Assembly: GCA_028283855.1 (NCBI GenBank)
Contig: JAPWJX010000003.1
Location: 372,001-436,000 of the forward strand
Direction of reading: 5' to 3'
Length of the DNA: 64,000 bases
DNA from: Verrucomicrobium sp.
GTDB lineage: Bacteria; Verrucomicrobiota; Verrucomicrobiia; Methylacidiphilales; GAS474
The position numbers were made by a program, and so were the translations under genes. The notes below the pieces were generated by a model. The model searched no databases. It was not told where the DNA came from and saw nothing but the letters and a program-made list of their open reading frames with translations. Shown here one piece after another: positions 1 to 64,000 of this stretch (its first letter is position 1; every line of letters starts with the position of its first letter).

Positions 1-2092
1 CGGGGATCTCGATCATGACGCCGAGCGGCGCGGGCCAGAGGTGCGGGCGGCCTTCCTTTTCCAGGGCGGCGTGCGCCGTCTCCAGCGCGGCGCGGGCCAG
101 CCGCAGCTCGGAAAGGTCGCTGACCATCGGGAGCAAAAGATGGATGTCACGCCCCGCCCCGGCGCGCAGGAGGGCGCGGAGCTGGGTCTGGAAAAGCTCC
201 GGCTCCCGCAGGCAGAGCCGCAACGCGCGGACGCCCAGGAAAGGATTGGCCTCCGGAGCCATGTGGAGATAGGGCAGATTCTTGTCGCCGCCCGCGTCGA
301 GCGTGCGGACGACCACCGGCATCTTCCCGGCGGCGTCGAAGATTTTCTCGAGAAGGGCGACCTGCTCCTCCTCGTTCGGCGGGGTGGGACGGTCCAGGAA
401 AAGGAACTCCGTGCGCAGGAGGCCCACGCCTTCCGCGCCCTTGGCGCGCGCCGAGGCTGCGTCCTTTTCCCCGCCGATGTTCGCCAGGACCTCGACATGA
501 TGCCCGTCCTTCGTGACGGCGGGCTCAAGGGCGGCCTTCTCCTCCGCGGCGCGCGCGGCGGCTTCCGCCTGGCGGCGAGCTTCCAACTTTTGGCGCAGCG
601 CCGGATCGGGATCGATCCACACCTCCGCCGACGTGCCGTCAAAGGCGACGGTCGTCCCCGCCCGCAGGGCCTCAAGAAGGCCCCGCGCCTGGACGAGGGC
701 CGGGATGCCGCGGCCGCGCAGGAGCACGGCGCTATGGGAGGTGGTGCCGCCGTCGCGGCAAAGGACGCCCAGGACGCGGCGAGGGGAAAGGGAGGCGGCG
801 TCGCTCGGCGCCAGGTCGTCAACGACGAGGATTCCCGGCTCCGGGAGGTCAAAGACGGGCGGCACGGAAACGCCCAGGGCGGCCAGGACGCGGCGGCCCA
901 CGTCGACCATGTCGGCGGCGCGCTGGCGGAGGTATTCGTCCTCCAGCGCGCGGTAATGGGCGACGAGGCGGGCGGCGCTCTCCCGCCAGGCGGCGGGCGC
1001 GGCCTGGCCTTCCTTGATGAGGGATTGGGCCGTCTCCACCAGCGCAGGATCGTCCAGGAGGAGGAGTTGGGCCTCGAAGATCGCCGCGCGCTCCGCGCCG
1101 AGGGAGGCGTGGGCCTTTCCGTATTCGGCGGTAAGGTCTTTCCGCGCCGTGGCCAGGGCGGCCTCCAGGCGCTTGGCCTCCGCGTCGGCGCCCGCGCCGG
1201 GCGCGGCGGCGACTTCCGGCAAGGCGGCATCGGCAAAAAAGGCGGGGCCGAGGGCAAGCCCTCCGCCGAGCGGCTGGGCGACGGCCTCTCCGCGCGGCGT
1301 GGACGCCGCTTTTTCCTGCTTTTTTTGCGGGACGGCGGCGGGCAGCGGGGAGACTTCCTCTCCCAGGCCGGCGGCGATGAGCTGCCTTAACTCCTCCAGC
1401 GCCTCCCCGGCGTGGGGGCCGTGCGCGCCGAGGCGGACGGTGTGCCCCTGGAGAATTTCGAGCCCGCCGACGCTGCTCAGGCTGCGGGCGGAGACGGGGC
1501 CCCGGCCCGTGGTGGCGTTGGAAATGGTGATGTCGGCGTCCTTGAAGCGGCCCGCGGCCTGGATGAGCTTGGCGGCGGGACGGGCATGAAGGCCGTGCGG
1601 ATTGAGGATGACGGCCTCGACGCTCTTCTCCGCGCCGTTGGCGAAGGCCGCCTCCGCCGCCGGGACAGGCGCCGGAGCCTGGGGCACGCCCAGCTGGTTT
1701 TCCTTCTGCTTGAGCGCCTTTTCCGCCTCCCGGGCCACTTCGTCCAGGGAGAGGCCGAGGTTGGCCGAGACGCCCGCCGCCACCGCGCCTTCAACGAAGG
1801 GGGCCGCGCAGAGGCGGACCCGCGCGCGGTCGGCGTCTTCCAGGAAGCCGAGGGCGGTTTCCGCGGAAAGAAGGGCGCTGCCCATGTCCATGAGGAGAAG
1901 CGCGCCGTCCTCCTTGAGCACCGTTTGCAGCGCCTCGAGAATCTCGGTGGCGTCGGTGCCCAGCTCGGCCCGGTTTTCGCCGGTGCCGGCGGCCAGGGCC
2001 AGGGGAAGGCCGGGACCGGTCATCGCCGCGACCAACTCGCGCGTGGCTTGCGCCAACGCCCGGCTGTGCGAAACAAGAACGATCCCGACCAT
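1..2092 (-). CDS. dhaM: PTS-dependent dihydroxyacetone kinase phosphotransferase DhaM fused to HPr and enzyme I (partial)
   Basis: Relays phosphate from PEP to the ADP held by DhaL; cytoplasmic. About 697 codons are visible and the frame is open at the left edge, so the C-terminus is missing. Residues 1-130 are the EIIA-mannose-like DhaM domain starting MVGIVLVSHS, with His9 as the expected phospho-site. Residues ~155-240 are an HPr domain (HGLHARPAA, His169). From ~265 an enzyme I follows, with phospho-histidine motif GGTTSHSAV (His453) and C-terminal PEP-binding-barrel signatures LLRTEFLFLDR and LGVMIEIP at the edge. E. coli DhaM stops after a truncated EI, so a nearly complete EI here is notable. 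The start is 10 nt after dhaL, with AGGGA just upstream. Third gene of dhaKLM. Confidence 0.93.
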   Translation of the reverse strand, partial: MVGIVLVSHSRALAQATRELVAAMTGPGLPLALAAGTGENRAELGTDATEILEALQTVLKEDGALLLMDMGSALLSAETALGFLEDADRARVRLCAAPFVEGAVAAGVSANLGLSLDEVAREAEKALKQKENQLGVPQAPAPVPAAEAAFANGAEKSVEAVILNPHGLHARPAAKLIQAAGRFKDADITISNATTGRGPVSARSLSSVGGLEILQGHTVRLGAHGPHAGEALEELRQLIAAGLGEEVSPLPAAVPQKKQEKAASTPRGEAVAQPLGGGLALGPAFFADAALPEVAAAPGAGADAEAKRLEAALATARKDLTAEYGKAHASLGAERAAIFEAQLLLLDDPALVETAQSLIKEGQAAPAAWRESAARLVAHYRALEDEYLRQRAADMVDVGRRVLAALGVSVPPVFDLPEPGILVVDDLAPSDAASLSPRRVLGVLCRDGGTTSHSAVLLRGRGIPALVQARGLLEALRAGTTVAFDGTSAEVWIDPDPALRQKLEARRQAEAAARAAEEKAALEPAVTKDGHHVEVLANIGGEKDAASARAKGAEGVGLLRTEFLFLDRPTPPNEEEQVALLEKIFDAAGKMPVVVRTLDAGGDKNLPYLHMAPEANPFLGVRALRLCLREPELFQTQLRALLRAGAGRDIHLLLPMVSDLSELRLARAALETAHAALEKEGRPHLWPAPLGVMIEIP

Positions 2093-2102
2093 TTCCCTTA
2101 GC

Positions 2103-2732
2103 TTACGCGCCCGCGACGGTTTCCGCCAAGGCCTGAAGCAGCAGGACGGAGGAGGAGGCGCCCGGGTCGGCGTGGCCCGCGCTGCGCTCGCCCAAGTAGC
2201 TGGCGCGGCCCTTGCGGGCGACGAGCGGGATGGTGGCCTCCGCGCCCTTCTGCGCCGCCTCGACGGCGGCCTTCACGGCCTGCGCCAGGGGCGCGGGAGC
2301 CTTGAGGGCCTCGATGGCGGGCTGCAGGGCGTCGACCATCGTCTTGTCCTGGAGGACGGCCTTGCCGAGGTTGGTGATGCCCTTGAGGCCCGCCTCGAAG
2401 GAGGCGGCCAGCTCGGCCTGGGTCAGAGCGGCCTTGTCCTTGGCCGGTCCGGCGGCCTGGAGGAAGAAGCTGCCGTAGAGGGGGCCGCTGGCCCCCCCGA
2501 CGGTGGAGATCAGGGTCATGGCAACCGTCTTGAAGAGGGTGCCGATGTCCTTGCCGGCCAAGCCGGGCAGCTTCCCTTCCACGGCGTGGAAACCACGGGC
2601 CATGTTGGCCCCGTGGTCGCCGTCGCCGATGGCCGAGTCGAGCGCGGTCAGCCGCTCCTTGTTCTGCTCCATGGCGGCCGCGGCGCGGCCCAGCCACTGG
2701 ACGACCTGTTCTGCGGTGAGGGTGTCGCTCAT
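2103..2732 (-). CDS. dhaL: Dihydroxyacetone kinase ADP-binding subunit DhaL
   Basis: DhaL holds ADP as a phosphate carrier: it accepts phosphate from DhaM and transfers it to dihydroxyacetone on DhaK. The 209-residue protein has the family length. The Mg-ADP aspartate motif GDGDHG lies near residues 36-41, and a C-terminal GRASYLGERSAGHADPGA segment matches the nucleotide-capping loop. The start lies 3 nt after the dhaK stop and the gene ends 10 nt before dhaM, so the three are almost certainly one transcript. Use of a PTS-type DhaL, rather than an ATP-dependent single-chain kinase, is supported by the adjacent DhaM. Confidence 0.96.
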   Translation of the reverse strand: MSDTLTAEQVVQWLGRAAAAMEQNKERLTALDSAIGDGDHGANMARGFHAVEGKLPGLAGKDIGTLFKTVAMTLISTVGGASGPLYGSFFLQAAGPAKDKAALTQAELAASFEAGLKGITNLGKAVLQDKTMVDALQPAIEALKAPAPLAQAVKAAVEAAQKGAEATIPLVARKGRASYLGERSAGHADPGASSSVLLLQALAETVAGA

Positions 2733-2735
2733 TCT

Positions 2736-3734
2736 TTAGACGCCCCAGCGCAGGCCCGCAGTGTGGACGGGAGCGTCCCACAGCTTGGTGAGTTCCGCGT
2801 CCAGCTTGAGGAGGGTGATGGAAACGCCCGCCATTTCCAGGCTGGTGATGTAGGGGCCGACGAGGTGGCGCGTCACCTTCAGGCCGGCGGCGGCGGCGAT
2901 CTCCGCGGCCTTCCGATAGACGATGTATTGCTCGATGAGCGGCGTGCCGCCCAGGCCGTTGACGAAGAGGAGGACCTCGTCGCCCGACTTGAAGGGCAGG
3001 TCGGAGAGGATCGGCTTCATGAGCATGTCGACGACCTCGTCCGCGGGGGCCAGCTTCACGCGCTTGCGGCCCGGCTCGCCGTGGATGCCGACGCCGATCT
3101 CCATCTCGTCCTCCGGGAGGTCGAAGGTGGGCTTACCCGCGTGAGGCACGGTGCAGGAGGTGAGGGCCATGCCCATGCTGCGGACCTGGGCGTTGACCTT
3201 CTTGGCGATGGCGGTGACTTCCGCCAGGGAGGCGCCGGCTTCCGCCGCCGCGCCCGCGATCTTTTCCATGAGGACGGTGCCGCCGACGCCGCGGCGCCCG
3301 GCCGTCCAGGTGCTGTTCTCGACCGCCACGTCGTCGTCGACGACGACGCTCTCCACCTCGATGCCTTCGGCGCGGGCCAGGTCGGCGGCCATCTGGAAGT
3401 TCATCACGTCGCCGGTGTAGTTCTTGACGATGTGCAGGACGCCCTTGCCGCCGTTGACGGCCTTGGTCGCGGCCTCCATCTGGTCCGGCGTGGGGCTGGT
3501 GAAGACGGCGCCGGGACACGCGGCGTCGAGCATGCCCTTGCCGACGAAGCCGCCGTGCAGGGGCTCGTGGCCGGCGCCGCCGCCGGAGACGATGGCCACC
3601 TTCTTGGCCGGACCGCCCGCACGCGCGATGTAGGCGGGCTCGTAATTGACTTTAAGGATGTCCGCGTGGGCCTTTTCCATGCCCCGGAGGGCTTCGACGA
3701 CCACGTTTTCAGGCGAGTTGATCAGCTTTTTCAT
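2736..3734 (-). CDS. dhaK: Dihydroxyacetone kinase substrate-binding subunit DhaK
   Basis: DhaK binds dihydroxyacetone covalently as a hemiaminal on a histidine and presents it for phosphorylation to DHAP. The 332-residue protein has [16 protein letters not shown] at residues 50-65 and GVGIHGEPG with His218, the position of the substrate-binding histidine in E. coli DhaK. First gene of dhaK-dhaL-dhaM. An intrinsic terminator lies between glpF and this gene, so dhaKLM probably has its own promoter or depends on read-through. The leader is C-rich, with a weak AGAAAG element before ATG. Confidence 0.97.
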
Positions 3735-3776
3735 GGCTTTCTTTCGGGTTGGGGGTTGTGAGCGGGAAAAATTGGG

Positions 3777-3810
3777 AAAAAAAAGGGGCGCCCGCCGTAG
3801 CGGGCGCCCC
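3777..3810 (-). terminator. Intrinsic terminator after glpF
   Basis: Perfect 11-bp inverted repeat GGGGCGCCCGC (3785-3795) / GCGGGCGCCCC (3800-3810) with loop CGTA. On the minus strand it is followed directly by eight T (3784-3777), the classic rho-independent layout. It lies 12 nt beyond the glpF stop and upstream of dhaK. Confidence 0.88.
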
Positions 3811-3822
3811 CGGAGTCGCCGG

Positions 3823-4551
3823 TTAGACGACGTTAACGAACCTCAGGATATACGCGGCCAGGCCGGCGCCGACGAGCGGCCCGACGACCGGGACCAGGGC
3901 ATAGCCCCAATCCGAGCTGCCCTTGCCGGGAATCGGCAGAAGGGCGTGGGCGATGCGGGGCCCAAGGTCACGCGCGGGGTTGATGGCGTAACCGGTGGTG
4001 CCGCCCAGCGAGAGGCCGATGCCCCACACCAAAGCGCCCACCAGGAAGGGCCCGAGGCCAACGGCCAAGCCGGTGGCGGAAACCGCCTTGGAGAAGATCG
4101 CCACGACGCCCAAAACGAGGACGGCGGTGCCGATTGCTTCGCTGACCAGGTTCCAGAAGGTGGAACGGATGGCCGGCCCGGTGGAGAAGACGCCCAGCTT
4201 GAGGCCGGCGTCTTCCGTCACGCGCCAATGCGGATAGTTGTGAAGGAACACCAGGATCGCCCCGACGAACGCGCCCAGGAACTGGGCGGGAACGTAGGTG
4301 GACAACTTGCTGAAGTCCCCGGAGAGGACGGCCAGGCCGAAGGTAACGGCCGGGTTCAGGTGGGCGTCCGCACTGCCGAAGGCGGTGGCGGTGAACACGC
4401 CGACCATGACCGCGAAGGCCCAGCCGGTGGTGATCACGATCCACCCGGAGTTCTGGCCCTTCGACCGGTTCAGCAGCACGTTGGCGACCACGCCGTCACC
4501 GAGGAGAACCAAGACGAGGGTTCCCATGAATTCACCTAGAAAAGGCGACAT
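3823..4551 (-). CDS. glpF: Glycerol uptake facilitator / aquaglyceroporin (MIP family)
   Basis: Inner-membrane channel for passive glycerol entry. The 242-residue protein shows both NPA boxes: HLNPAVTF (66-68) and AINPARD (191-193). The Asp after the second NPAR is typical of glycerol-conducting members. Hydrophobic stretches fit six transmembrane helices. It lies between the porin gene and dhaKLM in a glycerol locus, which supports glycerol rather than water as substrate. No Shine-Dalgarno site is visible before ATG; the leader is A/C-rich. Transcription probably ends at the hairpin just downstream. Confidence 0.94.
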
Positions 4552-4584
4552 ATTTGTTTTTCTGTTTGGGTTTTCCGGGACTCT

Positions 4585-5961
4585 TTAGAAGTCGACGATC
4601 GTGCGGACGCCCAGGATCAGGATGTCCGAGCGGGCCGAGTCGCCACGGGGGTTGAAGATGGCCTGGAAGTCAGGCTGGATCTTGAACCAGGGGGTGACGG
4701 CGTACTGGTAGTCGAGTTCGACGACGGTTTCACCACCCAGGGGGGCACCGGTCGGGTTGACGGCGGTGTTGTAGTCCTGGTTGCCGCCGGAGCGGTTGTA
4801 GATGAAGCCGAAGCCGATTTTGTCGATCGGGCGGCTGGAGAACGGACCGGTGTAACGGCCGCCCGTCATGAACTCATACTCGTAAGCATTGCGGTCCCCG
4901 GGAGCGCCGATGTTGTAGACGAAGAGGTCGAGGCCCTTGGTGGTGTCCAGCTTGCCGTTGGACAGCCGCGGGTGGTAGACGCTCTTGGTCGCTTCCGCGT
5001 AGATGTTGTAGTCGTTGTTGAAGGTCTGCGTGCCGGTGGCGGTATAGCCGGTGTAGTCGGTGTTCCGACGGCCGTAGTTGCCGCCGATCTTGTAGAGGCC
5101 GGCGTAGTCGGTCTTCTGCTCCTGGTAGCCCACCTCAAAGGCGTAAGTCTCGCCGTAGTTGAAGTAGTTGCTGTAGTGCACGCCGTCGTCATCCGGATCG
5201 CGGTAGCCGTTGGAGGGCGTGAAGACGCCCGCCTTGGCATAGAGGCCCGGGGTGATGTCGCGCAGGTCCAGGCTCAGCTCGGCGCCGGGGCGGCCGTTCG
5301 GGCTGAAGGACTGGCCGGTGGGGAACAGCGCGTTCGGGGCGTAGCCCAATTCGTCGTTCATCAGGATGTCGAAGAAGCCGGTGGAACCGAAGTCGTTGAC
5401 CGCGGCCAGCTGACCGACCTTGATCTTCACGCGGCTTTCGAAGAGCCCCTGCTGGTACCAGGCCTGGTCGAGGCGGAGGGACTCCGTACCCGCGATGGAG
5501 CTGGTGAGCGTGTTGACGTTCAGGTAGTTGCCGGAGAGGTTCCGTCCGTACTGGTAGATGCCGGTGACGAAGAACTCGCCGTCGAAGTCGGCCAGCTTCT
5601 TCAGGTCGATGTCGACCGACCCGCGCTGACGCCCGAAGTAGGTGGCGTGCTGACCGCCCGCGCTGCCGCCGCCGGTGACGTTCCCCAGGAAGTCGCCGAT
5701 GTTGTTCATGCCGAAGGTGACGCCCTGGTCTTCCAGCTTGGTGCGCTCGCCGCCCCAGTCGCCGGTCAGGTACTTGCGGTGCCAGATGTCGTCACCGGTG
5801 CCCGCGACGGCCAGTTCCTTGGCGTCGGTCGAGTCGGTGGTGGTCGTCGTGCCGGCCACGAGCGGCGCGGCGTTCAGGGCGAGGAGGGCCAGCGCGGCGG
5901 AGCCGAGACGGGCCCAGAGCGCCTTCTTGGGGAAGGAGCCATGCGGGGGGTGGTGTTTCAT
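4585..5961 (-). CDS. OprB-type carbohydrate porin
   Basis: Predicted outer-membrane beta-barrel porin of 458 residues. A basic N-terminus and hydrophobic core (about residues 10-36, ending LVAG) form a signal peptide. The mature part starts near a WHRKYLTGDWGGERTKLEDQG segment typical of OprB-family proteins and shows alternating beta-strand patterns throughout. It ends in VRTIVDF with a terminal Phe, as expected for BAM-assembled barrels. It sits between glpD and glpF, suggesting it lets glycerol or another small polyol across the outer membrane, which is inferred from context. A possible AGGA lies 8 nt before ATG, after a long C/A-only leader. Confidence 0.88.
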   Translation of the reverse strand: MKHHPPHGSFPKKALWARLGSAALALLALNAAPLVAGTTTTTDSTDAKELAVAGTGDDIWHRKYLTGDWGGERTKLEDQGVTFGMNNIGDFLGNVTGGGSAGGQHATYFGRQRGSVDIDLKKLADFDGEFFVTGIYQYGRNLSGNYLNVNTLTSSIAGTESLRLDQAWYQQGLFESRVKIKVGQLAAVNDFGSTGFFDILMNDELGYAPNALFPTGQSFSPNGRPGAELSLDLRDITPGLYAKAGVFTPSNGYRDPDDDGVHYSNYFNYGETYAFEVGYQEQKTDYAGLYKIGGNYGRRNTDYTGYTATGTQTFNNDYNIYAEATKSVYHPRLSNGKLDTTKGLDLFVYNIGAPGDRNAYEYEFMTGGRYTGPFSSRPIDKIGFGFIYNRSGGNQDYNTAVNPTGAPLGGETVVELDYQYAVTPWFKIQPDFQAIFNPRGDSARSDILILGVRTIVDF

Positions 5962-5975
5962 CAGGGTAGTCCTAC

Positions 5976-6011
5976 GGTTTGTTGGTGTTGTTGGGTGGGT
6001 TGGTTGGGTTT
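5976..6011 (-). other. C/A-only leader segment upstream of the porin gene
   Basis: Thirty-six consecutive positions are only G or T on the plus strand, so the transcribed strand reads only C and A in this part of the porin 5' region. Such a tract cannot pair with itself. It could be an unstructured ribosome or S1 landing site, or an RNA-binding-protein target. The 98-nt gap from glpD holds no gene and no terminator I can see. Confidence 0.5.
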
Positions 6012-6059
6012 CTGCGAAATTGAAGAAAGACGCAAATGCCGGAATCGAGGCCTTAGGGT

Positions 6060-7634
6060 TTAGTGGAGGACGTAGCCCTGGACAAGCTTTTGATACGCCT
6101 CGACCTGGTTTTTTTGCCAGGCCTCGTCACGGCCCAATTCGGCCGCCAAGAGGCGCGCCACCTCGGGCGCGGCCTCTCCGGAAGCGCGCGCGTCGAGCAG
6201 CAGGGCGCGCGTACGCCGGGCCAGGATGTCTTCCACCGTGCGGGCGTGCTCGTGGCGGGCGGCCCAGACGACTTCCGCGCGGCGGTAGGGCAGGCGGGCG
6301 TGCAGGAGCCCTTCCAGCCCCGGCTCCGTGTGGGCCAGGGCGGCGATGGCGGGGGCGTCGCTGCCGTAGACGTGCTCGATGTCCGGCGCGGCGCCGGGGG
6401 CGGGCTCCATCCACCCGTGCAGGTGAAGGCCGGCGGTGACCGACTTCCGCGCGGCGAACCCGGCGGCTTCTTCCAGGTGGTTGACGGCATCCTCGCCCAT
6501 GTGGCGGTAGGTGGTCCACTTGCCGCCGGTGATGGTGACCAGGCCCGCGCCGCTGGTGACGATGGTGTGGTCGCGGGAAAGCTGCTTGGTGCTCTGCCCC
6601 TCCCCCGCTTTCACCAACGGGCGCAGGCCGGAGAAAATGGAAAGGACGTCGCCGCGGCCGACGGGGCGGTCCAGGTATTTGGAGGCGTGATGGAGGAGGA
6701 ACTCGACCTCTCCCTCCTGGGCGCGCGGCTCCAGGACGGGCTTGGGCACGCCCAAATCGGTGGTGCCGACGACGACGCGGCCGTGCCACGGCACGCCGAA
6801 GAGGACGCGCCCGTCTTCCGTCTTGGGAATCATGAGGGCGTCCCGCGAGGGCAGGAAGGAGCGGTCCAGGACAATGTGGGTGCCCTGGCTGACGGAGAGC
6901 ATCTCGGAAACGCCGGCGTCGTCCAAGCGGCGGACCTGGTCGGTGAAGATGCCGGTGGCGTTGAGGACGGCGCGGGCCTTCACCTCGTATTCGCGGCCCG
7001 TTTCCTCGTCCCGCAGGCGCACGCCGGAGATCTTGCCGCCGCTCTTCACGAAGCCGGTGGCCGTCGTGTAGTTGAGGGCGGTGCCGCCCTGGTCCTCGAA
7101 GGTGCGCAGGAGGGCGACGGCCAGGCGCGTGTCGTCGAACTGCCCGTCGTGGTAGGAGACGCCGCCGCGCAGGTCCTTCTGCTTGACCGTGGGCAGGCGG
7201 CGGATGGTCTCCGCGCGGCTCAGAACGTGGGAGTGGCCCAGGCTGAGGCGGCCCGCGGCGGCCATCAGCTCGTAGATCTCCAGGCCGAAGCCGTAGAAGG
7301 CCTTTTCCCACCAACGGTAGGCGGGGATGATGAAGCTGAGGGGCCGCACCAGGTGCGGCGCGTTGCGGATCATCAGCCCGCGCTCGCGCAGCGCGCTGTA
7401 GACCAGGGCGATGTTTCCCTGCTGCAGGTAGCGGACGCCGCCGTGGGCCAGCTTGGTGGCGCGGCTGGAGGTCGCCTTGGCGAAGTCGACCTGCTCGACG
7501 AGCAGGGTCCGGTACCCGCGCGAAGCCGCCTCCACGGCGGACCCCAGCCCTGTCGCTCCGCCGCCAATGATGAGGACGTCCCAGGGGGACGGGTCTTCCA
7601 GGCGGCGAAACAGATCGGGGCGGGGGTCGCTCAT
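6060..7634 (-). CDS. glpD: Aerobic glycerol-3-phosphate dehydrogenase (FAD)
   Basis: Oxidises sn-glycerol-3-phosphate to DHAP at the membrane and passes electrons to quinone. The 524-residue length is normal for GlpD. The FAD dinucleotide motif DVLIIGGGATGLGSAVEAA lies near residues 18-36. The SSRATKLAHGGVRYLQQG segment that follows is highly characteristic of GlpD, and the C-terminal helical region ends TSKP-like after HARTVEDILARRTR. It lies 25 nt after glpK. The leader before ATG is a run of C with no Shine-Dalgarno site. Confidence 0.97.
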   Translation of the reverse strand: MSDPRPDLFRRLEDPSPWDVLIIGGGATGLGSAVEAASRGYRTLLVEQVDFAKATSSRATKLAHGGVRYLQQGNIALVYSALRERGLMIRNAPHLVRPLSFIIPAYRWWEKAFYGFGLEIYELMAAAGRLSLGHSHVLSRAETIRRLPTVKQKDLRGGVSYHDGQFDDTRLAVALLRTFEDQGGTALNYTTATGFVKSGGKISGVRLRDEETGREYEVKARAVLNATGIFTDQVRRLDDAGVSEMLSVSQGTHIVLDRSFLPSRDALMIPKTEDGRVLFGVPWHGRVVVGTTDLGVPKPVLEPRAQEGEVEFLLHHASKYLDRPVGRGDVLSIFSGLRPLVKAGEGQSTKQLSRDHTIVTSGAGLVTITGGKWTTYRHMGEDAVNHLEEAAGFAARKSVTAGLHLHGWMEPAPGAAPDIEHVYGSDAPAIAALAHTEPGLEGLLHARLPYRRAEVVWAARHEHARTVEDILARRTRALLLDARASGEAAPEVARLLAAELGRDEAWQKNQVEAYQKLVQGYVLH

Positions 7635-7659
7635 GGGGGGGATCGCGGGGGGAACTTTC

Positions 7660-9135
<1,476 letters not shown>

Positions 9136-9155
9136 AGGAAAGGGGGGGGTGAGGG

Positions 9156-9168
9156 GGTTACCGTAACC
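9156..9168. promoter_or_regulatory. Palindromic operator candidate GGTTACcGTAACC
   Basis: Perfect 6-bp arms around one central C, 20 bp upstream of the glpK start codon. On the minus strand it falls just downstream of a weak candidate -10 (complement 9172-9177, TAATCT), which would place it near the transcription start where a repressor could bind. The regulator is unknown. Confidence 0.4.
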
Positions 9169-9179
9169 TAAAGATTAAG

Positions 9180-9188
9180 TTTGGCAAA
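9180..9188. repeat. TTTGGCAAA box, copy 1 (glpK side)
   Basis: A near-palindromic 9-mer occurring identically at 9241-9249, 61 bp away, which is about six helical turns. This copy lies in the spacer of the weak candidate glpK promoter (-35 TTGGGA at complement 9196-9201, -10 TAATCT). The pair is a plausible binding site for the divergently encoded AraC-type regulator. Confidence 0.4.
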
Positions 9189-9240
9189 AAAGGGTTCCCA
9201 AAAAGGAGACGCGTTCCATAAGCATCGATTGTTTTTCGGC

Positions 9241-9249
9241 TTTGGCAAA
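9241..9249. repeat. TTTGGCAAA box, copy 2 (araC side)
   Basis: Second identical copy. It overlaps where a -35 element would lie for the TATAAT at 9271-9276. That promoter has no recognisable -35 hexamer, as expected if a bound regulator helps polymerase. Confidence 0.4.
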
Positions 9250-9270
9250 CTTGGGGGTGGTAAAAAATCC

Positions 9271-9276
9271 TATAAT
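9271..9276 (+). promoter_or_regulatory. -10 element (TATAAT) for the araC-type gene
   Basis: Exact consensus TATAAT in an A/T-rich pocket, 20 bp before the chosen ATG at 9296. No good -35 stands 16-18 bp upstream. Confidence 0.45.
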
Positions 9277-9295
9277 TCCTATAAAAATCTTAGGC

Positions 9296-10234
9296 ATGGC
9301 CGTCATGGCGGATAAAACGCGGGAGGCGCCCCGCATTCGGGTTAAGCGAGCCCCGGCGGAAATCACCCCGGAAGCCCTCCTTTTTTCCAAGAGCCACGAG
9401 CTGTGCCTCAACCTCCTGCAACAAGTTGAGATGGGCCGCTTCGTCCTCAAATTCCCCTCCCTGCGCCGCTTCGCGCCGGGGAGCGGACGGCCCCTTTTTG
9501 CGGCGGCCCTGGCGGGCCGGGGCCGCTTTTCCCTGCCGGACGAGAGCCTCATCCTGGGCGCGGGGGAGATGGCCATCCTCCCCGGCCACGCCGCCTGCGC
9601 CGCCCAAGGCCCGGACGAGCCCCCGCGGGAAATCCTCACCGTCTCCCTCTACCCGCGCGCCATCGGCCTCTCCCTCCACGGCGCGGGGGACCCTTCCCAC
9701 CTCCAGCTGGCTAGCCCCGGAGCGGAGCTGCTGGGCCTCTACCTGGGACAGATCCTGGAAATGGGCCGCCGCTCCGACTGGCAGGCCAAGCTGGGCGCCA
9801 AAGGCCTCCTTTTGGCCTACCTCAGCGCCCTGGACGCGGCCCTGCCGCGCCGGGGCGCGCCCAAGAGCGGCCGCCCCGCCGCGGAAAAAGCCCGCGTCGC
9901 CGCCATTCGGCGGCTCATCCAGGAGGAACTGGCCAATCCGGCCCTGGGCGCCGCCTTCCTGGCGGGGAAACTCCGCTGCTCGGCCGACTATCTCTCCCAC
10001 CTCTTCCGCCAGGAGACCGGCCGTCGCCTGGCCGCCTACATCACGGCGGAGCGGGTGGAGGCGGCGCGGGAGCTCCTGCGCCGCACCGCGCTGACCGTCG
10101 CGGAAATCGCCTTCGCCGTCGGCTTCGAGAACCCCGGCTACTTCGCCCGCGTCTTCAAGGCCTCCGCCGGGGCCGCCCCGGGGGAATACCGGCGCGGCCT
10201 TGATCCGGCGGAGGAAACCGCTACCGTGCCCTAA
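9296..10234 (+). CDS. AraC-family transcriptional regulator
   Basis: DNA-binding regulator of 312 residues. The C-terminal ~100 residues form the two-helix-turn-helix AraC domain: AAFLAGKLRCSADYLSHLFR is the first, and LTVAEIAFAVGFENPGYFAR followed by FKASAGAAPGEYRR the second. The N-terminal ~170 residues look like a cupin-type sensor (FSLPDESLILGAGEMAILPG). The ATG at 9296 was chosen because the longer TTG-initiated frame (9242) would begin before the TATAAT. Divergent from glpK, so control of the glycerol locus is likely but inferred. The next gene follows after 1 nt. Confidence 0.88.
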   Translation: MAVMADKTREAPRIRVKRAPAEITPEALLFSKSHELCLNLLQQVEMGRFVLKFPSLRRFAPGSGRPLFAAALAGRGRFSLPDESLILGAGEMAILPGHAACAAQGPDEPPREILTVSLYPRAIGLSLHGAGDPSHLQLASPGAELLGLYLGQILEMGRRSDWQAKLGAKGLLLAYLSALDAALPRRGAPKSGRPAAEKARVAAIRRLIQEELANPALGAAFLAGKLRCSADYLSHLFRQETGRRLAAYITAERVEAARELLRRTALTVAEIAFAVGFENPGYFARVFKASAGAAPGEYRRGLDPAEETATVP

Positions 10235-10235
10235 C

Positions 10236-10697
10236 GTGCTCACCAAACGCGGCAAATACGCCCTCCGGGCCACGCTCTACCTGGCGCGCCATCGCGGCAA
10301 GGGGCCCATCCTCATCCAGGAGATCGCCGCCAAGGAGCGCATCCCCAAGAAATTCCTGGAGGCCATCCTGCGCGACCTGCGCAACGGCGGCATCCTGCAG
10401 AGCAAGATGGGCAAGGGCGGCGGCTACCAGCTGGCCCGCCTCCCGAACAAGATCCCCCTGGGGGAGGTGATCCGCGCCATCGACGGCCCCCTGGCCCCCA
10501 TCCCCTGCGCCAGCAAGAGCGCCTTCGAGCCCTGCACCGACTGTCCCGACGTGGAGACCTGCCTCATCCGCGCCGTCATGCGGGACGTGCGGGACGCCAT
10601 GGCCGGGATCCTGGACGGCACCACGCTGGAAACCCTCCTGGACCGCTCCGCCGAGCTGGACGCCGCGGCGAAGAAGACCCTCCACTTCGAGATTTAA
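10236..10697 (+). CDS. Rrf2-family transcriptional regulator
   Basis: A 153-residue protein with an N-terminal winged helix (LTKRGKYALRATLYLAR, then IQEIAAKERIPKKFLEAILRDLRNGGILQSKMGKGGGYQLAR, the Rrf2 signature, reading in short pieces). Four cysteines lie at 91, 100, 103 and 109 (C-x8-C-x2-C-x5-C), in the region where IscR- and NsrR-type members bind an iron-sulfur cluster, so redox or iron sensing is possible. The GTG start begins 1 nt after the AraC-type stop, implying co-transcription and translational coupling. Its target genes are not evident here. Confidence 0.88.
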   Translation: MLTKRGKYALRATLYLARHRGKGPILIQEIAAKERIPKKFLEAILRDLRNGGILQSKMGKGGGYQLARLPNKIPLGEVIRAIDGPLAPIPCASKSAFEPCTDCPDVETCLIRAVMRDVRDAMAGILDGTTLETLLDRSAELDAAAKKTLHFEI

Positions 10698-10708
10698 GGC
10701 GGCCCGCC

Positions 10709-10724
10709 CGCGCCTTACGGCGCG
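10709..10724. other. Hairpin with the nodT-type stop codon in its loop
   Basis: CGCGCC (10709-10714), tetraloop, GGCGCG (10719-10724). In the minus-strand mRNA the tetraloop is GTAA and its last three bases are the stop codon of the outer-membrane efflux gene. The same geometry recurs at 15586-15601, 22811-22828 and 61733-61748. It is not followed by a T run. Confidence 0.6.
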
Positions 10725-12175
10725 TCGACCGGGTTCGGGCCGGGCTTCTCCCCCTTCAGCACGCTGGAATCCCAGCCGCCGCCCAGCGCCTTGACGAGGC
10801 GCACGCTGGCGTAGAGCCGCTGGCCCGCCACCTGCGCCTCCGCGCGCTGCGCGGAAAGCTCCAGGCGCTGCTCCTCGGTCACCTCGAAGTAGTCGACCGC
10901 GCCCGCCTTGTAACGCTGCTCGGAAAGCTCGCGCGCGTGGCTGGCGCTCTTGGCCGCGCGGCCCGTCGCCTCCGCCTGCTTGGCCAGGGTGCGGGTGGAA
11001 GCCAGGGCGTCCTCCACATCGCGGAAGGCCCCCAGGACCACGCCGCGGTACTGCGCCACGGCCTCCTCATACTGGCTCTTGGCCTGCCGGACCTGCGCCG
11101 CCGTCTTGCCGCCGGTAAAGAGGGGCAGGGAGACGGAGGGCCCGATGGCCCAGACGCTGCTGGGATGGGTAAAGAGGTTGTCCGCGCTGTAGCTGAGGTA
11201 GCCGTAGTTCCCCGTCAAGCTGATGGTGGGGAAGTAGGCGGCGGTGGCCACGCCGATTTGCGCGTTGCGCGCCTTGAGCGTCCGCTCCGCGGCGGCGACG
11301 TCCGGGCGCCGCTCCAGCACGTCGGACGGGATGCCCGCGGGGATGGCGGGCGGCAGCGCGTCGACCGGCAGCGGGTTCTCCGCCAGGGCGAAGCTGCTGG
11401 CCGGCTCGCCGCAGAGGTAGGCCAGCGCGTCCTGCATGTGGGCGCGCGATTCCTCGACCTGCGCGAGGGAAGCCTCGGAGTTGGCCAATTCCGTCTTGGC
11501 CTGCTCCACGTCCAGGGCGGTCGCCCGCCCGGCCTGCAGGCGCTTCTGGTTGATCTCCAGCGACTTTTTCCGCGTGTCGACCGTGGCGCGCAGGATGGCC
11601 AGCTCGCGGTCGTATTCGCGCAGGGTCAGATAGTCGACGGCCACGTCGGACTGCAGGGTCAGCAGGATGTTCTGCAGGTCGGCCACGGAGGCCTGGGCCT
11701 GGGCCTGGGACGACTCGAAGGAACGGCGGACGCGGCCCCAGACGTCGATCTCGTAGCTCAGGTCGATGGGGACGCTGCGGCTATTGACCGTGGCGGAGGG
11801 GATTTTGGTGTTGGGAAGCTGGAACTGCTGGAAGGTGGGGTTGTTCTCCGTCAGGCGCTGGCGCTGGGCCTGGGCGTCGAGCGTCAGCTGCGGGAAGAAG
11901 GAAGCCCCCTCCAGCCGCGCGACGGCGCGGGCCTGGTCGACGCGGGCGACGGCGGCGCGCAGGTCCTGGTTCTGCCCTTGCGCCTGCTGCTCCAGGCGCG
12001 TCAGCTCGGCGTCATGGTAGAGCTCCCACCACGGGCCGCGGGGCAGGCGGTCGGCGGGCTGCGCCTCCTTCCAGCCGGGCGGCACGGCGGTGACGGCGGC
12101 AGGCTTGTGATAGTCGGGGCCGACGGAGCAGCCGGCCAGCAGGGCCAGGGAGAACAGGAGCGGGATGCGTTTCAT
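10715..12175 (-). CDS. NodT/OprM-type efflux outer-membrane lipoprotein
   Basis: Outer-membrane channel of a tripartite pump, 486 residues. The lipoprotein signal peptide MKRIPLLFSLALLAGCSVGP has a lipobox LAGC with Cys16. Two outer-membrane efflux repeats follow: coiled-coil helices near residues 80-230 (ELTRLEQQAQGQNQDLRAA, then QAQASVADLQNILLTLQSDV) and again near 300-460. The start chosen is the ATG directly before the lipobox; the open frame extends much further upstream but overlaps the MFS gene. Last gene of the operon tetR-hlyD-MFS-nodT, 23 nt after the MFS stop. Confidence 0.92.
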   Translation of the reverse strand: MKRIPLLFSLALLAGCSVGPDYHKPAAVTAVPPGWKEAQPADRLPRGPWWELYHDAELTRLEQQAQGQNQDLRAAVARVDQARAVARLEGASFFPQLTLDAQAQRQRLTENNPTFQQFQLPNTKIPSATVNSRSVPIDLSYEIDVWGRVRRSFESSQAQAQASVADLQNILLTLQSDVAVDYLTLREYDRELAILRATVDTRKKSLEINQKRLQAGRATALDVEQAKTELANSEASLAQVEESRAHMQDALAYLCGEPASSFALAENPLPVDALPPAIPAGIPSDVLERRPDVAAAERTLKARNAQIGVATAAYFPTISLTGNYGYLSYSADNLFTHPSSVWAIGPSVSLPLFTGGKTAAQVRQAKSQYEEAVAQYRGVVLGAFRDVEDALASTRTLAKQAEATGRAAKSASHARELSEQRYKAGAVDYFEVTEEQRLELSAQRAEAQVAGQRLYASVRLVKALGGGWDSSVLKGEKPGPNPVDAP

Positions 12176-12198
12176 AAGAGTGGGGGGGATTTTGGTTT

Positions 12199-13758
12199 TC
12201 AATGGCCGCCGGCGGCGTGCCCTTTGGGTTTCGGAACGAAAAGGAGAAGGCTGCTGGCCAGGAAAAGGCACCAGCCCATGATGTAGAAGCAATCGCTGAA
12301 GGCCATGATCTGGGACTGCTTCCGCACGGCGTTGTCGACCGCCTTGAGGGCGTAGGAGGCGGCGGTGGCGGGGTCGATCCCCTTCCCCACGAAGGTCTGC
12401 GTCAGGGCGTCGAGCCGGGCCCGCAGGGCGGGCGTGTACGCGGTGACCATCTCCCCCACGCGGACGGAGTGGAGGTGCTCCCGCCACGTCACCTCCGTGG
12501 AGAGGATGGCGATGCCGACGGAGCCGCCCAGGTTGCGCATCATGTTGAAAAGCGCGGAGGCCGAGCCCGCCTCCTCCCGCGGCACGCCCGCCGTGGCGAT
12601 GGAGAGGAGCGGCACCAGGATGAGCGGCTGGCCGATGGCGCGGATCACGTTGGCGAACTGGAACTGGTCCATGGCGTAGTCCGGGGAGAGGTAGGCGTTG
12701 AGGAAGCAGCTGGCGCCGAAGAGCCAGAGGCCGGTGCCGATAATGAGCCGGATGTCGATACGGCCCATCAGCCAGGGGACGAAGGGGATGAGGAAAAGCT
12801 GCGGGATGCCCGCCCACATGAGGGTCAGGCCGATCTGGTAGGGGCTGTAGCGCTGCACCTGCGCCAGGTAGAGCGGGATGATGTAGACGCTGCCGTAGAG
12901 CGCCAGCCCCAGGACCGACTGGATGAGGCTGGAAAGGGTGAAGCTGCGGTAGCGGAAGACGTTCAGGTGGAGGAAGGGCTTCTTCGACCGCATCTCGATG
13001 ATGAGGAAGAGCAGGGTAAAGACGACGCCGATGACGGCGAAGCGCTGGATGACCGGGTTGCCGAACCAGTCCTTCCGCTCCCCTTCCTCCAGCACGTATT
13101 CCAGGGAACCGAGACCCAGGGCCATGCAGAAGATGCCCAGGTAGTCGCCCTCCTTCAGCAGCTCGTGGCGGGCCTGGTCCTGCGGGAGGAAGGCGGCGAT
13201 GAGCGCCGTCATGATGAGGCCGGGGACCAGGTTGATGAAGAAAATCCACTGCCAGCCGTAGTTGTCCGTCAGCCAGCCGCCGATGGTCGGCCCGATGGCG
13301 GGGGCGAAGATGACGGTGACGGTGAAGGCCGCCGTGCCGATCGTCCGCTTGGCCGGGGGCAGCAGGATCATGATGAGGGAGAAGGCCAGCGGGATGAGCG
13401 CCCCGCCGGTCAGCCCCTGGAGCGCCCGGAAGAAGATCATCATGTTCAGCGAGTGGGCGAAGGCGCAGCAGATGGAAAAGAACGTGAAGGAGATGCAGGA
13501 GAAGAGGAGATACTTCTTGATGGAGAAAACCCGCCCCAGCCACGCGGAGACGCCGATGATGATGATCTCCGCCACCAGGTAGGCGGTGGAGATCCAGGAG
13601 GCCTCGTCCAGGGCGGAGCCGATCGCCCCCGCGATGTCGTTGAGGGAGGCGTTGGTGATCTGGATGTCGAGCACCGCCATGAACGCGCCGAGCATCACCC
13701 CGAAGAGCGCCAGAAGGCGCTCCCGGGAGAGGGGCTCGTTGGCGGCCGGCGCGTTCAT
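12199..13758 (-). CDS. DHA2-family drug:H+ antiporter (EmrB/QacA type)
   Basis: Inner-membrane proton-driven exporter, 519 residues, with about 14 predicted transmembrane helices. The N-terminal segment FMAVLDIQITNASLNDI matches the DHA2 motif in the first helix, and GWLTDNYGWQWIFFINLVPG is the typical EmrB loop. A long loop near residues 425-480 sits before the last helix (IMAFSDCFYIMGWCLFLAS). Its partners are encoded on both sides (HlyD-type adaptor upstream, NodT-type channel downstream). Substrate unknown; drugs, solvents or fatty acids are usual for the family. Confidence 0.94.
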   Translation of the reverse strand: MNAPAANEPLSRERLLALFGVMLGAFMAVLDIQITNASLNDIAGAIGSALDEASWISTAYLVAEIIIIGVSAWLGRVFSIKKYLLFSCISFTFFSICCAFAHSLNMMIFFRALQGLTGGALIPLAFSLIMILLPPAKRTIGTAAFTVTVIFAPAIGPTIGGWLTDNYGWQWIFFINLVPGLIMTALIAAFLPQDQARHELLKEGDYLGIFCMALGLGSLEYVLEEGERKDWFGNPVIQRFAVIGVVFTLLFLIIEMRSKKPFLHLNVFRYRSFTLSSLIQSVLGLALYGSVYIIPLYLAQVQRYSPYQIGLTLMWAGIPQLFLIPFVPWLMGRIDIRLIIGTGLWLFGASCFLNAYLSPDYAMDQFQFANVIRAIGQPLILVPLLSIATAGVPREEAGSASALFNMMRNLGGSVGIAILSTEVTWREHLHSVRVGEMVTAYTPALRARLDALTQTFVGKGIDPATAASYALKAVDNAVRKQSQIMAFSDCFYIMGWCLFLASSLLLFVPKPKGHAAGGH

Positions 13759-13795
13759 CGTGCGGGAGGGCGGGGGGAAGGGTCCGGGGGGAGGC

Positions 13796-14875
13796 CTAGC
13801 GGGCCGCCTCGGAGGAGATCGCCTCGCGCTCCGGACGTTCCGGGGCGAGGTCGTTCTTGTCCCGGCCGCCGTGCAGGGAAACGGAGGGGACGCAGGAAAG
13901 GCCGGGGACCAGGCGCCCCTCGTAGCCGCGGATCGAGTCGGCGTCGAAACGGACCTTCACCGGCACGCGCTGGACGATCTTGGTGAAATTGCCCGTGGCG
14001 TTGTCCGGCGGCAGGAGGGCGAAGGTGGACCCGGACCCGGGGGAGATGGAGTCGACCGTCCCCTCGAAGGTCTTGCCCGGGATGGCGTCGACCTCGACGT
14101 CGACCTTCTGGCCCACGCGCATCTTGGCCAGCTGCGTCTCCTTGAAGTTGGCGACGACCCAGATGTCCTCCACCACGGCCATGAGCGCGCCGCCCACGGT
14201 CAGGCGGTTGCCCGCCTCCACGTCCTTGTGGCCGACGCGGCCGTCGGACGGGGCGCGGATGGTGCAGTAGTCCAGCTGGTTGAGGGCGTCCTCCAGCCGG
14301 GCCTTGGTCGTCTGCATCAGCGCGGTGGCGTTGTCAAAGTCCTGCTGGGAGATGGCGGCGTCCCCGCGCAGGGGGAGCAGGCGGTTGTAGTCGGCCTGCG
14401 CCTTCTCGTAATCGGCGCGCGCCTGGTTGACCTGCACCTGGTAGTCGGTCGGGTCGAGGACGACGAGGATCTGCCCCTTCCTCACCCGCTCGTTGTCGTC
14501 CACGCGCACCTCGATCACCGTGCCCGCCACGCGGGAGGCGATGTTGTGGACGTGGCCGGTGGTGTAGGCGTCGTCCGTCGATTCGTGGGTGAAGGCGTGG
14601 TAGACCAGCCCCAGCAGGATCAAGAAGAGGACGGCCGCCGCCGGGATCCAGACCTTCGGCTGCTTGACGACGGCCAGGGCCTTTCTGGCTCGGGGAGAGG
14701 GCGGCTCGGCCTTCTTGGCCTCGCCGTCCTTCTTTTCCCCGCCCTCGCCTTGCTTGGCCGGGGCTTGCTGCTGGGCCTTGGCCAGCTCGCGATTGGTCTG
14801 GGCCTGGATGCGGTTGGTCTCCGCCTGCTCCTGGTTGATGCCGGCGGGATGGGGGTGGGAATGGGGTTGGCTCAT
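13796..14875 (-). CDS. HlyD/EmrA-type membrane fusion protein
   Basis: Periplasmic adaptor of 359 residues. The cytoplasmic N-terminus is unusually long and rich in His, Gln and Lys (1-75). One transmembrane helix (about 76-95, VWIPAAAVLFLILLGLVYHAF-like) follows, then an HlyD core: biotinyl-lipoyl half (DDAYTTGHVHNIASRVAGTV), a helical hairpin (YQVQVNQARADYEKAQADYN), the second lipoyl half (CTIRAPSDGRVG) and a beta-barrel domain. Its ATG overlaps the TetR stop as ATGA, indicating translational coupling. Confidence 0.93.
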   Translation of the reverse strand: MSQPHSHPHPAGINQEQAETNRIQAQTNRELAKAQQQAPAKQGEGGEKKDGEAKKAEPPSPRARKALAVVKQPKVWIPAAAVLFLILLGLVYHAFTHESTDDAYTTGHVHNIASRVAGTVIEVRVDDNERVRKGQILVVLDPTDYQVQVNQARADYEKAQADYNRLLPLRGDAAISQQDFDNATALMQTTKARLEDALNQLDYCTIRAPSDGRVGHKDVEAGNRLTVGGALMAVVEDIWVVANFKETQLAKMRVGQKVDVEVDAIPGKTFEGTVDSISPGSGSTFALLPPDNATGNFTKIVQRVPVKVRFDADSIRGYEGRLVPGLSCVPSVSLHGGRDKNDLAPERPEREAISSEAAR

Positions 14876-15522
14876 GATTTGGCTCCGGCGGGTTTGCGGG
14901 CCGGTTTCTTTTCTTTCTTCAGCCCCTCCAGGCCGGCCTGGGTAAAGGAGGCGACGTGGCGGGCGATGTGGGCGGCCGGATCGGCCACGCGGTGAAGGTG
15001 GGGATAGATGCGCGGGATAAGGGCCCCTTTCTGCACATAGTAGAGGCACTGGCCGATGACGCTGGCCGACATCATCTCGATCTCCAGCGGCGTGAAGCCC
15101 GGCCCCGCCAGTTCCTTGAGAAGGTGGCGGAGGCTGGCGCAGAGGGGCTCGATCGTCTCCTTCACCACGCGGTCCAGGGCGGGGCTCGGCTTGGCCATTT
15201 CCATGGCCATGACCTGCCCGTACCAAGCCGGGCGGCCGGGGTTGAGGAGATGGTGGACGAATTTGAAGATGAACGCCTCCAGCCGCGCGGCGGGACGGCC
15301 GGGCAGGGAATCGATGTCGATCTTGGAGGCGACGCAGGCTTCCGCCAGGACCCGGCCGTAGAGGCGGTCCTTGTCGCCGAAGTAGTAGTTCACCGCGGCC
15401 ACGTTGGCCTTGGCGCGGGCGGTGATCTCCCGGATGGTGGTCCCCTCGTAGCCCCGCTCGGCGAAGACGGCGCCCGCCGCCTCCAGGATGCGGGAGGCCG
15501 CCTCGGTATCGCGCGCTTTCAT
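14872..15522 (-). CDS. TetR-family repressor (CecR-like), efflux operon
   Basis: A 216-residue repressor. The N-terminal helix-turn-helix (GTTIREITARAKANVAAVNYYFGDKDRLY, in pieces) is standard TetR, and the C-terminal ligand domain resembles the CerR/YbiH type (PAWYGQVMAMEMAKPSPALDRVV). It is the first gene of the pump operon and overlaps the adaptor gene by 4 nt. Two 18-bp palindromes lie in and just behind its promoter, so auto-repression is strongly suggested. No Shine-Dalgarno site precedes the ATG, and the predicted transcription start coincides with it. Confidence 0.93.
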   Translation of the reverse strand: MKARDTEAASRILEAAGAVFAERGYEGTTIREITARAKANVAAVNYYFGDKDRLYGRVLAEACVASKIDIDSLPGRPAARLEAFIFKFVHHLLNPGRPAWYGQVMAMEMAKPSPALDRVVKETIEPLCASLRHLLKELAGPGFTPLEIEMMSASVIGQCLYYVQKGALIPRIYPHLHRVADPAAHIARHVASFTQAGLEGLKKEKKPARKPAGAKS

Positions 15523-15529
15523 GAAACGA

Positions 15530-15558
15530 ATGATTCAAACAAATGTTTGAACCGTCAA
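15530..15558 (-). promoter_or_regulatory. Promoter of the tetR-efflux operon
   Basis: On the minus strand: -35 TTGACG (15558-15553, 5 of 6 to consensus), 17-bp spacer, -10 AATCAT (15535-15530, 4 of 6). Counting seven bases beyond -10 reaches 15522, the A of the tetR start codon, so the mRNA is probably leaderless. Confidence 0.65.
15534..15551. promoter_or_regulatory. TetR operator O1
   Basis: Perfect palindrome TTCAAACAAATGTTTGAA (8-bp arms, 2-bp centre). It fills nearly the whole spacer of the tetR promoter and overlaps the first two bases of the -10. Binding here would block polymerase directly. Confidence 0.75.
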
Positions 15559-15566
15559 TCGCTTAT

Positions 15567-15584
15567 TTAAAACAGTTGTTTGAA
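15567..15584. promoter_or_regulatory. TetR operator O2
   Basis: TTAAAACAGTTGTTTGAA: the right arm is identical to O1 and the left arm has one mismatch. Centre-to-centre distance to O1 is 33 bp, about three helical turns, so two dimers would lie on the same DNA face. Confidence 0.68.
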
Positions 15585-15585
15585 T

Positions 15586-15601
15586 CGCCGCCTAAGCGGC
15601 G
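15586..15601. other. Hairpin with the CLC stop codon in its loop
   Basis: CGCCGC (15586-15591) and GCGGCG (15596-15601) flank a tetraloop. In the minus-strand mRNA the loop is TTAG, ending in the CLC gene's TAG stop. It separates the CLC gene from the tetR operators. Confidence 0.6.
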
Positions 15602-17391
15602 GGCATTCCGGCCGCCTCGCGGCCCGCCGCGGGGGCGTGCGCCAGGGAGAGGAGCAAGTCGTTCTTGGACAACGTGCCCAGGAGGACGGGCTCCTCCCGG
15701 GAGGCGACGACCGGCAGGCGGTCCCCCTCGTGCCGGGCGAAGACGCCCAGCGCCTCGGCCAGGAATTCGTCCGGGGTCAGGCGCGGAAAATCGTCCCGCA
15801 GGAGGTCGGCGGCCACCACCGGCCCGGCCAGGTCGGGCTGGTGGAGGTAGGCCTTGATGTCGTGCAGGGCGATGGCCCCCCGGAAGCGCCCCCGCGCGTC
15901 GACGACGTAAAGGAAGTTGTAGCGGTGGGAGGCGAAGGCGCGGGCGATCTCCGCGAAGTGGGCGTTCTCCGGGACGCGGGGCGGATCGGCCTTCAGGAGA
16001 TCCCGCACGCGCAGGACCCCGGCGGGCAGCGCGGGAATGGCCGCGCGCTTCCGCAGGAGAGCGGCGGCGTAGATGGAGCGGCGGCGCAACCCCTGGGAGG
16101 TGTAGTGCGCCGTCACGCAGGCCACCATGAGCGGCAGGATGATGGCGTGGTCCAGCGTCATCTCAAAAAGCATGACGATGGCCATGAGCGGCGCGTGGGT
16201 CGTCGCGGCCAGGAAACACCCCATGCCGACCAGGGCGTAGGCGTTGGGATAGGCGACATGCTCCGGCCAAAGGGCGTGGAACGGCGTGCCGAAGAGAAGG
16301 CCCAGCGCCGCGCCGACGAAGAGGGTGGGGGTAAAGACGCCGCCGACCGCGCCGGAACCGACCGTCGCCGCCGTGGCGATCACCTTCAGCACCAGGACCA
16401 GCAGGACGGCCTGCCAGATGAGGCTCAGGTGCAGGATGGCGTTGACCACCTCATAGCCGTTTCCCCACACGCCCGTGGTGAGAAGGGAGAGAAGGCCGAC
16501 GGCCAGCCCGCCCAGGGCCAGGCGGAACATCGGATTGGGCGGCAGGCGGGAGAAGAGCCGCTCGCTCCGCTCCAGCAGGTCCAGGAAGGGCGGGGCCAGG
16601 AAACCCGCCAAGAGGCCCAGGAAGAGATAGGGAACCATCTCCCAGTTGGAAACCAGCTCGAACCCGTCGACCTCGAACACCGGCCGCCCGCCGAAGACCC
16701 GCTGCACCGTCAGCGTGGCGACGACGGAGGCGAAGGCCAGCGGCCCGAAGCTCTCCATGGCGATGGAGCCCAGCACGATCTCCGCCACGAAAAGCGCGCC
16801 GCCGATCGGCGCGTTGTAGGCGGACGCGATGCCCGCCGCCGCGCCGCAGGCCACCAGCAGCTGGAGGCGCGTGGTGGAAAGCCCGCACCGCCGCCCCAGG
16901 AGGGAGGCGAGCATGGCGGAGAGCTGCACCATCGGCCCCTCCCGGCCGATCGAGCCGCCGGAGGAGATGGTGAAAAGGGAGGAAAGGCTCTTCACCAGCG
17001 TGGGCCGGGCGGGCACCACGCCGTCCCCCAGCACCACCGCCTCCATGTAGTCGCCGGAGCTTTGCCCGCGCAAAAGGCGCGTGCCGTAATAAAGGAGCGC
17101 CCCCGCCAGCAGGCCGCCCAGCGGCGGCAGGAGGAGCCGCTCCCACCACGGGAAACGGATGGAGGAGAGAAGGAGATCCCCCTTCTGGTGGGTAAGGAGG
17201 AGCTGGACCGCCTTCAGCCCGCGCCGGAAGAGGATGGACGCCATCCCCCCGGCGAAGCCGACGACGCCCGCCCACAGCAGCGTGATCTGGAGCTCCGTCG
17301 GGCGGGCCTTCTCGGCCAGCCAGAGGCGGAGCCCCAGCCACGCTTTCAGCAGAAAGGGCTTGTTGGAAGCGGAACCGTCCACGCCCCTCAC
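15592..17391 (-). CDS. CLC-family chloride channel/transporter with C-terminal CBS pair
   Basis: Integral membrane anion channel or Cl-/H+ antiporter, 599 residues. Family motifs: GSIGREGP with the gating glutamate at about residue 151, and GSGAVGGVFTPTLFVGAALG later. The first anion-site motif is the variant GQSSGDY (110-116) rather than GSGIP. About 430 residues of membrane domain are followed by a cytoplasmic CBS pair (VLRVRDLLKADPPRVPE and PRLTPDEFLAEALGVF), which commonly binds adenine nucleotides. GTG start, 18 nt after the WXXGXW gene, so probably co-transcribed with it. Transporter versus channel cannot be settled from sequence. Confidence 0.93.
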   Translation of the reverse strand: MRGVDGSASNKPFLLKAWLGLRLWLAEKARPTELQITLLWAGVVGFAGGMASILFRRGLKAVQLLLTHQKGDLLLSSIRFPWWERLLLPPLGGLLAGALLYYGTRLLRGQSSGDYMEAVVLGDGVVPARPTLVKSLSSLFTISSGGSIGREGPMVQLSAMLASLLGRRCGLSTTRLQLLVACGAAAGIASAYNAPIGGALFVAEIVLGSIAMESFGPLAFASVVATLTVQRVFGGRPVFEVDGFELVSNWEMVPYLFLGLLAGFLAPPFLDLLERSERLFSRLPPNPMFRLALGGLAVGLLSLLTTGVWGNGYEVVNAILHLSLIWQAVLLVLVLKVIATAATVGSGAVGGVFTPTLFVGAALGLLFGTPFHALWPEHVAYPNAYALVGMGCFLAATTHAPLMAIVMLFEMTLDHAIILPLMVACVTAHYTSQGLRRRSIYAAALLRKRAAIPALPAGVLRVRDLLKADPPRVPENAHFAEIARAFASHRYNFLYVVDARGRFRGAIALHDIKAYLHQPDLAGPVVAADLLRDDFPRLTPDEFLAEALGVFARHEGDRLPVVASREEPVLLGTLSKNDLLLSLAHAPAAGREAAGMPAA

Positions 17392-17409
17392 CCTACCGCC
17401 TGGGACCGG

Positions 17410-17760
17410 TTAACGCCAGTGCCCGCCGCGATAATGGTAGCCGTCATGGGCCTGGACATAACCGCCCGGGACCCAGACCGCGTGGGGGCGGGGCGGGTGC
17501 TCCCAGTAACCCTGCCACCAGACCCAGGAACGGCCGTTCCAATGCCACTGGGGATTGATCCAGACCATGCCGGGCTCCGGGGAGGCGTAATAGCTGGGCT
17601 CCACCACCGACGGCGCCGGCGGCGGCGGCGGGGGATTGCCCGCAGGGATGACGATGTTCAGGCCGACGGCGACGCCCGCCGAGGCGGAGCTGGGGCTGAC
17701 GGCCAACAGGGCGGCGGCCAGGGCCGCCAGGGCCGCGCCGCGCAAGAGATGCTTCTTCAT
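17410..17760 (-). CDS. Small secreted protein with WXXGXW-type repeats
   Basis: A 116-residue exported protein. Residues 1-28 form a signal peptide (MKKHLLRGAALAALAAALLA, cleavage near SASA). A proline run follows (PPPPPPAPS), then a Trp/Tyr/His-rich region with WxWNGRSWVWWQGYW and RPHAVWVPGGY...GGHWR, the pattern of the YXWGXW/WXXGXW repeat family, whose role is unknown. It lies immediately upstream of the CLC gene on the same strand and is divergent from queA across a 47-bp gap. Confidence 0.82.
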   Translation of the reverse strand: MKKHLLRGAALAALAAALLAVSPSSASAGVAVGLNIVIPAGNPPPPPPAPSVVEPSYYASPEPGMVWINPQWHWNGRSWVWWQGYWEHPPRPHAVWVPGGYVQAHDGYHYRGGHWR

Positions 17761-17807
17761 ATTGTACTAGGACTGACCGCGCACGGCCCCTAAGGTTACG
17801 CCTTTTT

Positions 17808-18830
17808 ATGAGCCTCTCGACCAACGACTTCGCCTTCGACCTGCCGCCGGAGCAGATCGCCGCCCACCCGGCGGCGGAGCGCACCGGCTCCCGGCTCCTG
17901 GTCCTCGACCGGGCGAAGGAGAGCCTCGTCCACGCCTCCTTTGCCGACCTGCCGCAATTCCTCGCGCCGGAAGACCTTCTCGTCCTCAACAACAGCCGCG
18001 TCCTGCCCGCCGCCCTGGATGCGGAGACCGACGCGGGCCCCCTCACCCTCCTCCTGGTGGAGGAAACCAGCCCGCGCCACTGGCTGACCCTGGTCAAACC
18101 GGCCAAGCGCGCCATGCCCGGCATGCGCCTGCGCTTCCGCTCCCGCGTCGGCCCGCCGCAGGAAGTGGAGGCGGAGGTCCTCAAGACCCTGGAAAGCGGC
18201 GAGCGGGTCCTGCGCTTCTTCGGCGACATCGACCTCGACGCCTTCGGCCAGATGCCCATCCCGCCCTACATCGCCAAGCGCCGCAAGGCCCTGGCGGAAA
18301 CCGAGGCGGCCGCCGAGGACTGGGACCGCTACCAGACCGTCTACGCCAACCCGGCGGCGGCGGGTTCCGTCGCCGCGCCCACGGCGGGCCTCCACTTCAC
18401 GCCGGAACTGCTCGGCCGCTTCGACCACGCCTTCGTCACCCTCCACGTCGGCATCGGCACCTTCCGCCCGGTGAAAGTCGACCGGGTCGAGGACCACATC
18501 ATGCACCGGGAGCGGTTCGAGATCCCGGCCGGCCTGGCGGAAAAGGCGGCGGGGCGGCGGATCGTCGCCGTGGGCACCACCAGCGCGCGCGTCCTGGAAA
18601 GCGCCCCCTCCCTCAAGCCCCAGCACGGCTCCACCGACATCTTCATCCACCCCCCCTACCAGTTTAAAAAAGTGGGGGCCCTCCTGACCAACTTCCACCT
18701 GCCCAAATCGACCCTCCTCATGCTCGTCTGCGCGTTTGCCGGGCAGGAGCGGACCCTGGCGGCGTACAAGGAGGCGGTGGAAAAGGGATACCGCTTTTTC
18801 AGCTATGGCGACGCCATGCTGATTCTTTAG
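17808..18830 (+). CDS. queA: S-adenosylmethionine:tRNA ribosyltransferase-isomerase
   Basis: Transfers and isomerises the ribosyl group of SAM onto preQ1 at tRNA position 34, giving epoxyqueuosine in tRNAs with GUN anticodons. The 340-residue length is normal. Recognised segments: NDFAFDLPPEQIAAHPAAER at the N-terminus, FHTP-type AAPTAGLHFTPELL in the middle, LHVGIGTFRPVKVDRVEDHIMH, and FHLPKSTLLMLVCAFAG near the C-terminus. No Shine-Dalgarno site is obvious before ATG. The neighbouring tRNA-Ala is not a queuosine substrate, so adjacency is probably incidental. Confidence 0.97.
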   Translation: MSLSTNDFAFDLPPEQIAAHPAAERTGSRLLVLDRAKESLVHASFADLPQFLAPEDLLVLNNSRVLPAALDAETDAGPLTLLLVEETSPRHWLTLVKPAKRAMPGMRLRFRSRVGPPQEVEAEVLKTLESGERVLRFFGDIDLDAFGQMPIPPYIAKRRKALAETEAAAEDWDRYQTVYANPAAAGSVAAPTAGLHFTPELLGRFDHAFVTLHVGIGTFRPVKVDRVEDHIMHRERFEIPAGLAEKAAGRRIVAVGTTSARVLESAPSLKPQHGSTDIFIHPPYQFKKVGALLTNFHLPKSTLLMLVCAFAGQERTLAAYKEAVEKGYRFFSYGDAMLIL

Positions 18831-18877
18831 GCTTGCGGGAAAGGCCGTTTCCGCTAACCAAGAGAGTTCCGTTTGAA

Positions 18878-18950
18878 GGGGTCTTAGCTCAGTTGGTAGA
18901 GCGCCTCAATGGCATTGAGGAGGTCAGGGGTTCGAATCCCCTAGGCTCCA
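18878..18950 (+). tRNA. tRNA-Ala (anticodon GGC)
   Basis: A 73-nt cloverleaf: acceptor GGGGTCT/AGGCTCC, D-stem GCTC/GAGC, anticodon stem CCTCA/TGAGG with loop ATGGCAT (anticodon GGC), T-arm AGGGG-TTCGAAT-CCCCT, discriminator A. The third acceptor pair is G3:U70, the alanine identity element. CCA is not encoded. Confidence 0.98.
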
Positions 18951-18973
18951 TGAATTTTCTTCCGAAAATTCAT
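18950..18973 (+). other. A/T-rich hairpin abutting the tRNA 3' end
   Basis: ATGAATTTTC / GAAAATTCAT, a perfect 10-bp stem with loop TTCC, beginning at the discriminator base itself. There is no T run after it. It may mark the 3' end for processing or act as a weak terminator. The remaining ~60 bp before the next gene show nothing else. Confidence 0.5.
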
Positions 18974-19030
18974 GGAAGCCGAAAGCCGAGCGAGGCGGAA
19001 ATCCCCCGGGCGTCGGTTACCCCGTCCCTT

Positions 19031-20188
19031 TCACTCCGCCTTCAGCAATTCCGCATGCCCCGCCCGGGTCAGATGCTCGTGGAGCATCGCCCGCGTCTTC
19101 TCCGACTTGTCCATGGCAAGAATCTTCCCCACCAGCTCCCCGGCGTCGTCCAGCTTTCCGGCGCCCGCTAGGGCCTCCGCCTCGATGGCGCCGTCCTCCA
19201 GGACATAGGCGTGCAGCCGCTCGCGGGCATTCTCGGGAAGGGCCTGCTGGCTGGGGCTCTGCGCGGCGTTCAGCATGGCGGCGAATTCCGCCTGAAACGT
19301 GACATAAGGCCGCGCCTCCACGGCATCCCCATACCTCTTCGCCTCCAAGAACTGCCTGAAAACCAGCTTCCCCACCAACGGACGGCGCGGATCACCGGGA
19401 GGCAGCGCGTCGAAATAGGCCAGGACGGCCTGCTTGCCCTCCAAGGCATCCGTCAACGCCACGAAGTCGAGCAAGGCCCCCATGTCGGCTCGGTTTTCTT
19501 CCAGTTTTTTTCCCGCTGCCTTTCGCCGCGTCTGCAGCGCTTCTTTGGCGGGGGCATAGCGCTTTCCCAATTGGCCGATGCTCATCGTCAAAAAGCTATC
19601 CCTCACTCCAACCATCGCGGGAACCTGAGCCATCCCCACGTCGTAGCACCAGAGGTATTCGGCCAGCGCCTCCTGGTCTTTGCCTTCCCGGACCAGCTCC
19701 TGCCCCAGCTGGAAGCGCGCCTGCGCCGTCTTTTGGGCGTCCCCCTGCGCCTTTTCGACCGCCTCCTGCGCTCGCATGAAGCTCGTCTTGCCCGATAGGG
19801 AGGCCAGGAAATCGGCCTGGAATGTTTTAGCGTCCCGATAGCCAACCAACCCGTCGATCATGGTGCCGTCCGGCTTGATCAGCGCCACCGTCGGGTAGGC
19901 GTGGACGTTGTACCGCTGCGCCAAGGGAGCCTCCTTTTCCGCGTCGATGCGGAGCGCCACCGTCTTTTCCCGAAGAAGGCCAATGACGGCGGGGTCCTTC
20001 CACGTCGTCTCGTCCAGCATCTTGCAGGGCTGGCACCAGGTCGTGAAAAAGTCGACGAGGACAATTTTGTTTTCCTGGGCCGCCCGCAGAAGGGCCGCGT
20101 CAAACGAAAGGTCCTGGAACGGCTCCGCCGCAGAATTGAAAACCCACGCCAGAAAGAAACCCAACCCCAGCCATGCACCTCGGTTCAC
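19031..20188 (-). CDS. Exported thioredoxin-like protein
   Basis: A 385-residue protein. Residues 1-22 are a hydrophobic signal peptide or anchor (AWLGLGFFLAWVFNSAAE). A thioredoxin fold spans ~25-140, with active site WCQPC (Cys52, Cys55) and cis-Pro loop HAYPTVAL. The C-terminal ~240 residues are helical, with TPR-like pieces (ARFQLGQELVREGKDQEALAEY), and match no family I can name. The fold resembles the DsbD-gamma/thioredoxin_7 group, so a periplasmic disulfide or reductase role is likely. GTG start with no clear ribosome site; divergent from the HD gene across 60 bp. Confidence 0.8.
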   Translation of the reverse strand: MNRGAWLGLGFFLAWVFNSAAEPFQDLSFDAALLRAAQENKIVLVDFFTTWCQPCKMLDETTWKDPAVIGLLREKTVALRIDAEKEAPLAQRYNVHAYPTVALIKPDGTMIDGLVGYRDAKTFQADFLASLSGKTSFMRAQEAVEKAQGDAQKTAQARFQLGQELVREGKDQEALAEYLWCYDVGMAQVPAMVGVRDSFLTMSIGQLGKRYAPAKEALQTRRKAAGKKLEENRADMGALLDFVALTDALEGKQAVLAYFDALPPGDPRRPLVGKLVFRQFLEAKRYGDAVEARPYVTFQAEFAAMLNAAQSPSQQALPENARERLHAYVLEDGAIEAEALAGAGKLDDAGELVGKILAMDKSEKTRAMLHEHLTRAGHAELLKAE

Positions 20189-20248
20189 GGGAAAAGGCTG
20201 CCCTGTGTGGACGCTGGGAAAAAGGAAATCCTGGGCCTAGTTTTCCCC

Positions 20249-20857
20249 ATGACTACCGTCCAAAAGAAAGCCGTCCTCCAGGCCGCCGCCGCGTACGTCC
20301 GCCGGAAGTGCCTCAAGGAATCCTCCGGCCACGACTGGAGCCACATCGAGCGGGTCCACCGGCACGCCCTGCGGCTGGCGCGGGAGGAGAAGGCCGACCT
20401 CTTCGTCGTCGGCCTGGCCGCGCTCCTCCACGACATCGCCGACCACAAGTTCCACGGCGGCGACACGGAGATCGGCCCCCGGACGGCGGCGGCCTGGATG
20501 AAGCGCCGCCGCGTGCCGCCGGAGACGGTCGCCCATGTCGCGGAGATCATCGGCACGATGTCCTTCAAGGGCGGCAAGGACCGGCCGCCCATGCGGACGC
20601 CGGAAGGAAAGGTCGTCCAGGACGCCGACCGGCTCGACGCGCTGGGCGCGATCGGCATCGGCCGGGCGTTTGCCTACGGCGGCTACGCCGGACGGGCGAT
20701 GTACGGCACGGAGGGCGCGACGCTCGACCACTTCCACGAGAAGCTCCTCCTCCTCAAGGACCGGATGAACACGCGGGCGGGCAAGAAGGCGGCGCAAAAG
20801 CGCCATGCCTTCCTGCTTCTCTACCTCAAGGCGTTTGAGGCGGAATTAGCCGGCTAA
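20249..20857 (+). CDS. HD-superfamily hydrolase (predicted metal-dependent phosphohydrolase)
   Basis: A 202-residue cytoplasmic protein. The HD metal site is visible: GHDWSHIERVHRHAL (His28-Asp29 region), LLHDIADHK (His61, Asp62), and a distal VVQDADRLDALGAIGIGRAF with the fourth metal Asp. This is the YedJ-like group of stand-alone HD proteins; its substrate is unknown. ATG at 20249 was chosen because the longer frame runs back through the divergent gene. Its last 12 bases overlap the convergent ltaE gene in a shared palindrome. Confidence 0.87.
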   Translation: MTTVQKKAVLQAAAAYVRRKCLKESSGHDWSHIERVHRHALRLAREEKADLFVVGLAALLHDIADHKFHGGDTEIGPRTAAAWMKRRRVPPETVAHVAEIIGTMSFKGGKDRPPMRTPEGKVVQDADRLDALGAIGIGRAFAYGGYAGRAMYGTEGATLDHFHEKLLLLKDRMNTRAGKKAAQKRHAFLLLYLKAFEAELAG

Positions 20858-21862
20858 ATCGGCGGCCAGCTCCCGCACGGCTTCCTCCCGCGTCGCCCAG
20901 GAGCACATGAAGCGGGCGCCGTCGCCCATGAAGGTGTAGTAGGACCAACCCTTGGCCGCCAGGCGCTGGTGGGCCTCCGGCGGGAGCTTGAGGAAGACGG
21001 CGTTGGCCTCCACGGGATAGAGGACCTCCACGCCGGGGACGCCGCGCACCAGGCTTTCCAGGAGCCGCGCGCAGCGGTTGGCCTGCTCGGCCCCCTTGCG
21101 CCAGGCGTCGCCCTCCAGCATCCGCACCCAGGGCGCGGCCAGGTAGCGCATCTTGGAGGCGAGCTGCCCGGCCTGCTTGCACCGGTAGCCGAATTCCTGC
21201 GCCAGATCCTTGTTGAAGAAGACGACGGCCTCGCCGAAGCCGATGCCCTGCTTGGTGCCGCCGCAGCAGAGGACGTCGACGCCCGCCTGCCAGGTCAGCG
21301 CCTTGGGCGCCGCGCCGAGGGCGGCGACGGCGTTGAAGAAGCGCGCCCCGTCGACGTGGACTTTCAGCCCGTGCCGCGCGGCGGTCTGGCAAAGGACGCC
21401 GATCCGCTCCGGCGTGTAGACGGTGCCCAGCTCGGTGGGCAGGGAGAGGGAAAGGACGCGCGGGCGGGGGTAGTGGATGTCGGTCCGCTTGGTGACCAGG
21501 GCCTCCACCTCCGCCGGGGCCAGGCGGCCGTGCTCCCCCTTGGCCAGGAGGAGCTTGGTGCCGTTGGAGAAGAACTCCGGCGCGCCGCACTCGTCGGTCT
21601 CGATGTGGGCCGCCTCATGGCAGATGACGCTGTGGAAGGGCTGGCAGAGGGAGGCCAGGGCCAGGGAGTTGGCCGCCGTGCCGTTGAAGACGAAGAAGAC
21701 GTCGCAATCGGTTTCGAAAAATTCGCGGAAGAGGTCGGCGGCCCGCTGGGTGACCGGATCGGTGCCGTAGGAGGGGACGAAGCCGGCGTTGGCCTCCCGG
21801 AGGGCCTCCCAGGCCTCCGGGCAGACGCCCGCCGTGTTGTCGCTGGTAAACTCGTAGCGCAT
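20846..21862 (-). CDS. ltaE: Low-specificity L-threonine aldolase (PLP)
   Basis: Cleaves L-threonine and allo-threonine to glycine and acetaldehyde using PLP. The 338 residues closely follow Pseudomonas-type LtaE: DNTAGVCPEAWEAL, FNGTAANSLALASLCQPFHS, AHIETDECGAPEFFSNG, HVDGARFFNA, then VLCCGGTKQG carrying the Schiff-base lysine, and RCKQAGQLASKMRYLAAPW. The start is preceded by CCCCCC rather than a Shine-Dalgarno site. It overlaps the convergent HD gene by 12 nt. Confidence 0.93.
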   Translation of the reverse strand: MRYEFTSDNTAGVCPEAWEALREANAGFVPSYGTDPVTQRAADLFREFFETDCDVFFVFNGTAANSLALASLCQPFHSVICHEAAHIETDECGAPEFFSNGTKLLLAKGEHGRLAPAEVEALVTKRTDIHYPRPRVLSLSLPTELGTVYTPERIGVLCQTAARHGLKVHVDGARFFNAVAALGAAPKALTWQAGVDVLCCGGTKQGIGFGEAVVFFNKDLAQEFGYRCKQAGQLASKMRYLAAPWVRMLEGDAWRKGAEQANRCARLLESLVRGVPGVEVLYPVEANAVFLKLPPEAHQRLAAKGWSYYTFMGDGARFMCSWATREEAVRELAADLAG

Positions 21863-21969
21863 GGGGGGTTCAAAGATACCTAAAGCCGGGCATGGGTAAA
21901 GGGGGTGAAATTACCTCCCTCAAAGACCCTCGCCAATGGCATGGCGCCAGCTATAGAAGGGAGAGACGC

Positions 21970-22821
21970 ATGGACGCCCAGCTGCCCGTTTTCTATTCCC
22001 GCCCCGGCCTGCAGGTCGATGTTTACGACGCCGAGTGCCGTTCCTCCTGGTCCGCCAAGCACGACGACGCCTCCTTTTACCTGGAAGAGGCGCGCCGCGC
22101 CGGCGGCCCGGTCCTGGAACTGGCCTGCGGGACCGGCCGGATCACCTTCTCCCTCCTCTCCGCGGGGGTCGACGTGCACGGCCTGGACAACAGCGAGCCG
22201 ATGCTCAGGCTGGCCAAGGAAAAGCTGGCCCAGCTCCCGCCGGACAAGGCGGGCCGCCTCCACCTTCACCTGGCGGACATGACCGACTTCGACCTGGGGC
22301 AGAAATTCTCCCTCATCATCATCGCCTACCGCTCCTTCCAGTGCCTTCTCACGCCGGAAGCGCAGCGCCGGTGCCTGCAGAAGGCGCGGGAACACCTGGT
22401 GCCGGGCGGCAAGCTGATCGTCGATATCTTCGACCCTCTTCTCAAGTACATCGCCCCCGGGCAGCAGACCGGCATCTTCCAGTCCCGCACCATGGCCCAC
22501 CCCTCCGGCAACCAGGTCGTCGCCGAATGCCTGAAGCGGGAGAACAACGTGATGCCGCAGATTTTCAAGGAGCACTGGCGCTACGTGGAAAAGAGCGCCC
22601 AGGGGAACGTGCTGCGGCAGGTCGACCAGGTGCTGGAGATGCGCTGGACCTTCCGCCACGAGTTCCGCTACCTGGCCGAGCTGTGCGGCTTCCATCCGGA
22701 GGCGGAGTATTCCGACTTCCACCGCAACCCGCCCGCCTACGGCAAGGAACAGATCTGGATCCTGCGCGCGAACGGGGCGCCCGCCGGGGCCGCCGTCCCC
22801 CCTCCCCTGCCTCCGGCCTAA
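21970..22821 (+). CDS. Class I SAM-dependent methyltransferase
   Basis: A 283-residue methyltransferase. Motif I is VLELACGTGRITFSLLSAG near residues 45-63, with an acidic post-I segment (GLDNSEPMLRLAKEKL) and LADMTDFDLGQKFSLIII as motif II. The substrate cannot be read from sequence. ATG 21970 was chosen because GGGAGAG lies 5 nt upstream; an in-frame ATG at 21892 is possible but has no such site. The stop codon sits in the loop of a 7-bp GC hairpin. Confidence 0.87.
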   Translation: MDAQLPVFYSRPGLQVDVYDAECRSSWSAKHDDASFYLEEARRAGGPVLELACGTGRITFSLLSAGVDVHGLDNSEPMLRLAKEKLAQLPPDKAGRLHLHLADMTDFDLGQKFSLIIIAYRSFQCLLTPEAQRRCLQKAREHLVPGGKLIVDIFDPLLKYIAPGQQTGIFQSRTMAHPSGNQVVAECLKRENNVMPQIFKEHWRYVEKSAQGNVLRQVDQVLEMRWTFRHEFRYLAELCGFHPEAEYSDFHRNPPAYGKEQIWILRANGAPAGAAVPPPLPPA

Positions 22822-22828
22822 GCCGGAG
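22811..22828. other. Hairpin with the methyltransferase stop codon in its loop
   Basis: CTCCGGC (22811-22817) and GCCGGAG (22822-22828) flank loop CTAA, whose last three bases are the stop codon. It is followed by CCTTCGGTTTT, so it may terminate transcription. Confidence 0.62.
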
Positions 22829-22837
22829 CCTTCGGTT

Positions 22838-24049
22838 TTAGGCGTCCTTCCTGAGCGACGCCATGTCGATGACGAACCGGTAGCGGACATCCTTCGCCAC
22901 GACCCGGTCGTAGGCCCGGTTGATGTCTTGGATGGGGATCAGCTCGACGTCAGCCTTGATGTTCCGCGCCGCGCAGTAATCGACGACTCTCTGCGTCTCC
23001 GCAATGCCCCCGATGACCGAACCGGCCACGCTTGCCCGCCCAAAGGCCAGCTCCATGCCGACCAAACCCTGAAGCGCGTCCATCGCCCCGACGTTGACCA
23101 GGGTCGCGTCGAGCTTCAGGAGGCTTAAGAAAGGCTGCATGGGAAAGGCCTGCGGCACGGCGGCGATCAGCAGGTCAAACTTCCTGGCGTGCCGCTTCAT
23201 CGCCTCCGCGTCGGTCGACAGCACCGCCTCCCGCGCGCCCAGGCGCGCGGCATCGGCGATCTTGCCCGGGGTCGTGGTAAAGACGGTGACATCCGCTTTG
23301 CGGGCGGCGGCCAGCTTCACAGCCATGTGGCCCAGGCCGCCCAGGCCGATCACGCCGACCTTTTGGCCCGCCGCCAGCTTCCAATGCTGCATGGGAGAAA
23401 ACGTGGTGATGCCCGCGCAGAGCAGCGGGGCGGCCGCCGCCAAATCCATGCCGGGGGGGATGCGGATCACGAAGTGTTCCGGCACGACCATCTTGTCCGA
23501 GTAGCCGCCGTAGGTGAATCCGCCCAGGACCGGGTCGGGCGAGTTGTAGGTGAAGGTGGCGCCCTTGAGGCAGTTCTGCTCCCGGTCCGCCTCGCAGTTC
23601 TCGCACGCGCCGCAGGAGTTGACCATGCAGCCCACGCCGCCGATGTCGCCGGCCTTGAACTTGGTCACCGCGCTGCCGACCTCCCTCACCCGCCCCACGA
23701 TCTCATGGCCGGGGACGCTGGGGTATTGGGTCGGCATCATCGGCACCCACTCGTTGCGGGCGGTGTGGATATCCGAATGGCAGACGCCGCAGTAAAGCAC
23801 GTCGAGCAGCACGTCATGGGGACCGATGGCCCGGCGTTGGATCCGCATCGGCCTGAGCGGCTCCTTCGGGCCGGACGCGCCATAGGCGCGGGCAAAAAAA
23901 GGAGCGGCCGCCTCAGCCGCCGGGGAGGCCGCGGCCAGGCTTCCCAAAAAGGGGGCGGCGGCCCAGGCCGCTCCGGTCATCAAGAACTTGCGGCGCTCCA
24001 TTCGCGGGGAGCGGTCTTCTTGGGGAAAGCTGTCGTGGCTGGCACACAT
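22838..24049 (-). CDS. Zinc-dependent alcohol dehydrogenase (CAD type) with a Tat-like leader
   Basis: NAD(P)-dependent medium-chain alcohol dehydrogenase, 403 residues. Catalytic zinc motif CGVCHSDIH, GHEIVGRV, structural zinc cluster GCMVNSCGACENCEADREQNC (four Cys) and Rossmann motif VGVIGLGGLGHMAVKL place it in the YahK/CAD-like group. An N-terminal extension carries ERRKFLMTG (Arg19-Arg20) and a hydrophobic stretch WAAAPFLGSLAAASPA, resembling a twin-arginine signal. The start is the ATG with a perfect AAGGAG 6 nt upstream. A possible -10 TATATT is at complement 24097-24102. A Tat-exported NAD(P) enzyme would be unusual, so leader function is uncertain. Confidence 0.87.
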   Translation of the reverse strand: MCASHDSFPQEDRSPRMERRKFLMTGAAWAAAPFLGSLAAASPAAEAAAPFFARAYGASGPKEPLRPMRIQRRAIGPHDVLLDVLYCGVCHSDIHTARNEWVPMMPTQYPSVPGHEIVGRVREVGSAVTKFKAGDIGGVGCMVNSCGACENCEADREQNCLKGATFTYNSPDPVLGGFTYGGYSDKMVVPEHFVIRIPPGMDLAAAAPLLCAGITTFSPMQHWKLAAGQKVGVIGLGGLGHMAVKLAAARKADVTVFTTTPGKIADAARLGAREAVLSTDAEAMKRHARKFDLLIAAVPQAFPMQPFLSLLKLDATLVNVGAMDALQGLVGMELAFGRASVAGSVIGGIAETQRVVDYCAARNIKADVELIPIQDINRAYDRVVAKDVRYRFVIDMASLRKDA

Positions 24050-24173
24050 GCGGGTCTCCTTATGCCCGCGGGCGCGGGCGGGGGTTGAATGGAGGGAATA
24101 TAGCCCCGGCGGGGCGTCTCCGCCATCGGCAGAAGACGCCAAACCACTAGCAATAGGCGCCGAAAAAGCCGGC

Positions 24174-25145
24174 TTACGCGTGCCCGTGGTGGGCGTCCGG
24201 ACACTGGTCCGGATCGACCTGCACGGTGACGTGCGCGATACCGAAGCGCTCCCGCAGCCGCGTGTGGATCGCCGGAACGAGCGCGGCGGCTTCCCCGCCC
24301 GGCGCGCAGCGGACGTGCAGGGTGACGAGGGCCTCCTCCATGGTCATCGACCAGGCGTGGACGTGGTGGACGTCGGCCACGCCGGGGAGCGCCGCCACTT
24401 CGGCCCGCAGGGCGGAGATGTCCAGGCCTTCCGGCGCGCCTTCCAGGAGGATGTGCGCGGCGGAGCGGACGACGCCCCACGCCCCCTTGACGATGACCAG
24501 GGCGACGGCGATGGAGAGGAGCGGGTCGATCGGCGACCAGCCCGTGCCCAGGATGATCCCCGCCGCCGCGATGGCCAGGACGGAGCCGATCAAATCCCCC
24601 AGGACGTGGAGCCAGGCGCTGCGCATGTTCAGGTTCTCCCGGCTGCCGCCGTGGAGGATGAGGAACGACCAGACGTTGGCCAACAGCCCGGCGACGGCCA
24701 CCCCCAGCATCGGCCCGCCCAGGACGGGGGACGGGTTGCGGAAGCGGTAGGCCGCCTCCCACAGGATCCAGGCGGAGACGGCCAGCAGGGTGCAGCCGTT
24801 GACGAAGGCGACGAGGACTTCCAGCCGCTTATAGCCGTAGGAGCGGGCGGCGTCGGCCGGGCGGCGGCCCAGGCGGCAGGCGGCCCAGCTCATGCCCAGG
24901 GCGATGGCGTCGGAAATCATGTGGCCCGCATCGGCCAGGAGGGCCAGGGAGCCGGAGAAGAGGCCGCCGGCCACCTCCAGGATCATGAAGGCGAAGATGA
25001 TCCAGAAGGCGCGGGCCAGCCGCCCCTCGTCCGTCACGCCCGCGGCGTGGCTGTAGCCGTGGTGGTGATGGTGGCCTTCGTGATCGTGGCCGTGATGATC
25101 GTGGCCGCACGCGTGATCATGGTTGTGGTCGTGATCGTGGCCCAT
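24174..25145 (-). CDS. Cation diffusion facilitator (CzcD/ZitB-type metal exporter)
   Basis: Inner-membrane antiporter for Zn2+ or a related divalent metal, 323 residues. The N-terminus is extremely His-rich (MGHDHDHNHDHACGHDHHGH). Six transmembrane helices follow, with metal-site pairs LLADAGHMISDAIAL (HxxxD) and AWLHVLGDLIGS. A cytoplasmic C-terminal domain (LPGVADVHHVHAWSMT) completes the CDF fold. It starts 7 nt after the glmS stop, so it is probably co-transcribed. The 124 bp between it and the dehydrogenase start holds that gene's promoter region. Confidence 0.94.
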   Translation of the reverse strand: MGHDHDHNHDHACGHDHHGHDHEGHHHHHGYSHAAGVTDEGRLARAFWIIFAFMILEVAGGLFSGSLALLADAGHMISDAIALGMSWAACRLGRRPADAARSYGYKRLEVLVAFVNGCTLLAVSAWILWEAAYRFRNPSPVLGGPMLGVAVAGLLANVWSFLILHGGSRENLNMRSAWLHVLGDLIGSVLAIAAAGIILGTGWSPIDPLLSIAVALVIVKGAWGVVRSAAHILLEGAPEGLDISALRAEVAALPGVADVHHVHAWSMTMEEALVTLHVRCAPGGEAAALVPAIHTRLRERFGIAHVTVQVDPDQCPDAHHGHA

Positions 25146-25152
25146 GGCGGCG

Positions 25153-27005
25153 TTATTCGACGGTGACGCTCTTGGCCAGGTTGCGGGGCTTGTCGATGTC
25201 CCGGCCCAGCGCGGCGGCGGTGTGGTAGGCCAACAGCTGAAGAAGAACGGATGCCAGGATCGGCTGGAGGAAGGCCGGAGCCTTCGGGATATAGAGCACC
25301 TCGTCGGCCATGGAGGCGATGCCCTCGTCCCCTTCGCTGGCCACGGCGATGACGGAGCCGTTGCGGGCCTTGATTTCCTGGAGGCTGGAGACGTTCTTGT
25401 CGTAGACGTCGTCCTGAGTGCAGATGAGGACGGCGGGCGTCGCCTCGTCGATGAGGGCGATGATGCCGTGCTTCAGTTCCGCCGAGGGGTGGCCCTCCGC
25501 CTTGATGTAAGTGATTTCCTTCATCTTCAGCGCCCCTTCCAGGGCGACGGGATATTGCTGCAGGCGGCCCAGGAAGATCATGCTCTGGACGCTCTGGTAG
25601 CGCTCGGCGATGTCACGCACGGCGTCGCTCTGCTCCAGGACGCGGGAAACCAGGCCGGGGAGATGCTCGATGGCCTCGATCATCTCCTTCCCCTGCACCT
25701 CGGAGAGGCGGCGGCGGCGGCCCAGGAAAAGCGCCAGGAGGGTGAAGATCATCACCTGGCTGGTGAAGGACTTCGTGGCGGCCACGCCGATCTCCGGCCC
25801 GGCGTGCATGTAGACGCCGCCGTTGGTCTCGCGGGCGATGGAGCTGCCCACGCGGTTGCAGATGCCGAAGACGCGGAAGCCCTTGTTCTTGGCCTCGCGC
25901 AGGGCGGCCAGGGTGTCGGCCGTCTCGCCGGACTGGCTGACGGCGAAGAAGAGGGTCTTGCGGTCCATCGGCGGGTTCCGGTAGCGGAACTCGCTGGCGA
26001 AATCGACCTCCACCGGGAGGTCCCGGCGAGGGATTCGATCAGGTATTCGCCGACCAGGGCCGCGTGGCGGGCGGTGCCGCAGCCGACGATGACGATGCGC
26101 TCCACGTCCCGCAGCTCCGCCTCCGAAAGGACGGAGAGGCCGCCGAGCTTGGCCGTCGACCCGGCCACGTCGAGGCGGCCGCGGAAGGCCTCCCGCAGGG
26201 CCTGGGGCTGCTCGAAGATCTCCTTGAGCATGTAGTGGGAGTAGGCGCCCAGCTCGGACTGGGCCTCGATCGGGTCCACCTCGCTGATCTCGTACTGCGG
26301 GGCGGTGCCGGAAAGGGAGGTGATGGCGAAGGAGCCCGGGGTCAGGCAGGCGATGTCGCCGTCGTTGAGGTAGACGACCTGGTTGACGTGCCCGGCGATG
26401 GCCGTCACGTCGCTGGAGAAGAAGTTCCCCTCCTTGCCGATGCCCAGAATAAGCGGGCTGCCGCGCCGCGCGCCGACGAGCTCTTCCGGGGAGTCCTGGT
26501 GGATGACGGCCAAGCCGAAGGTGCCCTGCACTTCCTGGAGCGCCTGCTGGACGGCGCTCAGGAGGCGGGAAGGGGTGCCGGCGGGAATCGCGTCGTAATA
26601 GTGGCCGACCAAGTGGGCCAGGATCTCCGTGTCCGTCTCCGACTTGAAGGCGTGGTCGAGGGCCAGGAGCTTCTGCCGCAGGGTGCGGTAATTTTCGATG
26701 ACGCCGTTATGGACCAGGGCCAGGCGGCCGGAGCGGTCGGTGTGGGGGTGGGCGTTCGTGTCGCTGGGGACGCCGTGGGTGGCCCAGCGGGTGTGGCTGA
26801 TGCCGATGTGGCCGGGCAGGGGCTCTTCCCGGACGAAGTGTTCCAGGACCTGGAGGCGGCCCTCTTTCTTGGCCAGGTGAAGGCGGCCCCCCTTCAGCGT
26901 GGCGATGCCGCTGGAGTCATAGCCGCGGTATTCCAGACGGCGCAAGCCGTCCAGGAGAAGGGGTTGCGCCTCTTTTTCGCCGAGATAAGCCACAATGCCG
27001 CACAT
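25153..27005 (-). pseudogene. glmS: Glucosamine-6-phosphate synthase with apparent frameshift
   Basis: Makes glucosamine-6-phosphate from fructose-6-phosphate and glutamine for cell-wall precursors. The N-terminal glutaminase domain begins MCGIVAYLG (Cys2 nucleophile) and the first SIS domain follows. The frame breaks after YLIESLAG; the second frame resumes as PVEVDFASEFRYRNP and continues intact to KSVTVE. The shift lies at about 26018-26030 (CGCCGGGACCTCC on the coding strand). Adding one base gives LARDLPVEV; removing two gives LAGLPVEV, which matches the usual length. Both halves are otherwise well preserved and the enzyme is normally essential, so a sequencing or assembly error is more likely than a dead gene. 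Confidence 0.9.
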
Positions 27006-27062
27006 GGGAAGGCCAGCTTAGCCCGTCCCCGGAAGCCGCCGCAATGGGTTTCTGGCCTTCCC
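27006..27062 (-). promoter_or_regulatory. Hairpin abutting the glmS start codon
   Basis: GGGAAGGCCAG (27006-27016) and CTGGCCTTCCC (27052-27062) form a perfect 11-bp inverted repeat with a 35-nt loop. In the mRNA the last base of the stem touches the A of the glmS ATG, so the structure could restrict ribosome access. The sequence does not resemble the glmS ribozyme. No Shine-Dalgarno site is visible. Confidence 0.5.
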
Positions 27063-27064
27063 TC

Positions 27065-27178
27065 GGGGATCCAAGGGGGGCTGAGCCCCCCTTGCGTCTG
27101 TAAAAGCCCGGGCCGGTGGGCGCCGCGCGGGCTGCCGGCGCACGCAAAGTTGGGCCCTGGGGGTGCTTCCTGCCCTGG
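27065..27178 (+). repeat. Intergenic repeat element, copy A (114 bp)
   Basis: Begins GGGGATCC, then a hairpin CAAGGGGGGC-TGA-GCCCCCCTTG, then GCGTCTGTAA, a variable G/C-rich middle, AAAGTTGGGCCCT (27146-27158), and ends TTCCTGCCCTGG. A matching copy lies in inverted orientation at 27371-27485. The arms of the hairpin differ between copies in a compensated way. No coding potential seen. Confidence 0.6.
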
Positions 27179-27370
27179 GACATGAGAGCGGCGCCCCATT
27201 CCGTCTCCGGTCTATGGGTCGGGGCCCGCCGGTCCGGCAGGGGGGTGGGTCCGCCCGGGCAGCGGCCCGCCGGGCGAAGAGAAAGCGGGTAAGTCCAATC
27301 CCCATCCCAGAGTAAGCCCACGACGCACTCAACTGAGCCGGAACGGAACCGGGCGGCCCTAAGTACCGCG
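27179..27370. other. Core between the inverted repeats; no gene seen
   Basis: This 192-bp stretch separates the two repeat copies. It is very G/C-rich with several short self-complementary pieces (for example GGGCCCGCC and GGCGGGC-like blocks). Open frames here are short and match nothing I recognise. Confidence 0.4.
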
Positions 27371-27485
27371 CCAGCGCAGGAAACGAAGCAAGGGCCCAAC
27401 TTTAACGCGCCAGCGCCAGCGCGCCGTCTTCCGAACAAAACGCTTACAGACGCAAGGGGGGACGGATGTCCCCCCTTGGATCCCC
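27371..27485 (-). repeat. Intergenic repeat element, copy B (115 bp)
   Basis: Inverted relative to copy A. Read on the minus strand: GGGGATCC, hairpin CAAGGGGGGAC-ATCC-GTCCCCCCTTG, GCGTCTGTAA, variable middle, AAAGTTGGGCCCT (27403-27391), TTCCTGCGCTGG. The internal box is 82 nt from the start here and 81 nt in copy A, so length and layout are conserved while the middle has diverged. The ~100 bp from here to glgC hold no other clear feature. Confidence 0.6.
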
Positions 27486-27584
27486 CTCCCGGTCGGCCCG
27501 GCCCTGGCGCGATGGCCAGTCCGTCCGGCCCTTTCCTGAATGTACCCCCTTGCCAACCGGCCACGGCCTCCTAATGGTACCACC

Positions 27585-28889
27585 ATGGAATCGACGCCTC
27601 CCCTGGTCTCCTCCCGCGACGTGCTTTCGGTGATCCTCGGGGGCGGCGCGGGGACCCGGCTCTTCCCCCTCACGCTCGACCGCTCGAAGCCCGCCGTTCC
27701 CTTGGCGGGCAAATATCGTCTCGTCGACATCCCGATTTCCCTCTGCATCACCTCCGGCTTCCGCCGCATCTTCCTCCTCACCCAGTTCAACAGCAGCTCC
27801 CTGCACCGCTACATCCAGCAGGCCTACCGCTTCGACCAATACACCCACGGCTTCGTGGAGCTGATGGCCGCCCAGCAGACGCCGAAGGGCGCCGCCTGGT
27901 ACCAGGGCACGGCCGACGCCGTGCGGCAGAACCTCCAGCACTTCGACAACCACCCGCACGAGCTGGTCCTCATCCTCTCCGGCGACCAGCTCTACCGGAT
28001 GGACTTCCGCAAGCTGGTGGCCCAGCACCTCCAGTCCGGCGCCGACGTGACCGTGGCGACCATCCCCGTCGGCCCCGCGGAGGCGACCGGCTTCGGCCTG
28101 ATCGAGATCGACGGGGAAAAGAAGATCCGGCGCTTCGTCGAGAAGCCGAAGGACCCCGCCGTCCTCAAAACGCTGGAACTGGGCCCCCAATTTCTGGAGC
28201 AGATCGGCGCCTCCGCCGACGAGCCGCGCTACCTGGCCTCCATGGGCATCTACATCTTCAACCGCCACGTCCTTAAGCAGGCCCTGGAAGGCACCAAACC
28301 CGACTTCGGCAAGGACATCCTCCCCAGCCTCCTGCAAACCCACAAGGTCCACGCCTACCTCTACAACGGCTACTGGGAGGACATCGGCACCATCAAGGCC
28401 TTCTTCGAAGCCAACCTCGACCTGTGCGAGGAGATGCCGAAGTTCGACTTCTTCGACGCCTCCTCCCCCATCTACAGCCACAACAGCCCGCTGCCCGGCT
28501 CCAAGGTGACGCGCAGCCAGATGGAAAAAGTCGTCCTGGCCGACGGCTGCATCGTCATGGACGCCCACCTGGAGCGCGTCGTGGCGGGCATCCGCAGCCG
28601 CATCCACAGCGGCGCCACGGTGAAGAACGCCATCCTCATGGGCCAGGACTTCTACGAGAGCGACGCCCAGGTCCGCGCCGCCGAGGCCCAGGGCCTGCCC
28701 CGCCTGGGCATCGGCCACAACACCTACGTCGACCGCGCGATCATCGACAAGAACGTGCGGATCGGAAACGACGTCCGCATCTCCCCCGAGGGGAAGCCGG
28801 ACAACCACGACGGCCCCAACTACTTCATCCGCGACGGCATCGTCGTCATCCCGAAGGGAGCCGTCATCCCGCACGGGACCGTGATCTAG
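27585..28889 (+). CDS. glgC: Glucose-1-phosphate adenylyltransferase
   Basis: Makes ADP-glucose for glycogen synthesis. The 434-residue protein has the nucleotidyl-transferase signature VILGGGAGTRLFPLTLDRSKPAVPL (in pieces) near residues 17-41, LILSGDQLYRMDF, FVEKPKDP, SMGIYIFNRHVL and YWEDIGTI, then a C-terminal left-handed beta-helix (NAILMGQDFYES, LGIGHNTYVDRAIIDKNVRIG). ATG 27585 was chosen as the methionine just before the conserved start; an upstream in-frame GTG-like extension lacks support. Other glycogen genes are not in the window. Confidence 0.96.
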   Translation: MESTPPLVSSRDVLSVILGGGAGTRLFPLTLDRSKPAVPLAGKYRLVDIPISLCITSGFRRIFLLTQFNSSSLHRYIQQAYRFDQYTHGFVELMAAQQTPKGAAWYQGTADAVRQNLQHFDNHPHELVLILSGDQLYRMDFRKLVAQHLQSGADVTVATIPVGPAEATGFGLIEIDGEKKIRRFVEKPKDPAVLKTLELGPQFLEQIGASADEPRYLASMGIYIFNRHVLKQALEGTKPDFGKDILPSLLQTHKVHAYLYNGYWEDIGTIKAFFEANLDLCEEMPKFDFFDASSPIYSHNSPLPGSKVTRSQMEKVVLADGCIVMDAHLERVVAGIRSRIHSGATVKNAILMGQDFYESDAQVRAAEAQGLPRLGIGHNTYVDRAIIDKNVRIGNDVRISPEGKPDNHDGPNYFIRDGIVVIPKGAVIPHGTVI

Positions 28890-28898
28890 GGCGTCCCC

Positions 28899-29825
28899 AT
28901 GGCCTGCGCGATGATCGGAGCCCGCTGCGCCGGGACCTGCTATCCGACAGAGCCGGAGGCCGCCCTCGACTACTTCCGCGCCTTCTTCGGCGGAGCGGAC
29001 GGCGCCCCCTGGGAGCCGGACGCGGAGAAGGACCTGCCGCCGCCCCGCGCGATCGTCACCCCCCACATCGACTTCCGCGTCTCCCCGCGCGCCTACGGCC
29101 ACGCCTTCGCGCCGTGGCTGCGGCGGCCCGCGGAGGCCGACGTCTACCTGATCCTCGGCGTCGGCCACCGGGCCAGCCTTCCCTGGAGCCTCGACGCGCG
29201 CCCCTACCGGACGCCGCTCGGCACCGTCCAGGTGGAAAAGGCCCTGGGGGAGGAAATCGCCGCCGCTTGCCCCTTCCCCTTGGCCGACCTGGAAGCCCAC
29301 GTCGGCGAGCACTCGATCGAGTTTCCCCTCGTCCTCCTCCAGGCGCTGCGGAAACTGCGCGGCATCGAGCGGCCCTTCACCTTCCTGCCCGTCCTCTGCG
29401 GCGGGCTCTTCCCGGAAGTGGCCGCCGGAAAGCCCCCCGGCCCGCAAAGCCATTCCGCCCGCTTCGCCCGCGCGGTGGGGGAGGCCGCCGCCCGCTACGG
29501 CAGGCGGCTCCAGACCATCGTCAGCATCGACGGCTGCCACGTCGGCCCCCGGTTCGAGCACCCCTTCCCCGTCGACCAAAAGATCCTCAAAGACTGCGCC
29601 GTCTGGGAAGAGCTCCTCTGGCGGCACGTCGAGGCGCGGGACCTGAACGGCTTCTTCGCCCACCTGGGGCAGGACGGCAACGCCCGCTACTTCGACGGGG
29701 TCGGCGCCCTCACCCTCCTCATGCAGATGCCCGGAGAATTCCGGCTGGCGCGGACCCATTACGAGCAGTGGTTCGCCGCGCAGGACGCCTCCGTGGTCAC
29801 CTTCACCAGCGGCTGGGTGCAATAG
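28899..29825 (+). CDS. MEMO1-family protein
   Basis: A 308-residue member of the MEMO1/AmmeMemoRadiSam-B family, related in fold to extradiol dioxygenases. Recognisable parts: IVTPHIDFRVSPRAYGHAF with the first metal-ligand His, LILGVGHRAS, GEHSIEFPLVLLQALR (HS-E pattern), FLPVLCGG, IDGCHVGPRF, and the C-terminal DGVGALTLLMQ. The function in bacteria is unsettled. The usual radical-SAM and AMMECR1 partners are not in this window. It begins 9 nt after glgC and is probably co-transcribed. Confidence 0.85.
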   Translation: MACAMIGARCAGTCYPTEPEAALDYFRAFFGGADGAPWEPDAEKDLPPPRAIVTPHIDFRVSPRAYGHAFAPWLRRPAEADVYLILGVGHRASLPWSLDARPYRTPLGTVQVEKALGEEIAAACPFPLADLEAHVGEHSIEFPLVLLQALRKLRGIERPFTFLPVLCGGLFPEVAAGKPPGPQSHSARFARAVGEAAARYGRRLQTIVSIDGCHVGPRFEHPFPVDQKILKDCAVWEELLWRHVEARDLNGFFAHLGQDGNARYFDGVGALTLLMQMPGEFRLARTHYEQWFAAQDASVVTFTSGWVQ

Positions 29826-29866
29826 GGCTGGCGGGCCGCCTCGGCGGAGGCTAGCGTGGCGGCTCC

Positions 29867-31189
29867 ATGAGTTCCGTCCGCGTCCGCTTTGCCCCCTCCC
29901 CCACCGGCCTCCTCCACATCGGCGGAGCCCGCACCGCCCTCTTCAACTGGCTCTACGCCCGCCACACCGGCGGCAAGCTCATCCTCCGCATCGAGGACAC
30001 CGACGCCGCGCGCAACACGCAGGAAGCCGTCGACATCATCTTCAAGGGGCTCCAGTGGCTCGGCCTGGACTGGGACGAAGGCCCGGACAAGGGCGGCCCC
30101 TACGGCCCCTACTTCCAGAGCCAGCGCAACGACATCTACAAGAAATACGTCGACCGCCTCCGGGAGGAGGGAAAAGTCTACGAGCACGAGGGCGCGCTCA
30201 AGCTGAAGATCCCCCGCACCCCCATCGTGGTGCCGGACCTGGTCTGCGGCGACGTCACCTTCGACCGCGCCAACGACCAGGACCTCGTCCTGGTCCGCAA
30301 GGACGGCTCCCCCGTCTTCCACCTGGTCAACGTCATCGACGACATCGAGATGAAGATCACCCACGTGATCCGGGGGGAGGAGCACCTCTCCAACACGCCG
30401 AAGCACCTGGCCATCTTCGAGGCCCTCGGCCTGCCCGCGCCGCGCTACGCCCACATCCCCATCATCCTGAACACCGACGGCTCCAAGATGAGCAAGCGGG
30501 ACCAGGGCGCCTCCGTGGGGGACTACATCGCCGCCGGCTACCTGCCGGAGGCCGTGCGCAACTACCTCTGCCTCCTCGGCTGGTCGCCGAAGGAGAACCG
30601 CGAGATCATCGACATGCAGGAGGCGATCGAGAAGTTCGACCTGCCCCAGATCAAGCGCGGCAACGCCGTCTTCGACACCAACAAGCTTTTCTGGCTCAAC
30701 GGCGAGTACATGCGCAAGGCCCCCATGGAGCGCCTGGAGGCCCTGGCCGTCCAGCTCCTCACGGAGGCGGGCGTCCTTCCCGCCGGCCATGACCCCGCCT
30801 ACCTGCGCGCCGCCCTGGCCATCGTGCAGGAAAAGATCAAGTTGGGCCGCGAGCTGCCGGAATGGCTCAGCTACTTCTTCCAGGAAGAGTTCGCCTTCGA
30901 CCCCGCCGCCGTCGCCAAGGTCTTCACGCCGGAAGGCCTGGCCAACCTGACGCGCCTCCGCGCGGAATTGGAAAAGGCCGACGACTTCACCGCCGCCGCC
31001 CTGGAAACCCGCTTCAAGGCCCTGGCCGAGGCGGAGGGCAAGAAAGTCGGCGCCTACATCCACCCCGTCCGCCTGGCCGCCAGCGGCCGTTCCGTGGGCC
31101 CCAGCCTCTACCACCTCCTGGAAGTGCTGGGGAAGGCCCGCGTCCTGACCCGCATCGACCGCGCGCTCGGCGCCCACGCCCCCGCATGA
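29867..31189 (+). CDS. gltX: Glutamyl-tRNA synthetase
   Basis: Charges tRNA-Glu. At 440 residues it is somewhat short for the class. The HIGH motif is in FAPSPTGLLHIGGARTALFN and KMSKR in DGSKMSKRDQGASVGDY. The Rossmann domain, RGEEHLSNTPKHLAIFEALG and the helical anticodon-binding C-terminus are all present. Its stop overlaps the ATG of pgsA (ATGA), tying translation, lipid synthesis and the GTPase der into one operon. Confidence 0.97.
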   Translation: MSSVRVRFAPSPTGLLHIGGARTALFNWLYARHTGGKLILRIEDTDAARNTQEAVDIIFKGLQWLGLDWDEGPDKGGPYGPYFQSQRNDIYKKYVDRLREEGKVYEHEGALKLKIPRTPIVVPDLVCGDVTFDRANDQDLVLVRKDGSPVFHLVNVIDDIEMKITHVIRGEEHLSNTPKHLAIFEALGLPAPRYAHIPIILNTDGSKMSKRDQGASVGDYIAAGYLPEAVRNYLCLLGWSPKENREIIDMQEAIEKFDLPQIKRGNAVFDTNKLFWLNGEYMRKAPMERLEALAVQLLTEAGVLPAGHDPAYLRAALAIVQEKIKLGRELPEWLSYFFQEEFAFDPAAVAKVFTPEGLANLTRLRAELEKADDFTAAALETRFKALAEAEGKKVGAYIHPVRLAASGRSVGPSLYHLLEVLGKARVLTRIDRALGAHAPA

Positions 31190-31775
31190 CCTGGGCCAAC
31201 CGGATCACCATCGGGCGCATCCTCCTGGTGCCGGTCTTCCTGGGGGCCCTCCTCTATTACGCGGAGGGCGACCAGCGCGGCGCGCCGGACGAGCGGCTGC
31301 GGCTCCTCGCCTTCGGCCTCTTCCTTTTGGCCGCCGTCTCCGACGGCGTCGACGGCTACCTGGCCCGCCACTGGAACCAAAAGAGCCGCCTGGGCACCAT
31401 CCTCGACCCCCTGGCGGACAAGCTCCTGGTCTTCACCGCCCTCGTCTCCCTCTCCGTCGTCCACTACCGGTCGATCCCGGCCTTCCCGCTTTGGTTCCCC
31501 GTCCTGGTGGTGAGCCGGGACGTCTTCCTGACCGTCGGCGCGCTGACGCTCCACTACCTCCACCACCCCGTGGAGGTGCGCCCGCACTGGACGGGGAAAG
31601 TCTCCACCTGCCTGGTCTTCGCCGCCATCTGCGCCGCCCTCCTCAAGCTTTCCATAACCCGCCTCCTCTGCGACGCGGCGGGATTCTTCACCGCCGTCTC
31701 CGCCCTCTTCTACCTGCGCGACGGCCTCCACGCGCTGGAGGCCGGGCCCAAACAACCCCCACACCCTCCCCACGC

Positions 31776-31779
<4 letters not shown>
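31186..31779 (+). CDS. pgsA: CDP-diacylglycerol-glycerol-3-phosphate phosphatidyltransferase
   Basis: CDP-alcohol phosphatidyltransferase of the inner membrane, 197 residues. The signature DGVDGYLAR...G...DPLADK (D-x2-DG-x2-AR-x8-G-x3-D-x3-D) is intact. N-terminal MTWANRITIGRILLVPVFL is typical of PgsA, and several hydrophobic helices follow. PgsA makes phosphatidylglycerol-phosphate; another CDP-alcohol substrate cannot be excluded. The start ATG overlaps the gltX stop, and its stop overlaps der. Confidence 0.87.
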
Positions 31780-33202
<1,423 letters not shown>

Positions 33203-33206
<4 letters not shown>

Positions 33207-33631
33207 GGCGCCTTTTCCTTACCCTCCTCTCCCTTTTCGTCCTGGCGGCGGCCCTGCGCGCGGAAGACCTCGACCCCGCCCGGGCCATCGAGAAGCGGGG
33301 CAGCCTGGCCATCAGCGACGGCTTCTCCTACTACCTCTTCCGCAAGGACGGCACGTTCGAGTCCAAGCCCCTCGGCTTGAGCGGGCGCACGATCGAGGGC
33401 ACCTGGGAAAAAAAACCGGGCCGGAAAACCTTCGTCATCCAGGGAAATTGGGGCTGGGTCAACGGCGTCGGCCCCGCCCACGACCGGCGCCGGATGGTCC
33501 TTTCCATCAGCTCCGGGGAGTTCCGGAAGGAAAACGACATGGAACGCCACTGCGTCTGGGGCGACGTTTTCAAGGGAGAGGTCTTCAAGCCCAACTCCTT
33601 CCTCATCGGGGAAGTCACCCCGCTGGACTAA
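33203..33631 (+). CDS. Small exported protein of unknown function
   Basis: A 142-residue hypothetical protein. The signal peptide is evident (MRRLFLTLLSLFVLAAALRA, cleavage after ALRA). The mature part contains DGFSYYLFRKDGTFESKPLG, GTWEKKPGRKTFVIQGNWGWVNG and GDVFKGEVFKPNSFLIGEVTPLD, which read like a small beta-rich domain with a GTW-type lipocalin-like strand, though I cannot name a family. GTG start in a GTGA overlap with der. Confidence 0.7.
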
Positions 33632-33635
33632 CCCT

Positions 33636-34043
33636 TTACAGGCCGCCCAGCCGCTCCAGGCGGTCGGCCTCCGCCTCCGCCAGAGGGACGACGGAGAGGC
33701 GGCTCTGCCGCACCAGGGCGATCTCCTTCAGCTTCGGATCGGCCTTGATCCGGTCCAGCGTCACCGGCTTCGGCAGAGCCTTCACGGCCGCCACGTCTAC
33801 GCACGACCAGTCCCCCTCCTCCGCCGTGGAATCGGGATAGGCCTCCTTAGCCACCTTCGCCAGGCCGACGACGGCCCGCTCCTCGACAGAATGGTAATAG
33901 AAGAGGCGGTCCCCCTTCTTCATGGCGCGGAGATTGTTCCGCGCCTGGAAATTGCGCACGCCGGTCCAGGCGGTCGTCTTGTCCTTCACCAGCTGGGAGA
34001 AGGGGTAGGAGGTCGGCTCCTGCTTGATGATCCATGAGGCCAT
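33636..34043 (-). CDS. EVE-domain protein
   Basis: A 135-residue single EVE domain (PUA-like fold; known members bind modified bases). Starts MASWIIKQEPTSYPFSQLV, followed by WTGVRNFQARNNLRAMKKGDRLFYYHS, then AVVGLAKVAKEAYPDST and VTLDRIKADPKLKEIALVRQSRLSVVPL, all family-typical. The ATG at 34043 has GAGGCC just before it. It lies 34 nt after the giant autotransporter stop on the same strand, and 4 nt from the convergent small exported gene. Confidence 0.9.
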   Translation of the reverse strand: MASWIIKQEPTSYPFSQLVKDKTTAWTGVRNFQARNNLRAMKKGDRLFYYHSVEERAVVGLAKVAKEAYPDSTAEEGDWSCVDVAAVKALPKPVTLDRIKADPKLKEIALVRQSRLSVVPLAEAEADRLERLGGL

Positions 34044-34077
34044 AGGCCTCACAGGAAAGAGGCCGGGAGGCCACCGG

Positions 34078-35020
34078 TCAATACACGATGCGGAGGCCGC
34101 CCGTGATGCTCTGGGCGCTGTAGTTGGCCTGGCCGATCTGGGCGTCGTAGCGCAGGAAGAGGAGGGAGCCGCTGTTGAGGATGGCGCTGACGCCGCCGCC
34201 CAGCACCGCCGCGTCGCGCGGCAGGCCGCTGGCGTTGATGACGAAGGTGCCGGTGCCCGGCGTGACGAAGGCCTCGCCGATGGTCTGCGTGGTATCGAGG
34301 TTCTCGTGCTCCCAGGAAACGTCGACCTCCGGCCGGATGACGACGCGGCGCCAGGTGGTGTGGAAGTCGTAGCTGACGCGGGCGCCCAGGCTGGAGATGA
34401 GGGAGTCGACGCTCTGCCTGCCCACGGCCAGGTTGTTCAATCCCGCGCCGGTCTCCTGGTAGGAATCGATGTTCATGTGGGCGTATTGCAGGCCCACCAC
34501 GGGGCCATAGGTCAGGTTGCCCGCGTGGAACTTGTAGCCGGTGTCGAACGCGCCGCCGTATTGGCTGCCGTCCGGCTTGCCGTTGGCGGCCACGCCGCCG
34601 GCATTCGGGATGGCGCGGATGGAGCTGCCGACGCTCCAGCCGTAGTAGGCGCGGCCGTTCACATACCAATCGCCCTTGCTGTAGCTGCCGTAAGGGCCGA
34701 AGCGGTAGTCGCTCACCTTCAGGCGGCTGCCGTATTCGTCCAGGTTCGCCGTCGTGCGGCCGTAGCCGCCCAGGAGACCAACGGTCCATTCCTTGCTCAG
34801 CCGGTAATCGGTGCCGATGTTGAAGTCGACGGTGGTGGAGTCGACCGCCGCCTGGTTGGCCGTCGCCCCCTGGCTGGCCAGGATGGCGTTGCCGGTGATG
34901 AAGGTGCCCCAGCGCCGCAGGATCGGGTCCTCGCCGCTGATCTGGTCCGGCGTGTCGCTCATCGTCGCCTCCTCCATCTGCATGGCGGGGTTGAAGGCGT
35001 AGAGCTGGCCGGAGACCTGG
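34078..35020 (-). other. Autotransporter beta-barrel domain
   Basis: C-terminal ~300 residues of the giant gene. Alternating hydrophobic strands with aromatic girdles, a helical linker before the barrel, and terminal aromatic Tyr fit a 12-strand type Va translocator. Confidence 0.85.
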
Positions 35021-38000
35021 GAGAGCGTCGGGTCGTCGGCGGAGACCAGGCTCATGCCGCTCCAATCCATGCCGCCGGTGAATCCGCTGCGGATCATTTC
35101 CAGCCGGTTGTCGAGGAGGACCCCCTCGAAGGCCAGGTCGGTCAGCACATTGCGGTTGAGGGTGTTGACCATCGTCTGGAGCTGCGGGTTGTTCCCCAGG
35201 TTGCCGGAGGTGGACTGGAGGGTGATGTCCGAGGTGACGCCGGTGAAGTTCTCATAGGTGTAGGTGACGCCGCCGATGGTGATGGTGCCGCCGGTGGGGT
35301 GCTCGGTCAGATACTTCTCCGCCACCGTCGCGTCCGCGGCGTATTGGCTGGGGACGGTCAGGTTCAGGTGCAGGTAGGAAGACCCCGCCTCCTGGCCGCC
35401 GGAGAGGGAGGCGTTGCCGTTGATGACGCCGCTGACGGTGGGGAAGTTGTAGAGGGTCACGTTGACCACCGTGTTCTGCGCGCCGCCCGCCGCGATGGAT
35501 GTGGAACCGGTGGGCACGACGACGTTGCCGCCGTTGTAGATGTTCACCGCGCCGGTAGAGCTGCCGTAGATGCCGTAAAGGTCGCCCGTGCCGGAGAGCG
35601 TGATGTCGGCCATGTTGTTGATGTTGACCGTGCCCCCGTTGGCCGAGGCGGCGTAGAGGCCGTACGTCGTGCCGCCGCGGCCATAAACATTCAGGCTGTT
35701 CAGGTTGACCAGGCTGATCGCGCCGCTCAGGGAGGTGGCGGAAACGCCGTACACCGTGCCCCCGTTCGTCTCCCCGTCGTGGCCGATGGTGAGAACGCCG
35801 CTGTTGGTGACCGCCACGTCGCCCGATCCTCCGTTCTGCGCGTCGATGCCGTAGACCGCCACGGCGGCCACGCCCGTGTCGTCGACGTTCACGGCCGCGG
35901 TATTGGCCACCCTCACCAGGGCGCTGCCCGCGGTGCTGGACGCCCGGATGGCCGTCGCGCCGCCGCCGGTGCCGGTGACCGTGATGGCCCCGTCGTTGCT
36001 CACGCCCGTCTCGCCCGCGCCGCCGTTCCGCACATCCAGGCCGATGGCTTGATTGGTCGTGCCCGCCTGGCTGGCCACGAAGACCGCGCCGCCATTGTTG
36101 ACGGAAACAGTCCCGTTCCCGTAGGCGAAGAGGCCGGTGCTGGTCTGGCCGGAAATGGCATTGCTCGCCGTGCCCAGGGAGCCCGTGTTGACCACGCTTA
36201 CGGAAGCTCCCGCCGCGGAGGAGTTGACCCCGATCGCGTAGGCGGCGCCGTTGGTGGAGATGGCCTGGATGGTTCCGCCGTTGGCCACGGAAACCGTGCC
36301 GGAGGAGGCGCTGGAAACGTCGATGCCCGCCGCCGCACCCGTGCCGCCCGCCGTCGCGGAAAGGACGGCCGCGTTCGTCACGTTGACCGCGCCCGAGCCG
36401 CCGGAGAGGGAAGCCTGCAAGGCCGCCGCGTTTGTCGTGCCGGAAGTCGCCGCGACCTGCTGGCTGTTCAAAATCGTGGCGGAAGCGCCCGCGCTCGCGG
36501 CGCGGATGCCAACCGCCGCGCCGCCGTTGGTGTCCAGGGCGGTGACCGCGGCGGCGTTGCTCACCGTGAGGGAGCCGGAGGCTCCCCCGATGAGCTGCAT
36601 GGCCACCGCCCCGCCGCCCCCGCCGCTGACGGTGAGAGCGCCGTTATTGAGCACCACGCCGGCTCCCCCGCCGCTGTTGGTGGAGGTGATGCCCACCGCC
36701 GCCCCTCCGGTCGTGCTGATGGAGAAGGAGGCCTCGTTATCGACCGTCGAGTTGCCCGCCGTGGCGTTGGCGGAAATGCCGGTGGCCCCCACGCCTCCGC
36801 CGCTGAGGGAGAGAGTCCCTTGGTTGAGCACGTAGAGGCCGCCCGTGCCGCCGTTCTGCGCGTCGATGCCCAGGAGGCTTACCCCGGTGATGCTAAGGGT
36901 TCCCGTGTTGCTGACGACCACCGCGCCGGAGCCTCCGCCGCCATGGGCGGTGATGCCGGTGGCGTTGTACGCGTTCCCAGAGGTGATCGAGCCGCTGTTG
37001 GTGACCGCCACGCCCCCGTCGCCCGCGTTGAAGGCGTCGATGCCTTGAACCGTCCAGCCCAGGGCGCCGTCGAAGGAGATCGAGCCGCTGTTGCGGACGA
37101 TCACCCCGCCGGCGGCGCCGGTCTGCAGCTCGTTGGCGAAAATCCCGTAGCTGTAGTTGCCCGTCGTGATGCTGATGCCGCCGGCGTTGACGATGCTGAT
37201 GCCGCCCGACCCCGCATTGGAGGCGTCGATGCCGTAATTGAATCCGCTGTCGAGGGAGACGATGGAAAGCGTCCCGCTGTTGGTGACGGCGACCGCGCCC
37301 GTCGCAGCGGCGTTAGTGTTCTGCGCCAAAATTCCCTGGCCGCCGTATCCGAAGCCGCTGGCCTCCACATCGGAAACCTGGACGCGGACGGCGCCGGTGT
37401 TGTCCACCTCCACCGCGCCGGTGCCGCCGTTGACCGCCACCAGGCCCAAGGCGTTGGCGTTGATCAGGCCCTGCTGGATGGCGGTAACCGTGCCCGCGTT
37501 GCTCACCCAGACAGCACCCGCGCCGCCGCCGTAGGCGGAGATGCCGGTCAAGTTCCCCGGGTCGACGCCCGCCACGTTTGTGGCCGTGACCGCGCCGCTG
37601 TTGACGACGGCGGCGCCGCCCGTCCCCGCGTTGGAAACCTGGATGCCGTAGCCCGCCGCCGTCGCGTTGGTTTCCAGGACGGTGATGCTGTTGCCGTTGG
37701 TGAAGACGATGCCGTTGGTGTTGGCCGCGTTGCTCTGGACGATCTTCACGCCCGTGGCCCCGCCGCCCGCGCCGTCCCCGCTGATGGCCACGATGTCGGC
37801 GGCGTTCGTGACGTAGGCCGCGCCGGTGCCTGCCGTCTCCGCGTCAATGCCGACCACCGCGCCGCCGTTGGTATCCATGGCCACCACCGCGCTCAGGTTG
37901 GTCACCGTGACCTGGCCGCCCGCGCCGGTATAGCTGTCGACGCCCCGGATGCCGTAGGCCCCCAGGCCGCTGCCCAGCGCGGTGACGGTGTTGGTGTTGT

Positions 38001-40491
38001 AAATGTTGATCCCGCCCGCGCCGGTCGTCTCGGAGACGATGCCCATGGAGATGCCCGTCGGGTCGTCGGCCACGACCACGCCGGTGTTGGTGATGTTCAC
38101 CGGGTTCACCCCGGAGACGTAGATGCCGTAGGTGTTCGTCCCGTTGATGGTGATCGCCCCGCTGTTCGTGATGCCGGAAGCGTCCGCCCCCGCCACGTAG
38201 ATGCCGTAGGCGCCGGTGCCGGTGGCGTCGATGTTGCCGGTGTTGCGGATGTTGACCACGCCGTTGGCGTAGATGGCGATGCCCATCGCCCCGTCGGCCG
38301 CGCCGGAGGCGTCGATGTTGCCGCTGTTGACCAGACTGACGACACCCGTCCCCATGTTGGTGATGACGACGCCCGCCACCAGCCCGCCGCTGTCCGCCAC
38401 GCTGATGTCTCCGGTGTTCGTCAGGACGATGGAGGCCGTGCTGGCGCCATTGGTGTTCTGCAGCTGGATGCCGACGGCGCCCGCGCCCCCGCCGGTCACG
38501 GAAATGCCCGCCCCGTTGGTGACCACGATGTTGCCGCCGCCCGCCGTGTCCGCCGTGGAGAGGAAGATGCCGTAGGAGACGTTGGTGCTGCCCGCGCCGC
38601 CCGCCACGTAGATGGTGCCCTGGTTGTTGAGGGAGATGGCCCCGTTGCCCATGGCGTAGATGCCCGCCGCCCCGTTGCCGGAAATGGCGTCGGCGGCCGT
38701 CCCCAAGGTGCCGCTATTATAAAGGTTGATGGCGCCCTTGCCCGCGTTGGCGGCGTAGATGGCATAGGCGCCGCCGCTTCCCAGGCTGTCGGCCTGGATC
38801 GCCGCCGTGTTGCTGATGGTGATCGCGTTGGTCGCCGCCGCGCCGGAAATGACCCCGTAGACGCCGTAGACGTTGCCCGTTCCGGCGCCCACGGCGGTAA
38901 TGGCGTGGCTGTTCACCACGTTCACCGCGCCGCTGGCATTCACCACGTTGATCGCCGCCGCGCCGCCCGCCTGGTTCGTAACGACCACGGAGCCGCTATT
39001 GTTGACGATCGTGCTGCCGGTTCCGGAATTCACGACCGTGACGCCGTAGGCCGTGAGGGCGTTGCCGTTCATATTCGTCAGGGTGCCGGAGTTGACCACC
39101 TGAACGCCGCCCGTGCCGCTATTGGTCGCCGCGATGAGGGCCGTGCCGCCACCGCCGCCGATCACGGAAATCGTTCCGGAATTTCTGACCGTCGAGGCTC
39201 CGCTCCCGCCGACGTTCAGGGCCGTGATGCCGTAGCCGCCGCCGCCGATCACGCCGCCGCCGTAGGAAATCACCTGCATAAGGCCGTCATTATTCACCGT
39301 GACGCCGCCGCCCCCGAGGTTTTGCGCGAAGACGAGGCCGTAATCGTAATTGGTGAAGACGCCGGTGGCCGTGTTGGAAATGGTGATCGCCCCGCCGCTT
39401 CCCGTTTCCTGGGCGTATACGTTGTAGCCGCTGTAGGAATAGAGCCAGAGAGAGCCGCTATTGAGCAAGTCGATGCTGCCCGCCGAGCTGATGGAAATAT
39501 TGTCCGAACCGGCCCCGGTCGAGGCGATACCGCTAGTCATGACCATAGCGCCGCTGTTTGTCACCCGCACGCCGCCGGTGCCGCCGTTGACCGCCCGGAG
39601 GTTATAGGAGGCTCCCGCGCTCGTGCTCAGAGAGGTATAGTCGGTGAGCGTGCCGCTATTGCTGAAAGAAATGGCCCCCGCACCGCCGCCGTTATAGGCG
39701 TAGATGTCCGTTAGATTTCCACTGGCGACACCCGAGGTGTTAATATTGGTCAAGGCGATGGTGGCGGTGTTCGTGACGCTTACTCCGCCGCTTCCCGCGG
39801 TGGAAAGATAGAGGCCGTAGCCGGTCGAACTGGCGTTCGTTTCCACCACCGAGATGGCGCTGTTGTTCTGGAAGGAGATGGCGTTGGTATTCGCTCCGTT
39901 GGAAAGGACCTCGCGGATGGCGGTGCTGCCGCCCAGGCTGTTGGTGCCCGAAGTGGCGGCGACGACGGAGATGGGATTGGTGTTCACCACGCTGACCGCC
40001 CCGAGGCCGTCGTTCTGCGCGCTGATCGCCGTCACGCCCGCAGAGGGATTCGAGCCCGCGCCGCTGAGGTAAGTGACCAGCGTCCCGTAATTGGTAACCG
40101 TGACGGCCTGCGTGGAGGCCACGGCCGACTCTTGGGCTTGGATGCCGTAGCCGCCGCTCACCGTGATCGCGCCGGTGTTCAGCACATTGACTCCGCCGGT
40201 CCCCGCGTTGATCGCGCTGATGCCGTAGTCGGCCAAGGACCCGCCCACAACGGTATTTGTTCCGGAATTAGTCACCTGGATGGATCCCGTCCCCAAGGCG
40301 GCGTAAGCGGTGATGCCGTAGGCCGCAGTGCCGCCCGATCCGGTGCTCATATTCCCGGTGTTTAGAATGGTGATTCCTCCGTCTGCATTGGAGGCCTGGA
40401 CGCTGATTCCCCAGCCGTCGTGAGAAGAAATGGAGCCCGCGTTGGTGACCGTGATGGCGCCCGTGCCGTTGGAGGCGTTTTGGTCAATCAC
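34078..40491 (-). CDS. Giant autotransporter, 3' part: end of passenger module 3 and beta-barrel
   Basis: A 2,137-codon frame opening at GTG 40491 in a GTGA overlap with the stop of the 5' part. It starts mid-repeat and lacks a signal peptide, so it is best read as the continuation of one gene after a 1-nt shift. Residues 1 to ~1690 are ~30-residue beta-solenoid repeats of the V-x-N-x-G type. A cap segment at ~1690-1750 (VSGVINGNASL, YLHLNLTVPSQY, TITIGGVTYTYENFTGVTSD) precedes a linker, and from about 1830 an autotransporter beta-domain (WGTFITGNAILASQG, WTVGLLGGYGRTTANLDEY) ends SITGGLRIVY. Expected role: adhesion or cell-cell contact at the surface. Confidence 0.85.
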   Translation of the reverse strand: MIDQNASNGTGAITVTNAGSISSHDGWGISVQASNADGGITILNTGNMSTGSGGTAAYGITAYAALGTGSIQVTNSGTNTVVGGSLADYGISAINAGTGGVNVLNTGAITVSGGYGIQAQESAVASTQAVTVTNYGTLVTYLSGAGSNPSAGVTAISAQNDGLGAVSVVNTNPISVVAATSGTNSLGGSTAIREVLSNGANTNAISFQNNSAISVVETNASSTGYGLYLSTAGSGGVSVTNTATIALTNINTSGVASGNLTDIYAYNGGGAGAISFSNSGTLTDYTSLSTSAGASYNLRAVNGGTGGVRVTNSGAMVMTSGIASTGAGSDNISISSAGSIDLLNSGSLWLYSYSGYNVYAQETGSGGAITISNTATGVFTNYDYGLVFAQNLGGGGVTVNNDGLMQVISYGGGVIGGGGYGITALNVGGSGASTVRNSGTISVIGGGGGTALIAATNSGTGGVQVVNSGTLTNMNGNALTAYGVTVVNSGTGSTIVNNSGSVVVTNQAGGAAAINVVNASGAVNVVNSHAITAVGAGTGNVYGVYGVISGAAATNAITISNTAAIQADSLGSGGAYAIYAANAGKGAINLYNSGTLGTAADAISGNGAAGIYAMGNGAISLNNQGTIYVAGGAGSTNVSYGIFLSTADTAGGGNIVVTNGAGISVTGGGAGAVGIQLQNTNGASTASIVLTNTGDISVADSGGLVAGVVITNMGTGVVSLVNSGNIDASGAADGAMGIAIYANGVVNIRNTGNIDATGTGAYGIYVAGADASGITNSGAITINGTNTYGIYVSGVNPVNITNTGVVVADDPTGISMGIVSETTGAGGINIYNTNTVTALGSGLGAYGIRGVDSYTGAGGQVTVTNLSAVVAMDTNGGAVVGIDAETAGTGAAYVTNAADIVAISGDGAGGGATGVKIVQSNAANTNGIVFTNGNSITVLETNATAAGYGIQVSNAGTGGAAVVNSGAVTATNVAGVDPGNLTGISAYGGGAGAVWVSNAGTVTAIQQGLINANALGLVAVNGGTGAVEVDNTGAVRVQVSDVEASGFGYGGQGILAQNTNAAATGAVAVTNSGTLSIVSLDSGFNYGIDASNAGSGGISIVNAGGISITTGNYSYGIFANELQTGAAGGVIVRNSGSISFDGALGWTVQGIDAFNAGDGGVAVTNSGSITSGNAYNATGITAHGGGGSGAVVVSNTGTLSITGVSLLGIDAQNGGTGGLYVLNQGTLSLSGGGVGATGISANATAGNSTVDNEASFSISTTGGAAVGITSTNSGGGAGVVLNNGALTVSGGGGGAVAMQLIGGASGSLTVSNAAAVTALDTNGGAAVGIRAASAGASATILNSQQVAATSGTTNAAALQASLSGGSGAVNVTNAAVLSATAGGTGAAAGIDVSSASSGTVSVANGGTIQAISTNGAAYAIGVNSSAAGASVSVVNTGSLGTASNAISGQTSTGLFAYGNGTVSVNNGGAVFVASQAGTTNQAIGLDVRNGGAGETGVSNDGAITVTGTGGGATAIRASSTAGSALVRVANTAAVNVDDTGVAAVAVYGIDAQNGGSGDVAVTNSGVLTIGHDGETNGGTVYGVSATSLSGAISLVNLNSLNVYGRGGTTYGLYAASANGGTVNINNMADITLSGTGDLYGIYGSSTGAVNIYNGGNVVVPTGSTSIAAGGAQNTVVNVTLYNFPTVSGVINGNASLSGGQEAGSSYLHLNLTVPSQYAADATVAEKYLTEHPTGGTITIGGVTYTYENFTGVTSDITLQSTSGNLGNNPQLQTMVNTLNRNVLTDLAFEGVLLDNRLEMIRSGFTGGMDWSGMSLVSADDPTLSQVSGQLYAFNPAMQMEEATMSDTPDQISGEDPILRRWGTFITGNAILASQGATANQAAVDSTTVDFNIGTDYRLSKEWTVGLLGGYGRTTANLDEYGSRLKVSDYRFGPYGSYSKGDWYVNGRAYYGWSVGSSIRAIPNAGGVAANGKPDGSQYGGAFDTGYKFHAGNLTYGPVVGLQYAHMNIDSYQETGAGLNNLAVGRQSVDSLISSLGARVSYDFHTTWRRVVIRPEVDVSWEHENLDTTQTIGEAFVTPGTGTFVINASGLPRDAAVLGGGVSAILNSGSLLFLRYDAQIGQANYSAQSITGGLRIVY

Positions 40492-43400
40492 CTCGAATGC
40501 CGATCCCGGATCAGGGCAACGACTCCGGTATTGGTCACGGCCACGTCGCCGCCCCCCGCATGCCGCACCAGGATGCCCGCCTCGTTTTGCAGAATCTGAT
40601 TGGTCGTTCCGGTGGCCGATATGTTGAGGGTTATCGTTCCCCCGTTGCTCACGTTCCAGGCGCCCGTCGCCGCGGCGGAGTTGCTGCCGACCAGCGACAG
40701 GCCGTAGCTCGACCAGGTGACCGCGTTCGTGCTGAGAGCGTCCAGATTGGAGATGGAGATCGTCCCGGCGTTGACCAGGCTGGAGCCGCCGGAGCCGTTG
40801 TTCGTCATGTTCACCCCGTAGAGGGCGCCGGTCGCGTTCGTGCTGACGATGGAGAGGGTGTTGCCCGCCGTGTTGGTGAACGCCAGCTGGTTGGTATTGG
40901 CCAAGTTCGATTGGACGATCTGCACCGCGGTGCCGGACGCCGCAGTGGTGGCAAGGGCATTGCTCACGTTGATCGAAATGTTCGTGGTGCTGACGGACAC
41001 GCCTCCGGTGCCGGATTGTTCCGCGTCGATGCCGACAAACTGCCCGGCGGTGCCGCCACTGAATACGATAAGCCCCGTGTTCGAGACGGAGAGAGCGCCG
41101 CTGCCCAAGCTCTGGGCATAAATACCCGCCGTTCCCATAACCGCGCCGCCGGAGAAGGTGCCGCTGATCGCTCCGGTATTGACCACTTGGACACCGCCCG
41201 ATCCGGCGTTTTCCGCGTCGATAAACGTGGCGGAATAAGGGGAGGATTGAGCGTAAAGACCCGTGTTACCCGCCCTGTTTGCCCCGGAAGCGGTGATGCT
41301 TCCGGTATTGCTGACGGAGACGAGACCCGTGGTGCCCGTCGCCGCTTCAAACGCGAGAATGCCGATTACCCCTTCCACATACAGGCCGGACATCGACGCC
41401 GTGTTCGTCACGGCAACGCCGCCACGCCCAATATTCTTGGCGATGATGCCGGAGCTGACCATGTTATCCCCCCCGCTAAACGTCAGCGTGCCGCTGTTGC
41501 CGACGGAAACCAAACCTGTGGAAAGGGTGTTGAGGTTTTGCGCAAGGATGTCGACCGTCCGGTCCGTCCAGTCGGCAAATCCGCTGATCGTGGCGGTCAG
41601 CGCGGCGCTATTCGTCACCGTCACCGCGCCCGTGCCGCTGTTCTCCGCATAGAGGGCGTAGATGATTTGCGGGCTCAGATTGCCCGCGTAAATGCTCTTG
41701 GTGGCGGCCGCCGTCACCGCGCCGCCGTTGCTGATGGAAACCGAGCCCGTGCCGCTGCCGTTTCGCGCATAGAGGCCGTAGATCGTGTCGCCCGCGTTCG
41801 GCAGAGTGGTGACGATGTTGCTGACCAACACCGTGCCGGTGTTGGTCAGCAGCGTCCCGCCGCTTCCCGCGTTTGTCAGCTGAATGCCGTAGGCGGTCCC
41901 CGCGCCGCTGTACTGCGTCACGGTGACGGGGGAGCCGATCGTCAACGCCAGCGTGTTGGTGTTCAGGGCGTTGCTCTGCGCCAGCTTGATGCCGGTCGCG
42001 GAGGCTCCCCCCGTCGCCGCCAGACCCGCCGTCGCGGCGTAGGAGGTCGCCGCCGTGGTCACCAGGCTGACGGAGCCGAGGCCCGCCGTCTCGATGTCGA
42101 CCGCCGTGGCCGACGGGCCGTTGGTGCCGTAGGCGGAGACATTCGCCAGATTGGTCACCGTTACGGAGCCGGTGGAGGCGCTGCCGGTGTTCAGGGCGTT
42201 GATGCCGATAACGGCGCCGCCCGTGCCCGTTCCCAACCCTTGTTCCGTGATCGCGCCGGTATTGGAAACCCAGACACCGCCCGCGCCCGCATTCTCCGCG
42301 TCGATGCCAACATCGCTCGGGTTGAAGACGGAGGAGCTCAGGGCACCGCTATTGGTCACCGCCACCAGGCCAGTCGTTCCGGTGCCGGTCGCCTTGGCCA
42401 GGATATTGGTGAACGAATAGGCTTCCTGGCCGCTAATGCCTCCGCTGTTAAAGACCGTTACGCCGCCCGTTCCCGTCGTCTGCGCGCTGATGCCGCCGCC
42501 GTAGTAGGCGTTGCCGGGGCTGAGAGTCGCCGTGTTGCTGACGAAGACGGTGTTCGTATTCGCCGCGTTGGTGATGAGGGCCGTGATGTTCCACCTTCCA
42601 GCATTCAGGGCGGCGGTATTCGTCACCGTCAAGGCGCCCAGACCGGCGTTGCGGGCATCGATCGACACGGTGTCCTCTCCGGCCGCCCCCGGATTGATCG
42701 TGATGACGCCGCTGTTCAGGACCGTCACCGCGTCGGTCCCCGCGACGTTCGTATTCCAGGCCAGAATACCCCGGCTGCTCGCGCCGCCGCTGTTGCCCGC
42801 CACCGTGATCGTGCCCGCATTCGTGACGTTCAGCGCGCCGCCGGAAACCGTGTCCGCCGCCATCGCATAGATGCCGTAGGCGCCGATGGCGCTGGCGCCG
42901 TTGCTGGAAACCACGTTGATCTGGCTGCCCGCCGTCGTCTGGATGGTGACGGCGCCTTGGCCGCTGGCCGAAATGCCGTAGGCGCCGTAGCCGAAGATCG
43001 CGTTGGCCGCCGTGCCGATGGAGCCCGTGTTCACGATCGATATCGCGCCGACGCCGCTCATCGCATCGATGCCGTAGTCCAAAACCACGGGCGCCAGGCT
43101 GTAAATCAAACCGTTATTCGTCACGGAAACGCCGCCCGTGCCGCTGTTGGTCGCCGCAATGCTCTTTAGGTAGGAGGTGCTGCCCAGCCCGGTCAGCTGG
43201 TTGACCATCGTTCCGCTGTTGTTGACGGACACCAGGCCGTTGGATCCGGTCAGCGAGCTGACGGCGTACATGCCGTTGCCGCGGTTGTAGATGGTGCTGG
43301 AATTGCTCAGCGTCACGCTGCCCGCGCCGGTTTCGAACGCGCCGATACGGGCCTCGTCGGTCCCGTTGTAGCCGCTGTTCAGAGTGCCGCTGTTGGTGAC

Positions 43401-46400
43401 GAAAATATTGCCCGTGCTGTAGACCAGGATGTCGTTGTGCCGGTTGCCGATCGTTCCAGTGTTCGTCACGTTGACCGCCACGCTGGCCACCGTATTGCTG
43501 ATCCACATCATGACTCCCTGGCCGCCGTCGAAGTTGCCCTGATTGGTCACATTGATGTTGCCGGTGCCGCTGGTGTTAAGGATCGTCAGGCCGACGACAT
43601 TGTTGGTGATTTGACCGGCGGCCGTGTTGAGGAAGGTCACGCCGCCGCTGCCGTTATTCTGGAGATAAATGCCGTATCCCCCGGAATTCAACCCCGCGGA
43701 ATTTTCAATCGACCCCGCGTTCGTCACGCTCACCGCGCCCGTGCTGTTCGTATTGGCGTTCACAGCGTAGATTCCGTTGACGACGCTGTAGATAGACGTC
43801 GCTTCCGATATGGCCCCGGAATTGTAGATCGAGATCCCGCCCAAGCCCGCGTTTTGCGCGGCGATGGCCGTGACGTTTCCGTAGGCCTGCATGGCGATCG
43901 CCCCGGTGTTGTAGATATTGATCGAGTTGGTCGAATTGGTTCCTGCAATCGACGCCTGGAGGCCAATGCTTCCGCTGCTGGCGCCGATGGCGCCGATGGC
44001 CAGCGCGCCGGTGTTGCTGATCGTGACCGCTCCCGTGCCGCTGGCGGCCACGATGCCGTAGGCCGATCCGGTCAAGCTGCTGACGGAAAGGGCGGCGCCA
44101 TTGCTGACCGTGACCGCTCCGGAGCCGTAAATCCCGTTGGTACCCATGGCCGTGGCTAGAATGGCCGCCATGGAAGCCGTCGCATTCGTGTCGGTGATCC
44201 GGGCCCCGTTGGAGACAGTGATGCTGCCGTTTCCGGTGGAGAGCCCCTGGACGAAGATGCCGCTGGCCCCGCCGCCGCTCACGTCGATGGCGGCCGTGTT
44301 GGTGGTGGTGACCGTCTGGTTTCCGTCGGTGGCGTTGTAGATCGCCCCGTTTTGCGGGCCGGTGGGAGCGCCCGTCACCGTCGCCGTGCCGATCAGGGAA
44401 ATGTTCGTCGTGCTGCCGTCGGCCGCGCCGCGCAGCGCGTCGATCGATCCGGAGGTGGTGATGTTGATCGTCGCCCCCGCGCCGTTGGCCACGATCTCGG
44501 GATCCGACCCGGTTGTGCTGGACCAGTCCGAGTCGCCGAAGTGGTAGGTCACGCCGGTGAAGTCCTGGTAGACGTAGGTGTTCGTCCCGATGACCAGGGT
44601 GCCCGCGTTTTGGTGGGCGTTGATGTAGGTGATCGCCGCGGCGATGTCGGAGGCGCTCAGCCCCGTCAGGTTGATGTGCAGGTAGGAGTCGGTCGGCGTG
44701 GAGCTGGTGAAGTTGCCGTCGATGATGCCGGTGATCGACATGGGGACGCCGGCCAGCGTGACGCTGACCGCCGTGTCCGCCGAGCCGCCGACCGCGATCG
44801 CGTAGCCGCTGGCACCGGCGTCGATGTCGCTGCTCACCACCACGGTGATCGCCCCGGTGGAGCTGGCGTAGATGCCGTAGTTTTTGCCGCTGCCGGACCC
44901 GCTCGCCGTGATGCTGCCGGAGGTCAGGACGGTGACCGCGTCGCCGCTGTCCGAAACCGCGTAGATGCCATAGTTGTTCCCGCTGCCGCTGCCCGTGGCG
45001 GTGATCGCCGCCGCGTTGGAAACGGAGACGCTGCCGCCGACGTTATGAGCCACGATGCCGCTGGCGCTGCCGCCGTTGGTATCGGACACGCTCAGGACGC
45101 CGCTGTTGTTCACGAAGACCTGGCCGTTTGTGCCCGCGTTGCTGTCCAAGGCGTAGATACCGTAGCCATTCCCGCCGTCGCCGATGGCGGTGATCGTATT
45201 CGTGTTCAGCACCGTGACGCCGCCCGTTCCCGCCGTCTCCGCGTCGATGCCGTAGGCCGCCGCGCCCGGATCGAGGGCCTGGATCGCCCCGTAATTGACC
45301 ACCGTGAGGGCGCCGGTGGCGGCGCTGCTGCTTTGGATCGCCCGCAAGCCGTAGGCGCCGATGCCCCGAGCGGTCAGTGCGCCGCTGTTATAGACGGCGA
45401 GCCCGTTGGTGCCGGAGCTTTCCACATCGATCGCGTAGGCGGCGCCGGAGGCGGCGCTGGCATTCACCTGGGCGGCGTTGCTCACCGTCGCCAGATCCCC
45501 GGCGTTGGTCGCGTAGATGCCGTAGGCGATCCCGCCGTTGGCGGTGGCCGTGATCGTTCCCGCCGCCTGGTTTTCGACATCGACCCCGCCCGATCCCAAA
45601 TTCGCCGCATACAAACCGTAATTCGTGCTGCCCGAAAGGGTTTGAACCGCCCCGGAATTGGTGATGGAAACCAGGCCCGTGCCGCCGGTCGCGGCGTTCT
45701 GCGCCTGGATGCCCCAGGTCACGGAAGGCGAATCGGTGACGGAAATCGACCCGCTGTTGCTCACCGTCACGGCTCCCGCGCCGGTCCCGATGGCGCTTAA
45801 ACCCAGGGCGCCGGCCCGCCCCGTCACGGTGATGGAGCCCGCGTTGGCCAGCACCGCGCCGCCGCTGCCGCCGCTGAGGCTCACGCCATACGCGGCATCG
45901 CCGGTCGAGGTGATGCCCCCCGTATTATAAACGTTCACGCCGCCGCTGCCGCTATTGACGGTGGCGATGCCGAAGGAGTTGTTCGTTCCCGTCGTCACCG
46001 CGGAAATGCCGCCCGCGTTGCTCACCGTCACCGCGCCGCTCCCGCTTTCCGTGGCGGAGATGCCGGTGACGTTTCCACCCGTCGTCGTGCTGGCGACATT
46101 GGTAATGGCGATCGTTCCTCCGTTGCTTACGAGGATTCCGCCCGACCCGGCGCTGCTGGCGACAATGCCGTAACCGGCGATCGTCCCGTTCGTCTCCAGG
46201 ACGGAAAGCGTGGTCCCCGCCGCGTTGGTGAAGGCCAACTGGTTCGTGTTGGATGCGCTGGACTGGATCAGCTGGATCGCCGTGGCGGAATTCGTGTTAA
46301 CGCCGTTGCCGGTGGCCGAAATGGCGAGGTTCGCCGTGTTGGTCAGAACGGTTCGACCCAGTCCGGAATTTTCCACGTCGATGGAATAGACCCGGCCCGC

Positions 46401-49400
46401 GTTGATGCCGGAAACCTGCACGGACCCGGTATTGGAAACGGTGACGTCGCCCGTGGCCGCCGTGTTCGTCTCCTGAACCTGGATGCCCATGCCGTGCGCC
46501 AGGATGGCGCCCGTGTTGAGGACGGTGGCCGCGTTGGTGCCGCCACTTATGATTTGGATGCCGCGGCCGGTGTCCGTGTTGAAATTCGTAAGGGAGCCGG
46601 AATTGACGACGGTAACCGCGCCGCCCGTGACGCCCTGGTTCACCACGATGGCGCTGGTCGCGGCCCGGATGGTCCCCTCGTTGCTCACCGTCACCAAGCC
46701 CGCTCCGATGCCCTGGGCGGTGATGCCGGCGCCGACAAAGGTGGCTGTGTAGAGATTGCCCGCGGCCTGGTTGTCGATTAGGAGGTCGTTGGCCGCGCTC
46801 GCCAGGATCGCGTTGCCGGTGCCGTTGTTGCTTATCGAGCCGGCGTTGAGAATGGTGGTCGTTCCCGAGGTGCCGGTGCCCGCCACCGCCAAGCCGGTGC
46901 CGCCGGAAACGGTGACCGTCGCGCCCGCCTGATTGACCACGCTGATGCCATTGCCGCCGGAGGCGATATTGACGCCGTAAACGCTCCCGCCGCTGGAAAC
47001 GTTGACCGAGCCCGTATTGGTCATGGTGACGGCGCCCGGGCCGGAGTTATTCAGATACACGCCCATCAAGGCCGCGTTTCCGCCGACGTTGGCGACGGTG
47101 ACCGCGCCGGTGTTGACCGCGCTGATCCCGGCGGAGCCGGAGTTGACCATGGAGAGGCCGTAGCTTGTGCCGGTCGTGTTTGTTTCCAGGACGGTGATCG
47201 TGGCCGTGTTGGAGAAGGCCAGCTGGTTCGTGTTGGTTCCTGCCAGCTGCTGCAGCCGGACACCCCACGCCGCGGCGTTGTCGCCCGCGGTCCCGGACAA
47301 GACGACGGAGACGTTCGTCGTGACGACGGTCACCGCGCCCAGCCCGCCCATCAGCACGTCGACACCGACGGCGGAGCCGATGGCGGCGTTGGTCGTCACC
47401 AGATTGGCCACGGAAACCGTGCCCAGATTGCTCACCGTAATCGCGCCGGTCGTCCCGGAAACGCCGCTCACGTTGATGCCTTTGCTCGTGCTGCCAAGGG
47501 TGGAGGTGAGACCCCCCAAATTCGTCACCGTGACGGCGGCCGTGTTGCTGAGCCAAACGCCGCCCGTGCCCGCGTTGGTCGCCAGGATGCCGGAGCCGGT
47601 GTTCGTCGCCGCCGCATTCAAGACGTTGATGGCGCCGGTGTTCGTCACGCTGAGCAGCCCCGTGCTGCCGGTGCCGTTCTCCGCGGCGACGAGGCCGCTC
47701 AGGGACCCGTAGAGATTCGTGTTATTGCTGACCCCCGCCGCGGAGGCGTAGGGGTTGCTGACGGAAAGCGCGCCGCTGTTCAGGACGTTTACCGCGCCGG
47801 TTCCGGCGTTTTCCGCGTCGATCGCCGCCCCTGGGCTTAGGCTGGAAAGGGCGATCGTGTTCGTGTTCAGGACGGTGACCGCGCCCGCCCCGGCGTTCAC
47901 GGCGTAGATGCCGTAGCTGGAGGCGGCTCCTCCCGCGCTGGTGGTAACGAGCGCGCCGTAGTTCGTGATGGCGATCGGCGCGCCGCCGCTGCTCGCGTAG
48001 ATCGAGCTGTATCCAATCGTGTTCAGCGCCCCGGTATTCAAAATGGAAACGCCCGCGCCCGCCGCCGAGGTGCCCGCCTCGCTCACCCGGATGCCGTAGG
48101 CCGCGTTGCTGATCGCGCCGGTGTTGGTGATGTCGACCAGCGCCGTCGCGGCGGCGTTGCCTTCCGTCACAAAAATGCCGCCACGGTTGATGGATGCGCT
48201 TCCCCCCATGTTCCCGGAGTTGAAAACGCGGATGGCGCTATTGGCGGAATTGGTGATCTGGATGCCGCTGCCGCTCACCACCGTCGAGGCGATGGCGCCG
48301 GTGTTGGAAACCGTGAGCGCGCCGCTGTTGCTCCCCCCGTAAACCATGACGCCGGTCCCGTTCCCCGCCAGGGTCAGGGTGCCCGCGTTGCTGACGTTCA
48401 CCGTCCCGCTTCCGGCATTCGTCACCATGATGGCGGGGAGCTGCAGGGTCGTATAGACCTGGGTGGAGGTCACCGTGATCGCCCCCGTGTTGAGAACGTC
48501 GACTCCGCCGCCGCCCAGATTGGCCGCCACGATCCCGCCCTGCAGGGTGAAGTTCCCCACCGGATTGGTCATGGAAAGAGACAGCGCGCCGCTGTTCGTG
48601 ACGCTGACCAGGCCGCTGGCCCCCCCGTTGCTGGAGACGGCCAACAAGGCGGCCACCGGATAGAGGGCCGGGGTCGAGGTGGAAACGCCCTGTCCGCCGG
48701 TGACGCTGACATTGGTCGTATTGACCAACTTCACCGCACCCGTCCCGGCGGTTTCCGCGTCGATGCCGACCGCCGCGCCGATTTGGACGTTCGTCGCCGT
48801 CACCTGGTTATAGACACTGACCACGCCCGTGTTGCTCACCGTCACCGCGCCATTGCCGGTGTTGGTGGCATAGAGGCCATAGAGGGAGGCATTCGTGGCC
48901 GTCGTCCCCACGATGTTCGTGGCCGTGACGGTTCCTCCGTTGCTCAGGCTGATTCCCGCCGTGCCCGCGTTGGCCAGGTAGACGCCGTAGCCCGCGGTGG
49001 TGCTATTCGTCTCCAGAATGGAAAGCGTGCGCCCCACCGTGTTCGTAAAGGCCAGCTGGTTGGTATTGGCGGCGTTGCTTTGCACCATTTTGACCGCCGT
49101 GCCGGACCCCGCGTTGGTTCCGTTTCCGGAGACCACGATGGAGATGTTGGTGGTCACCACCGTCACCGCGCCCGTGCCGGAGCTTTCCGCGTCGATACCG
49201 ATGGAATCGCCCGTCCCACCGTTGGAGATGCCAATGTTCAGCGCCCCCAGGTTGCTCACCGCCACGCCGCCGCTGGACGTGCCCAAAGCCTGGATGCCGA
49301 TCTGCGCCCCGCCCCCGTTGGCGTTCATCTGCAGGGAGGATCCCGCCAGCGTGTTTACCGTCACCGCGCCGCTGCCGGTGCCCCGCGCGTAAATGCCGGT

Positions 49401-51400
49401 GCCGGTGCCGTAGGACGTGCTGGTGATGGAGCCGGTGTTGGACACCGCCACCCCGCCGCTCCCGGAGCTTTCCGCATCGATGCCCATGGTGGTGTAGTTG
49501 CCCTGCAGGTTGATCGTGCCCGCATTGCTGACGAAGACGGCGCTGTTGGTCGCCGCGTTCGTTTCCACCGCGATGATGCCGCTGACATAATAGCCGTTGG
49601 TGCCGATCAGGGACGCCCCCGCGCCGTTGACCACGGAAATCCCGCCCGAACCCAAATTCTGCGCCCACATGAGCTGCGCGGCCCAAAAGCTGTTCATCGT
49701 CACGTTGCCCGCATTCGTTATCGTCACCGCGCCGGTGGAAGCAGTGTTGCTTTCCGCGGCATAGATGCCTTTAGGATAGGTGACGGATACGGTGATGTTC
49801 CCGCTGTTGTAGGCGGAGACACCGCCCAGGCCCATGTTGATCAGCGAGATGCCGGAAGCGGGCGCGCCCCCCGCCGCGACAATCGTGCCCGTGTTGGTGG
49901 CCGTTAACAGGCCTGTGCTGGCGGCGTTTCCAATGTAGCCCGCCAGGCCCGCGCCGTTACCGAGGCTGGTGAGATTCCCCCCTCCGGTGACGCGGATCGT
50001 GCCGTCGTTGATCAGCGTCACGCTCCCCGTGCCGTAGCTTTCCCCGTATAATCCAAGACCGATCAGGCTCCCCACGGCGGCGGAGGAATAGGAGGTCACC
50101 GTGCCGCTGTTGCTCAGGAAGACCGCTCCGGCTCCGCTGCCGCTACTGGCATACATGCCGGAGAGGGTGGTGGTATTCGTGCCGATGGTGCCGATATTTG
50201 TGGTCAATACGGATCCGGCGTTGACCAGGCTGATGCCGCCCGAGCCCGCGTTGGTCGCGTAGACGCCGTAGCTCGCCGCCGTCGCATTGGTCTCCAGGAC
50301 GGAAAGGGTCGTCCCCGCCGTGTTGGTGAAAGCCAACCGGTTCGTGTTGGCCGCGTTGGATTGCGCCAGCCGCACCGCCGTGCCGGAGGCGGCATACCCA
50401 TTGGTCGTGTTGAAGGCGTACATGGTCACGTTGGTGGTCACGACGCTGACCGTCCCCAAGCCCGCGGTGCTGGCGTCGATGCCGATGGCCGCGGTGGCCC
50501 ACCCGCCCGCGTCCGCGATGGTCAGGACGCCCGCATTGGAAACCACGACCGATCCGGTCGAGTTGGTGGCGCTGTTGTAAGCCCGGATGCCGGTGACCGC
50601 GTCGTTGAAATAGGAGGCGTCGTTGATCGTCAGGGAGCTGCCGGCCAGCGTCACCACGCTGACGCCGCCGGTCCCCGCGTTCCCCGCCGCGATGCCCATG
50701 GAGGGACTGGTGGTGTTGCGGACCGCCACGGTGATCGACCCTCCGTTGGTCACCGCGACCAGCCCGGTGGCGCCGGTGTTGCTGTTGAGGGCCACGATGC
50801 CGTAGCCCCCCTCGCTGTTGACGGAGATCGAGCCGTCGTTCCGCACGGAGACCGCGCCGGTCCCCGCCGTCTCCGCGTCGATGCCGTAGAGGGTCCCGTG
50901 ACCGATGGAGACAAGGGAAACCGGACCGCTGTTGTAAACCTGTATGGCACTGGCATTCGTCGCCGCATTGATCAGCGCGCGGATGCCATAGGCGTCGCTG
51001 CTATAAACATTCGGCGTCATTTGGATCGCGCCCGTGTTGCTCACCGTCACCCCGCCACCCCCGGAGTTCTGGGCCGTAATGCCCGCATCCATCGTATTCA
51101 AAAAGGCGCCCGACGCCTGGCTCATGGCGACGGAGATCGTCCCCCCGTTGCTGACAAAAATACTTCCGGCGCCGCCATTGGTCGCATAGAGGCCGCCGAG
51201 GAAACCGGCATTGATATTAGTCCCCCCCACGCTGACATTGGTCACGGCGATCGTCCCGGCATTAACCAGGCTCATCCCGCCGGAACCCGCATTGGTCGCG
51301 TAAACGCCGTAGCCGGCAAGAGTCCCGTTGGTCTCCAGGACGGAAATCGTCGTCCCCGCCGCGTTCGTGAAGGCCAGCTGGTTGGCGTTGGCCGCATTGG
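37660..51400 (-). repeat. Nine copies of a second-order repeat (QSNAANTNQLAFTN ... VLETN)
   Basis: Superimposed on the ~30-residue solenoid unit is a larger motif: QSNAANTNQLAFTN, then TLSVLETN, then AGYGVYATNAGSGGISLVN. The VLETN-equivalent parts lie near 51335, 50290, 49010, 47185, 46192, 41915, 40835, 39835 and 37668. Several neighbours are about 1.0-1.1 kb apart. I find none in module 1. Confidence 0.7.
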
Positions 51401-54400
51401 TTTGCCAAATTGCCAGGCCGACGGCGGAGTCCAGGTTGATGGCCAGATTATTCATGGCCACGGAGATGTTTCCGGTCGCGACGGTCGTCACGCCCGTGCC
51501 TGCATTCACCACCTGGATGCCGTAGGCGCTGCCCCCGTTGTCGAAGACGGAGGTGGCTCCCATGTTGCTGACCGTCACCGCACCGCCCGCGCCGTAGGCG
51601 TAGATACCGTAGGCCGTGCCGGTGCCGCTATTGGTGACGGAGATGGAAGAGCCGGTCTGCCCCGCCACCAGAACTCCGCCATCGCCCCAGTTCTCCACAT
51701 CCAGGCCGGTGGCCGAGGTGATGTTTTGCCCGCCCCAGTAACTGGCGTCGGTGTTGCTTCCTCCCTGCACCACGACGGACCCCGCATTGGTGACGCTGAC
51801 CAGGCCGGTGGCGCCCGTCCTGAAATTATAGGCCAGGCCGCCCAACGCGGCCGATCCCGTCTCGATGACGCTTAGGACGCCGGAGTTGACCAGCGTCGTC
51901 GTTCCGCCCTGGGCGCCGCGAGCCAGAATGCCGGTGCTGCCGCTGCTGCCGGACAACATATTCGTCCCGCTGTTGAGAACGTAGACGCCCCCCGTACCGT
52001 AGTTGGTCGCCACGATATTGTTGCCCGTGCTCTGGGAAATCGTCCCGGCGTTGGTGACGGAAAGCAGCCCGGTGGTGCCGGTGGAGGAATCGACGATCGA
52101 AATTGCCGTGCCGGCTCCGGCATTGGTCATCGTCCCCGTGTTGCTGAAGGTGATCGCCCCCGAGCCGGAATTTGCCACGCTGAGGCCCAGGGAAGAGAAG
52201 GCGATCGTTCCCTCATTCCCGCCCAGGAAGGCGGACGATCCGCTCATATTGAAGCGGGCTCCGGTACCGGCGCTGATCACGCCGCCGCCTTGGTTGTCGA
52301 AGGTGACATTCACCGTGCTGTCCATCGAGATGCCGGCTCCGATGGCGTCGGTGATCGTGCCCGCGTTCGTGACGCTGGCCGTTCCGGACGCCCCCGAATC
52401 GCTTAGATACATTCCCTGGCCGCCAAGGGCGGTGATCGTGGCCCCCGCCCCGTTATAGGCCGCCATGCCGCCCGTTCCGGAGACGATAACGTTAAAGCCG
52501 CTGCTGCCGCCCTGGGCGTAAATCGAGCCGAGGTTGCTCACCGTGGCCAGGCCGTTGGTCGTAACCAGCTGCATGCCCGTCACCACGCCGCTGGTGCCGA
52601 TCACGTTCACGCCGCCATTGTTGACGATGGTCCCGGCGGCCGATCCCGCGCTCATCGCCGAAATGCCGGTGAAGGCGCCGGCGGATCCGCCGGTCACCGT
52701 CACCGTGCCGTTATTCGTCACGGTTCCGCTCCCTCCCGAGGAGGCCGAAAGAATGCCGGTGATCGAGCCGCCGGTCTGGTTCGTCAGCGACAAGGCGCCG
52801 TCATTCACCACGGCGACGGCGCCGCCGCCCTGCGCGCTGATGCCATAGACGGTGTTGCCTCCCGTGCTGGAGACCGTCATCGCGCCCGCGTTGCTCACCG
52901 TCACCGCGCCGGTGCCCGCCGTGCCGTTCGTATTCGCCGCCGCCGCCCAGATGCCGAAGGCGGTCGCCCCCACGTTCGTCGCCGTGATCGCGGCGCCGTT
53001 GGAGATAAAGATCGCCCCATTGCCAGTCGCCAGGCCGGTCACCTTGATGCCGCCGCCCGCCCCGCCGCTGGCGTCGATCGCCGCCGTTCCCGCCGTCGTG
53101 ACGGTCACTCCGGAATCGCTCGCGTTATAGATCGCCGCGTTGGCCGTGCCGGAAGCCGGGCTCCCCGTGACCACGGCGGTGCCGGTCAGGCTGATGTTCG
53201 TCGTGCTGCCGTCGCCCGCCCCACGGACCATGTCGATCGCGCCGTTGGTCGTCAGATTCGTCGTCACTCCCGCGCCGTTGGTCACCACGGACGGCACGTA
53301 GCCGGTGGAATTCGACCAATCGCTCAGGCCGAAGCTGTAGGTGACGCCGGTGAAGTCCTGATAGACGTAGGTGTTCGTCCCAATGACCAGCGTGCCCGAG
53401 TTTTGATTGGCGGTCAGATAGCTGATCACGGCGGCCCGCTCCGTCGGCGTGAGTCCGGTCAGGTTGATGTTCAGGTAGGAGTTGGAGGGCGTGGAACTGC
53501 TGAAGTTGCCGTCGATGATGCCGGTGATAGTCATCGGCGCCCCAGCCAGCGTGACGCTCACCGCGGTGCTCGCGGAACCGCCCACCGCAATCGCGTAGCC
53601 GCTGGCGCCCGCGTCGATATTCCCCGTCACCACCACGGTGACCGCGCCGGTCGAGCTGGCATAGATGCCGTAGTTGGTCCCGCCGCCGGAGCCGGAAGTG
53701 GTGATCGAGCCGCTGTGGACCACCGTCACCGCGTCACCGCTGGAGGAGACCGCATAGACGCCGTAATTGGCCCCCGCGCCGGAGCCGGTGGAGGTCACGG
53801 TGGCCGCATTCGTCACCACCACCGCGCCGCCGGCATTCTGGGCGAAGACGCCGTAGGCCGCGCCGCCGTTGGTGTCGCTGGCGGCGAGGGAGCCGAGGTT
53901 GGTCACCGCCACCGGCGCGCCCGCATTGGTATTGCTGGCCGAGGCGTAAATTCCATAGCCGTTCCCGCCGTCGCCGATGGCGGTGATCGAATTGGTGCTG
54001 AGCACCGTGACACCGCCGGTGCCCGCCGTCTCCGCGTCGATGCCATAGGCCGTGGCCCCGGGATCGAGGGCCTGGATCACGCCGTAATTGGTCACGGAGA
54101 CGCCGTTCGTGGCGGCGGCATTCGTCAGCCACGCCTTGATGCCGTAGGCCCCCGCGCCTTCCGCGGTGATCGCGCCGTCGTTCACCACCGCCACCGCGCC
54201 GGTTCCGGCGCTCTCCGCGTCGATGCCGGTGGCCGTGCCGCCGTTGGTTTCGGAGACGGAAATCGTCCCCGTGTTGCTCACCGCCATGGCGCCGGCGGAC
54301 GAGGCGTTCGTATTCAGAGCCTGGATGCCGTAGGCCCCCGCCCCGTCGCCGACGGAGACAAGGGAGCCCGCGTTGGAAATTACCAGCTCCCCGTCGCCGC

Positions 54401-57400
54401 CGATCACGCCGTGCAGCGCCGCGGCGGCGCCCCAGCCGGAGGCCACTTGGATCGTTCCCGTTGCCGTGTTCGTCAGGAAAACCCCTCCCGTGCCGCCGCT
54501 TTCCGCGTCGATGCCCCACCCCTGGCCGCCGACGACGGTGATCGTCCCGCCGTTGGTCACCACGGCCGCACCGCTGCCGCTGTCGGCCAGGGCCATGATT
54601 CCCTGCGCGCCTCCATCTCCATACCAGCCCAGGACGGACAGCGTGCCTTGATTGTCGACCGCCACGCCGCCGCCGCCCGCGTTCTCCGCATAAATGCCCC
54701 GGTAATCCAAGACGGTGATGTCGCCCGCGTTGCTGACGCTCATCAGGCCGGTGGAGGCATTCGTATTGTGATTGATCGCGATAATGCCGTAATTATTGTT
54801 GGCGTTGTCGTAGATGCTGGCGCCCGCCGCGTTAACGACGGAGACGCCGCCCAAGCCGTATTGATCGACCGTGATTCCCCGGCTCTCGCCATTAGTCACC
54901 GCGATCGAGCCGCCGTTGAAAATCTCCACCGCGCTCGTGGAAGCCGCATTGCTATTGATGACCTGAACGCCCGCGGCAAAAAGGCCTGTCCCGCTCGGCT
55001 GTCCGACCGTGACGCTTCCCGTGTTGCTCACCGTCACCGCTCCCGTCCCGGCGTTCGTCGCCGCGATGCCCAGGACCGATCCGCCGCCGGAGGCGTCGAC
55101 CACCCCGCTGTTGCTTACCGTGAGCGCCCCGGCGGAAGAGCCGCTGGCAATCGCCGCGCTGATTCCGTAGGCCGTGTTGCTGGTGGAGGAAACGGAATTC
55201 GTCCCCGTGTTGACCACCGTAAGGTCGGCCCCGCCCACCGCATCGACACCGTAAACCGCGCCGACGGCGGAAACGCCGATCGTCCCGTCGTTCGTCATTT
55301 CCACCGTTCCGCTGCCGCTGCTGGCATACACGCCGTAGGCGGAGCTGCCGGAGCCGGTGTTCGTCGCGCTCAGCGTGCCGCTGTTGTAAATTCGCGTGGC
55401 GCCCACGCCGGAGCCGTAGATCTCCCCATCCACCGCCGTGGCGAAGGAGCCCCCCGCGCCCAGCGCCTCAATGGTGCCCGTGTTGGAAATGATCACGTCC
55501 CCCGTTCCTCCATAAAGATAAACGCCGACGCCGTGCGTCTGGTTCGACGCCAGACTGTCCACCGAAATCGTTCCTTCATTGAGAAGCGTCTGCGTGCCAC
55601 CCACTGCATTCGCCATCTGCACTCCCAGGACGGCGCCCGTGCCGTTCCCCTGCTCCATGATGAGGGAGCCCTGGTTATCGAACGTTGCGGCCGCCCCGCT
55701 CCGGATATAAACGCCGAAGTCATAGGCCGCGTCGGAGGCATACAGGGGGTTGGCGGCCGTGCCCAGGCTGCCCGTGTTAATCACCGTGGTGACCCCGCCC
55801 CCGGTGCTGTTCACCTGGATGGCGCTATTGTTAAAGGCCGTGGAGGAACCCGTGTTAGACGTGAGAATCGTGCCCGCGTTCAGCACGTTGACCGCCGCCG
55901 CCGCGGTTTCCGTAATATTGATCCCCAGGGTGGCCGCACTGCCCGACGACGACGACGCGATTTGGGCGCCCGCCTCGTTCGTGACGTCGATCGTTCCGCC
56001 CCCCGTCGCCGCGATGCCGTAGGCGCCTCCATTGGTCGCGGCCACGGAGATCGTACCGGCATTATCGGCCGTCAAACCTCCGGTGCCTTGATGGACTAAA
56101 GAGATGCCGCTGGCCGCCCCGCCGTTGGTGTCGGAAACCGTGATCGAGCCCACGTTGCTCGCCGTCAGGACATCGCTGTCGGCCGTATTGCTGATCCACG
56201 CCTGGATGCCCTGGGCCCCTCCGCCGCTGGAAAGAATGGAGATCGTCCCCTCGTTGAGCAGATGGACCGCGCCGGTGCCCGTCAGAGTCGCCCCAATGCC
56301 CCAGGCCGGGAATGCCGCCAGGGCCGCCGTTTGAATGGAGCCCGTGGCGCTGTTCGTCACGGAGATGCCGCCACTGCCGCCGTTGCGCGCGTCGATCGCT
56401 TCGCCATAATCGTTGGTGACCGTAATGGAACCGTCATTGAGGACGGAGACCAAGCCCGCCCCGCCGCTGCCGTAAGCGCGGATGCCGAAGCCGCCCACGC
56501 CGTCGATCGGGCCCGACGCGGAAAGAACGCCCAGGTTGGAAACCGTCACGCCGTTGCCGCCCAGATTCTGCGCGTTGATGCCAAGATACTCGGCGTCGAC
56601 CGTCCCCCGATTGACGACGCTCACCAGGCCGTTTGCCGCGCCTGTGTTGGAGCTGATCGCGGTCATGCCGTAAGCCTGCGTCCCCCGCACATCGATCAGC
56701 GCCCCCGTCTCGTTGACAACGGTCACCACTCCCAGGCCGCTTTGAAGCGCCGAGATGCCCCGCCCGAGGTTGGAATTGGAAACCGTCACCGAGCCCGTGT
56801 TCGTCACGGACACCGCGTCACTCCCCGAGGCGCTCGTGTTGCGCACCGCGATGCCGTAGGTGGTCGCATTGGCGCCCACGACCACGATGATCCCCGCATT
56901 GTTCATCTGCATGGTGCCGCCCGCCAGGGTGTCCGTTGTCGCCGCATAGACGCCATAGGCGGTGCCGCTCAGGCTTTGCACGTAAATCTCGCCGCCGGAA
57001 ACATTCTCCACCAGCACGGCACCCGCACCCCAGGCATAGACGCCGTAGGGCTGGTTGCCGGTAAGGGCGTTGGCTGCCGTGCCGATCCGCCCGCTATTAT
57101 TTATCGTGATAGTGCCGCCGGCGTTCACGTCTATGCCGGCGGGTGCGCCGCCGTTGGTCGCCATGATCATCAACGTGCCGGTGTTCGTCGCCACGATATT
57201 CTTGGACGTGATCGCGTAAAAGCCTTCCGCTCCCCCGCTGTTGGCCGATTCGACAGAGATATTGCCGCTGTTGCTCAAGAAAACATCGGAGGCCGTCCCC
57301 GGCATCACCTTGATGCCGACCGCTTCCGCGACGCCGCCGCCATAGACCGTGATCGTCCCGCTATTCGTCGCCGTGACGCCGCCGGTCCCCAAATTGTGAA

Positions 57401-60400
57401 TCCACATGCCGTTGGCCTCGTCGCCGGAAAAATTCGTCGCGGAAACCGTGCCTGAATTATAAACCTCAAACGCGCCGGATCCTCCCCCGTCCTGCGCTAC
57501 CAACCCGTCGTCAAAAACATTGGTGCCGGAAACCGTAATGTGTCCCGCATTGCTAAGAACCACGGTTCCGTCGCCGCTCGATACCGCCTGGATTCCGTAA
57601 TAGCCTCCGCCGTTGCCCTGGGAAAGAATCACGCCGGAAGACGTATTAAGCGCCTGGATGAAAGCCCCGTCGCCGCCTGAAGCATAAATGCCCCAGCCGT
57701 TGTTGCCCGAGGTGGAGACGGTGATGGTGCCGCTGTTCGTCTCGTTCACCGACCCCATGGCGGACTTTCCCGAGATGCCCGCCGCATTTCCCCCCAGCGC
57801 GACGACGGTCACCGCGTTCGTGTTCAAAATGTCGGCTCCCCCCATCACGCTGCTGGCAAAGACCCCGTAAACCCCGTTGACCATGTTCGTGCCCTGGGCC
57901 GTCACGGAGACCGTGCCGTAATTGGTGAGCGTCACGTCCGACTCGGCCGCCCCTCCATCTTGCGCCGCGTAGACGCCCACGGCCCCCTGGGCGGAGGAGG
58001 AGGAACTCACCGCGCTGATCGTGCCGGTGTTCAGGAAATCGATTTCCGACCCCGTGGCGTCTCCGGCGTTGCCCAGGTTAACGCCCACACCCTGCCCGTT
58101 TCCGATGTTCGTGGCCCCGATCGTCCCCGTGTTCGTCACCGTGACGGGCGCGGACGGATCGGTAAAGTGGTTGATCGCGTAGATGCCCGTCGCGTTATTG
58201 TTCATGCCGATGACGGTGATCGTCCCGTTGTTCTGCACGGCCAGCGTTCCGCCCCATACGTCGTTGATCTCGGCGTCGATGCCCGTCGCGTAGGAAGCGT
58301 TGGTCGACAGGGCCGTCAGCGCGCCGTCGTTCGTCACCGACACGCCCGCGCCGCTTCCGCTCATGATCGCCCGGATCGCAAAGGCCGAGCCGGAAGAAGA
58401 CGATGAATCATTGATCGCCGTGATGCTGCCGGCGTTCTCGATTTGGATCACGCCCGTGACGTAGGGGTTTTCCGAAATGAGGACATCGATGCCCAGGGCC
58501 CCGACGGTGCTCGTCGAGGAGGTGTTCCTGGCGAGGATGGTTCCCGTGGCGGCGTTGGTAACATTCGCCTCCGCGGCGCTGACGGCCACAATGCCGCTGG
58601 CAGCGCCGCCGCCGGTCGCCACGGCCGTCACCGCGCCCGCGTTGGTCGCCACCGCCCCGCTGGAGCTCTGGTTGTTCCCCACCCAGATGCCAACCACGTC
58701 GCCCGTGCCGGTGGAAGTGGCGTTGACCGAGGCGCCTGCGGCGTTCACCGCCAGGGCCTCCTGCCCATCGGCATCGTTTTCCACCGAGATGCCGCTGACC
58801 CCCGCCGTGTTGATGCCGCCATAGGCGTTGCCCAGCTGGCCGGTGGGGCTGAAGCTGGAGTCCAAGATGTCGTAAAACGTGTTGGGCCCGCTCCCCGTGA
58901 CGGAAATCGTGCCGGTGTTGGTCGCCGCCACCAGGCTGCCCTGGAAGGAATACCCCTGCTGGGGCGCGGCCATGAAGATGCCGGCGCTTGCATCCGCGGT
59001 GCTCGCCACGGAAATACTGCCTTGATTGCGCACGATCAGGGTGCCCGTGTCGCTGCCCGCCGTGCCGTCATAGTTGACGGCAACGATACCGAACAAACCG
59101 GCGGAGATCGTTCCCGCGTTGGTAACCGTCGCAATGCCCGTTCCGGAAGATTGCACGTTGATGCCCGCGTAATTGGTCGCCGTGATGGTGCCGCTATTGT
59201 AAAGCGTGGCGATGTTGAACGTGGAAACCTGGATGCCGGAGCCCGCCTCAATCAGCCCGCTGTTCGTGGCCGTGACGGTCGTTCCGGTAAGGGCCACGGC
59301 CCCCCCCTGGGCATAGAGGCTCCCCGCGTTATTCAAAACCACCGCGCCGCCATTGAGGTTGATCGCGGCGGACGTGCCGTAGATCGTTCCGCCGACGGCG
59401 TTTTCGACATACGCCCCGGCCGCGCCGCTCCCGCTGAGGCCAATGTTCAACACGCCGGAACTCATTTCGGCAGCGCTTCCGATCGCGCCGGTATTCGTAA
59501 AGAAAACGCTCCCCGTGCGGGCGGTGAGCCAAGCCCCGACGGAGCTGTTCGTCCCGCCCACGAAATTGGGAACCAGGATCGTCCCCGTGTTCAGCATCGA
59601 GACGTCGCCCTGGCCCTGGTTATTCGCGCGGAAGGCGATCGCCCCGAGGGACGGTCCCTGGGTGGAGGCGCTCACCGTCCCGGTGTTCGTGATGTCGATC
59701 GAGCCGGAGGCGTTGGTGTTGGAAATGTAGGCGTTGACGCCGACGGCGCCCGCGTTGTTCGTCGTGCGCGTGTTGGACGCGGCGATGGAGCCGTCGTTCA
59801 CCACCTGGATCGCGCCGCTGGCGTTCGTCAGGTCGATCCCCGCGGCCTGGCCCGCGCCCGCCGAAACCGCCGTGATGGAATCGCCATTCCACACGGAAAC
59901 CGCGGCCGCGCTATCCCCCGTCGCGTAGATGCCCCACGCGGCGGCGCCCCCCGTGGCGGTAATCGCCCCGTCGTTGACAATGGTCGTCCCCCCCGTATGG
60001 CCTATCGCCTGGATTCCATAACTTCTGTTCGCCCCGATCCCGGAGATCGAGCCCGTGTTCGACACCAGCAAGGCTCCTCCTGCTTGAGCCGAGATCCCAG
60101 AGATACCCCCCCCCACCGCATTGGAGACGGTGATGTCTCCCGCATTGCTGACAAAGACGCTCCCCGTCCCCAGGTTGGCCGCGCTGATCGCGGCAGTAGC
60201 ATCATTAGCGCCCAACCCGGTCGCCCCGATCGCGGCGGTATTGGTGATCGTGATGGCGCCCGTCGTGTTCGTGTTCCAGGACACCACGCGGATCGCCTCG
60301 ACCCCGGAAACGTTGTAGGCAACGCCCGTGGCGGTGATCGCCCCGCTGTTGCTGACGTCAATGGCGGCATTGGTCGAGTAATCCTCGACCACGATGCCGG

Positions 60401-61487
60401 TGCCGTCGCCCGCGGTCGTTTCACTCACGGCGATGGAGCCGGTGTTGGTGACGCGCAGCGCGCTTGCGGAACTCGCGGTATTTTCCAGGCGAATGCCGTA
60501 GGCGCCCCCGCCCGATCCCACCACGGAAATCAGCCCGTCGTTCTCCACCTGCATTGAACTTCCCTCCCCGACAGTGATGCCCGTCGCCGAGGCCGTGCTG
60601 CCGCTTTGGTTTTGCACGTAAATCGATCCGCCCAGCGCGTTCAAAACCGTCTTCGACGCGCCCACGCTCGTCGCGGCTATCGCAAACGTTCCGCTACCGG
60701 AAAGAGGGTTGGCCGCCGTTCCCAGTTGTCCGGTGTTGGTGATGTAGAGGTTTCCCTTCCCGCCATTTAACGACAGGCCCTCCGCCCCGCCCCCTTGGCT
60801 GTTGACGACGAGAATCGTTCCGCTGTTGGAGGCGTAGGTATCGAACGCGCCGCCCCCCTCCGTGACGAAGGCGCGAGCCGAATCGCCGGAGCCCCCCGTC
60901 AAATTGATCGTGCCTGAATTGCTGAGCGTCACCGCACCGGAACCGACGTTCACCGCGTCCACCGTGTTCAGGAACCCATTGCTGATGACCAGCGTTATGG
61001 TGCCGGTATTGATGAGAGTGATGGGGACAACCGCGTTCGTGTCGTACACCGTTCCGTAAATCGCGTTGTTGCCGGTGTTGGTCTGCGAGATCGAACCCCC
61101 ATTGACGATTTCGATGGCGCCGGTGGTCCCGGAGGCGTTGAGATTGATCCATCCCACCAGCGAAACGCCTGACGCGGTCGTCACGACATCGTTTCCGGCG
61201 CTGCTGTTGGCGATGCCTCCATTGATCGTCACCGTCCCGGTCACCACGATATTCGTGGTGCTTCCGTCACTGGCGCCCTGAACACCATCGATCGTTCCCG
61301 ATGTCGTCGTGTTCGTCGTCGAGCCGGCGCCATTATTTACAATTTCCGGATTGGAACCCGTTGTGTTGGACCAATCTGCGGCAAATCCTACATCCCCGAG
61401 AGACAAAAATGCCGCCCCCACGGAAAATAGTGCTATTTTCCGAATCTTAACCATCCCTTTTTCGGCCCATGATCGGAAGGAGTGCAA
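40488..61487 (-). CDS. Giant autotransporter, 5' part: signal peptide, passenger modules 1, 2 and start of 3
   Basis: A ~7,000-codon frame. TTG 61487 was chosen because AGGAGG lies 8 nt upstream; GTG 61493 (2 nt from it) and ATG 61454 are alternatives. The signal peptide is MVKIRKIALFSVGAAFLSLGDVGFAA. The rest is an uninterrupted beta-solenoid of V-x-N-x-G repeats rich in Gly, Ala, Asn, Thr and Ser; I noticed no Cys. Three modules each open with DWS-x2-TG: residue 40, 2725 (nt 53321) and 5656 (nt 44528), numbered from GTG. Modules 1 and 2 close with a cap (ITGIIDGNF, LNINLTGL, GTNTYVYQDFTGVTY). The frame ends at LIRDRHSR where the shift occurs. Likely surface adhesin; ligand unknown. Confidence 0.87.
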   Translation of the reverse strand: MHSFRSWAEKGMVKIRKIALFSVGAAFLSLGDVGFAADWSNTTGSNPEIVNNGAGSTTNTTTSGTIDGVQGASDGSTTNIVVTGTVTINGGIANSSAGNDVVTTASGVSLVGWINLNASGTTGAIEIVNGGSISQTNTGNNAIYGTVYDTNAVVPITLINTGTITLVISNGFLNTVDAVNVGSGAVTLSNSGTINLTGGSGDSARAFVTEGGGAFDTYASNSGTILVVNSQGGGAEGLSLNGGKGNLYITNTGQLGTAANPLSGSGTFAIAATSVGASKTVLNALGGSIYVQNQSGSTASATGITVGEGSSMQVENDGLISVVGSGGGAYGIRLENTASSASALRVTNTGSIAVSETTAGDGTGIVVEDYSTNAAIDVSNSGAITATGVAYNVSGVEAIRVVSWNTNTTGAITITNTAAIGATGLGANDATAAISAANLGTGSVFVSNAGDITVSNAVGGGISGISAQAGGALLVSNTGSISGIGANRSYGIQAIGHTGGTTIVNDGAITATGGAAAWGIYATGDSAAAVSVWNGDSITAVSAGAGQAAGIDLTNASGAIQVVNDGSIAASNTRTTNNAGAVGVNAYISNTNASGSIDITNTGTVSASTQGPSLGAIAFRANNQGQGDVSMLNTGTILVPNFVGGTNSSVGAWLTARTGSVFFTNTGAIGSAAEMSSGVLNIGLSGSGAAGAYVENAVGGTIYGTSAAINLNGGAVVLNNAGSLYAQGGAVALTGTTVTATNSGLIEAGSGIQVSTFNIATLYNSGTITATNYAGINVQSSGTGIATVTNAGTISAGLFGIVAVNYDGTAGSDTGTLIVRNQGSISVASTADASAGIFMAAPQQGYSFQGSLVAATNTGTISVTGSGPNTFYDILDSSFSPTGQLGNAYGGINTAGVSGISVENDADGQEALAVNAAGASVNATSTGTGDVVGIWVGNNQSSSGAVATNAGAVTAVATGGGAASGIVAVSAAEANVTNAATGTILARNTSSTSTVGALGIDVLISENPYVTGVIQIENAGSITAINDSSSSSGSAFAIRAIMSGSGAGVSVTNDGALTALSTNASYATGIDAEINDVWGGTLAVQNNGTITVIGMNNNATGIYAINHFTDPSAPVTVTNTGTIGATNIGNGQGVGVNLGNAGDATGSEIDFLNTGTISAVSSSSSAQGAVGVYAAQDGGAAESDVTLTNYGTVSVTAQGTNMVNGVYGVFASSVMGGADILNTNAVTVVALGGNAAGISGKSAMGSVNETNSGTITVSTSGNNGWGIYASGGDGAFIQALNTSSGVILSQGNGGGYYGIQAVSSGDGTVVLSNAGHITVSGTNVFDDGLVAQDGGGSGAFEVYNSGTVSATNFSGDEANGMWIHNLGTGGVTATNSGTITVYGGGVAEAVGIKVMPGTASDVFLSNSGNISVESANSGGAEGFYAITSKNIVATNTGTLMIMATNGGAPAGIDVNAGGTITINNSGRIGTAANALTGNQPYGVYAWGAGAVLVENVSGGEIYVQSLSGTAYGVYAATTDTLAGGTMQMNNAGIIVVVGANATTYGIAVRNTSASGSDAVSVTNTGSVTVSNSNLGRGISALQSGLGVVTVVNETGALIDVRGTQAYGMTAISSNTGAANGLVSVVNRGTVDAEYLGINAQNLGGNGVTVSNLGVLSASGPIDGVGGFGIRAYGSGGAGLVSVLNDGSITVTNDYGEAIDARNGGSGGISVTNSATGSIQTAALAAFPAWGIGATLTGTGAVHLLNEGTISILSSGGGAQGIQAWISNTADSDVLTASNVGSITVSDTNGGAASGISLVHQGTGGLTADNAGTISVAATNGGAYGIAATGGGTIDVTNEAGAQIASSSSGSAATLGINITETAAAAVNVLNAGTILTSNTGSSTAFNNSAIQVNSTGGGVTTVINTGSLGTAANPLYASDAAYDFGVYIRSGAAATFDNQGSLIMEQGNGTGAVLGVQMANAVGGTQTLLNEGTISVDSLASNQTHGVGVYLYGGTGDVIISNTGTIEALGAGGSFATAVDGEIYGSGVGATRIYNSGTLSATNTGSGSSAYGVYASSGSGTVEMTNDGTIGVSAVGAVYGVDAVGGADLTVVNTGTNSVSSTSNTAYGISAAIASGSSAGALTVSNSGVVDASGGGSVLGIAATNAGTGAVTVSNTGSVTVGQPSGTGLFAAGVQVINSNAASTSAVEIFNGGSIAVTNGESRGITVDQYGLGGVSVVNAAGASIYDNANNNYGIIAINHNTNASTGLMSVSNAGDITVLDYRGIYAENAGGGGVAVDNQGTLSVLGWYGDGGAQGIMALADSGSGAAVVTNGGTITVVGGQGWGIDAESGGTGGVFLTNTATGTIQVASGWGAAAALHGVIGGDGELVISNAGSLVSVGDGAGAYGIQALNTNASSAGAMAVSNTGTISVSETNGGTATGIDAESAGTGAVAVVNDGAITAEGAGAYGIKAWLTNAAATNGVSVTNYGVIQALDPGATAYGIDAETAGTGGVTVLSTNSITAIGDGGNGYGIYASASNTNAGAPVAVTNLGSLAASDTNGGAAYGVFAQNAGGAVVVTNAATVTSTGSGAGANYGVYAVSSSGDAVTVVHSGSITTSGSGGGTNYGIYASSTGAVTVVVTGNIDAGASGYAIAVGGSASTAVSVTLAGAPMTITGIIDGNFSSSTPSNSYLNINLTGLTPTERAAVISYLTANQNSGTLVIGTNTYVYQDFTGVTYSFGLSDWSNSTGYVPSVVTNGAGVTTNLTTNGAIDMVRGAGDGSTTNISLTGTAVVTGSPASGTANAAIYNASDSGVTVTTAGTAAIDASGGAGGGIKVTGLATGNGAIFISNGAAITATNVGATAFGIWAAAANTNGTAGTGAVTVSNAGAMTVSSTGGNTVYGISAQGGGAVAVVNDGALSLTNQTGGSITGILSASSGGSGTVTNNGTVTVTGGSAGAFTGISAMSAGSAAGTIVNNGGVNVIGTSGVVTGMQLVTTNGLATVSNLGSIYAQGGSSGFNVIVSGTGGMAAYNGAGATITALGGQGMYLSDSGASGTASVTNAGTITDAIGAGISMDSTVNVTFDNQGGGVISAGTGARFNMSGSSAFLGGNEGTIAFSSLGLSVANSGSGAITFSNTGTMTNAGAGTAISIVDSSTGTTGLLSVTNAGTISQSTGNNIVATNYGTGGVYVLNSGTNMLSGSSGSTGILARGAQGGTTTLVNSGVLSVIETGSAALGGLAYNFRTGATGLVSVTNAGSVVVQGGSNTDASYWGGQNITSATGLDVENWGDGGVLVAGQTGSSISVTNSGTGTAYGIYAYGAGGAVTVSNMGATSVFDNGGSAYGIQVVNAGTGVTTVATGNISVAMNNLAINLDSAVGLAIWQTNAANANQLAFTNAAGTTISVLETNGTLAGYGVYATNAGSGGMSLVNAGTIAVTNVSVGGTNINAGFLGGLYATNGGAGSIFVSNGGTISVAMSQASGAFLNTMDAGITAQNSGGGGVTVSNTGAIQMTPNVYSSDAYGIRALINAATNASAIQVYNSGPVSLVSIGHGTLYGIDAETAGTGAVSVRNDGSISVNSEGGYGIVALNSNTGATGLVAVTNGGSITVAVRNTTSPSMGIAAGNAGTGGVSVVTLAGSSLTINDASYFNDAVTGIRAYNSATNSTGSVVVSNAGVLTIADAGGWATAAIGIDASTAGLGTVSVVTTNVTMYAFNTTNGYAASGTAVRLAQSNAANTNRLAFTNTAGTTLSVLETNATAASYGVYATNAGSGGISLVNAGSVLTTNIGTIGTNTTTLSGMYASSGSGAGAVFLSNSGTVTSYSSAAVGSLIGLGLYGESYGTGSVTLINDGTIRVTGGGNLTSLGNGAGLAGYIGNAASTGLLTATNTGTIVAAGGAPASGISLINMGLGGVSAYNSGNITVSVTYPKGIYAAESNTASTGAVTITNAGNVTMNSFWAAQLMWAQNLGSGGISVVNGAGASLIGTNGYYVSGIIAVETNAATNSAVFVSNAGTINLQGNYTTMGIDAESSGSGGVAVSNTGSITSTSYGTGTGIYARGTGSGAVTVNTLAGSSLQMNANGGGAQIGIQALGTSSGGVAVSNLGALNIGISNGGTGDSIGIDAESSGTGAVTVVTTNISIVVSGNGTNAGSGTAVKMVQSNAANTNQLAFTNTVGRTLSILETNSTTAGYGVYLANAGTAGISLSNGGTVTATNIVGTTATNASLYGLYATNTGNGAVTVSNTGVVSVYNQVTATNVQIGAAVGIDAETAGTGAVKLVNTTNVSVTGGQGVSTSTPALYPVAALLAVSSNGGASGLVSVTNSGALSLSMTNPVGNFTLQGGIVAANLGGGGVDVLNTGAITVTSTQVYTTLQLPAIMVTNAGSGTVNVSNAGTLTLAGNGTGVMVYGGSNSGALTVSNTGAIASTVVSGSGIQITNSANSAIRVFNSGNMGGSASINRGGIFVTEGNAAATALVDITNTGAISNAAYGIRVSEAGTSAAGAGVSILNTGALNTIGYSSIYASSGGAPIAITNYGALVTTSAGGAASSYGIYAVNAGAGAVTVLNTNTIALSSLSPGAAIDAENAGTGAVNVLNSGALSVSNPYASAAGVSNNTNLYGSLSGLVAAENGTGSTGLLSVTNTGAINVLNAAATNTGSGILATNAGTGGVWLSNTAAVTVTNLGGLTSTLGSTSKGINVSGVSGTTGAITVSNLGTVSVANLVTTNAAIGSAVGVDVLMGGLGAVTVVTTNVSVVLSGTAGDNAAAWGVRLQQLAGTNTNQLAFSNTATITVLETNTTGTSYGLSMVNSGSAGISAVNTGAVTVANVGGNAALMGVYLNNSGPGAVTMTNTGSVNVSSGGSVYGVNIASGGNGISVVNQAGATVTVSGGTGLAVAGTGTSGTTTILNAGSISNNGTGNAILASAANDLLIDNQAAGNLYTATFVGAGITAQGIGAGLVTVSNEGTIRAATSAIVVNQGVTGGAVTVVNSGSLTNFNTDTGRGIQIISGGTNAATVLNTGAILAHGMGIQVQETNTAATGDVTVSNTGSVQVSGINAGRVYSIDVENSGLGRTVLTNTANLAISATGNGVNTNSATAIQLIQSSASNTNQLAFTNAAGTTLSVLETNGTIAGYGIVASSAGSGGILVSNGGTIAITNVASTTTGGNVTGISATESGSGAVTVSNAGGISAVTTGTNNSFGIATVNSGSGGVNVYNTGGITSTGDAAYGVSLSGGSGGAVLANAGSITVTGRAGALGLSAIGTGAGAVTVSNSGSISVTDSPSVTWGIQAQNAATGGTGLVSITNSGAVQTLSGSTNYGLYAANLGSGGVDVENQAAGTITATANGGIAYGIYATNAGDLATVSNAAQVNASAASGAAYAIDVESSGTNGLAVYNSGALTARGIGAYGLRAIQSSSAATGALTVVNYGAIQALDPGAAAYGIDAETAGTGGVTVLNTNTITAIGDGGNGYGIYALDSNAGTNGQVFVNNSGVLSVSDTNGGSASGIVAHNVGGSVSVSNAAAITATGSGSGNNYGIYAVSDSGDAVTVLTSGSITASGSGSGKNYGIYASSTGAITVVVSSDIDAGASGYAIAVGGSADTAVSVTLAGVPMSITGIIDGNFTSSTPTDSYLHINLTGLSASDIAAAITYINAHQNAGTLVIGTNTYVYQDFTGVTYHFGDSDWSSTTGSDPEIVANGAGATINITTSGSIDALRGAADGSTTNISLIGTATVTGAPTGPQNGAIYNATDGNQTVTTTNTAAIDVSGGGASGIFVQGLSTGNGSITVSNGARITDTNATASMAAILATAMGTNGIYGSGAVTVSNGAALSVSSLTGSAYGIVAASGTGAVTISNTGALAIGAIGASSGSIGLQASIAGTNSTNSINIYNTGAIAMQAYGNVTAIAAQNAGLGGISIYNSGAISEATSIYSVVNGIYAVNANTNSTGAVSVTNAGSIENSAGLNSGGYGIYLQNNGSGGVTFLNTAAGQITNNVVGLTILNTSGTGNINVTNQGNFDGGQGVMMWISNTVASVAVNVTNTGTIGNRHNDILVYSTGNIFVTNSGTLNSGYNGTDEARIGAFETGAGSVTLSNSSTIYNRGNGMYAVSSLTGSNGLVSVNNSGTMVNQLTGLGSTSYLKSIAATNSGTGGVSVTNNGLIYSLAPVVLDYGIDAMSGVGAISIVNTGSIGTAANAIFGYGAYGISASGQGAVTIQTTAGSQINVVSSNGASAIGAYGIYAMAADTVSGGALNVTNAGTITVAGNSGGASSRGILAWNTNVAGTDAVTVLNSGVITINPGAAGEDTVSIDARNAGLGALTVTNTAALNAGRWNITALITNAANTNTVFVSNTATLSPGNAYYGGGISAQTTGTGGVTVFNSGGISGQEAYSFTNILAKATGTGTTGLVAVTNSGALSSSVFNPSDVGIDAENAGAGGVWVSNTGAITEQGLGTGTGGAVIGINALNTGSASTGSVTVTNLANVSAYGTNGPSATAVDIETAGLGSVSLVTTAATSYAATAGLAATGGASATGIKLAQSNALNTNTLALTIGSPVTVTQYSGAGTAYGIQLTNAGSGGTLLTNTGTVLVSNIVTTLPNAGDTIYGLYARNGSGTGSVSISNGGAVTAAATKSIYAGNLSPQIIYALYAENSGTGAVTVTNSAALTATISGFADWTDRTVDILAQNLNTLSTGLVSVGNSGTLTFSGGDNMVSSGIIAKNIGRGGVAVTNTASMSGLYVEGVIGILAFEAATGTTGLVSVSNTGSITASGANRAGNTGLYAQSSPYSATFIDAENAGSGGVQVVNTGAISGTFSGGAVMGTAGIYAQSLGSGALSVSNTGLIVFSGGTAGQFVGIDAEQSGTGGVSVSTTNISINVSNALATTAASGTAVQIVQSNLANTNQLAFTNTAGNTLSIVSTNATGALYGVNMTNNGSGGSSLVNAGTISISNLDALSTNAVTWSSYGLSLVGSNSAAATGAWNVSNGGTITLNISATGTTNQILQNEAGILVRHAGGGDVAVTNTGVVALIRDRHSR
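44528..45370 (-). repeat. Module-junction repeat, copy 2 (end of module 2)
   Basis: About 840 bp strongly resembling 53321-54165 at DNA level. It encodes GAIQALDPGAAAYGIDAETA through the cap ITGIIDGNF...YVYQDFTGVTY and the first residues of the next module. Confidence 0.8.
53321..54165 (-). repeat. Module-junction repeat, copy 1 (end of module 1)
   Basis: Partner of 44528-45370. Equivalent DWS codons are 8,793 bp apart, a multiple of three, so recombination between the copies would remove or add one whole module in frame. Confidence 0.8.
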
Positions 61488-61495
61488 GGTCACTC

Positions 61496-61501
61496 CCTCC
61501 T
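61496..61501 (-). promoter_or_regulatory. Shine-Dalgarno site AGGAGG of the giant gene
   Basis: Perfect AGGAGG, 8 nt before TTG 61487 and only 2 nt before GTG 61493. The spacing favours the TTG start. Confidence 0.6.
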
Positions 61502-61588
61502 TTCGTAACTCGCTGATTTAATGAGACTTATTTCTCTTAATTCCTAGATGGCCCCTCACGCTTAGGGGGGGTGAGTACGTGATTGGGC

Positions 61589-61617
61589 CATATAGGTCTC
61601 TCTATTGAGCAATTCAA
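61589..61617 (-). promoter_or_regulatory. Promoter of the giant autotransporter gene
   Basis: On the minus strand: -35 TTGAAT (61617-61612), 17-bp spacer, -10 TATATG (61594-61589); each 4 of 6 to consensus. The predicted leader is ~95 nt and can fold around CTCAC/GTGAG (61571-61575 region). The 237-bp gap is visibly more A/T-rich than the flanks. Identical GGGTGAGTA 9-mers at 61569-61577 and 61633-61641 flank the promoter. Confidence 0.55.
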
Positions 61618-61732
61618 AAGCCACCCTCCCAAGGGTGAGTATTATTAGGAAACGTTATCAGCAACGCTTCTTTCCGATTAGAATTCCTAATTCAACCGGG
61701 CACACCTCATTACGAGGCGCTTTTGCAAGAAA

Positions 61733-61748
61733 CCGCGCTTAAGCGCGG
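61733..61748. other. Hairpin with the yajQ stop codon in its loop
   Basis: Perfect 16-bp palindrome CCGCGCTTAAGCGCGG. The mRNA tetraloop TTAA ends in the yajQ stop codon. It is followed by TTTCTT on the minus strand, so it may act as a terminator. Confidence 0.65.
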
Positions 61749-62224
61749 AAGTTTTTGAAGCCGAGCGCGACGGGAAATTCCTGCGCGCGGAGGGCGGCGA
61801 TGACGGCCTGGAGGTCGTCCCGGTTCTTTCCGGTGACGCGGACTTCCTGGCCCTGGATCTGGGCCTGGACCTTGAGCTTGGTCGCCTTGACGGCGGCGGT
61901 GACCTGTTTGGCGATGTCCCCTTCCATCCCCTGTTTGACGGCCAGAGTCTGGCTGGCTTTGCCGGTGGAGGAGACCTCCGCGGGCTTGCGCTCGATGTTT
62001 TTCAGGCTCACGTTGCGCCGGGCCAGCTTGCCCAGGACGACTTCCTCCAGCGCCTTGAGCTTGAAGCCGTCGACGGCGCGGAGCTTGATCTCGTTCTTTT
62101 CGTGGACGATTTCCGCGCCCGCGTCCTTGAAGTCGAAGCGGGTGGCGATTTCCTTGCGGGCCTGGTCGAGGGCGTTGATGACCTCGGCCTCGTCGACCTC
62201 GGAAACGACGTCGAAGGACGGCAT
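61739..62224 (-). CDS. yajQ: YajQ-family nucleotide-binding protein
   Basis: A 161-residue cytoplasmic protein of the YajQ family; Xanthomonas and Pseudomonas members bind cyclic di-GMP. It begins MPSFDVVSEVDEAEVINALDQ and contains ATRFDFKDAGAEIV, AVKQGMEGDIAKQV and KVQAQIQGQEVRVTGKNRDDLQAVIAALR, all typical, with a normal length. The ATG at 62224 aligns with the family start; the longer open frame overlaps infA. Third gene of prc-infA-yajQ, 19 nt after infA. Confidence 0.95.
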   Translation of the reverse strand: MPSFDVVSEVDEAEVINALDQARKEIATRFDFKDAGAEIVHEKNEIKLRAVDGFKLKALEEVVLGKLARRNVSLKNIERKPAEVSSTGKASQTLAVKQGMEGDIAKQVTAAVKATKLKVQAQIQGQEVRVTGKNRDDLQAVIAALRAQEFPVALGFKNFRA

Positions 62225-62243
62225 GGGAAAAGAGGGGCGGCGC

Positions 62244-62525
62244 CTAGCGGCGGCGGCGCTGCGGCTGGCCGGGACGGCGGCGCGCGGCGGGGGCGTTCGG
62301 GTCGACGGGGCGGTCGAGGCGGAAGAGGATGCGGGCCTTTTCCAGGTCGTGCGGGGACATCTCCAGCTTGACCCGGTCGCCGTGGGTGAGGCGGACGAAG
62401 TGCTTGCGCATTTTGCCGGAAATGTGGGCCAGGACCACGTGCTTGTTGTCCAGCTCCACGCGGAACATCGTCCCGGGCAAGATGGTGATGATCTTGCCCT
62501 CCAGTTCAATCATGTTTTCCGACAT
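62244..62525 (-). CDS. infA: Translation initiation factor IF-1 with Arg-rich tail
   Basis: OB-fold factor that binds the 30S A site during initiation. The core (residues 5-70: [53 protein letters not shown]) is canonical. The protein has 93 residues instead of about 72, with a Pro/Arg-rich extension ([22 protein letters not shown] in pieces) at 71-93. ATG 62525 was chosen to give [10 protein letters not shown]; the internal Met5 is possible. Between prc and yajQ on one strand. Confidence 0.94.
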
Positions 62526-62567
62526 CGGACGGGGATGCTGCCCGGAAAGGCCGCGGGGCGTCAACAA

Positions 62568-64000
62568 CTACCGCTTCGGCTTCTCGCCCGCGGAGAGGGA
62601 GTTGTAGTCGCCGAAGATGTTGACCGTCTCGTCCAGATCGACGTCGCGCGCGATGGCGGTCGGGGAGTTGCCGCCCGCGTCCTCCTCGTCCTCGATCCCC
62701 TCGGCGGCGGGGCTGTGGCCGTTCTTCGGCTTTTCCTTCTTGTCCTTGGCGTCCTTGGGCGGGGTGGCGCGGGTGACCGGCTTGGGGGACTCCCCCTTTT
62801 CCAGCATGGTCAGGTCCAGGACGTAGACCTTGTGGTTGGAGGGGGGCAGGGAGGCCAGCTCCTTGTCCCGCTTTTCCTTGAGGTCCTTCGACTGGTCCCG
62901 CTCGGCGCGGCGCTTGTCCAGGTTGAGGGAGAGGGTCTTGTCCGTCATCCGCTGGCGCAGGAGGGCGATCTCCTGCTTGAGGTAGTCGAACTCCGGGTTC
63001 TTCCCGATGCGGGCCACGGAGCGGTCCTGCAGCGTTTTGACGAAGGGGCACGGGGGCGTCAGGCGCTTGAACTTGGCCGGTTCCACCTGGTCGGGCGGCA
63101 GGGCGTTGGGGAGCGTCGCCTCGCCGATCGGAAGGTAGTCTTCCAGGGAGGGCAGGACGATGTCGGAGGAGACGCCCTTGTATTGCGTCGTGTCGCCGGT
63201 GATGCGGTAGAACTTCTGCACGGTCAGCTTCAGCTCGCCCGGATCGCTGGTGAAGCCCCAGTTGATGTCCTTCAGGTTGATGAGGGTCTGCACCGTCCCC
63301 TTGCCGAAGGTGGTCTTGTCCCCGACGACCAGCGCGCGGCCGTAATCCTGGAGCGCCGCGGCGACGATTTCCGAGGCGGACGCGCTCGACTTGCCCGCCA
63401 TGACGATGAGGGGGCCGGTCCAGGTCAGGTTCTGGTCGGTGATGGGGAAGGCCTTCACGACGCCCTGGGGGTTCTTCACCTGCACGACGGGGCCGCGCGG
63501 GACGAAGATGGAAATGAGCTGGATGGCTTCTTCCAGGATGCCGCCGCCGTCCCGCCGCAGGTCCAGGATGAGGCCGTCGATCTTCTCCTCCTTGAGGCGG
63601 TCGATCAGGCGGGCGACGTCGTTGGCCGCCCCCTCGTAAAACTCCGGCAGGATGACGACGCCGCAGCGCTGCACGGTCCCGTTCGGGCCCTGGCGCTCGT
63701 AGATGCGGGCCTTGGCCTTCTGCTCGGTCAGCTTCACCTCGTCGCGAACCAGGGTGACGTCGTGGCGGACGCCCTCGGCGGCGTCGGAGGGAAGGATGGT
63801 CAGCGTCACCTTCGTGTTCCGCTCGCCGCGGATCATCTCGACGACCTTGGCCAGCTTCATGTCGATGACGTCGACGGGCTTGCCCCCCTCCTGGGTGACG
63901 GCGACGATGCGGTCGTTCGCCTTCAGGCGGCCGTCCAGGTCGGCCGGGCCGCCGGGGACCAGGCTGACGATGGTGGGGTAGCCGTCCTCCGTCTTGAGGA
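62568..64000 (-). CDS. prc: Carboxy-terminal processing protease Prc/Tsp (partial)
   Basis: Periplasmic S41 Ser-Lys protease that degrades tagged or misfolded envelope proteins. 477 codons are visible; the N-terminus lies beyond the right edge. In order: a PDZ domain (GYPTIVSLVPGGPADLDGRL, GKPVDVIDM), then the protease domain with GLILDLRRDGGGILEEAIQL, VMAGKSSASASEIVAAALQDY (nucleophile Ser) and GDKTTFGKGTVQ (general-base Lys), and a C-terminal Tsp-type region (LRQRMTDKTLSLNLDKRRAERD, KVYVLDLTMLEKGE) with an acidic tail. First visible gene of prc-infA-yajQ, 42 nt before infA. Confidence 0.94.
   Translation of the reverse strand, partial: LKTEDGYPTIVSLVPGGPADLDGRLKANDRIVAVTQEGGKPVDVIDMKLAKVVEMIRGERNTKVTLTILPSDAAEGVRHDVTLVRDEVKLTEQKAKARIYERQGPNGTVQRCGVVILPEFYEGAANDVARLIDRLKEEKIDGLILDLRRDGGGILEEAIQLISIFVPRGPVVQVKNPQGVVKAFPITDQNLTWTGPLIVMAGKSSASASEIVAAALQDYGRALVVGDKTTFGKGTVQTLINLKDINWGFTSDPGELKLTVQKFYRITGDTTQYKGVSSDIVLPSLEDYLPIGEATLPNALPPDQVEPAKFKRLTPPCPFVKTLQDRSVARIGKNPEFDYLKQEIALLRQRMTDKTLSLNLDKRRAERDQSKDLKEKRDKELASLPPSNHKVYVLDLTMLEKGESPKPVTRATPPKDAKDKKEKPKNGHSPAAEGIEDEEDAGGNSPTAIARDVDLDETVNIFGDYNSLSAGEKPKR

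Follow-up and report, generated by a model that had tools for sequence, protein, structure and literature searches.

The divergent glmS and glgC genes of Verrucomicrobium sp. are separated by an intergenic gap within the 64,000-nucleotide stretch of DNA analysed here (the window). The original prediction placed in this gap an inverted pair of ~114-bp repeats, A and B, and both copies lie where it put them and carry the blocks it listed, including a G6/C6 hairpin and AAAGTTGGGCCCT, which is common to the two at offsets of 81 and about 82. A BLASTN comparison of copy A with the whole genome, which had been proposed as a check, returned B at 73% identity over 114 bp (E = 1e-8) together with further copies. 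As the unit of repetition, however, the ~114-bp pair is too small. Because a 421-bp query matched four other places end to end, at 72-77% identity, A and B form the arms of a single foldback element between glmS and glgC, the whole of it being a ~480-bp foldback with a core between the arms. In an alignment of the five copies the conserved part measures ~421 bp, or ~480-530 bp with the ends included. The features of the window copy are collected in Table 1.

Table 1. Parts of the foldback element between glmS and glgC, in window coordinates
Feature	Position	Strand	Evidence or remark
Whole foldback element	about 27050..27530	+	Five-copy alignment; comparison of glmS-glgC gaps; between divergent glmS and glgC
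Left arm (copy A)	27065..27178	+	Inverted match to right arm, 73%; left arms 74-87% alike over five copies
GGGGATCC block	starts 27065		Adjoins left hairpin
Left G6/C6 hairpin, AAGGGGGG-CTGAG-CCCCCCTT	27073..27093	+	Compensatory changes, 13 distinct hairpins
Near-invariant block GCGTCTGTAA	27094..27103	+	Adjoins left hairpin
Conserved ~150-nt core between arms	27203..27360	+	80% mean pairwise identity, five copies; also in dnaA-dnaN half copy
Most conserved core string CGACGCACTCAACTGAGCCGGAACGGAA	27321..27348	+	Alignment
Right arm (copy B)	27371..27485	-	Inverted match to left arm; 84-85% to other copies' left arms; mosaic
TTACAGACGC, inverted partner of GCGTCTGTAA block	27444..27453	-	
Right G6/C6 hairpin, AAGGGGGG-ACGGATGT-CCCCCCTT	27454..27477	+	ACGGATGT tip
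Right terminus GATGGCCAGTCCGTCCGG	27511..27528	-	Inverted partner of sister copies' GGACCGATTGGCCATC left ends; terminal pattern search

From the outside inwards, the element consists of the GGACCGATTGGCCATC terminus, the GGGGATCC-G6/C6 hairpin-GCGTCTGTAA block, the inner arm and the core. The GGACCGATTGGCCATC form of the terminus is seen clearly on the left in the copies at 503 and 696 kb of contig C3 and on the right in almost every copy, and the GATGGCCAGTCCGTCCGG type of right terminus also ends the copies at 502.7, 634.3, 695.5 and 465.0 kb of this contig. The left edge of the window copy is degenerate, so its left boundary is uncertain by about 10 nt. Three copies carry an additional left hairpin, CCTTCCGGG..CCCGGAAGG or similar, between the terminus and the GGGGATCC block. 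Over the five copies the left hairpin has a mean pairwise identity of 95% and the right hairpin one of 84%, with 80% for the core (columns 211-362 of the alignment) and 72-73% for the inner arms; the middle, which had been described as diverged, is therefore better conserved than the inner arms that flank it, and the alignment with flanks contains near-invariant core strings such as CGACGCACTCAACTGAGCCGGAACGG. All 10 occurrences of TTACAGACGC on the 1.42-Mb contig C3 fall within elements or a remnant at 828 kb. No plausible protein was found in the element, across which the ORFs overlap on both strands and none is gene-like.

Besides the five full copies, the source genome holds one half copy and two hairpin remnants, the latter at 550.9 and 828.3 kb of C3, with whole-unit matches reaching BLAST E values of 5e-79. 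The search with the five-copy profile took in C3 and, of C1, C2 and C6-C9, either the first 20 kb or the entire contig; for C4, C5 and the remaining contigs a BLAST search returned chance-level matches. The half copy (C3:464798-465041) directly follows dnaA and precedes dnaN. It consists of the core and the right arm and in this form resembles the single units of Verrucomicrobium sp. GAS474 described below, although deletion is an equally possible origin of the half copy. In the same dnaA-dnaN gap (C3:464799-465290), the half copy adjoins a TTTTTCACA-like stretch that is perhaps the replication origin. The window copy and the copy at 612 kb sit between divergent genes, and the orientation of the source-genome copies to their neighbouring genes is inconsistent. 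Left arms are mostly closer to the left arms of other copies, and right arms to right arms, than are the two arms of one element, the exceptions being two right arms, a left-type one in the window copy and an intermediate one in the 634-kb copy. Left and right arms are thus largely separate lineages, which indicates that the foldback predates the spread and that whole units were copied; the exceptions suggest some later exchange between the arms of copies.

Comparison with two congeners, GAS474 (G002) and a second genome (G001), bears on how the window copy arose. Both keep glmS and glgC divergent but lack the element between them: the glmS start and the conserved glgC start lie about 120 bp apart in G001 and 150 bp apart in G002, as against 580 bp in the source genome, and the glmS-side flank can be traced to about window position 27045. 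The shorter congener gaps identify the element as an insertion at glmS-glgC, the one site at which this comparison was made. On the minus strand, glmS itself occupies two reading frames (window 25752-27005 and 25153-26013). Its amidotransferase and SIS parts lie in different frames, with the change near 26013-26025, which reflects an assembly error or else a genuine frameshift.

The G6/C6 hairpin is kept through compensatory changes. In a set of 13 distinct hairpins, pairing is seen in 95.7% of cells, and sliding the partners makes the score collapse; changes on both sides of the stem account for 9 cells as compared with 3.5 in shuffled sets, and none of 500 shuffles scored as high. The base-pair-preserving difference at the hairpin tip, to which the original prediction had drawn attention, is among these changes (C-G against A-T). 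Shuffled windows contain no match to the 39-nt hairpin block at <=3 mismatches, and the 481-nt strand folds better than all of 100 dinucleotide shuffles, with z scores of -5.6 as RNA and -5.9 as DNA; pair counts over the whole unit exceed those of shuffles only modestly. The hairpin evidence is compatible with DNA and RNA alike. An absence of further copies and a loss of pairing had been named as the outcomes that would speak against the prediction. Neither occurred, and its proposal of a REP- or MITE-like family with covarying hairpins is borne out by the further copies in the genome and the pairing kept by compensatory change.

Related repeats are present in both congeners. Downstream of dnaA, G002 carries an inverted repeat with TTTAAGACGCAAGAGGGG..CCCCTCCTGGACCTCCCC, similar in sequence to the right arms of the source genome, and as a query this element gave 109 matches in GAS474 and 48 in G001. 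The motif CGCCTCCAGCTGTACAGGG (<=2 mismatches) occurs at least 126 times in GAS474, 44 times in G001 and not at all in the source genome, and its reversed pattern, used as a control, gives 1 match (in GAS474) or 0. The GAS474 units are ~230 nt long and occur singly or, often, as inverted pairs. By rough ORF calls they lie mostly near gene 3' ends; of 34 places, 15 are between convergent genes and 3 between divergent genes. A hairpin module common to the window family and the GAS474 repeats was detected by nhmmer (E 7.8e-7) and by BLAST (E 3.3e-6 over 57 bp). The two also resemble one another in the form of this module (GGAGGTCCAGGAGGGG..CCCCTC), in a TTTAAGACGC-like block in left-type units, in inverted-pair architecture and in origin bias. 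They differ in that the GAS474 hairpin has the opposite polarity relative to the core, which lies on its other side, that the GAS474 core is unrelated or too diverged to align, and that motif copies number >100 rather than 8. The homology between the two families is seen in the hairpin module only. Families with the same hairpin module have expanded strongly in GAS474, and for its very large family of ~230-nt structured repeats we found no description in the literature searched. Many G001 contigs (for example C530, C326 and C393) start or end within element-related repeats, which therefore probably break short-read assemblies.

Outside the genus the searches gave no matches. The window element had none beyond the genus among 384 genomes of the class (382 besides the source genome and GAS474), nor had a GAS474 unit among 62 genomes of the order. 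Nothing similar was found in plasmids, phages or viral contigs, and spread on phages or plasmids was rejected on this ground. A core pattern was not matched in 84,980 genomes, a collection from which the source genome was possibly left out, and a 20-21 nt part of CGACGCACTCAACTGAGCCGGAACGGAA had no exact match in genome or viral contig collections. Our literature search likewise found nothing on repeats in the genus Verrucomicrobium.

In its overall form the element is close to MITEs of the ERIC, Correia/NEMIS and Nezha types, which are likewise short, non-coding, multi-copy intergenic foldbacks with inverted ends that lie beside genes. It is a non-coding unit of ~480-530 bp with inverted arms and termini, dispersed over 8 places, and short gaps in G001 and G002 provide the corresponding empty site. 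In contrast to MITEs, however, no target-site duplication or partner transposase was found, the arms, at ~115 bp plus termini, are unusually long, conservation in the core exceeds that in the inner arms, and the element is confined to one genus. As to the target-site duplication, in 34 GAS474 units no direct repeat recurs in the flanks at a consistent offset, and none was evident by eye in the source copies; because the ends are poorly defined, a small or decayed duplication may still be present. For this reason we call the element MITE-like rather than a MITE.

The G+C-rich hairpins, inverted pairs and intergenic positions of the element are also features of REP, BIME and REPIN sequences, as are the high copy number and mostly gene-downstream position of the GAS474 units, which further match the published preference of REPs for convergent over divergent gaps. 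The comparison covers the GTAG and CGTC super-families (PMC3733652) and REPINs (PMC3116915). The units described here are nevertheless ~230-500 bp in length, compared with 20-40 bp for a REP, they have no 5' GTAG or CGTC tag in the REP position, and no RAYT gene was found in either the source genome or GAS474. Membership in the GTAG REPs or REPINs was rejected, as there is no GTAG at the stem and no match to PF01797, the Y1/RAYT family, in the source genome or GAS474. G001 has two Y1/RAYT-type transposase genes between inverted CCGGTGGTTGAGG..CACCACCGG repeats, which are REP-like and unrelated to the element. With no Y1 transposase in the source genome or GAS474, and the two in G001 flanked by a repeat other than the element, CCGGTGGT..ACCACCGG, a RAYT-driven REPIN was discarded as well. 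In a CGTC REP, a short stem of 8-9 bp is flanked by an unpaired CGTC tag on one side and a CCA-like tail on the other. The element has a stem of ~8-9 bp, but CGTC lies 3' of it and CCA 5', the reverse of the order in CGTC REPs, and the unit is far longer, so this class was rejected too.

The dispersed copies with shared termini, the insertion at glmS-glgC, the separate arm lineages, the hairpin covariation, the high-copy GAS474 units with a homologous hairpin module and the restriction to the genus make it probable that the element is a non-coding, non-autonomous foldback mobile element of MITE/REP-like character. A unit of ~500 bp with long imperfect inverted arms, subterminal G+C-rich hairpins and terminal sequences of type GGACCGATTGGCC...GGCCAATCGGTCC would have been copied, as an intact whole, into several gaps between genes. 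An enzyme acting in trans would have recognised the ends, the hairpins or both and moved the element, and this enzyme would by now have been lost or have escaped identification. No autonomous partner was seen, and neither the arms nor the terminal pattern lies beside a transposase on C3; the other contigs were covered by BLAST. The copies are 23-28% diverged, which suggests that the family is old and probably inactive in the source genome. Several observations count against a mobile element: neither a target-site duplication nor an autonomous partner was found, and no RAYT gene in the source genome or GAS474; conservation is higher in the core than in the inner arms, a pattern atypical of MITEs; and free transposition would not be expected to cluster the copies around the origin.

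An alternative is a structured non-coding RNA, or an mRNA leader or trailer element, that had spread by duplication and would act through the long arm helix and the conserved core. The higher conservation of the core relative to the inner arms, the RNA fold (z -5.6) and the position of the GAS474 units near gene 3' ends, with their excess of convergent over divergent gaps, are in keeping with this. The DNA fold is equally exceptional, however, and the source copies have no consistent orientation to neighbouring genes. Rfam covariance models gave no match in the element at gathering score and chance-level matches alone at E<=10, and a known RNA family was accordingly rejected. The RNAalifold covariation term for the whole unit is unfavourable (positive, +10.9). 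Arm mismatches of the G-U and A-C types stand at 39:24 (p 0.08, from copies that are not independent), so that one RNA strand is not significantly favoured and selection on an RNA strand through G-U pairs in the arms was set aside. The RNA element that the original prediction had listed among its options gains no positive support from these results; an RNA function is possible but unsupported, and we consider this reading unlikely.

The clustering is pronounced. In the source genome (2.56 Mb), all eight places fall on one contig in an arc of 429 kb with dnaA inside it (p about 3.5e-5 under random placement), and the six strong copies alone are clustered with p about 1e-4. The GC skew over C3 has a broad sign change near dnaA, consistent with an origin there. 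GAS474 has 60 exact motif matches, or 55 places after merging neighbours, which are skewed towards dnaA (KS p 2e-5) and leave empty the eighth of the genome farthest from it. It is thus conceivable, if doubtful, that the elements are REP/BIME-like DNA sites useful to the host near the origin, where a nucleoid or topology protein would bind the hairpin and TTACAGACGC, and that recombination or selection would have dispersed these sites. The copy between dnaA and dnaN and the restriction of TTACAGACGC to the elements on C3 also agree with such a role. An ordinary cause may nonetheless produce the same skew without function: old insertions would persist longer in a stable origin-half backbone than in a variable terminus region. 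Of twenty GAS474 samples, the one at 2.90 Mb is lowest in G+C (0.575), which fits a variable terminus but is no proof of it. In addition, no binding protein is known for such sites, and copy number differs greatly between species (8 as against >100). We regard as improbable the more specific proposal that these are lineage-specific foldback sites kept by the host, with the hairpins and TTACAGACGC serving chromosome organisation or replication and the dnaA-dnaN copy acting as an anchor. A single perfect palindromic parS-like site, TGTTCCACGTGGAACA, is present at C3:548451 within an mnmG-like ORF. It is the sole canonical parS on the contig and falls outside the elements, and a parS-like function of the elements was rejected. 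That two unrelated inverted stretches are alike by chance or G+C bias is scarcely credible, even in a G+C-rich genome with many G/C runs, as five copies align end to end with whole-unit E values down to 5e-79 and the further copies refute it.

The probable mobile element between glmS and glgC looks less like a new kind of system than like an old, probably immobile element that is unusual in its position bias. It belongs to a set of long foldback repeats without description in the literature searched, in a poorly studied genus of Verrucomicrobiota, for which no transposase has been found so far and which show a clear origin bias in two species. If this bias is functional, the repeats would be a chromosome-organisation element; if it is not, they would offer a usable case of the spread and decay of non-autonomous repeats in bacteria.
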